Below, piece after piece: positions 1-30,094 of a stretch of 30,094 bases of DNA. The DNA is taken from IMG/VR virus record IMGVR_UViG_3300001341_000114, positions 1-30,094 of that record; one strand, 5' to 3'. Under the pieces are notes generated by a model. It was given only the letters and a program-made list of their open reading frames with translations. It was not told the origin of the DNA and ran no database searches. Origin of the DNA: a virus. The position numbers and the translations under genes are program-made. The first letter of the stretch is position 1, and every line of letters begins with the position of its first letter.

Positions 1-312
1 ATGGCAAAACCAAAGCACGTTCCACCAGATGGATGGGACCGGTTTTCCATCACAGCCGAAATTCACCGCCAGGGGATGACTTTCGGCGAGTTGGCAAAAG
101 GTGCGGGCATTCAGCTCAAAACCTTTTCCCAAGTATGGACAAGAACCAACCGCAAGGCCGAGAGCGCAATTGCGGATTTCCTTGAAATGAAACCCGACGA
201 TCTCTGGCCTGACCGGTATCCGAAACGGACCGCCCGAATCCTTTCTAGCAAACATGACGACTATGGCGCTAGCCAGAAAGGCGAGGCGACTCCGGACAGG
301 GAAGCGGCGTAA
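1..312 (+). CDS. ner: Ner-like early transcriptional regulator
   Basis: This 103-residue protein belongs to the Ner/Nlp (SfsB-like) helix-turn-helix family. In Mu, Ner binds between the divergent early and repressor promoters and turns both down after infection. The sequence shows the family pattern: a WDRF...AEIHRQG opening helix at about residues 12-25, an HTH at about 26-50 (FGELAKGAGI, then the recognition helix), and the typical ending ADFLEMKPDDLWPDRY at about 58-73. The roughly 30-residue tail after RYPKR is longer than in Mu Ner (about 75 residues). The ATG is the first base of the window, so an upstream start cannot be excluded and its ribosome site is unseen. Its stop overlaps the next ATG (TAATG). 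Confidence 0.85.
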   Translation: MAKPKHVPPDGWDRFSITAEIHRQGMTFGELAKGAGIQLKTFSQVWTRTNRKAESAIADFLEMKPDDLWPDRYPKRTARILSSKHDDYGASQKGEATPDREAA

Positions 313-617
313 TGGCACGCACCGGTCAGACATCACCGTCCGCCCCGACGCGCGTTTCGGATCAGGTTCTCACCAAGGTTTCCAAGTCCGGTGTCCGTTA
401 TTTCTACACGGGCCGAGAGCATCAGGTCGACGTCACCAGCGGTGACTACGTCCTTGTCGCCGGAACGTCGCTGTTTCCGGGTGACGCTCACCGCTTTTCC
501 AGCAGTAGCACTGCCATCGTCTATCGGGACCGGCTGAACCGGTACGGGATCGGCGGTGCGCCTTGGAAAATCGGGTTTCAACACCATTACGACAAACCGA
601 AAAGGAAACGTGCATGA
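312..617 (+). CDS. Hypothetical phage early protein
   Basis: I do not recognise this 101-residue protein. It starts one base inside the ner stop codon (TAATG) and its own stop overlaps the next start (ATGA at 614-617), so the three genes look translationally coupled. The middle (about residues 20-80) is rich in Val, Tyr, Gly and Ser and looks like beta structure. The last ten residues are strongly basic (DKPKRKRA). There is no signal peptide or membrane segment. Its position directly after ner suggests a small early regulatory or host-takeover protein, which is inference from place only. Confidence 0.7.
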   Translation: MARTGQTSPSAPTRVSDQVLTKVSKSGVRYFYTGREHQVDVTSGDYVLVAGTSLFPGDAHRFSSSSTAIVYRDRLNRYGIGGAPWKIGFQHHYDKPKRKRA

Positions 618-721
618 GCATCATTCTTGCTCTTGCTGCGTATGCTATCTCCTCGCTGATCGCTGCGTTGCTCTTCTGGGCCACAAAGCCCAGATCGACA
701 CAGCCACCCCGGCATTTCTAG
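614..721 (+). CDS. 35-residue single-pass membrane peptide
   Basis: A very small gene, coupled to the one before it by an ATGA overlap at 614-617 and ending in TAG at 719-721. The peptide begins MSIILALAAYAISSL, runs through about 21 hydrophobic residues (3-23), then continues with a basic, proline-rich tail (KPRSTQPPRHF). This is a one-helix membrane protein with a short polar C-terminus. Similar tiny membrane peptides in phage early operons act in superinfection exclusion or host inhibition, but no family can be assigned here. The coupling and clean hydrophobic block support it being real. Confidence 0.55.
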   Translation: MSIILALAAYAISSLIAALLFWATKPRSTQPPRHF

Positions 722-787
722 GCCTTCTGTTTCCCTCAGGTCCAACCGATCTGGGGGCTACGCGTCACCTGCGACAGTGGTGAGACG

Positions 788-803
788 CGGCGCTGCCGTT
801 TTT
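788..803 (+). terminator. Possible weak intrinsic terminator
   Basis: A four-base-pair stem CGGC (788-791) with GCCG (795-798), a GCT loop, and then five T at 799-803. The stem is short, so on its own this is weak. It gains some weight from lying 65 bases after the last early gene and upstream of a far stronger terminator. Confidence 0.3.
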
Positions 804-841
804 AAGCCGACGCCTTCTTAGGCGTTCTCCCCACTAACTTG

Positions 842-885
842 CCGGGCGGCCATTGGGTCGTACCAAGCGCCGCCCGGTCTTTTTT
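842..885 (+). terminator. Strong rho-independent terminator or attenuator
   Basis: A perfect nine-base-pair GC-rich stem, CCGGGCGGC (842-850) with GCCGCCCGG (869-877). The 18-base loop can itself pair TTGG (853-856) with CCAA (863-866). The stem is followed by a T tract (880-885). The parB ATG at 907 is only 21 bases past the T tract, so transcription of parB and the transposition genes must read through this element or be controlled by it. Confidence 0.8.
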
Positions 886-906
886 GAAACAAGCATTAGA
901 GGCTTC

Positions 907-1746
907 ATGAGCGCGTATCAGTCCATCAAACTGTCGCTGATTGATGTCCCTGCGGATCGCCTGCGGGATGTGGATCAGGACTGGGCCGAATGTCTCGCCG
1001 GTATGTTTATCGAGACCGGACAAAAAACCCCGATCGACGTTGTCGCATCGGACAAGAGGTTTACCCTGGTTGCCGGGGCGCATCGCCTGTCGGCGGCCAA
1101 GATCGCCAAGTGGAAAATGATCGAGGCCCGTCTGCTCGAGCCACAAGGGGTAGGCGCTGTAGATGATCTGCGGCTTCACGAGATCCTTGAAAACCTTGGC
1201 CGCAAGGATTTCAACCCGCTGGAACGGTGCGAAGCGCTGTTCGAAATGAAGCGGATCTATGAAGCACTGCACCCTGAAGCCAAGCATGGCGGCAAGCGTG
1301 GGAACCAGCATATTGGCGGCCAAAAGAGGCAAGTCGCAATCTTTGCGTTTTGCCAAAACGCAAGCGATGCAACAGGCCTTTCACGCCGCTCCGTAGAATT
1401 GGCGGTGCAGATTTTCGAGGGCCTCACGCGAGAGACACGCGAGCGCCTGAAAGGCACCGCACTCGCCGAAAAACAGTCCGATCTGAAGGCGCTCTCCTGT
1501 CTAGAACCGCAGATGCAGGCAGACGTCCTGGATCAGGTGCTCGCGGAAAACCCTTCTGCCGGCTCGATCGCCGACGCGGTGTTCGTCATCAATGGCCGGA
1601 AGAAGCTCAGCGACAGTGAAAAACGGTTCAAAACCGTTAGCGAGTATCTGCCCAGGTTGACGCCGGCGATCCGGAAGAACGTCTTCCGTCAGCACAAGAA
1701 AGAGATCGTCGCGCTCGTCAAACAAGAGGGCTGGCTCGATGAGTAG
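907..1746 (+). CDS. ParB/Spo0J-family protein of the transposition module
   Basis: This 279-residue protein has the ParB N-terminal fold. It carries a GAHRLSA box at residues 57-63 (ParB nucleotide-binding box II), the HEILENLGRKDFNPLERC segment at about 91-108, and a ParB-type HTH region around 150-180. Classical ParB proteins are CTP-dependent DNA clamps that bind parS sites. I see no ParA partner in the window. The ATG at 907 is chosen because AGAGG at 898-902 precedes it and because an upstream TTG at 853 would lie inside the terminator stem. It overlaps the next gene by eight bases. ParB-like genes next to A/B occur in some Mu-like phages; their role is unknown. It may act in DNA organisation, transposition control or gene regulation. 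Confidence 0.85.
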   Translation: MSAYQSIKLSLIDVPADRLRDVDQDWAECLAGMFIETGQKTPIDVVASDKRFTLVAGAHRLSAAKIAKWKMIEARLLEPQGVGAVDDLRLHEILENLGRKDFNPLERCEALFEMKRIYEALHPEAKHGGKRGNQHIGGQKRQVAIFAFCQNASDATGLSRRSVELAVQIFEGLTRETRERLKGTALAEKQSDLKALSCLEPQMQADVLDQVLAENPSAGSIADAVFVINGRKKLSDSEKRFKTVSEYLPRLTPAIRKNVFRQHKKEIVALVKQEGWLDE

Positions 1747-2200
1747 GACACCCCGCGATCCCTATACCGCCGACATGTTCCGCGACTGGAAGCCACCGCG
1801 CGTTTCGGTTGGCTTCGAGCCGGGCGAAATCTCGGGCAACCGGCTTGGATCGCGGATCAGCCGTGCGATCGCCAAGGCGATGAAAGAGTGCGGCAAAGAC
1901 CGAACCACGATTGCCGGGCTAATGAGCGAGCAGCTCGATACCAAAATCACGGTTGCCGCGCTCGAAGGTTATGCCAGCGAAGCGAAGGCCGGCAACAACA
2001 TCACGGTCGAGCGTTTCATCGCGCTTGTCCATGCGACCGGCAAGACAGAACTGCTCGGCTTTGTGGCCGATGAGTTTGAGCTCGCGGTGATCCCGAAGCG
2101 CTACGAGAACGTCATCGAATTGGCTCTGATCGAGGATCACGAGCGCATGGTGGCGACCCGCAAGAAAACCCTTCAAATGCAGCTCCGGGGGTCAAAATGA
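1739..2200 (+). CDS. Hypothetical protein between ParB and transposase
   Basis: A 153-residue soluble protein whose start overlaps the end of parB by eight bases and whose stop overlaps the transposase ATG (ATGA at 2197-2200), so it is part of the transposition operon. A helical stretch at about residues 40-100 (SRAIAKAMKECG, then DRTTIAGLMSEQL and NNITVERFIALVHATG) resembles an XRE-like helix-turn-helix with a following helix. The N-terminus includes Tyr/Arg/Pro-rich sequence. I cannot name a family with confidence. By context it may be a DNA-binding accessory of transposition or an early regulator. Confidence 0.75.
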   Translation: MSRTPRDPYTADMFRDWKPPRVSVGFEPGEISGNRLGSRISRAIAKAMKECGKDRTTIAGLMSEQLDTKITVAALEGYASEAKAGNNITVERFIALVHATGKTELLGFVADEFELAVIPKRYENVIELALIEDHERMVATRKKTLQMQLRGSK

Positions 2201-4353
2201 AGCTCTGGCTGACCGCTCAGGAGATCGCCGATCTTGCCCTGGATGGCTTTCCATCATCAAAGCGCGGTGTTCAAAAACTTGCCGAGCGCGAGGATTGGGC
2301 GGTGAGCCAGTTTTGCCGCAAACGGGCGGGCCGGGAAGGGGGCGGGGGCGCCGAATACCATATCGATCTGCTTCCGCTGCCGCAGAGGCTTCAATATGCG
2401 GGTTCGTTCGTGCAGGTCGAGCGCGAAGACTACCGGACTGAAACCAGCAATGAGCTGACCCGGCGCGAATGCAGCGTGCGCGATGCCAAGCTGGTCGTGC
2501 TGAAAGTAGCCGAGCGCTTCCGCAAGACTTGCGGCATGGGCGCCACCGCATCGGATCACCTGTTTGCGCAGCTCTTTGATGACAGCAAGGTGCCGGTGCC
2601 TGAATGGGTGCTAGAGAACGTCAAGCGGCTTTCTGCCCGCACCCTTGTGCGCTGGCGGGCTCAGGCAAAAGAAAACATCAACCTGCTTGCGGCGGACCCG
2701 TCCAAGGCCCGGAAAGGGACAGGCGTCCTGGACCGGGCCGAAGGCGGCGAAGTGAAGGTCTATTGCCTCGCCCTTTACGCCGAGAACCAGTTCACCTCTG
2801 CAGAGCATATCCGCAATGCCGTCATTCACCGGTTTGGACCATCGGTCGCCGCAGGCGGCAAACAGGTACCGGTCCCGCCTATAAGGACCTTTCAAAACGC
2901 CCTTAAAGGCTGGAAGGAAGCGCACAAGAACGAGCTTCTGAAGATCACCGACCCGGATGCCTACCGGTCTCATATCCGGTTCTCTGCGACAGGTGCCAAT
3001 CGCGTCTCCCGGCTCAATGAGAAGTGGGAAGTCGATGCCTCACCGGTCGATGTCATGACCACGGACGGGCGCAAGAACCTCTATATGGCGATCGACCTTT
3101 ATTCGCGCCGGATCGTGCTGCTGATCACTGACACACCGCGCGCTGCTGCAGTCGGCATGCTGATCCGCAAGTGCCTACTGGAATGGGGCGTCCCGGAGCT
3201 GATCAAGACCGATAACGGCTCCGACTTCGCAGCCCGTGCCACCGTCCAATTGCTGGATAGTCTCGGGATCGAACAGGAGTTCTCAGCGCCCTACAGTCCG
3301 CAGCAGAAGGGGACCGTGGAACGGGTCATTGGGACCTTCCAGCGCAATTGCGCCGCAACGTTGCCCGGCTTCATCGGGCACTCGGTTGCAGACCGGAAGG
3401 TGATCGAAGCGCGAAAGAGTTTCGCTAGCCGTCTCGGGACGGATGATGCCAAACGGTTTCAGGTCGATCTGACGACGGTCGAGCTGCAGGCCGAGGCGGA
3501 CCGTTGGTGCCGCGAGCAATATGCGCACACGCCGCATGAAGGTTTGAAGCGGAAGACACCTTTTGAAGTCGCCAACGCGTGGAGAGGTGAGGTGAGGGCG
3601 ATCAATGACCTGGGATCCCTGGACGTGTTGTTGGCACCTGTTGCGGGCAAGGACGGTTTCAGAAAGGTCACCAAACAGGGCGTCAAGGTCGACGGGGAAC
3701 ACTACCTGCCGATTTGTGCCGTCATGCCTGACACGCAGGTGTTTTGCCGCCACGATCCGTCCGACCTCGGACGCCTCTGGCTGTTTGAGCCGGATGGTGA
3801 AACCTATCTTGGCGAAGCCGTCTGTCCGGATCTTGCCGGGCTCGATCCAGCCGAGACGATCGCCAAGGTCCGCGCCATGCAGAAGTCGGTCGAAGAGGCG
3901 AACCTTGTCGAGATCCGGAAGGCAAAACGCAAGATCACACCGCGCACAGTCATGGAAGCACAACGCGCCGCCTACCAGGGCAACGCCGATGTTCTGAGCT
4001 TCCCGCAGAAGCGCCAAGAGCATCAGACCACTAAGACGCTCTCTGCCGGTGAAGTCCGCAAGAAACGTGCACCGCGTGCGCTCAGCGATCGTGAAGCGGC
4101 GATGCACGAACGCCTGAAGGCCGAGGCTCCGAAGCCAGCCGCGAATGTCCAGAAGCTTCCAACCATGGAAACGCCTGAAAGCCGTTTTCAGCGTGCCCTG
4201 CAAATCGAACAGCGGATTTCCGATGGAACGCCGCTTTCCGATGACGATGCCATCTGGCTCACCGGCTATCAGGCCGGTCCCGAATATCGCGCTCACAAAC
4301 TGATTTGGGAAGACAAGGAAGAGCGCCGAAACCGCGTACCGCCCGCGTCCTAA
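2197..4353 (+). CDS. A: Mu-type DDE transposase (A protein)
   Basis: The 718-residue recombinase would cut and join phage ends during integration and replicative transposition. The N-terminus (residues 4-60, WLTAQEIADL onward) is the Mu-type DNA-binding winged helix. The integrase core spans about 270-470, with the catalytic triad at D280 (in KWEVDASP), D339 (KTDNGSDF) and E375 (KGTVERVIGTF). A target-binding, basic C-terminal part follows (about 590-718). Its length is close to Mu A (663). All three acidic residues are present, so it looks intact. The start overlaps the previous stop (ATGA) and the end overlaps a possible MuB start (TAATG at 4351-4355). Confidence 0.95.
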   Translation: MKLWLTAQEIADLALDGFPSSKRGVQKLAEREDWAVSQFCRKRAGREGGGGAEYHIDLLPLPQRLQYAGSFVQVEREDYRTETSNELTRRECSVRDAKLVVLKVAERFRKTCGMGATASDHLFAQLFDDSKVPVPEWVLENVKRLSARTLVRWRAQAKENINLLAADPSKARKGTGVLDRAEGGEVKVYCLALYAENQFTSAEHIRNAVIHRFGPSVAAGGKQVPVPPIRTFQNALKGWKEAHKNELLKITDPDAYRSHIRFSATGANRVSRLNEKWEVDASPVDVMTTDGRKNLYMAIDLYSRRIVLLITDTPRAAAVGMLIRKCLLEWGVPELIKTDNGSDFAARATVQLLDSLGIEQEFSAPYSPQQKGTVERVIGTFQRNCAATLPGFIGHSVADRKVIEARKSFASRLGTDDAKRFQVDLTTVELQAEADRWCREQYAHTPHEGLKRKTPFEVANAWRGEVRAINDLGSLDVLLAPVAGKDGFRKVTKQGVKVDGEHYLPICAVMPDTQVFCRHDPSDLGRLWLFEPDGETYLGEAVCPDLAGLDPAETIAKVRAMQKSVEEANLVEIRKAKRKITPRTVMEAQRAAYQGNADVLSFPQKRQEHQTTKTLSAGEVRKKRAPRALSDREAAMHERLKAEAPKPAANVQKLPTMETPESRFQRALQIEQRISDGTPLSDDDAIWLTGYQAGPEYRAHKLIWEDKEERRNRVPPAS

Positions 4354-4421
4354 TGGGCAAGAAAATGGCCCTGAAGGCGGCAACCTTCAGAGCCGGAAAA
4401 ATGCAACGAACGGAGAAGAAC

Positions 4422-5180
4422 ATGACGGACAGACACCCATCTGTCAATCCGGGCGGGCTCGCCGCTCTCAAAAACGTTTCCCGGTTTATGGTGCTGATGG
4501 AGACGCTAATCAACCGCGCTCCGCATCTGCCGGGGATGGGCGTTTTCAGCGGCCCGTCTGGCTACGGGAAAACCTACGCGTCCATCTATTCGACCAATAA
4601 AACACGGGCGTTGCGCCTTGAAGTCGGGGACAGCTGGACGCGGAAGAAGTTTCTGGAAAGCCTGCTTGCGGAAGCCGAGGTCAAGCACGGGAAACTGTCG
4701 GTCGCGGACCTAACCACCGAAGCCATCATGGCGCTTGGTGACGACTTCAACCGACCGCTGATCATTGACGAAGCCGACAAGCTTGCCGACAAGGGCATGC
4801 TGGAGCTGGTGCGCGAGATCCAAGAGCACAGTCAGGTCCCGGTGCTGATGATCGGCGAAGAGAAGTTGCCAGCCAAAATCCAAAAGGTTGAGCGGGTCCA
4901 CAACCGGGTGCTTGAGTGGGAGTTTGCGGATCCATGCGATTCCGAAGACGCCGACGAACTCGCCGCGTTGTTCTGTCCCGAACTGACCCTGAAGGCCGAT
5001 CTGATCGAGCAGCTGATCGATTACACTGAAGGCCGCGCCCGGCGCATCGTGGTCAACCTCAACAAGATCAAAGAGCACGCGCGCAACAACCGCGAAGACA
5101 CGTTCGACGGAACCTCGTTTCCGAAGAACTGGTTCTATACCGGTGAGCCGCCCCGCCGCGTTGCGAGGAGGGCCGCTTAA
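4422..5180 (+). CDS. B: MuB-like AAA+ transposition ATPase
   Basis: This 252-residue ATPase should bind target DNA, deliver it to the transposase and give target immunity. Walker A is GPSGYGKT at residues 44-51 and Walker B is LIIDEADK at about 113-120; both are intact. The C-terminal helical part (EGRARRIVVNLNKIKEHA) fits the small domain of MuB. I prefer the ATG at 4422, which has GGAG at 4412-4415 with a six-base gap. The alternative at 4353 overlaps the transposase stop (TAATG) and adds 23 residues, and ATG 4401 is also possible. The Mu B N-terminal HTH region is largely missing, as in shorter D3112-like B proteins. Its stop overlaps the next gene (TAATG). Confidence 0.9.
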   Translation: MTDRHPSVNPGGLAALKNVSRFMVLMETLINRAPHLPGMGVFSGPSGYGKTYASIYSTNKTRALRLEVGDSWTRKKFLESLLAEAEVKHGKLSVADLTTEAIMALGDDFNRPLIIDEADKLADKGMLELVREIQEHSQVPVLMIGEEKLPAKIQKVERVHNRVLEWEFADPCDSEDADELAALFCPELTLKADLIEQLIDYTEGRARRIVVNLNKIKEHARNNREDTFDGTSFPKNWFYTGEPPRRVARRAA

Positions 5181-5806
5181 TGTCCATCCAGCTTGAACTG
5201 AGAGTGACGGCGGGCACGCCCATTTTTCGCGGCAACGACCACTACTGGAGCGTCATCCGGGATCTCGGCAAAAATAAAGCCAAGTTTACAATGCAGCAGC
5301 TCGCCATGCGATGTGACGACGCAAGTGTCGATCGAGCTGCCGAGTTCGTGCGGCGGCTGGTTCGGGCTGGGATCGCCGAAGTGGTCTCTGGTGACGAGCC
5401 TGGACGCAAACGCACCCGTGTCTATCGCCTTCTGAAGCGACCAGCGCCGACGCCGTGTCTCAATCGCGACGGCACGCCCGGAAAGCAGGGGCGCGTCCAA
5501 GATCAAATCTGGGTCGCGATGCGTTCTCTTCAGAGCTTCGATATCAGCGAGCTGACGATTGCGTCGTCGACCGATGAGATCGTGATGAAGCGGGAGACCG
5601 TCGAAGGCTATGTCCATCACCTGAGCGGTGCCGGCTATTTGCAGGTGCTCCGCAAGGGTCGCGGTGCGACACAGGCGATTTGGCGGTTGAAACCTTCCAT
5701 GGATACCGGGCCGAGGGCTCCCAAGATCCTCAGGTCAAAGATGGTCTATGACAGCAATCGCAAGGAGATCATGGGCAGGCCGGTCGCAGAGGAGTGCGCG
5801 GCATGA
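5180..5806 (+). CDS. Winged-helix-like hypothetical protein
   Basis: A 208-residue protein coupled to MuB through a TAATG overlap and to the next gene through ATGA at 5803. It appears to hold two winged-helix-like units. The first is at about residues 20-85 (HYWSVIRDLGKN, then MQQLAMRC and VRRLVRAGIAEV, then a basic wing with RTRVYRLLKR). The second is at about 105-170 (DQIWVAMRSLQSFDISEL, VEGYVHHLSGAGYLQVL, then ATQAIWRLKP). The repeated pattern helix-helix-wing ending in a Y/W-R-L strand suggests an internal duplication. I infer DNA binding; the precise role in the early operon is unknown. Confidence 0.75.
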   Translation: MSIQLELRVTAGTPIFRGNDHYWSVIRDLGKNKAKFTMQQLAMRCDDASVDRAAEFVRRLVRAGIAEVVSGDEPGRKRTRVYRLLKRPAPTPCLNRDGTPGKQGRVQDQIWVAMRSLQSFDISELTIASSTDEIVMKRETVEGYVHHLSGAGYLQVLRKGRGATQAIWRLKPSMDTGPRAPKILRSKMVYDSNRKEIMGRPVAEECAA

Positions 5807-6189
5807 ATGCTCATGTCTCCATGCAGCAGAAGGCCACCATGGGCTGGAACGGGGAGGTGCCCGATTGGGTTGCCGAACTGGCTGATTTGGCAGAAGCCGA
5901 GGGCCTCAATGCCAGTGCCCGGCGCATTGGCTGTTCACCGGCAACGGTAAGTCAGACGATCTCCAACAAGTACGGAGCGGATCTGTCGAAGATCGAAGAC
6001 AAGGTGCGCGGCGCTCTGATGGGTGAAACCGTCAAGTGCCCCATTCTTGGTGAGATTGGCCGTGATGCCTGTCTTGACTGGCAGGCGAAGCCCCGTGCCG
6101 TCACCAACGCACTGCGGACGCAGGTCTATCGTGCTTGCCGCAACCGCTGTCCGCACTCCCGGCTGAAAGGAGGCGGCAATGCTCAGTAG
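5803..6189 (+). CDS. HTH protein with a C-terminal cysteine cluster
   Basis: A 128-residue protein. The N-terminal half has a clear helix-turn-helix (LNASARRIGCSPATVSQTIS at about residues 33-52). The C-terminal half carries four further cysteines in CPILGEIGRDACLDW and YRACRNRCPH, a spacing that could bind zinc or an iron-sulfur centre, though nothing proves it. Proteins of this shape recur in early regions of Mu-like phages from alphaproteobacteria, annotated as regulators. The ATG at 5803 overlaps the previous stop (ATGA) and has AGGAG at 5789-5793; a GTG three codons upstream (5794) is possible. It overlaps the next start by 11 bases. Confidence 0.75.
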   Translation: MNAHVSMQQKATMGWNGEVPDWVAELADLAEAEGLNASARRIGCSPATVSQTISNKYGADLSKIEDKVRGALMGETVKCPILGEIGRDACLDWQAKPRAVTNALRTQVYRACRNRCPHSRLKGGGNAQ

Positions 6190-6436
6190 CGATCTCAAGA
6201 TGCTTTCCAGTGAACTGGAGAAGCGGCAGAGCCCGGACGGGAGTTTGTATCTGACCCCGACCTATGTCCGGCTTGTTGGGTTCGTCCTGGACGATGCGAT
6301 CGGCCTTGCCAGACAGATGGAGGCGAGTGCGGTCCGTCCCAATACGCGCCTCATCGACATCAACGATCCGAAAATTGAGTTGTTTCCGAAGCGTCCAATT
6401 CCGGTCTGCGAGCCGGGAGACGATGGCGCTGCCTGA
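6179..6436 (+). CDS. Small hypothetical early protein
   Basis: An 85-residue protein with an excellent ribosome site, AAAGGAGG at 6166-6173, five bases before the ATG and lying inside the preceding gene. The sequence is soluble. An amphipathic helix at about residues 1-15 is followed by LYLTPTYVRLVGFVLDDAIGLARQME (described here as residues 22-47), which looks like a second long helix, and then a proline-rich tail. I recognise no family. Its place between the HTH/Cys protein and DUF3164 fits the variable small genes of Mu-like early operons. Confidence 0.7.
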   Translation: MLSSDLKMLSSELEKRQSPDGSLYLTPTYVRLVGFVLDDAIGLARQMEASAVRPNTRLIDINDPKIELFPKRPIPVCEPGDDGAA

Positions 6437-6481
6437 GCTTTTGTAACTGCGTTTAACGTGACTTGAAGAGGATTTGAACAC

Positions 6482-7150
6482 ATGGAAAATGCGGCAACTG
6501 AAACGGCCAATATCGAGGCATCCAATGCCGGCGTCGAAACAGTAAACGGCCATCCTTACATGCGCGACGCGAAGGGCAACCTTGTCCCGCTGGAGAACGT
6601 CAAGCCTCAGCACAAGCTGGAAGACGAGACCGTGCGCAAGGTGGTTGGCTTTGCGGAGGACCTATCGGCTCAAATCGGCAGGTTCCGCAAGCATACCTTT
6701 GCGGACCTGCTCAGCTTGACCACGCTTCTTGCGCAGGAATATGACGCCAGCAAGGGTGGCAAGAAGGGCAATACGACGTTTCAGACCGTCGACGGCTGCC
6801 TGAAAGTGCAGGTGCAGGTCAGTGATTTCATCGACTTCGGCCCCGAGATCCAGATTGCCAAAAGCCTGATTGACGAGTGTTTGAACGAATGGGCAGCCGA
6901 CAGCCGACCGGAAATCAGGTCCATCGTCACCCGTGCGTTCAACACCGACAAGGAAGGGCAAATCAACAAATCAGAGATCTTCATGCTAATGCGGCTGGAG
7001 ATCGAAGACGAGCGCTGGCAGCGGGCGATGACCGCCTTGAAGGATGCCATGCGCGTCACCGGCTCCAAAAGCTATCTGCGTTTCTACAAGCGCGATAGTC
7101 CGGACGCCGATTGGACAGCCATCACAATCGATATCGCGAAGGCGGCGTGA
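6482..7150 (+). CDS. DUF3164 family protein
   Basis: A 222-residue protein of the DUF3164 family, common in the early region of Mu-like phages between B and GemA. It shows the family features: the early segment MRDAKGNLVPLENVKP (about residues 23-38), a helical middle, the FQTVDGCLKVQVQV strand around 100-115, and the C-terminal IEDERWQRAMTALKDAM plus YLRFYKRD signature. The molecular function is not established. The start is supported by GAGG at 6467-6472 upstream. It is separated from its upstream neighbour by a 45-base gap, the first clear break since parB. Confidence 0.9.
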   Translation: MENAATETANIEASNAGVETVNGHPYMRDAKGNLVPLENVKPQHKLEDETVRKVVGFAEDLSAQIGRFRKHTFADLLSLTTLLAQEYDASKGGKKGNTTFQTVDGCLKVQVQVSDFIDFGPEIQIAKSLIDECLNEWAADSRPEIRSIVTRAFNTDKEGQINKSEIFMLMRLEIEDERWQRAMTALKDAMRVTGSKSYLRFYKRDSPDADWTAITIDIAKAA

Positions 7151-7151
7151 C

Positions 7152-7433
7152 ATGTCCGGGCTCACCAACACGTCTGTGTATGAGTTGAGCGAGATTAAGA
7201 CCTTGCGCGATCGCCGTGATGCTCTGTTGCGCGAGGTAGACCGGCACCGGTACCGCCTGCACCGGAAGACGGATCTTTTGGAAGACCTTCGGCACGCAAC
7301 CAACGATCTCATGAAACTTGAACTCGCGGCCCGGCGCGAGCCCGTACCCCAAGCGCATCGCCAGATTGAACCTCTGGGCGATGCCGGTGCGGCCGGTGGA
7401 TTTCACCAGCGCCGGCTGCCTTACAAGGACTGA
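7152..7433 (+). CDS. Small coiled-coil hypothetical protein
   Basis: A 93-residue protein starting one base after the DUF3164 stop and ending three bases before gemA. From about residue 10 to 60 it is a highly charged heptad-like helix (LRDRRDALLREVDRHRYRL and on), probably coiled coil. The remainder is Ala/Gly/Pro-rich and basic. A longer reading with an upstream in-frame ATG at 7044 would overlap DUF3164 heavily, so I reject it. No family is recognised. It may be an assembly partner of a neighbour in the early operon. Confidence 0.65.
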   Translation: MSGLTNTSVYELSEIKTLRDRRDALLREVDRHRYRLHRKTDLLEDLRHATNDLMKLELAARREPVPQAHRQIEPLGDAGAAGGFHQRRLPYKD

Positions 7434-7436
7434 GTT

Positions 7437-8054
7437 ATGAAAGCCATTGCAAAGATCCAAGTGCTGAAACGGGGTGCAGCGCTTGACGATGCCAGCTATC
7501 GCGATCTGCTCGAACGCGAGACCGGCAAACGCTCTTCGAAAGGCATGTCCGATGCCGAGCATCTGAAGGTGATTTCCGCGTTGGAAGCGCTGCCTTCCGT
7601 TAAGGATGTAAGCAAGGTCACCGGTCCGTTTGCCAGGAAACTGCAGGCGCTCTGGATTGCCGGCTACAATCTCGACGTCATCCACGACAAGTCCGACAAG
7701 GCGATGATCAGCTTTCTAAAGCGCCAGACTGGCCTTGATCATCATCGGTTCCTTCGCGAGGGTGCGGACGCGACCAAAGCGATCGACGGATTGAAACTCT
7801 GGATCCGGCGCAGGACACAGAACTACGAGCTGTTCACTCAACATGGCCAAGCGCCCTTGATGAATGACTTCCGGTTTCAGGTCTGCATTCACATCTGGTC
7901 TGAACTTGTGAAACAAGACCGCGCTCCGGGCAGTACGTTGACCGGTTGGCTGCTCGGGCGGGTCGAGCATGAGGACATGTACAAATTCTCGAGCAACGAC
8001 TGGATCTTTGCCATGAACACGCTCGGTGAGCTGTATCGGTCGGGACGGAAATGA
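7437..8054 (+). CDS. gemA: GemA/gp16 family regulatory protein (DUF1018)
   Basis: This 205-residue protein matches the GemA/Gp16 (DUF1018) family: start MKAIAKIQVLKRG, the segment DDASYRDLLERETGKRSS at about residues 16-33, and the helix ALWIAGYNLDVI in the middle. Mu GemA alters host gene expression and DNA supercoiling; the biochemical mechanism is poorly defined. The start has AAGGA at 7425-7429. Residues after about 85 include tryptophan-containing helices (LKLWIRRRTQNYELF) and a C-terminal stretch with HIWSELVKQ. The stop overlaps the Mor-like start (ATGA at 8051-8054). Confidence 0.9.
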   Translation: MKAIAKIQVLKRGAALDDASYRDLLERETGKRSSKGMSDAEHLKVISALEALPSVKDVSKVTGPFARKLQALWIAGYNLDVIHDKSDKAMISFLKRQTGLDHHRFLREGADATKAIDGLKLWIRRRTQNYELFTQHGQAPLMNDFRFQVCIHIWSELVKQDRAPGSTLTGWLLGRVEHEDMYKFSSNDWIFAMNTLGELYRSGRK

Positions 8055-8404
8055 CCCGCGACGTTCCGGCCCATATTGAAACTTATGTCGAGGTTCTTGG
8101 TGAGGATCTTGCCATCGAGTTCTTTTTGCAGTTTGGCGGCTCTGAAGTCTATTTCTCAAAGTCACCACGCAACGCGATGATGGTGGGTTTGACGGGCCGC
8201 GAAAAAGCGGTAATGCTCTCTGAATATGTCGGACCGGGGCACGTCCGTGTGCCGATCCCCAAACAGTGGATAGCTTCTGTGTTGCTGGAGCGTGGACATA
8301 GCAAGGCGGACATCGCCCGCACGCTCCATGCGGATCAGACCACTGTTCGCCGGTGGCTCGCCAAGGCTCCGGACAAGAACCAACTCTCCCTTTTCGACAC
8401 CTGA
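8051..8404 (+). CDS. mor: Mor/C-family late-gene transcription activator
   Basis: A 117-residue activator of the Mor family, which in Mu turns on the middle promoter. It has the beta-strand signature FGGSEVYF at about residues 28-35, corresponding to the GG-x-VY strand by which Mor dimerises and inserts into DNA. A C-terminal helix-turn-helix follows (KADIARTLHADQTTVRRWLA at 85-104). It is coupled to gemA by an ATGA overlap and is the last early gene; the next 109 bases are a noncoding leader that could hold its target. The last seven residues (QLSLFDT) match the bacterial sliding-clamp-binding pentamer, which I have not seen described for this family. Confidence 0.85.
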   Translation: MTRDVPAHIETYVEVLGEDLAIEFFLQFGGSEVYFSKSPRNAMMVGLTGREKAVMLSEYVGPGHVRVPIPKQWIASVLLERGHSKADIARTLHADQTTVRRWLAKAPDKNQLSLFDT

Positions 8405-8408
8405 TCGG

Positions 8409-8426
8409 CCCACGCACCTGCGTGGG
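8409..8426. repeat. 18-bp palindrome, copy 1 (CCCACGCA-CC-TGCGTGGG)
   Basis: Two perfect eight-base arms around a two-base spacer. The same arms occur again at 15552-15569 in the other main noncoding gap, and I did not find them elsewhere. No T tract follows, so it is not a normal intrinsic terminator here. A dimeric-protein operator or an RNA hairpin with an ACCT loop are both possible. Confidence 0.7.
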
Positions 8427-8456
8427 CGGAACGAAATCCCGAAATTCGCCATCCTT

Positions 8457-8505
8457 GCTTGCATTCGCAGCGACACGCGCTGCCTCTCTCCACTCCAATG
8501 CAAGC
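8457..8505 (+). promoter_or_regulatory. Structured mRNA leader of the endolysin gene
   Basis: The outer arms GCTTGCATT (8457-8465) and AATGCAAGC (8497-8505) are perfectly complementary. An inner stem GCAGCG (8467-8472) with CGCTGC (8478-8483) lies within the loop. The outer stem ends one base before the GCAGG ribosome site (8506-8510), and the ATG is at 8514, so folding could limit or time endolysin translation. Confidence 0.45.
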
Positions 8506-8513
8506 GCAGGATC

Positions 8514-9716
8514 ATGAACGACATAGTTTCCAAACTCCGGCAAGGTGGCGGCACGCAAAGCGACGGCGCTGTTATCAAACTCGCTGCAGTCCGCATGCAG
8601 GCCGAGGAAGCCGTCCTGCAGGCGATCATCGAAGTTGAGAGCGCAGGCCGCCCATACGACGACAAAGGCCGGCTGATCATCCTCACTGAAAAACACGTCT
8701 TCTGGCGGGAGCTGCCGCAGATCCTTCGCGCCAAGGCCCAACGGCTGGGACTTGCCGTCAAAAAGTGGAGCCGGGCGAACTACAACGGTCTTGGTGGCTC
8801 AGGATCCGACGCCCGTTGGGATCGGCTTGAGGCAATGGCTGATCTCCACGAGACGGCCGGGCTTCGCTCAGCTTCCTATGGTGGCCCTCAGATCATGGGC
8901 TTCAATGCGGAGCTGTGCGGCTATCCGAGCGTTCAGGAATTCGTTCTTGCGTTTGCCGAGAACGAAGCGAACCAGGCAGAGGCCTTCCTGACCTATCTGG
9001 AAAAGGTCGGTCTGCTGCAAGCGATCCGAACCAAGGACTTCCGGGCGATCGCCAGACGATACAACGGCCCTGGTCAGGTCTCCCGCTACGCCGGGATGAT
9101 GCAAGCAGCCTATAAGCGGATCACCGGCCGCTCCGCTGTTTCGACAGAGCAGACTGGCTTCCTTCGCCTCGGCTCTGAGGGCTACCGGGTGAAAGCGCTG
9201 CAGGAGCGTCTTGTCGCGCTTGGCTATCATGTCAAACCGGACAGTGATTTCGGGCCCGCCACGCGCCGTCAGCTCATCGCGTTTCAGGTGGACAATGGCC
9301 TTGCCGCCGATGGTGTCGTCGGGCCCATTACCAGCGAAGCGCTCGAAACCGCGGTTCCGATAAACGCGCAACCAGGTGGAACGCGCGAGAACATGACCGT
9401 CAAGGATCTGCGCAAGTCCGGATCCCAGACGGTCAAGCAGGCAGACCGGCTGACGAATCTAGGTGTCGTTGGCATGGCGATCGGCGCGATCGGCGAGATG
9501 CTCGGCATTTCGCATCTGACCAGCAACGTGAAAACCCTGCAGGATGTCACCGCGATCATCCAGCAGGTTTCCGCGTCGATCGACCCGGTGTTCGCTCTGA
9601 TTGGTGACAACAAATTTCTAGCGATCCTTGCGATCGGGGGCGCGGTTGTCTTCCTTGCGCACAAGATCAAGCAGCGCCGGCTCCACGACGCGAAGGAATG
9701 GAGGCACATCGGTTGA
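8514..9716 (+). CDS. Endolysin: N-acetylmuramidase with PG-binding domain and C-terminal membrane helix
   Basis: A 400-residue cell-wall hydrolase. Residues about 30-205 are an N-acetylmuramidase (DUF3380-type) domain with the catalytic-glutamate segment IIEVESAGRPY (38-48) and the family motifs ILTEKHVFWREL and SYGGPQIMGFN (121-131). Residues about 215-280 form a PG_binding_1 domain (RLGSEGYRVKALQERL ... DFGPATRRQLIAFQ). The C-terminal part has a hydrophobic helix at about 314-332 and a clear membrane segment at 367-383 followed by KIKQRR. The enzyme therefore seems membrane-tethered at its C-terminus, unusual for a phage endolysin. The start at 8514 follows GCAGG; a longer reading would run back through the Mor gene. 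There is no N-terminal signal. Confidence 0.88.
   Translation: MNDIVSKLRQGGGTQSDGAVIKLAAVRMQAEEAVLQAIIEVESAGRPYDDKGRLIILTEKHVFWRELPQILRAKAQRLGLAVKKWSRANYNGLGGSGSDARWDRLEAMADLHETAGLRSASYGGPQIMGFNAELCGYPSVQEFVLAFAENEANQAEAFLTYLEKVGLLQAIRTKDFRAIARRYNGPGQVSRYAGMMQAAYKRITGRSAVSTEQTGFLRLGSEGYRVKALQERLVALGYHVKPDSDFGPATRRQLIAFQVDNGLAADGVVGPITSEALETAVPINAQPGGTRENMTVKDLRKSGSQTVKQADRLTNLGVVGMAIGAIGEMLGISHLTSNVKTLQDVTAIIQQVSASIDPVFALIGDNKFLAILAIGGAVVFLAHKIKQRRLHDAKEWRHIG
9700..9704 (+). promoter_or_regulatory. Ribosome site deciding a TTG start
   Basis: GGAGG lies eight bases before TTG 9713, whereas the nearby ATG at 9698 overlaps this motif and has only GAAGGA directly abutting it. This favours the TTG start, which overlaps the endolysin stop as TTGA. 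Confidence 0.5.
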
Positions 9717-10105
9717 CCTTCCTGCTGTCCTTCATTCTCAAGTTCGCCAGCTCCGGCCTGGTCGACAAGGCACTGGGTTATATGGAGCGCAAAGCTGCGC
9801 TTCAGAATGATCGCGAACGGATCAAGTCTGAGACCACGATCGAGGTCATTCGTTCTGCTGTCGAAGAAACCCGGATCATGGCCGATCTGCAAAAGTCGAA
9901 GTTCCAGTATCTCCCGTATTGGATCTTTGCAGGGCTGTTCGTATTCCCGCTCGGCTTTTGGTGGGCGGCGGTCATCATGGACAGCGTCTTTCTGTTCGGC
10001 TGGGGTGTCGCCACGGTCCCTATCCTAGAAGACTGGGGCGGTCAGATGATCCGCTGGCTCTTCTATACCGGCACCGTTGTCGGCGCGATCAAGATGCTGA
10101 GGTAG
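9713..10105 (+). CDS. Holin-like membrane protein
   Basis: A 130-residue membrane protein directly downstream of the endolysin. It has a hydrophobic N-terminus (residues 2-17), a charged helical middle (23-62, RKAALQNDRERIKSE onward), then a long hydrophobic block at about 67-100 and another at 111-127. The three-segment layout next to an endolysin suggests a holin, possibly of the gene-transfer-agent 3TM type, but I cannot prove the family. The TTG start at 9713 overlaps the endolysin TGA and has GGAGG eight bases upstream. An ATG at 9698 would add five residues. Confidence 0.65.
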   Translation: MTFLLSFILKFASSGLVDKALGYMERKAALQNDRERIKSETTIEVIRSAVEETRIMADLQKSKFQYLPYWIFAGLFVFPLGFWWAAVIMDSVFLFGWGVATVPILEDWGGQMIRWLFYTGTVVGAIKMLR

Positions 10106-10112
10106 CGCCAGC

Positions 10113-10436
10113 ATGTTGGAAGATGCAAAGAACTGGGCCGGTCTGATTGCGCTGCTCTTTTCGATCGGCGGCATTGCCTATTCATTTCTGACGGCCGGCT
10201 CCAAGAGCAATTCGGAAGAACTGAAAGCCGTCAGCACGAAGCTGATTGAGCTGGACCGGCGCGTCCAGGCAGCCGAAAGCGAGCTGAACCACATGCCCGC
10301 CAAAGACGACGTCGTAGAACTCAAGGTGTCCATGGCCGAACTGAAAGGCACGGTGAACAGCCTGATTGAGGGCTTGTCCGGTGTCTCCCGAACCGTTCGC
10401 CGGGTCGAGGACTATCTCATGAAGGAGGGCAAATAG
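10113..10436 (+). CDS. DUF2730 family membrane-anchored coiled-coil protein
   Basis: A 107-residue protein of the DUF2730 (Mu gp25-like) family, always found near the lysis and terminase genes of Mu-like phages. It has one N-terminal membrane helix (residues about 7-27, WAGLIALLFSIGGIAYSFL) and then a long charged coiled coil (about 34-100) ending KEGK. The role may be in lysis (spanin-like) or early assembly; neither is established. Its stop at 10434-10436 is directly followed by the GTG start of the next gene. Confidence 0.85.
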   Translation: MLEDAKNWAGLIALLFSIGGIAYSFLTAGSKSNSEELKAVSTKLIELDRRVQAAESELNHMPAKDDVVELKVSMAELKGTVNSLIEGLSGVSRTVRRVEDYLMKEGK

Positions 10437-10733
10437 GTGAGCTATTCGGAACACGCGACGGCTGACTTTCGCCTGACAATCCTCAAGGCGCTTGCAACCG
10501 AGGATGACCACCGTCTGAATGAAACGCTGATCGAGAAGATACTTGAGAGCTTCGGGCATTCAAAGTCCCGCGACTATCTGCGCACGCAGCTCAAAAAGCT
10601 TGAGGATCTTGGTGCGGTCAGACTGACAGAACCCGGATCCGTCTACGTTGCCGAGCTGCTGCGGCCGGGCCTCGATCATGTCGAGCGCCGAGCCTTTCTT
10701 GAAGGCGTCCTGAAACCCTCACTCGGGGGCTGA
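10437..10733 (+). CDS. Mu gp26-like winged-helix protein
   Basis: A 98-residue protein starting with GTG immediately after the DUF2730 stop and supported by GGAGG at 10423-10427. The pattern FRLTILKALATEDDHRLNETLIEK, followed by SRDYLRTQLKKLEDLGAV and RLTEPGSVYVAEL, is a winged helix (about residues 11-80). It matches the small ArsR-like proteins found at the Mu gp26 position just before the terminase genes. It may bind DNA during packaging initiation; this is inferred from position. It ends one base before the small terminase ATG. Confidence 0.8.
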   Translation: MSYSEHATADFRLTILKALATEDDHRLNETLIEKILESFGHSKSRDYLRTQLKKLEDLGAVRLTEPGSVYVAELLRPGLDHVERRAFLEGVLKPSLGG

Positions 10734-10734
10734 T

Positions 10735-11325
10735 ATGGCCAGACAAGGACGCGGACGCCTTTCCGCCATCGAACAGCTTCCACCCGAATGCGACAGCACC
10801 ATCGTCTGGGCCGCCAATGAGCTGCGCGGCCGGGATCGGACGCAGAAGGAAATCTACGAGGAATTCTATCTGAAGCTTGAGCAGGTGCAGAAGGACTTCC
10901 GTGGTGAGCTTGAGTTTTCGATCCCGTCCATGTCCGCCTTCAACCGCTATTCGATCAAGCAGGCACATCTGACGCGGCGTCTGGAAGACACCAGATCGAT
11001 CGCCGCGTCGATCGCCGCGAACTTCGATGCTGAAGCCTCTGACGATCTGACGTTGATTGCGGCCGAGGCGATCAAGACGCTGACGTTCGAGCTGCTGACC
11101 GATGCCGGCGAAAGCGGGCTCGATCCGAAAGGGGCGATGAACTTGGCCAACGCGCTGCGTGCTGCCTGTCAGGCACAAGGGGTTTCGACGCAGCGCCGGC
11201 AGAAGGTCGAGAGGGAGTTTGCAGCCAAGACCAATGAGGCGGTCGACAAGATCGCCAAGGTCAAGGGGCTCACGGCCGAAACCGCTGAAGCCATCAAATC
11301 GCAGATCTTGGGCGTTACCTCATGA
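10735..11325 (+). CDS. Small terminase subunit (DUF3486, gp27-like)
   Basis: A 196-residue DUF3486 protein, the Mu-type small terminase that recognises the phage left end for headful packaging. The opening GRGRLSAIEQLPPECD (about residues 5-20), the segment RTQKEIYEEFYLKL (an HTH helix pair, about 35-48) and SMSAFNRYSIK (64-74) are characteristic. The C-terminal half is helical. It is directly upstream of the large subunit, which it overlaps by four bases (ATGA at 11322-11325), as expected for a packaging pair. Confidence 0.88.
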   Translation: MARQGRGRLSAIEQLPPECDSTIVWAANELRGRDRTQKEIYEEFYLKLEQVQKDFRGELEFSIPSMSAFNRYSIKQAHLTRRLEDTRSIAASIAANFDAEASDDLTLIAAEAIKTLTFELLTDAGESGLDPKGAMNLANALRAACQAQGVSTQRRQKVEREFAAKTNEAVDKIAKVKGLTAETAEAIKSQILGVTS

Positions 11326-12980
11326 ATGCGCCAATCTCCAAGGAAGAATGGCAAAAGCTCCGCAGCGAGACCGTCACAGCGATTGATGACATTGCCGACC
11401 AGGTTGGACTTCCGAACGTCTTGCTTGGCTACCAGTCGAAGGCCGTGGGCCTGCTCGATACCACGGGGATTGAGGTTCTCTTTATCGAGAAGTCGCGCCG
11501 GATCGGTATGACATGGGGCCTTGCCTCCTATGCAGCGCTCAAGGCAGCAAGGAGCAAGAAGGCCGGCGGCTGTGACGCCATGTACATCTCCTATAGCCAA
11601 GAGATGACCCGCGAGTTCATTGATGCCTGTGCCATGTGGGCCCGCGCTTTTGCGATGGCAGCGATCTCACAGGACGAATTTCTGTTCGAGGACACGGATC
11701 CGGGCAACCCGGACGAGACCCGCCACATTCAGGCCTTCCGGATCCGGTTCGCATCCGGCTTTGAGATCCTGGCTCTATCATCCGCGCCGCGATCGCTGCG
11801 CGGCAAGCAGGGCCTCGTCATCATTGATGAGGCCGCCTTTGTCGAGAACCTCAAAGAGTTGCTTAAGGCCGCCATGGCCTTCCTTATGTGGGGTGGTCAG
11901 GTTGTCGTGTGCTCGACCCATGACGGGACGGAGAACGAGTTCAACGTTCAGATCCAGGACATTCTTTCCGAGCGATCGCCCTATGCGCATATGCATGTTG
12001 ATCTCGATCACGCCCTGAAGGACGGGCTCTATGAGCGGATCTGTCTCGTCCAGGACAAGGAGTGGACCCCGGAAGGCGAAGCCGAGTGGCGGCAGAAGAT
12101 CATCGACTTCTATGGAGACGGTGCCGACGAAGAGCTTTTCTGTATTCCCTCGCAGGGCACAGGTGCCTGGTTGCCGGAACCGCTGATCGAAGCGCGCATG
12201 AAGGAAGACGCCGAAGTTCTCCGTCTGGAGCTGCCGGCCAACTATCTGCACCTTAGTCACCTGCAGCAGGCGATGCTGATCGCACCGTTTATGGGCAAGC
12301 TTGCGGCCGCGCTCAAAAAGCTGCCCGACGATGTGCTGTATTCGTTCGGCTTCGATTTCGGCCGCGTTGCAGACTTGACGGTTGGAAGTCTACTGGCAAT
12401 CGAAATGAACCTGACCCGTCGTGAATGCTTGTCCTTTGAACTTCGCAACGTTCCAGGCAAAGAGCAGAAGATCATCACCAGGATGATATTGGACGCGGTT
12501 CGATCGCGCCTGGTTGGTGCCGCGTTTGACGCCACGGGCATGGGCTGGACCGTCGCAGAAGACATGGGCCGGATCTTTGGGCTGCGTGAGGATCCGGAAG
12601 GTGCCGGCCTGATCATGCCGATCCATTTCTCCGAAAGCTGGTACCGGACCGAAATGCCGCCCCTAAAAGCGGCCTTTGAAGACGACAAGATTTCGCTCCT
12701 GGTCGACCGGGAACATGTCAACGACCTTCGCTCTGTAAAGCTGATCAGAGGCATTCCGCGTGTTCCACCGGTGCGCGAAGGCGAGAAGGGCAAGAAGCGG
12801 CACGGCGACTATGCGATCGCGCTGGCGCTTGCTCACTTCGCAAGTCGAATGCAGTGGCGGGAATTCGACTACACACCTGTCCCGGCACCTGCCGGCCGCT
12901 TCGACGAAACGACCGACTTTGGCCATGACGACAGCCCCTATCGCATGGGCACCATGCGCCGCTCGAAAGGGATCTTCTGA
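11322..12980 (+). CDS. Large terminase (gp28-like ATPase/nuclease)
   Basis: The 552-residue DNA-packaging motor. The ATPase half has a Mu-type Walker A variant, EKSRRIGMTW (residues 56-65), and Walker B LVIIDEAAF (165-173) with E170 as catalytic acid. The nuclease half carries the acidic residues expected of an RNase H-like fold: D345 and D351 in FGFDFGRVADLT, D403 in AAFDATGMGW and D496 in KRHGDYAIALAL. Length and motif order match Mu gp28. It overlaps the portal gene by one base (TGATGG at 12978-12983). Confidence 0.93.
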   Translation: MNAPISKEEWQKLRSETVTAIDDIADQVGLPNVLLGYQSKAVGLLDTTGIEVLFIEKSRRIGMTWGLASYAALKAARSKKAGGCDAMYISYSQEMTREFIDACAMWARAFAMAAISQDEFLFEDTDPGNPDETRHIQAFRIRFASGFEILALSSAPRSLRGKQGLVIIDEAAFVENLKELLKAAMAFLMWGGQVVVCSTHDGTENEFNVQIQDILSERSPYAHMHVDLDHALKDGLYERICLVQDKEWTPEGEAEWRQKIIDFYGDGADEELFCIPSQGTGAWLPEPLIEARMKEDAEVLRLELPANYLHLSHLQQAMLIAPFMGKLAAALKKLPDDVLYSFGFDFGRVADLTVGSLLAIEMNLTRRECLSFELRNVPGKEQKIITRMILDAVRSRLVGAAFDATGMGWTVAEDMGRIFGLREDPEGAGLIMPIHFSESWYRTEMPPLKAAFEDDKISLLVDREHVNDLRSVKLIRGIPRVPPVREGEKGKKRHGDYAIALALAHFASRMQWREFDYTPVPAPAGRFDETTDFGHDDSPYRMGTMRRSKGIF

Positions 12981-14572
12981 TGGCACGCACCCAACTTGTT
13001 GACCAGTATGGCCGTCCGGTCTCATCCCGGAACCTGAAGTCTGAGCAGGCTGGCGCAGCCGTCCAGGCAATCCACCGCTCTAGTGCTCTGCATCCTGCCA
13101 GTGGCCTGACACCGCCGCGCCTTGCCCGGATCCTGAGGGACAGCATTGACGGGGATCCTGAGCCGTACCTTGCGCTTGCCGAGGACATGGAAGAGCGCAA
13201 CGAACACTATGCCGGTGTGCTCGGGACCAGAAAGCGGCAGGTTGCCAATCTGGAGATTGTCGTCGAAGCAGCGAGCGACAAGGCCGAAGACGTTCGAGAC
13301 GCGGATCTCGTTCGGGAGATCGTCGAGCGGGATGTCTTCCGTGATGAGCTTGTCGACATTCTGGATGCGATCGGAAAAGGGTTTTCGGCAACCGAGATCC
13401 TGTGGGACACCTCGGAAAGTCAGTGGCGTCCGAAGGCGTTCAAGTGGCGGGATCCGCGATGGTTCCGGTTCGATGACGATGATCCCGAAAAGCTATTGCT
13501 GCGGGGCCCGACCGGTGACGAGCCGCTCAAGCCTTACGGCTGGATAACGCACTTCGGAAAGGCGAAGTCGGGACTGCCTATCCGTGGCGGTTTGGCACGC
13601 GGTGCGGCATGGGCTTTCCTCTTCAAGTCCTTCACCATCAAGGACTGGGCGATCTTCTGCGAGACCTATGGCCAACCCCTGAGGCTCGGTAAGTATGGAC
13701 CAGGGGCAACGGACGACGACAAGGCCAACCTGATGCGTGCTGTTGCCGGCATCGGGACCGACTTCGCCGCGATCGTGCCCGAAGGCATGGTGATTGAGTT
13801 CATCGAAGCCAAGTTGAGCGGCAACCACGAGCTTTATGAAAAGCGGGCGAACTGGTTTGATCAGCAAACGTCCAAACTTGTGTTGGGGCAGACCCAGACC
13901 ACCGATGCGACGGCTGGCGGTTATGCGACCTCTAAGGTGCATGACGGCGTGCGCGAGGACATCGAGCAGGCGGACAGCAGGCAGATCAGCGCCACCTTGA
14001 ACCGCGACCTGGTCAAACCTCTGGTGAGCCTCAACCACGGCCCGCGCGCCAAGTATCCGCTGATCAAGATCGGCCGTCCGGACGAAGTGGACGTCAAGCT
14101 ACTGGTCGACAACGTTGCCAAGCTTGTCCCACTCGGACTGAAGGTCGGCATGTCGACCATGCGTGACAAGATCGGTGTGCCGGATCCCGATGACGACGAG
14201 GAATTGTTGGTGCCGCCGTCTGCCGCGAACCAAAAGGAAGAAGATCCGGAGCCTGAGGAAACCGAGGGTGGGGGCGACAGTCCCAAACCGGGCAGGGCGA
14301 TGGCTTTCCGCTCTGCGCCGGCACAGCGGCCACCCGATGCCTTCGAGCGTGCGATCGACGGGATCCTCGTCGACGAAGGCTGGATGCCGCTTGTCGAACC
14401 GATCGTTGGCGGACTTGAGGAAGAACTTGCCGAGGCGACCTCGATCGAGGAAGCCCGTGCGATCTTCCAGCGGCGACTGGAGACCATGGGGGTCGGCCCG
14501 CTCGCTGACAAGCTTGCACAGGCAAGCTTTGCCGCCCGGATCTCTGGGGAAGTCGGTGAGGAGACGGACTGA
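12980..14572 (+). CDS. Portal protein (DUF935, gp29-like)
   Basis: The 530-residue portal forms the ring at the head vertex through which DNA enters and leaves. The family signatures are visible: RLARILRDSIDGDPEPYLALAEDM near residues 50-73, NEHYAGVLGTRKRQV around 75-89, and KDWAIFCETYGQPLRLGKY around 222-240. The C-terminal 100 residues begin with an acidic, proline-rich linker (about 410-440) followed by helices ending SGEVGEETD. It follows the terminase with a one-base overlap and precedes the F-like gene by two bases. Confidence 0.93.
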   Translation: MARTQLVDQYGRPVSSRNLKSEQAGAAVQAIHRSSALHPASGLTPPRLARILRDSIDGDPEPYLALAEDMEERNEHYAGVLGTRKRQVANLEIVVEAASDKAEDVRDADLVREIVERDVFRDELVDILDAIGKGFSATEILWDTSESQWRPKAFKWRDPRWFRFDDDDPEKLLLRGPTGDEPLKPYGWITHFGKAKSGLPIRGGLARGAAWAFLFKSFTIKDWAIFCETYGQPLRLGKYGPGATDDDKANLMRAVAGIGTDFAAIVPEGMVIEFIEAKLSGNHELYEKRANWFDQQTSKLVLGQTQTTDATAGGYATSKVHDGVREDIEQADSRQISATLNRDLVKPLVSLNHGPRAKYPLIKIGRPDEVDVKLLVDNVAKLVPLGLKVGMSTMRDKIGVPDPDDDEELLVPPSAANQKEEDPEPEETEGGGDSPKPGRAMAFRSAPAQRPPDAFERAIDGILVDEGWMPLVEPIVGGLEEELAEATSIEEARAIFQRRLETMGVGPLADKLAQASFAARISGEVGEETD

Positions 14573-14574
14573 TC

Positions 14575-15360
14575 ATGCCGGCTGACTATTCACCCTTGCC
14601 ACCGCGTGCTGCAATCGCAGCCCTTCGGGCACGCGGCTTTACGCTCCAGCCTACCTTTGCTTGGCAGGATGTTTATGCTGAGGACCACGCGGCCATGTTC
14701 ACGGTCGCACGGTCAACGGGGCATGACATCTTGAGCGAGATCTGGAATGCGCTTTTAAAGGCCCTTGAGAACGGGGAAAGCTTCGCGACGTTTGCGCGGC
14801 GGATCAAACCGGAACTGGTTCGCAAGGGCTGGTGGGGCGAATCTATTGAAGAGGACCCGGCGACTGGCGAGCCGGTGAAAGTCCGCCTCGGTTCACTGCG
14901 CCGGCTGCGCACGATCTTCGATGCCAACATGAGCGTTTCTTATGCGGCCGGCCACTGGTCCATGGTCGAAAGCTTGCGGGGCAGTCGGCCGTTTCTTCGC
15001 TATGTCGCCGTGCAGGATGGTTTGACGAGGCCGGAACATCAGCGGCTCCACAACATCGTCTTGCCGATCGATGATCCGTTTTGGTCACTCTATGCGCCGC
15101 CCAACGGTTGGAACTGCCGTTGCACGGTCCAGAGCCTCAGTCAAAGCGATATCGACCAGCTTGTAAGGGAAGGCGAGGATCTGAAATTCGAAGCGCCGCC
15201 TATCTCGTTTCGCGAGTGGACGAACAAGCGAACGGGCGAAGTCAGGCAGATCCCGGACGGGATCGATCCGGGCTGGGATTACAATCCCGGTCAGGCCGGT
15301 CACCAGGCAACTATGGAAAAGCTTCTCCAGCGTGTTCCGCCCGAATTTCCAAACAATTGA
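14575..15360 (+). CDS. F: F-like minor head protein (gp30-like)
   Basis: A 261-residue protein of the Mu F / SPP1 gp7 head-morphogenesis family. It acts inside the procapsid with the portal. The C-terminal signature GWNCRCTVQSLS at about residues 177-188 is clear, preceded by LIVLP-type segment HNIVLPIDDPFWSLYAPP. The N-terminus starts with ALRARGFTLQPTFAWQDVYAEDHAAMFTVA-like helices (split here across residues about 14-45). It is shorter than Mu F (about 425) because it lacks an extra C-terminal domain. GAGGAG upstream at about 14557 serves the start. After it transcription units break with a 245-base noncoding gap. Confidence 0.88.
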   Translation: MPADYSPLPPRAAIAALRARGFTLQPTFAWQDVYAEDHAAMFTVARSTGHDILSEIWNALLKALENGESFATFARRIKPELVRKGWWGESIEEDPATGEPVKVRLGSLRRLRTIFDANMSVSYAAGHWSMVESLRGSRPFLRYVAVQDGLTRPEHQRLHNIVLPIDDPFWSLYAPPNGWNCRCTVQSLSQSDIDQLVREGEDLKFEAPPISFREWTNKRTGEVRQIPDGIDPGWDYNPGQAGHQATMEKLLQRVPPEFPNN

Positions 15361-15605
15361 AATGAGCGCCTCAGGAGCCGCAGGAGCGCTTTCAGGGCAT
15401 CGTCACAGCGGCCAGACCCTGAAAACGCGTCTGTGCTGTTTAAACCCTGTTTAAATTCGATCCTGAATTGCACGTCCGGATGCAATCTGACATGATCGCG
15501 TTTGGAAGGCGGTTTCGCAACCCTTAGCTGCCTCCATCCCACATTGAAGCGCCCACGCACATGCGTGGGTGTTTCCGTTTCTGGTGACTGGGCACTCTGT
15601 GGCCT
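15361..15605 (+). promoter_or_regulatory. 245-base noncoding gap before head-protein operon
   Basis: No credible gene on either strand. Contents in order: a stem TTTCAGGG (15390-15397) with CCCTGAAA (15417-15424); a direct repeat CTGTTTAAA at 15436-15444 and 15447-15455, exactly 11 bases apart; an inverted repeat ATTGCA/TGCAAT (15467-15472/15481-15486); a weak promoter-like pair (TTGCAC 15468-15473, CATGAT 15491-15496, 17-base spacer); and a palindrome at 15552-15569. It probably carries the promoter for head and tail genes. Its site, between F and I, is near where Mu has its central gyrase site. Confidence 0.5.
15552..15569. repeat. 18-bp palindrome, copy 2 (CCCACGCA-CA-TGCGTGGG)
   Basis: Same eight-base arms as the element at 8409-8426, differing in one spacer base. 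It lies 36 bases before the protease ATG. The following bases (TGTTTCCGTTTC) are mildly T-rich, so a weak terminator or leader hairpin is possible, but the repetition at two operon heads favours a shared operator. Confidence 0.7.
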
Positions 15606-16643
15606 ATGACCAATGTTGCCGCTGCCCTTTTCATCGCTGCCGTTGATCCTGTGTCCGCCTCCCAAGACGGCCCGTGGATCAAGCTGCTTCCATCCGGGAC
15701 ATTCAAGACCCGCGACGGTCGCGGCCCGGTCGTTGTCGGCGACAAAGAGAGCATGCGTGCGATCGTCGAGGCATCGATCGCTCGCCTTGGCGAAACCGAG
15801 ATGATGGTCGACTACGATCATCAGTCCGTGTTCGGTGCTGTCGAAGGTGTCGGCGGCACTGCAAAGGCGGCCGGCTGGATCAAGGAATTCGACGTTCGCC
15901 CGGATGGCATTTATGGCCGTGTCGAGTGGACCGAAGCTGCCAAGGCGGCCATTGAGGCGGGCGAATACCGCTACCTCTCACCGACATTCATCGCAGACAA
16001 GAAGTCGGGCAAGGTCTCGCAGATCCTCAACGTCGCCCTGGTCAACATGCCAGCAATGGACCTTGAAGCCATTGCCGCCCGCGCAGAGAGCGCACTCACC
16101 AAAGGACCAACCATGGATGAAATTCTGAAGCTCCTCGGCCTTGCCGAGGGGGCGTCCGAAGACGACGCTAAGTCGGCTATCGAGGCGCTGCAGTCAGGCA
16201 CGTCTGCAATTGCGCTTGCGGCCGGCCTCGACAAGGACGCGGACGTTGAGACGATCACGGCGGCCGTGAAGGCGGGTGTCGATGCTTCAAAGCCCGATCC
16301 GTCGAAGTATGTGCCGATCGAACAGGTCACCGCGCTTCAGTCTGATCTGAAGGCGCTGAGCGCGAAAATTGACGGTGACAAGGCGGAAACCCTTGTCACC
16401 GCCGCGATCGAGGACGGCAAGCTTGCCCCGGCGCTTAAGGACTGGGGCATGGATCTTGCCAAAAAGGATCTCGCCAAGTTCGAGGCCTTCACGGCATCCG
16501 CACCTGCATTGACGAGCACGCAGCTCGGCAATGAGAGGAAGAACGAAACTGACGCCGATCTCGACGACACGGATCTTCAGGTCATGTCCCAAATGGGCCT
16601 GAGCCGTGACGCCATGGTTGCGTCGAAAAAGGAGCTTGGCTAA
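15606..16643 (+). CDS. I: Mu I-type protease with nested scaffold
   Basis: A 345-residue head maturation protease. The N-terminal half (residues about 20-160) is Mu protein I: DGPWIKLLPSG, the conserved MVDYDHQS motif at about 66-73, GWIKEF, and the strand YRYLSPTF with LVNMPAMDLEAI. The C-terminal half is a scaffold that is likely also made separately from an internal start at 16113. The ATG at 15606 lacks a good ribosome site in view; the palindrome lies just upstream. The stop overlaps the cement protein start (TAATGG). In Mu the protease cleaves the scaffold and itself during capsid maturation. Confidence 0.9.
   Translation: MTNVAAALFIAAVDPVSASQDGPWIKLLPSGTFKTRDGRGPVVVGDKESMRAIVEASIARLGETEMMVDYDHQSVFGAVEGVGGTAKAAGWIKEFDVRPDGIYGRVEWTEAAKAAIEAGEYRYLSPTFIADKKSGKVSQILNVALVNMPAMDLEAIAARAESALTKGPTMDEILKLLGLAEGASEDDAKSAIEALQSGTSAIALAAGLDKDADVETITAAVKAGVDASKPDPSKYVPIEQVTALQSDLKALSAKIDGDKAETLVTAAIEDGKLAPALKDWGMDLAKKDLAKFEAFTASAPALTSTQLGNERKNETDADLDDTDLQVMSQMGLSRDAMVASKKELG
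16101..16106 (+). promoter_or_regulatory. Internal ribosome site for the nested scaffold
   Basis: AAAGGA lies six bases before an in-frame ATG at 16113 within the protease gene. It sits at the junction of protease and scaffold parts (ALTKGPT|MDEILKLL), which is the layout of Mu genes I and Z. Confidence 0.65.
16113..16643 (+). CDS. Z: Nested capsid scaffold protein (Z-like)
   Basis: An in-frame internal gene, 176 residues, sharing the C-terminus of the protease. It opens MDEILKLLGLAEGASEDDAK, a typical alphaproteobacterial phage scaffold start, and continues as a charged helical protein with EQVTALQSDLKALSAKID around residues 68-85 and a conserved-looking DTDLQVMSQMGLS tail at about 150-165. 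The internal start has its own AAAGGA ribosome site. In Mu, Z is the scaffold made this way and removed by I. Independent translation is inferred, not proven. Confidence 0.65.
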   Translation: MDEILKLLGLAEGASEDDAKSAIEALQSGTSAIALAAGLDKDADVETITAAVKAGVDASKPDPSKYVPIEQVTALQSDLKALSAKIDGDKAETLVTAAIEDGKLAPALKDWGMDLAKKDLAKFEAFTASAPALTSTQLGNERKNETDADLDDTDLQVMSQMGLSRDAMVASKKELG

Positions 16644-17053
16644 TGGCCCCGCTTACTACCGATCGCCGCACACCGGAGCGGAGCGGCGACGTCCGCGAGC
16701 ATCCGGTCAAAGCGGCGACCACCCTTTATGCCGGTGCGATGTGTGCGATCGACGCCACCGGCAACGCCATTCCGTTTGCCACCGCGACCGGGCTCATAAG
16801 CGTCGGTCGCTGCGAAGGCCGGGTCGACAACTCGGCCGGTGCAGACGGTGACGAAAGCGGCCGTTTCCGGACCGGCGTCTTCCGCTATGCCAATTCGGCG
16901 GCGGGTGACGAGATCACCGTCGATGACATCGGTTCCGACTGCTACGGCGTCGACGATCAGACCGTCGCCAAGACCGATGGCACTTCAACCAGGTCCGTTG
17001 CCGGCAAGGTGTTCGACGTGGACGCTCACGGCGTCTGGGTCAAGTTCAGCTAA
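16643..17053 (+). CDS. Capsid cement/decoration protein
   Basis: A 136-residue protein immediately before the major head gene, with its start overlapping the protease stop (TAATGG). It is rich in beta-type sequence (TLYAGAMCAIDATGNAIP, FRTGVFRYANS, VAGKVFDVDAHGVWVKF). This is the layout of small trimeric decoration proteins (DUF2190-like) that lock the capsid lattice. It has Gly, Asp and Val throughout and no membrane segment. Assignment rests on position plus composition; a sequence-level match to a named family could not be verified. Confidence 0.75.
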   Translation: MAPLTTDRRTPERSGDVREHPVKAATTLYAGAMCAIDATGNAIPFATATGLISVGRCEGRVDNSAGADGDESGRFRTGVFRYANSAAGDEITVDDIGSDCYGVDDQTVAKTDGTSTRSVAGKVFDVDAHGVWVKFS

Positions 17054-17082
17054 GCCGATCCAAGAACAGGAGATCCGTTTAA

Positions 17083-17979
17083 ATGGATATCAATGCACAA
17101 ACGCTCCAGTCGGCTTATGTCGGGTTCAACGCCTCGTTCCAGGGCGGACTGGCGGACGCCACCAGCATGGCCGATCGTGTCGCAACCACCGTGCCGTCTT
17201 CGACCCGTGAAAATGAATATGGCTGGCTCGGCAAGTTCCCACGCTTCCGGGAGTGGGTTGGCGATCGCGTCATCAACTCGCTCGCCAAGCATGGCTACAC
17301 GCTCAAGAACAAGCCGTTCGAATTGACCGTCGAAGTCGATCGCGATGATTTCGAAGACGACAATCTCGGCATGTACACTCCGATGTTCCGAGAACTCGGT
17401 ATGTCAGCCATGACGTTCAAGGACGATCTGGTTTGGCCGCTGCTTTCGGCGGGCTTCACCACCGAGTGTTATGACGGGCAGTATTTCTTCGACACCGATC
17501 ATCCGGTGCTGGACGCGGACGGCAATGTCACGTCTGTCGCCAACACGGACGGCGGGGCCGGAACGCCCTGGTACCTTCTTGACGTCAGCCGGCCGCTGAA
17601 GCCGCTCATCTTCCAGGACCGCAAGTACCCGAACAAGCTGGTCCGCATGGACAAGGATGACGACACCAACGTCTTCATGCGCAAGCAGCACATTTATGGT
17701 CTGGACGGACGGGCCCAATCCGGCTTCGGTTTCTGGCAGATGGCGTGGGGATCCAAGCAGACCCTCAATGCAGCCAACTACGAAGTCGCCCGCGTCGGTC
17801 TCGGCAGCATGAAGGCCGATTTCGGCAAGCCACTGGCAATCAATCCACGTCTGCTTGTGGTGCCGCCTGCGCTGGAAGGCGCGGCAAACGAGATTGTCCA
17901 ATCCAAGCTCGTCAATGGCGGTGAGACCAACAAGTGGGCCGGCACAGCTGAAGTGCTGGTCGTGCCCTGGCTCGCATAA
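17083..17979 (+). CDS. T: Major head protein T (Mu gpT-like)
   Basis: The 298-residue major capsid subunit, matching the Mu-like major head subunit family from its start MDINAQTLQSAYVGFNASF, through TVPSSTRENEYGWLGKFPRFREW (in two parts, residues about 38-60), NKPFELTVEVDRDDFEDD (80-97) and LVVPPALEGAANEIVQS (about 253-269). An HK97-type fold is known for the family. The length is close to Mu T (305). AGGAGAT at 17069-17075 precedes the start. A UUCG-capped hairpin follows the stop within 55 bases. Confidence 0.93.
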   Translation: MDINAQTLQSAYVGFNASFQGGLADATSMADRVATTVPSSTRENEYGWLGKFPRFREWVGDRVINSLAKHGYTLKNKPFELTVEVDRDDFEDDNLGMYTPMFRELGMSAMTFKDDLVWPLLSAGFTTECYDGQYFFDTDHPVLDADGNVTSVANTDGGAGTPWYLLDVSRPLKPLIFQDRKYPNKLVRMDKDDDTNVFMRKQHIYGLDGRAQSGFGFWQMAWGSKQTLNAANYEVARVGLGSMKADFGKPLAINPRLLVVPPALEGAANEIVQSKLVNGGETNKWAGTAEVLVVPWLA

Positions 17980-18012
17980 GGAGAAGACGCAACCAACCGC
18001 GTCAAAGATGTT

Positions 18013-18034
18013 CCGTCGCCCTTCGGGGCGGCGG
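18013..18034 (+). promoter_or_regulatory. UUCG-capped RNA hairpin after the major capsid gene
   Basis: The arms CCGTCGCCC (18013-18021) and GGGCGGCGG (18026-18034) pair over nine positions with one G-U pair, closed by the very stable TTCG tetraloop at 18022-18025. Only three T follow (GGCTTT), so as a terminator it would be leaky. A role as a partial terminator or a 3' stabiliser of capsid mRNA is likely, as the major capsid is needed in excess. Confidence 0.6.
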
Positions 18035-18099
18035 GGCTTTCCAACCGGCACATTCACCAGTGCCGATCGGCAAGCCCTTCAACCCAAGGACCAAGACAC

Positions 18100-18441
18100 A
18101 TGGCTGACGAAAAAAAGACTGCACCAGAGACCGACGGATCGAAGAAAACCGAGGCGAAGGCAGCGCCGGCCGCCAAGGCTCCCGCGAAGCCGAAGGAGGC
18201 AGCGAAAGCGAAGGCAGCCGAGCCCAAGTCTGGCGACAAGCCGGAAGCCAAGGCAAGCGAGAAGCCGGCAGCTGGCGACCCGAAAATGGTGCTGCGGGTC
18301 TCCGCGAAGCCGAAAGGTGGCTTCCGCCGCTGCGGTGTCCATCACACGCAGGCCCCCATCGACTATCCGTCCACCGCGTTCTCAGACAAGCAGGTCGAGA
18401 TCCTGAAGGCGGAACCCAATCTGGTTGTCGCCGACCTCTGA
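18100..18441 (+). CDS. FluMu-N-type head protein with Lys/Ala/Pro-rich N-terminal tail
   Basis: A 113-residue protein. Residues about 5-62 are low-complexity lysine, alanine, proline and glutamate, resembling histone H1 tails and probably disordered. Residues about 64-113 are a small domain, MVLRVSAKPKGGFRRCGVHH ... PIDYPSTAFSDKQVEILKAEP, matching the FluMu gpN/HI1506-type domain found between T and gp36 in Mu-like phages. Function is unknown; head-tail connection or DNA contact are possible. AAGGA upstream (about 18086-18090) serves the start. The gene sits between two structured noncoding stretches. Confidence 0.78.
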   Translation: MADEKKTAPETDGSKKTEAKAAPAAKAPAKPKEAAKAKAAEPKSGDKPEAKASEKPAAGDPKMVLRVSAKPKGGFRRCGVHHTQAPIDYPSTAFSDKQVEILKAEPNLVVADL

Positions 18442-18682
18442 CGCGTTAACGGGGAGCGCCGCGAGCGCGAACGTCATGAGCGGCATGACAACCCGCGCGA
18501 AGCCCCGCTGACCGGACCAAGAGGCTCTTTCGGGTACCGGCAGATAACAGTGGCAAAGAATACCCCAGAGAGGGCGGTCTGGTACGGCTCGCAAGGCCCC
18601 CAGCGGTTTCCCCGGCTTCGGCCCTTGGGAAACCTGAAACAAGGACCACAGGTCGCCGCCCGTAAACTTTCGAGGACCAGCC
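18442..18682 (+). promoter_or_regulatory. 241-base structured noncoding gap
   Basis: I find no credible gene here. Two folds stand out. The first nests CGGGG/CCCCG (18450-18454/18503-18507), GCGCG/CGCGC (18465-18469/18494-18498) and GTCATG/CATGAC (18473-18478/18484-18489). The second is GGTTTCCC (18605-18612) with GGGAAACC (18627-18634), enclosing GGC-TTCG-GCC at 18614-18623. This is the largest break inside the head operon and may carry a regulatory RNA or processing signal. Confidence 0.5.
18605..18634 (+). promoter_or_regulatory. Second UUCG-capped hairpin, upstream of DUF1320 gene
   Basis: An eight-base-pair perfect stem (GGTTTCCC with GGGAAACC), a small internal loop, then a GGC/GCC stem capped by TTCG. 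It ends 48 bases before the GTG start at 18683 and has no T tract, so it is not an ordinary terminator. Confidence 0.5.
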
Positions 18683-19114
18683 GTGGCCTATGTCACTCAG
18701 CAGAACCTGATCGACCGTTTCGGTGAGAAAGAGCTGATCCAACTCACCGACCGGACCAACCTGCCGGCAACGACGATCGACGCGACCGTTGTCGCCGCAG
18801 CGATCGGCGATGCTGAAAAGCTGGCGGACAGCTACATGGCCAAGCGCTATGCGCTACCGCTCAATCCGGTTCCGGACGTCCTTGTCCCTGTGGTCGCGAA
18901 CATCGCCCGCTACAACCTTCATAGCGAATATGCCGAAAAGGACAGTGCGGTCACGCGGAACTACAAGGATGCAGTTGCCTGGTTGAAGGACGTTGCCTCC
19001 GGAATCGTCCAGCTTGAAGCCGATGGCGTTGCTTCCGATCAGCCGGCAAGCGGTCAGGTTCAGATTTCGGCTCCGGACAAGGTCTTTTCCCGCGACAGTC
19101 TGAAGGGCTACTGA
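18683..19114 (+). CDS. DUF1320 head-completion protein (gp36-like)
   Basis: A 143-residue protein of the DUF1320 family (Mu gp36-like), thought to be a head-tail adaptor. The signatures are MAYVTQQNLIDRFGEKELIQL at the start (in two parts), DAEKLADSYMAKRYALPL at about residues 43-60, and VVANIARYNLH at about 69-79. It begins with GTG preceded by GAGGA (18672-18676, six-base gap). The next gene starts within its stop codon (TGATG). Adjacent structured RNA upstream may influence its expression. Confidence 0.9.
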   Translation: MAYVTQQNLIDRFGEKELIQLTDRTNLPATTIDATVVAAAIGDAEKLADSYMAKRYALPLNPVPDVLVPVVANIARYNLHSEYAEKDSAVTRNYKDAVAWLKDVASGIVQLEADGVASDQPASGQVQISAPDKVFSRDSLKGY

Positions 19115-19710
19115 TGACCGGGATCCGCAACACCATCTCCGTTGAAGACAGTGAGGTCAATGCAGCGCTTGCCCGTGTGGAAGCGGTCGGCGGTGACACG
19201 TCCGCGCTCATGCGTGAAGTGGCCGGTGCGATGCTCTTTTCCGTCCAGCGCCGGTTTGAAACCGAGAGCGCTCCGGACGGATCCAAGTGGCCGGCGCATT
19301 CTCCCAGAACCGCAAAGGCACGGGCGAACCGCAAGACACGCGGTAACGCGCCGATCACGCCAAAGCTGCTGAGAGACACCAACCGGCTGTTCAAATCGAT
19401 CGCCGCAGAGGCCAGCAGCTCCGAAGCTGCGGTCGGCACCAATCTCGATTACGCCCGTATCCACCAGGAAGGCGGCGTCATAACTCAATATCCGCAGTCC
19501 CGGAAGGTGAAGTTCCGCAAGGTTGCCGGCCGCACCCGGTTCGCTCGCCGATCGCATAAGCGTGCCACTGAGAAGGCGGTCACGTTTGGCCAGCGCACCA
19601 TCGTCATTCCGGCGCGTCGCTATCTCGGCTTTTCCGAGGACGATCGGCGCAAGCTTCTTGAGATCGCAGACCAGCACTACTCGGCTGCTCTTGAAGGAGG
19701 CCGGCCATGA
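19114..19710 (+). CDS. G: Virion morphogenesis protein (Mu G-like)
   Basis: A 198-residue protein of the phage virion morphogenesis family (Mu gpG-like, P2 gpS-related tail completion). It shows RFETESAPDGSKWPAHSPRT (about residues 47-66), LLRDTNRLFKSI (about 86-97), YARIHQEGG (about 112-120), and the C-terminal IVIPARRYLGFSEDD (about 164-178). The basic middle (RKVKFRKVAGRTRFARRSHKR) could contact DNA. In Mu, G lies directly after F, while here it sits after DUF1320, as in B3/D3112-like phages. It overlaps the next gene by four bases. Confidence 0.88.
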   Translation: MTGIRNTISVEDSEVNAALARVEAVGGDTSALMREVAGAMLFSVQRRFETESAPDGSKWPAHSPRTAKARANRKTRGNAPITPKLLRDTNRLFKSIAAEASSSEAAVGTNLDYARIHQEGGVITQYPQSRKVKFRKVAGRTRFARRSHKRATEKAVTFGQRTIVIPARRYLGFSEDDRRKLLEIADQHYSAALEGGRP

Positions 19711-20132
19711 GCATCGTCTCCGAAATCAGGACCCACTTAAATGACGGTCAAACCGTCTTTAAAACCGTGGCTGGCGCGATCGAGTTCTCGCAGATCGAAA
19801 AGAAGCGCCTCGCATCACCTGCCGCCTACGTGATGGTGCCGGAAGATGCGAGTGGCGAAAACTCGCGCATGGCTGGCGTGCTGCAGCGCCTCGAAACGGA
19901 CGTCGCCGTTCTGATCGTCGTTGACAACTTCTCAGGACTGACCGGGGAGGCGGCCGGCGATGAGCTGGAAGATCTGAAGGCCTTCGTCCGGACCAAGCTG
20001 ATCGGGTTTGAACCTGCCAGTGCAGGAGAGCCCATTACCCACGTTTCCGGCGAACTTCTGAAAGCCAGCGGTGGCACCGTCTGGTGGGAAGATCGCTTTT
20101 CTGTCCCGTCCTATCTGGAGCACTCCACATGA
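19707..20132 (+). CDS. gp37-like (DUF1834) tail terminator
   Basis: A 141-residue protein at the Mu gp37 position, between G and the tail tube gene. DUF1834 proteins fit the tail terminator role, fixing tail length and joining the tail to the head. Visible features are an N-terminal helix (IVSEIRTHLND), a strand SPAAYVMVPEDASGE at about residues 36-50, and LETDVAVLIVVDN at about 62-74, ending with VWWEDRFSVPSYLEHST. It overlaps both neighbours by four bases (ATGA). The family call is from order and pattern. Confidence 0.75.
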   Translation: MSIVSEIRTHLNDGQTVFKTVAGAIEFSQIEKKRLASPAAYVMVPEDASGENSRMAGVLQRLETDVAVLIVVDNFSGLTGEAAGDELEDLKAFVRTKLIGFEPASAGEPITHVSGELLKASGGTVWWEDRFSVPSYLEHST

Positions 20133-20299
20133 GCGACAAACCATATCAACCGCGCCTTGGCGGGCGCTACGAGGTCGACCAGGACACCGGCAAGCCCAAG
20201 CGCGTCGAAGGCACCGGCACTGCCGACGCGCCGGCTTCGAAAGAGCCAGCTCCGGCCAAGTCCTCAAAGCCGTCCGCGAAATCCCGTAAGGAGACCTGA
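20129..20299 (+). CDS. Small Lys/Pro/Ser-tailed protein
   Basis: A 56-residue protein overlapping the gp37-like stop (ATGA) and ending two bases before the tail tube gene. The N-terminal half (PYQPRLGGRYEVDQDTGKP) is probably folded or a binding peptide, and the C-terminal half (APASKEPAPAKSSKPSAKS) is basic and disordered. It occupies the place of Mu gp38/DUF2635-type small genes, but I do not recognise that family in it. The tail resembles that of the FluMu-N-type protein at 18100. Confidence 0.65.
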   Translation: MSDKPYQPRLGGRYEVDQDTGKPKRVEGTGTADAPASKEPAPAKSSKPSAKSRKET

Positions 20300-20301
20300 C
20301 C

Positions 20302-21231
20302 ATGGCCATTCGCAGGGAACGAAAGCTTGCACTGACTGCCAAGATCGAAGTGACCGAAGGCACGGACAGTGTCCCGACAGCCGCTTTGAATGCCATTCAG
20401 GCAAACAATGCCACCATCACGCCGATCGCGGGTGATGAGGAAAACCGCGAATTGCTTCTGCCTTACCTCGGCAACCAGGGTGTGATCCTGACCGGGAACT
20501 ATGTGCAGATGGAATTCTCCGTCGAGGTGGCCGGCGCTGGCGCTGCCGGCACCGTTCCGCCCTATGGTGTTCTGCTTCGCGCTTGTGCCATGTCGGAAAC
20601 GGTCAATGCTGGCGTCGACGTTCAGTATGGGCCGGTGTCGGACGGCGAAGAGAGCGTCAGCATCTACTACAACGCCGATGGCGTCCGTCACGTGGCGCTT
20701 GGCGCTCGCGGCAATGTCAGTGTTGAGTTTGCCCCGAAGCGGATCCCGCGTTTCCGCTTCACGATGATGGGTCTTCTGGGAACCATCACCGACCAGGCGC
20801 TTCCGGCCGTCGACCTCTCCGGGTTTCAGACGCCTGTCGAGGTGTCCTTGGCCAACACGACGTTCTCGCTTCATGGGGCTCAGCGCATCAGTGAAAGCGT
20901 GTCGATCGATCTTGGCCAACAGGTCGAGCCGCGCCATCTGATCGGATCGGAGCGCATGCAGCTTACCGAACGCAGCGCGTCCGGGACCGCAGTCATCGAA
21001 GCGGACAATTTGGCCTCTGTGAACTGGTTCCAGATCGCGACGGCTCACACCTCAGCTGCGATGCAACTGGTTCACGGCACCGCTGCCGGCAACATCGTCC
21101 AGTTGGACGCGCCGGCTGTTCAGATCGGCCGTCCGTCTCAAGGTCAGACGCAGAGCATCATAAACTATTCGCTGCCGCTCATGTTGAAGCCAAGCTCTGG
21201 TGATGACGAGCTGCTGATCACGGTCAAGTAG
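20302..21231 (+). CDS. Major tail tube protein (siphovirus type)
   Basis: A 309-residue beta-rich protein following the tail terminator gene. It reads as a long-tail tube protein: KLALTAKIEVTEGTD near the start, QMEFSVEVAGAGAAG at about residues 70-84, PPYGVLLRACAMSE at about 90-103, and repeated strand patterns to the end. In myoviral Mu this place is taken by the contractile sheath (L) and tube (M), both absent here. The ribosome site AAGGAG (20287-20292) is good. It is one of the main reasons to predict a flexible non-contractile tail. Confidence 0.85.
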   Translation: MAIRRERKLALTAKIEVTEGTDSVPTAALNAIQANNATITPIAGDEENRELLLPYLGNQGVILTGNYVQMEFSVEVAGAGAAGTVPPYGVLLRACAMSETVNAGVDVQYGPVSDGEESVSIYYNADGVRHVALGARGNVSVEFAPKRIPRFRFTMMGLLGTITDQALPAVDLSGFQTPVEVSLANTTFSLHGAQRISESVSIDLGQQVEPRHLIGSERMQLTERSASGTAVIEADNLASVNWFQIATAHTSAAMQLVHGTAAGNIVQLDAPAVQIGRPSQGQTQSIINYSLPLMLKPSSGDDELLITVK

Positions 21232-21240
21232 GGGCGCACC

Positions 21241-21438
21241 GTGCCGAGTGTCATCAATTTCAACGACGCCGCATTCAAGATGCAGCTGCGTGAAAACGCG
21301 AAGCTGCTCGAAGAAAACAAGCGGCTGCGGGCAGAGATTGCGAGGCTCACTTCGGATCGCCCCTACATCGTTGGCTTTGTTGACGGGTGGGAGGCGGCGC
21401 ACGAGCCGCAACCCGAAAATGCCGAACAATCACTGTGA
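21241..21438 (+). CDS. Small coiled-coil tail-region protein
   Basis: A 65-residue protein with a GTG start nine bases after the tube gene stop. Residues about 14-41 are a leucine-zipper-like helix (AKLLEENKRLRAEIARL), followed by IVGFVDGWEAAHE. No family is recognised. The ribosome site is weak (GGGG at 21232-21235), so expression may depend on translation of the upstream tube gene. Position between tube and chaperone genes suggests an assembly or regulatory role. Confidence 0.55.
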   Translation: MPSVINFNDAAFKMQLRENAKLLEENKRLRAEIARLTSDRPYIVGFVDGWEAAHEPQPENAEQSL

Positions 21439-21459
21439 CAATTAAGGAGCCGCTCTCCC

Positions 21460-21846
21460 ATGAAATTCAAGATTACCGACACCTACCTTTTCTGGTGGCC
21501 CGTTGTTGTCCGCATGCCGGATCCGGAAAAGGCCGGCGTAATCATCGAGCAGAAGTTTGAGGCCCAGTTCGAGGCTTTGGACGAGGACCAGGCCAACGAA
21601 CTGGACGCCGCCTTCAGGAATCTGGAAACCGACGAAGAGCGGAAAGCCCATCAGCATGACGTTCTTCGCAAGGTGACCAAGAACTGGCGTGGCGTTGAGG
21701 CGCAAGGTGGCGGTGATCAGTCTTTCACCGAGGACGTGTTTGAGCTGTGCCTCAAGCAGAACTGGTTCCGGGCGGGCATGTATGAAGCCTATCGGCAGGC
21801 CATGAATGCCGAGGCACAGGGCAACGGCCCCACGGCAAAAAACTGA
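21460..21846 (+). CDS. Tail assembly chaperone, G-like part
   Basis: A 128-residue acidic protein between the tail tube and tape measure genes, the place of lambda G. It would coat the tape measure protein and help polymerise the tube. Features are EQKFEAQFEALDEDQANELD (about residues 29-48), a charged helix, and FELCLKQNWFRAGMYEAY near the end (about 97-114). TAAGGAG at 21443-21449 is a strong ribosome site. The last codons, GCA AAA AAC TGA, include the slippery heptamer A AAA AAC, so part of the ribosomes should shift -1 and make a longer G-T protein of about 254 residues. Confidence 0.88.
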   Translation: MKFKITDTYLFWWPVVVRMPDPEKAGVIIEQKFEAQFEALDEDQANELDAAFRNLETDEERKAHQHDVLRKVTKNWRGVEAQGGGDQSFTEDVFELCLKQNWFRAGMYEAYRQAMNAEAQGNGPTAKN

Positions 21847-21885
21847 AAGAGGCCGCACAGGCGTGGGCACATGCCTGTCGCGGCC
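21837..21885 (+). promoter_or_regulatory. -1 programmed ribosomal frameshift signal
   Basis: The slippery heptamer A AAA AAC (21837-21843) lies in the correct phase directly before the TGA of the G-like gene (21844-21846). After a seven-base spacer comes a stem-loop: GGCCGCACAGGC (21851-21862) pairs with GCCTGT (21873-21878) and GCGGCC (21880-21885), with one bulged C and a ten-base loop. The -1 frame is open from here to 22223. This is the canonical arrangement of slip site, spacer and structure. Confidence 0.85.
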
Positions 21886-22223
21886 ACTCCGATCCGTCCC
21901 GGCCGGCCGGCCTCGATCCCGATCTGGCGAAGGACTTTGAGCAGCTCAACGTGCGGGTCGACCCATCCGCGATCGAGACGGAAGAAAAGGCATTTGAGGT
22001 GTGGCGGGTGAACTGGAAGACGGTGACATCCTTCGTGACGCTCGAAACCCAATGGCGGGTCGTCGGCACACCGGCTGGCCTGACGTGGTTGGGCCTCGAC
22101 TATGCAGCAGCGGCTGCTGCGTTTCGTGGCCGCAGCGTGCGGTGCTGGCAGCGCCTTCTTTCTGAACTTCGCATCATGGAACACGCCGCCCTTGAAGTCT
22201 TGAACTTGGAGCGGCCCTCATGA
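21843..22223 (+). CDS. Tail assembly chaperone, T-like part (DUF1799), made by frameshift
   Basis: 126 codons in the -1 frame relative to the G-like gene, with no good independent start at its beginning; the first ATG-like starts are far inside (GTG near 21951). It reads LKEAAQAWAHACRGHSDPS and on, then the DUF1799 signature LETQWRVVGTPAGLTWLGL (in residues about 68-86). DUF1799 proteins sit directly before tape measure genes. By analogy with lambda G-T, this domain should only be made as a fusion after slippage at 21837-21843, giving a minor product that links the tape measure to tube subunits. Its stop overlaps the tape measure start (ATGA at 22220-22223). Confidence 0.8.
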   Translation: MKEAAQAWAHACRGHSDPSRPAGLDPDLAKDFEQLNVRVDPSAIETEEKAFEVWRVNWKTVTSFVTLETQWRVVGTPAGLTWLGLDYAAAAAAFRGRSVRCWQRLLSELRIMEHAALEVLNLERPS

Positions 22224-25200
22224 CCCAGCCGCTCAACATTGAAATGGTGGCCCGGCTCAACTCGGCCGGTGTGAAGTCCGGAGCGAAAGACGCCCGGCAG
22301 GAAATCAGTCGCATTGGGGACGCGGCCCGTGACACGGCCCGTGACATCGATGCGGTCACACTCGCTTCAAATGATGCGGCAAGAGCACAGGCAAACGCTG
22401 CCCGTGCCGGCAACCAGGCAGCTCAATTCACCGAGCAATATGGCTTGCGGGCAGCGAACGCCAACCGGCTGGCAGCCCATGAAGCGACGAACCTGTCTTT
22501 CCAGATGCAGGATATCGCCGTCAGTCTGGCATCCGGGCAATCGCCGTTTATCGTGATGGCCCAGCAGGGCAGTCAGGTCTCCCAGATCATGGGCAGCCGT
22601 GGTCTTGGCCAGATCCTGCCCGCGATCGCCGGTGCGATCGGCTCGATGATCAATCCGACAACGATACTGTTCGCCGGTCTCGCAGCCGGTGCCTATGCCG
22701 CGCAGGCCGCATTTCGGGCGATGCGAGGTGAAGTCGATAGCCTTGCAGACATCCTGGATGATCACACCGATCTGATCAGGCAGATCAAGGACGCTTACGC
22801 CGAAGCCGAGGATGGTGCTCGATCCTATGCGGCGGCATCCAGCGCGGCGCTTGAGCTTGACCGGGTCAACCAGGAACGCCGCGAACGTGATGCCTTGCGA
22901 CGGGAGTATAATGACTTCCTCGACGCGCTTGGTCCTGGTCAGGTTCAGCTGCAAGCGCTCGGTACCGCGACGGAGCCATTCAAGCAGGCAGAAGCCGCGA
23001 TCAAGGATTTGATCCGTTCAGCCGAGGAGGGTGACGCGGAGTTCTCCATTCTGCGTGAGCGATTGGCGGAAATCGCATTGTCGCCGGATCTCAGCAACCA
23101 ACAGCGCAGCTCCCTGTCATTCGTAACAGAGCTGACCAAAGCAGGTGAGAGTGCGGAAATTGCGCTCAAGGAGACGGCGTCCGGACTGGATGCGATCGGA
23201 AAGAGCTTCGACGATGTCATTCAGAAGACCAAAGAGTATCAGAGGGCGCTTGAGAAGCTCCAAACCGGAGATCGGACACGTGGCCGGCGCGACCTTGCGC
23301 GCGACGATTATCTCGACGCGATCGGGGCAGCTCAGGACACCCGCGAACGGATCCTGGTCGAGCGTGCCTTTCGTGAGCGTCTGAACCGGATAACGGACCA
23401 GGAGAACGCCAGCCGCATTCCGGTACCGCGTGCCCGGCCGGTTGACATCGATCGGGGATCCGAGGCGCGCGAGCTTCTGAGGACGCAAGAAGAGCAGATT
23501 GCGAAGCTGCGGCTTGAAGCGTCTCTGATCGGTCAATCAGATGCCGTGCGCCGGCGCGCACTGGCAACGCTGGAAGCTGAAGTCGAAATCCGCAATGCCG
23601 GGATCGATGCGCAATCTCGCGAAGCCGATCGGATCCGAGAGAACGCTGCCGCGATCGCGGATATGAATACCGAGCTTGAAGCCAGTCAGGAAGCATGGGA
23701 AAGCGTCAAGGCGACGGGCGAGCGCTCGATCGACACCTTGGTCGACAAGCTGTCTTCAGGTGACTTTGAAGGCGCTTTAAAGTCCATTGCATCGGACATC
23801 ACAAAGCAGCTGCTCACGCTCGGCGCGGCCAACCCGCTCAAGAATGCGCTTTACGGTTCCGGCCTACCGACGATCTCGGATGTGGGTGGCATCGGCGGGT
23901 TCTTCCAGAGCCTGCTTGGCGGCGGCCCGGTGGCGACCGCAAGCATGCAGGTGCAGGCGGCCACTGTCCTGGTCAACGGCGGATTGTCCACGGCAACCGC
24001 TTTTAACAACATCCCCGGAACTGGCGGATCCGCCCTTGGTCTTGCGGCCGGCAACGACAACGCGGTCAGCGCGCTCGCGAACCAGGCCACCAGCCGTCTC
24101 ACTGGCACTGCACCAACCGGATCCGTTGCCGGTCAGATCTGGAACTATTTCATCGGCAAGGGTCTGCAGCCACATCAGGTTGCCGGCATCATGGGCAACG
24201 TCTCGGCCGAGAGCGCCTTTAACCCGTTTGCGATCGGGGATGGCGGCAACGCCTTCGGTCTTTTCCAGCACAATGACCGACGCTTCAATCTGTTCGACTT
24301 CATTGGCGGCCGGAAGAACCTCGGCAACGTGCAAGGGCAGCTGGACTTTGCCTGGCACGAACTGATGACCAGCGAAAACCGGTCGTATCAGAACCTCTTG
24401 CGCAGCTCCAATGTGCGCGAGGCGACGGCTGCTTTCGGCGGCTTCGAACGCCCGCGCGGTTTCTCGTGGGGCAATCCGGAAGCCATGCACAACTGGACCG
24501 GCCGGCTTCAGGCAGCCGAAGAGGCGCTTGGAACCTTCGGCAACAACGTCACCAGCGCCACATCGGGCCTGACGCAGTTTGATAGTGGCATCGGCAAGGC
24601 CGCCAGCGCCCTGGTCAACGGCTCCGGCTCTCTTGCGGACACGGCAACCGCCTTTGTCGGCGAAACCCAGAACCTTGCCGGGTCCTTCACCAGCGGCCTG
24701 CAGAACGTGGTGAGCGGGATAGGTGAGGGTGTTGCCGGCGTTGGTGGCGGTGGCGGCGGCGGTGGCTTTGGTGGCTTCTTCTCGGCGATCCTGGGCGGGA
24801 TCGGAAGTATCTTCGGTTTCCAGCGTGGTGGCGCAACCGGCAACGGCTCCGATACCGATGTCAAAGGCCTCGTCCACGCCAATGAATATGTCTTCAGCGC
24901 GCCGGCCACGCGCCGGATCGGCGTCCGGGCACTCGACGCGCTCCACAAGGGCACGCTGCAGGGCTATCAGGATGGCGGCTTTGTCACCTCCTATGCGTCA
25001 CCTGTCTCGATGCCGGCAGCCAATGGCAACGCCATGAGCGCCGCGCCGGTCGAAGTGTCGGTGCACAACTATTCCAACGCGACGGTCGAAACCCGCGAGG
25101 AGCGCGATGAGCGGGGCGGGCGCAAGATCCGGTTCGTGATGTCCGAAACCGTTTCTGACGCGATCAACACGCCCGGTGGCGCGACCCAGCGAACCCTTCG

Positions 25201-25240
25201 CGAAAACTACAATCTCAGAAAACAGAGGGTCAGACGATGA
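22220..25240 (+). CDS. Tape measure protein with tail-lysozyme domain
   Basis: A 1006-residue tape measure that sets tail length and is ejected with DNA. The N-terminal quarter (about residues 90-165) holds the lambda H-like segment NLSFQMQDIAVSLASGQ and FIVMAQQGSQVSQIMG, then hydrophobic helices; residues about 180-540 are charged coiled coil. Residues about 635-770 form a phage tail lysozyme domain (GQIWNYFIGKGLQPHQVAGIMGN split, NVSAESAFNPFAIGDGGNAFG, QHNDRRFNLFDF), predicted to open peptidoglycan during entry. A glycine run (about 836-850) precedes LVHANEYVFSAPATRRIG (about 890-900), a typical tape measure end motif. It overlaps both neighbours by four bases. Confidence 0.93.
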   Translation: MTQPLNIEMVARLNSAGVKSGAKDARQEISRIGDAARDTARDIDAVTLASNDAARAQANAARAGNQAAQFTEQYGLRAANANRLAAHEATNLSFQMQDIAVSLASGQSPFIVMAQQGSQVSQIMGSRGLGQILPAIAGAIGSMINPTTILFAGLAAGAYAAQAAFRAMRGEVDSLADILDDHTDLIRQIKDAYAEAEDGARSYAAASSAALELDRVNQERRERDALRREYNDFLDALGPGQVQLQALGTATEPFKQAEAAIKDLIRSAEEGDAEFSILRERLAEIALSPDLSNQQRSSLSFVTELTKAGESAEIALKETASGLDAIGKSFDDVIQKTKEYQRALEKLQTGDRTRGRRDLARDDYLDAIGAAQDTRERILVERAFRERLNRITDQENASRIPVPRARPVDIDRGSEARELLRTQEEQIAKLRLEASLIGQSDAVRRRALATLEAEVEIRNAGIDAQSREADRIRENAAAIADMNTELEASQEAWESVKATGERSIDTLVDKLSSGDFEGALKSIASDITKQLLTLGAANPLKNALYGSGLPTISDVGGIGGFFQSLLGGGPVATASMQVQAATVLVNGGLSTATAFNNIPGTGGSALGLAAGNDNAVSALANQATSRLTGTAPTGSVAGQIWNYFIGKGLQPHQVAGIMGNVSAESAFNPFAIGDGGNAFGLFQHNDRRFNLFDFIGGRKNLGNVQGQLDFAWHELMTSENRSYQNLLRSSNVREATAAFGGFERPRGFSWGNPEAMHNWTGRLQAAEEALGTFGNNVTSATSGLTQFDSGIGKAASALVNGSGSLADTATAFVGETQNLAGSFTSGLQNVVSGIGEGVAGVGGGGGGGGFGGFFSAILGGIGSIFGFQRGGATGNGSDTDVKGLVHANEYVFSAPATRRIGVRALDALHKGTLQGYQDGGFVTSYASPVSMPAANGNAMSAAPVEVSVHNYSNATVETREERDERGGRKIRFVMSETVSDAINTPGGATQRTLRENYNLRKQRVRR

Positions 25241-25656
25241 TACCGATTTGGCCCACCGAGCTGCCAAAGCCGCAGCGCAATCCCTATCAGGCTCAGGTGC
25301 AGGATCCGCGTTTGCGCCGGCGCGCCGAGAGCGGCCCACCCGGAACGCGCCGACGCTTTTCAGCTGCTGCCCGTTTCGTCTCCCTGTCGATCGATGTCAG
25401 CCGGGCTGAGAAAGCCGTCTTCGACAACTTCCTTGAGATCGAAACCGCCATGGGCTCGCTGCCGTTCCTGATGCCGGATCCGGTGACCGATGGCTGGAAC
25501 CTTCTCGACCCGAATGGCGACCAGCTCCTGACGCCTGATGGCGATCCGCTTCTGATCGCGGCGCACTGGCTGTGTCAGTTCGGCGAGACCATGCCGGTCG
25601 AAACCATTCGCGGGATCCGCTTCCAGATCACGTTTCCGATCGCGGTGATGCCATGA
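25237..25656 (+). CDS. Minor tail protein after tape measure
   Basis: A 139-residue protein overlapping the tape measure stop (ATGA). It starts IPIWPTELPKPQRNPY and has a basic arginine-rich segment at about residues 26-42, then FVSLSIDVSRAEKAVFDNFLE and a strand-rich end RGIRFQITFPIAVMP. The position right after the tape measure, before the DUF1833 gene, is that of lambda M/distal tail adaptor proteins, but I cannot name a family from sequence. It likely belongs to the tail tip. Confidence 0.7.
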   Translation: MIPIWPTELPKPQRNPYQAQVQDPRLRRRAESGPPGTRRRFSAAARFVSLSIDVSRAEKAVFDNFLEIETAMGSLPFLMPDPVTDGWNLLDPNGDQLLTPDGDPLLIAAHWLCQFGETMPVETIRGIRFQITFPIAVMP

Positions 25657-26177
25657 GACGCCTGTCCCTCAATCAGCGCCTGTCACTCGAAGAAAACTCT
25701 ACCGAAGAGGTTGAGGTTGCGCTCTTCCATATCGAGCACGCGGAACTCAGCGCACCGATCCGCCTTTCGACCGACAACACGGAGCGGCTCACGGACGATC
25801 CTCTCACCTATGGAACGCGATCGATCTTCAACGGGGCCAACACGCTCACTGAGCCGTTTCAGTTCGTGCTGATGTCAGCCGACCTGCCAAGCGATCTTGA
25901 AGCCGCGCCGGCCGAAGTGGGCATTGTGCTTGAGAACGTCACCAAGGGCATCGCGGACGAGCTGCAGACGGTGACCACGCAGGCGACCGCGCACATGGCG
26001 GTCGTGCTGGCGTCCTCTCCAGATGAGGTCGAGGCCGAATACCGGGATCTCAAACTGATCCGGGCCGAAGGCGATGCCTCGGAGATCACCCTTTATTTCA
26101 GCCGCCAGCCGATCGAGGAAGAAAGCTTTCCGGCTGATCGCATGACCAAACAACGTTTTCCGGGGCTGCACAGATGA
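25653..26177 (+). CDS. DUF1833-like tail tip protein
   Basis: A 174-residue protein, starting ATGAG over the previous stop. Its pattern (EEVEVALFHIEHAELSAPIR at about 16-35, RLSTDNTERLTDDPLTYGTR, then strand-rich sequence with DLPSDLEAAPAEVGIVLEN at about 75-93) matches DUF1833-type proteins that occupy the lambda L position between tape measure and NlpC/P60 genes. It presumably forms part of the tip complex. A longer reading frame beginning at 25572 would overlap the preceding gene and lacks support. It overlaps the next start (ATGA). Confidence 0.75.
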   Translation: MRRLSLNQRLSLEENSTEEVEVALFHIEHAELSAPIRLSTDNTERLTDDPLTYGTRSIFNGANTLTEPFQFVLMSADLPSDLEAAPAEVGIVLENVTKGIADELQTVTTQATAHMAVVLASSPDEVEAEYRDLKLIRAEGDASEITLYFSRQPIEEESFPADRMTKQRFPGLHR

Positions 26178-26593
26178 GCTGGAGCAATTCATTTATTGGC
26201 ATTCCGTTCAAGGAATTCGGGCGCGATCGATCGGGCTGCGACTGCTATGGCCTTGCGGTCCTGGTCTATCAGGAAGTGCTTGGCGTTACGCTCACCTCTT
26301 ATGCCGGCGACTATGTCAGCTGCGAAGAGCGCAATGAGATCGACCACCTTTTCCAGTGGGGCGTCGAGATCGGTCCGTGGGTGAAGACCGACACGCCGCC
26401 GCGTCCCTTAGACATTGCCCTGTTTCGCCGTGGCAAGAGCGCTGCCCACTGCGGGATCGTCGTTTCTCCGGGCGTCATGCTGCACATCTCCGGAGACGAT
26501 CAAAGCAAGATTGAACGTTATTCAAACGGGGCTTGGAAGCATCGCCTGATTGGGCATTTCCGCCACCATCTGCTGGAGGGCTGCAATGTCTGA
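26174..26593 (+). CDS. NlpC/P60-type tail peptidase (lambda K-like)
   Basis: A 139-residue putative cysteine peptidase with a catalytic layout of NlpC/P60: Cys24 in GCDCYGL (D-C-x-G-L signature), His92 in AHCGIVV and His104 in MLHISG. Such tail proteins cleave peptide cross-links in the cell wall or process tail tip components during entry. There is no signal peptide, in line with export inside the virion. It is directly upstream of the TipJ-like gene, overlapping it by eight bases. The family is well known beside J-like proteins in lambda-type tails. Confidence 0.9.
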   Translation: MSWSNSFIGIPFKEFGRDRSGCDCYGLAVLVYQEVLGVTLTSYAGDYVSCEERNEIDHLFQWGVEIGPWVKTDTPPRPLDIALFRRGKSAAHCGIVVSPGVMLHISGDDQSKIERYSNGAWKHRLIGHFRHHLLEGCNV

Positions 26594-29582
26594 CACCCTT
26601 CCTGTCATCGCCGCGCCGCTGTTCGATCCGGGATCCGCGCGGATTGATTTCGAACTGCCGATGGGCCTGACCGTTGCCGAGATCGTCGCCACCACGTTGC
26701 CGGCCGCTCTCAATGGAGAACTCCCGCTCCGGGTGACCCTGGTCAATGAGCGTGGCGCGGTTGTCATTGAGCGGGAGAACTGGCAATTCGTTCGGCCCCG
26801 GCCGGGCGTCCGTGTCGTCATCCGCGTGCTTCCCGGCAAGAACGCGCTTCGCTCCATCCTGCAGGTTGTCGTCGCGATCGCGGCGATCGCCATCGGTCAA
26901 TTTTGGGCTGTCCCGCTTGCCGGTGCCCTCGGTGTTTCAGTCGGCGTTGCACAAGGTTTGTTGACGCTTGGTGTCACGGCTCTCGGCAATCTTTTGATCA
27001 ACGCCCTGGTGCCGCCCGCCTCGACGGATCCGGCCACCAGCAACAGTGACAGCGACGTCAAGCAGTCCTTCACCATTCAGGGCTGGAAAAACCGGCTTGC
27101 ACCGGATGAGCCGGTTCCCGTGGTCTTCGGCAAGCATCGCTATGCGCCGCCATTTGCGGCGATCTCCTATACCGAGATCGTCGGCGACATTCAGTATATC
27201 CGCTCGCTCTTTGTGGTCAGTTATGGTCAGGTCAAGCTCTCTGAATTCATGATCGGCACCACCAATCTCGATGAGTATGACGAGGTTGAGATCGAGACGC
27301 GCGACGGCCTTGCCAGCGATGAGCCGATCACTCTCTATCCGAAACAGGTGGTCGAAGATCTTGCCGGGACGGATTTGACCAGGCCAAAGCCACGCGACGA
27401 CGCCGGCAACGTCATATCGGGAGCTGCGACCGAAGAGCCGGTGGTTCGCTATTCGGCTGCGAACGGTACCGGTGCCTCGGTGATCGTGTCCTTCCCGGGT
27501 GGTCTCTTCAACTACGACAACAACGGCAACCTGCAGTCCCTGACTGTATCGATCCGGATCCGGTACCGGGCCTTGGACAGCGGAGACGACTGGACGGAAG
27601 TGACCACCTTGAATGTCAGTGCCGGCAAGCGCGAGGCATTCTACCGGCAGCACAGCTGGGAGTTTCCTGCGCGCGGCCGCTATGAGATCGAAGTGACCCG
27701 GATGACGGATGAGCGGACCAGCTCACGCGTTCAGGACCGCTCCGTGCTTGTTGCCGTCCAGACGACGCGGCCGGAATATCCGCTCAACTTCGACAAGCCG
27801 CTGGCGATCGTTGCGGTCCGGATCAAGGCGACCTATCAGCTCAATGGTTCGCTCGACAATCTCAGCGCCCTTTGCTCACGCGTCTGCCTCGATTGGGACA
27901 GCGGTACCGGAACTTGGATTGAACGGGAGACCACCAATCCGGCTTCCTTGTTCCGCTTTGCGCTTCAGTCTGACGCCAACGCCTATCCGGTCGCTGACAG
28001 CGCCATTAATCTGACGCAGCTTGCCGAGTGGCATGATTACTGCGCTTTGAAAGGCCTTGAATTCAACTTCGTCCAGGACGGCGATCTGGCGCTCTTGGAG
28101 ACACTGCAGCTGATCGCAGCGGCAGGCCGCGCCACACCGCAGCATGATGGTGTTCAATGGGGCGTTGTCGTCGACAAGCCGCAGGAGCTGGTGATTGACC
28201 ACATCAGTCCGCGCAACTCGGACAATTTCAATTGGCAGCGGACTTACTTCGACCCACCCGACGCGTTCCGGATCCCGTTCTTCGATGAGACCAACGACTA
28301 CGAGCCTGCCGAACGCATTGTGCCTTGGCCGGGCTTTGCCGGTGAGATCGAGGTCACGGAAGAGATCGAGCTGCCGGGCAAGACCAATCCGGACGAAATC
28401 TGGATTGAAGGACGCCGGCGTCAGTATGAGCTGCTGCACCGGCCGAACCGCTACAGCGCCACGCAAGACGGCGCGGCCCGCGTTGCGACACGCGGTGACC
28501 TTGTCATGGGATCCTTCGACACGCTCGATCAGACGCAGATCGCTTCACGCGTGAAGAAAGTCACCGGTAAGATGATCGTGCTCGATGAGGACGTGACCAT
28601 GGAAGCCGGCGAGAACTACGCCATCCGCTTCCGCTCCGGTTTGAGCGAAGCCGATACGATCGGCACCTCGACCGTCCGCAGCGTTGCCACCAAGGAAGAG
28701 ACGACAAATGCGCTCACGCTGGACGGCAGCGGGTTGATGCCAGAGGTGGGCGACATTGTTCATTTCGGCCGATCGGTGTCGGAAAGCCTGCCCCTGATCG
28801 TCAAGGGCGTTGAAGCTGGTGATGATTTCACCAGCCACGTTGTCATGATCGACGCGTCCCCGGTGATCGACACTTTGACCGACGCGGAAGCGCCGCCGAT
28901 CTGGTCGGGCGTCATTGGCAGCGAGTTGAACGATCCGCTCCTGGTCCCGGCAGCACCCGTCTTCACAACGGTCAGAACCGGCATAGCCGGCACCGGGACC
29001 GCTGACGGTCTTGACGTTCTGATTTCTCAAGGGGTCGGCAGCTCCGCGATCGTCGGATCTTTCGACGTGGAGCATCGCCTCAATGGAACCACCGACTGGA
29101 CCGTTGAAAACATTCCGTCCGCTGATGGCGGCCTCTCGATCGCCGGTTACACCAGCGGCGACACCGTCAATCTTCGGGCCCGTGCGCTCACACCGAACAA
29201 CACGGCCGGTCCTTACAATACGACCGCGACCGTCACGATCGGTGAAGACGATGCAGGATTGCCGTTGGCGCTTGGTGCCGGCAGCGGCGTTGCTGGTGAT
29301 GTTGCCCATGCGGATATCACGATCGTTACGCAGAACGACGACAACGTCACGAAGGTGGCGATCTACCGCTTGGCGACTGGCGGCACGCTGGATAGGTCGA
29401 CAGACCTCATTCTCACGCAGCCGGTTTCGAAGTCCTCGACCCTTGTCGTTGTCGATGGCGATGCCACCGGTCAGGACACCAGTCTGCTGCCTGCCGGCAC
29501 TTACGACTACTACCTTGAACCTCAAAACCTGAATGACCAGGCAGGCACGATCGCCGGGCCGTTCACGGCGACTGTCACATAG
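26586..29582 (+). CDS. TipJ/J-like host-specificity tail tip protein
   Basis: A 998-residue central tail-tip protein. The N-terminus (about residues 1-85) is a ubiquitin-like/gpI-type fold with GLTVAEIVATTLP. It is followed by a hydrophobic stretch at about 92-150 (VVVAIAAIAIGQFWAVPLAG and later helices), typical of TipJ and lambda I/J proteins. From about 170 it has the J-like head domains (QGWKNRLAPDEPVPVVFGKHR, split). The C-terminal 200 residues look like fibronectin-type beta repeats (from about 800). The start at 26586 has GGAGG (26575-26579, six-base gap). It most likely defines receptor contact. Confidence 0.88.
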   Translation: MSDTLPVIAAPLFDPGSARIDFELPMGLTVAEIVATTLPAALNGELPLRVTLVNERGAVVIERENWQFVRPRPGVRVVIRVLPGKNALRSILQVVVAIAAIAIGQFWAVPLAGALGVSVGVAQGLLTLGVTALGNLLINALVPPASTDPATSNSDSDVKQSFTIQGWKNRLAPDEPVPVVFGKHRYAPPFAAISYTEIVGDIQYIRSLFVVSYGQVKLSEFMIGTTNLDEYDEVEIETRDGLASDEPITLYPKQVVEDLAGTDLTRPKPRDDAGNVISGAATEEPVVRYSAANGTGASVIVSFPGGLFNYDNNGNLQSLTVSIRIRYRALDSGDDWTEVTTLNVSAGKREAFYRQHSWEFPARGRYEIEVTRMTDERTSSRVQDRSVLVAVQTTRPEYPLNFDKPLAIVAVRIKATYQLNGSLDNLSALCSRVCLDWDSGTGTWIERETTNPASLFRFALQSDANAYPVADSAINLTQLAEWHDYCALKGLEFNFVQDGDLALLETLQLIAAAGRATPQHDGVQWGVVVDKPQELVIDHISPRNSDNFNWQRTYFDPPDAFRIPFFDETNDYEPAERIVPWPGFAGEIEVTEEIELPGKTNPDEIWIEGRRRQYELLHRPNRYSATQDGAARVATRGDLVMGSFDTLDQTQIASRVKKVTGKMIVLDEDVTMEAGENYAIRFRSGLSEADTIGTSTVRSVATKEETTNALTLDGSGLMPEVGDIVHFGRSVSESLPLIVKGVEAGDDFTSHVVMIDASPVIDTLTDAEAPPIWSGVIGSELNDPLLVPAAPVFTTVRTGIAGTGTADGLDVLISQGVGSSAIVGSFDVEHRLNGTTDWTVENIPSADGGLSIAGYTSGDTVNLRARALTPNNTAGPYNTTATVTIGEDDAGLPLALGAGSGVAGDVAHADITIVTQNDDNVTKVAIYRLATGGTLDRSTDLILTQPVSKSSTLVVVDGDATGQDTSLLPAGTYDYYLEPQNLNDQAGTIAGPFTATVT

Positions 29583-29593
29583 GAGAAAACCTG

Positions 29594-30094
29594 ATGGGCG
29601 TTAGGTCTGATACGATACCTGAAGTCTCTGCGATCGACGAACTGATCGGTCACACCGAAACAGGCGGTGTGAAGTCCCTTGGAGCCATTCCCTTCGCCAG
29701 CTTGTCTGCGCAGATCGACGCGCAACGCGGGCCGGACTATTCAACGCTGGTCGAACTGCAGGCGGATCTGAACTGGCCGGCTGGATCTGAGGGGCGGGTC
29801 TGGGGCGATACGACCGAGAACAATGGCGTCTACCAGAAATCTGGCAGTGCCGGCTCCGGGGCTTGGACAAAGCTCGGGCCTTTGCCTGAGACCGATCTGT
29901 CTCGCTCGCTAAGGGTGCCGGTCGGGGAGTCGATCACCGAGTTTCCTGATGCAGCCACCAGGGCAGGGACGGTGCCCATCTTTGATGCCGACGGCAATCC
30001 CACTGCCGGCCCCACAGCGGCTGATATTGCCGACGCTCAGGTCGCTGCGACCGCTGCTGTTCAAGCCGCATCTGATGCGAGTGATGCTAAAGAC
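29594..30094 (+). CDS. Tail fibre protein, N-terminal part (cut by window end)
   Basis: An open frame of at least 167 codons running off the window, with no stop, following AGGAGA at 29581-29586. The sequence includes TGGVKSLGAIPFASLSAQID and RVWGDTTENNGVYQKSGS, SGAWTKLGPLPE patterns common in N-terminal parts of phage tail fibres, and towards the end an Ala/Asp-rich helical region (ADIADAQVAATAAVQAASDA) suggesting a fibre shaft coiled coil. The full length and receptor-binding end lie beyond the window. Confidence 0.75.
   Translation, partial: MGVRSDTIPEVSAIDELIGHTETGGVKSLGAIPFASLSAQIDAQRGPDYSTLVELQADLNWPAGSEGRVWGDTTENNGVYQKSGSAGSGAWTKLGPLPETDLSRSLRVPVGESITEFPDAATRAGTVPIFDADGNPTAGPTAADIADAQVAATAAVQAASDASDAKD

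Follow-up and report, generated by a model that had tools for sequence, protein, structure and literature searches.

Very probable programmed -1 frameshifting between the G-like and DUF1799 tail chaperone frames of a Mu-like siphophage, and evidence of selection on the stop codon abutting the slip site

Main finding

Two overlapping tail assembly chaperone frames of a Mu-like siphophage of the RcapMu type, one G-like and one T-like (DUF1799), are very probably joined by a programmed -1 ribosomal frameshift that would produce G and GT in a lambda-like manner. The observations behind this reading are the anatomy of the site, its conservation, selection acting on the -1 frame, a family-wide enrichment of structure downstream of the site and a likeness of the predicted fold. 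On this reading the correct gene model for the phage is one gene with two products and not two genes. Frameshifting in tail chaperone genes has long been known (reviewed in PMC5009743), and the present type has been annotated in RcapMu and published for KL1 (see below); the newer point is selection for the abutting stop.

Genomic context and anatomy of the site

The window, i.e. the whole stretch of DNA analysed, is a 30,094-base IMG/VR virus record that belongs by gene content to a Mu-like transposable siphophage, carrying a Mu-type transposase, an AAA ATPase, GemA, Portal_Mu, a Mu F-like protein, a Mu-like protease and a Mu-like major head protein. Downstream the genes are ordered as tail tube, G/T, tape measure with lysozyme domain, NlpC/P60 and J-like tip protein, and the G/T overlap sits between the tail tube and tape measure genes, with Pfam matches on both sides. 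The relevant features are:

20302-21231, plus strand: tail tube protein (Pfam Phage_tube_2, E=1.5e-15)
21460-21846, plus strand: G-like tail assembly chaperone gene, 0 frame, 128 aa, with ATG start, GGAG upstream and TGA at 21844-21846 (PHROG 569, tail, E=2.5e-12)
21837-21843, plus strand: A AAA AAC, a slippery heptamer of the X XXY YYZ pattern, in the reading phase of G (codons AAA at 21838-21840 and AAC at 21841-21843)
21844-21846, plus strand: 0-frame TGA stop directly 3' of the heptamer, an arrangement shared by nearly all distinct loci (see below)
21844-21850, plus strand: 7-nt spacer between heptamer and hairpin, stop included, read from the sequence
21851-21885, plus strand: predicted stimulatory hairpin of 15 bp (6 + 9 around one bulge) with a 4-nt loop, -30.5 kcal/mol
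21843-22223, plus strand: T-like part (DUF1799) in the -1 frame, 126 codons from CTG at 21843, stop TGA at 22221-22223
22220-25240, plus strand: tape measure protein with tail lysozyme domain (Pfam TMP_2 and Phage_lysozyme2)

The initial annotation had described the heptamer as lying in the right phase and adjoining the G stop, followed by a 7-nt spacer that contains the stop codon, and both points were confirmed. Bare AAAAAAC is not rare in the window (two seen versus 2.7 expected), but a random 30-kb sequence should contain AAAAAAC plus an abutting stop only 0.045 times per strand; a chance origin is removed altogether by the comparison with relatives.

Conservation of the heptamer among DUF1799 relatives

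Relatives were sought with the T protein alone in viral contigs, bacterial genomes and GenBank phages, and further ones came from the G alignment; nearly all loci were obtained by searches blind to the heptamer. The G search of bacterial genome contigs returned no match; the T alignment found matches there. When loci with a distinct sequence around the site were counted as distinct, all 117 with an assignable site carried the heptamer in phase, 68 as GGGAAAC and 49 as AAAAAAC, and nothing else was seen. Three loci were left out of this count: two run off the end of their contig, and L028 keeps GGGAAACTGA at the site but has an internal stop in T. The hosts covered include those of phages of Escherichia, Campylobacter (as labelled), Pantoea, Pseudomonas, Yersinia and Hafnia. 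A prophage of Labrenzia sp. DG1229 is a close relative (T, 79%). Reduction to loci with T identity below 90% gave a non-redundant set of 93 (58 GGG and 35 AAA), of which 91 have the abutting stop.

The rule was then tested on new data, an independent sample obtained by a Pfam PF08809 search of 299 genomes of the phylum, from which a previously seen Labrenzia prophage was excluded. Twenty-eight loci were identified in 23 genomes, and each of them carries either GGGAAAC or AAAAAAC in phase. On a T tree built without the junction residue, AAA and GGG have interchanged at least nine times, a rough count because the tree has few columns, with four interchanges forced by well-supported branches; no intermediate triplet between AAA and GGG was seen in the loci. 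The interchange alters the encoded residue (Gly to Lys) and leaves the ability to slip intact, as expected if slipping is under selection. Heptamer class does not vary in the family, whereas the abutting stop shows a strong preference and is non-obligatory. The earlier view that the split between the two parts is regulatory rather than a mutation is borne out by the retention of site, phase and heptamer class at the 117 distinct and 28 further loci.

The resulting family rule, RRRAAAC (where RRR is AAA or GGG) followed by an immediate stop and then a hairpin, replaces scattered single-phage predictions; a statement of a family-wide rule of heptamer plus abutting stop was not found in the openly searchable literature. 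The rule allows the annotation of missing or wrongly started DUF1799 genes; several records are without any T gene. In the records of ESCO41, HK639 and YP10S2 (L144, L145 and L146; E. coli and Yersinia phages), T is unannotated even though its open frame is there, as is the heptamer. In one genome (L176/L178) the DUF1799 gene has a further, incomplete DUF1799 frame behind it, which may be a duplicate or a broken copy.

Selection on the abutting stop codon

The 0-frame stop is the next codon after the heptamer in 115 of the 117 distinct loci and lies one codon later in the other two; in the independent sample it abuts the heptamer in 24 of 28 loci. With the fixed Leu and T residue 2 taken as given, synonymous codon use would place an abutting stop in 37.3 of the 93 non-redundant loci; 91 have one. 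The codons involved are unusual for these genes. All 14 loci with Arg at residue 2 encode it by AGA or AGG, as against 7% in the rest of these genes, and where the codon of residue 2 starts with G, Leu is encoded by CTA in 13 of 15 loci (3.3% elsewhere), giving TAG, while the remaining two have their stop one codon later. Probabilities based on codon use are too small because of shared ancestry, and the pattern recurs in separate lineages. These data are evidence of selection on the abutting stop, which is the newest element of the analysis.

As to what is selected, there is roughly an even chance that the stop has no role in slipping and only fixes a short G C-terminus after the last useful codon, or reflects a compact overlap. 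In agreement with this, an abutting stop is not strictly needed: in 6 of the 145 loci it is displaced downstream by 3 to 54 nt. However, a simple constraint for a short tail would more often tolerate stops one or two codons later, and the rare CTA and AGR codons are used exactly where an abutting stop requires them. A more tentative proposal, which we regard as possible but the less probable of the two, is that the abutting stop is itself part of the DUF1799 frameshift signal. It draws on an HIV-1 site studied in bacteria, in which a stop directly past the heptamer lowered frameshifting and made it responsive to RF2, a result read as E/P-site slippage (PMC4373837). By analogy, the Lys or Gly tRNA and the Asn tRNA might slip while occupying the E and P sites, at a time when the stop codon stands in the A site, and the GT:G ratio might be set by competition with release factors, tracking their availability in the infected cell. 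With a selected abutting stop present across the phages of many hosts, including E. coli phages, E/P-site slippage and release-factor competition become testable in a natural bacterial system. Four loci (L150, L164, L172 and L173) have the heptamer in place and the stop 54, 27, 9 or 3 nt later, and offer natural comparisons for the role of the stop.

The -1 frame and alternative explanations of the frame break

From 21786 onwards the -1 frame has no stop until the TGA at 22221-22223. Its 126 codons from the slip site had been called DUF1799-like, in agreement with the match to Pfam DUF1799 (PF08809; E=2.2e-12, 47.5 bits, gathering cut-off 26). Just past the junction, L1 of T is invariant and A5 nearly so. 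In codons 1-36 the pN/pS of the T frame, measured against L003, is 0.33, versus 1.24 and 1.39 for the other two frames; purifying selection on T is evident right from the slip site, ahead of any possible start codon.

It is very unlikely that T is instead a separate gene translated from an internal start, the heptamer being incidental. The claim that T has no start of its own proved nearly right, the sole ATG, GTG or TTG in T codons 2-40 being the GTG at 21951 (codon 37). This codon lies just ahead of the DUF1799 core and could yield a minor separate T product, and in the records of RcapMu and RcWaterboi T is a CDS of its own that starts internally. Nevertheless, no Shine-Dalgarno-like sequence was found at GTG 21951, T codons 2-40 are devoid of any start codon in 20 of the 93 loci, and only nine loci have one with such a sequence. 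An own start for T was rejected on this survey together with the protein-level conservation of the frame upstream of the GTG; the invariant heptamer class likewise speaks against it.

Transcriptional rather than ribosomal slippage on the A6 run is less likely still: slippage on A runs is known in bacteria, but six A are short for it, and in over half of the relatives the site reads GGGAAAC, on which polymerase slippage is unexpected. The chance that a recent indel or sequencing error split one gene is negligible, despite the homopolymer run at the break, and this explanation is refuted by the comparison with relatives, as a 6.4-kb stretch is the same in an independent record (IMGVR_UViG_3300001596_000098) and every one of the 117 distinct loci is broken at this codon, the majority having GGGAAAC and lacking a long run.

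The downstream hairpin

The window hairpin (21851-21885) is more stable than its shuffled counterparts (z -4.4 to -5.1, with 0 of 200 shuffles equally good), also when the shuffles preserve the protein (z -3.7). It had been described as a 12-bp stem with one bulge; stem and bulge were retained, and with 15 bp the stem is slightly better than stated. For the family, 45 nt starting 5 nt after the heptamer were compared with protein-preserving shuffles at the 93 loci. The structure at this position is more stable than the shuffles (mean z -1.27, 41% of loci at p<=0.05), whereas the same test at +60, +120 and +180 gave mean z values of -0.22, 0.20 and -0.19, with 8, 6 and 10% of the loci at p<=0.05. 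The DUF1799 family as a whole is enriched for hairpins at this distance from the heptamer.

The window stem is kept in four relatives, with the outer 6 bp present in five of five sequences. Covariation within this close clade is weak, comprising one compensatory pair further in, with most outer pairs invariant, so the case for the hairpin rests on stability and position. In some relatives the stem is much weaker (L003, z -1.6) or absent (L011 and L005), and the hairpin is therefore not universal. For frameshifts of the lambda G/GT kind, a stimulatory structure of this sort is usual but dispensable. Of the two elements that the initial annotation proposed to check in homologues, the heptamer is conserved; the stem is enriched family-wide but missing in single relatives. 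The strongest hairpin among the listed family members is a perfect one of 17 bp in L062 (1495-1560; -38.9 kcal/mol), 12 nt past GGGAAAC.

Signals of the dnaX type combine A AAA AAG with an upstream Shine-Dalgarno-like stimulator, whereas the window heptamer ends in C. A search for such a stimulator revealed no family-wide excess of anti-SD pairing (mean z -0.05), the value for the window being -3.1 kcal/mol.

Proposed mechanism, frameshift rate and protein models

From the observations above we infer that slippage occurs, along with its rate and the roles of its products. Most ribosomes would read ...AAA AAC TGA and release the 128-aa chaperone G. In a minority, stalled by the hairpin and perhaps also by the stop codon, the Lys and Asn tRNAs would slip from AAA AAC to AAA AAA, after which reading would go on with CTG AAA GAG... 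to give a GT fusion of about 254 aa (128 + 126) with the junction ...TAKN-LKEAAQ.... By analogy with lambda, G may coat the tape measure protein, and a few copies of GT may recruit tail tube subunits.

A AAA AAC had been considered the more efficient type of heptamer, which is true for mammalian ribosomes but not for E. coli, where it is a poor shift site in assays (PMC5009743, PMC4066793), although the tRNAs of the window phage's own host may differ. This weakness in E. coli, together with the abutting stop, suggests by analogy that the frameshift rate here may be low rather than high.

The AlphaFold (AF2) models of T and G are confident, with pLDDT values of 92.5 and 85.9, respectively. Foldseek matched the T model to predicted "tape measure chaperones" of Salmonella phage Shivani, Enterobacter phage F20 and Serratia phage Scapp (E 0.004 to 0.04, probability 0.98-1.0), and two of the matched models are of fusion length (277 and 236 aa). 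Neither profile search nor fold comparison found a relative of T or G among solved structures, and no Pfam match was found for the G protein. Matches to ribosomal protein L20 in the profile search of solved structures (E ~0.007) were taken as chance.

Comparison with known systems

The closest described systems are Rhodobacter phages RcapMu (gp49/gp50, NC_016165) and RcWaterboi (gp47/48), likewise Mu-like siphophages with the same gene order. They are homologous to the window in G (36%) and in the DUF1799 T part (33-35%), and in both the heptamer adjoins TGA, although it is G GGA AAC instead of A AAA AAC. In the RefSeq record of RcapMu the corresponding position carries the remark "potential -1 frameshift". 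In Burkholderia phage KL1 (gp18/gp19), GGGAAAC directly before TGA has been published (PMC3483164); KL1 is a different phage type with an extra gene ahead of the tape measure gene, and the likeness considered here is that of the slip site. At the chaperone preceding the tape measure gene, AAAAAAC and GGGAAAC have been reported for Caulobacter phages phiCbK (gp93/gp94) and CcrColossus, respectively (PMC3556154). These are alphaproteobacterial phages that differ from the window phage in being large and prolate-headed; no sequence match to the window was detectable in the searches run, and the window T model has a weak fold likeness to the CcrColossus chaperone.

Lambda G/GT, a low-level -1 frameshift of about 30:1 (PMC5009743), resembles the window in having two overlapping chaperone products ahead of the tape measure gene, but its heptamer is G GGA AAG. 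The tail-chaperone sets used for PRFect have their stops on average 26 and 36 nt away (PMC10885494), whereas in the window the stop abuts the heptamer.

Further observations on the surrounding region

A 65-aa ORF at 21241-21438, between the tail tube gene and G, has weak PHROG matches only and looks like a small insertion, because in L003 and L004 G follows almost directly after the tail tube gene. The PHROG families matched within 21460-22223 (phrog_569, phrog_680 and phrog_17368) are named "tail length tape measure protein", which is misleading for G and T of about 125 aa and has been copied into phage records. Finally, the TGA of T overlaps the ATG of the tape measure gene as ATGA (22220-22223), with GGAG upstream (22207-22223), and this ATGA is shared by L003 and L004. 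Shifted ribosomes would terminate exactly at the tape measure start, and translation of GT and of the tape measure protein may therefore be coupled.
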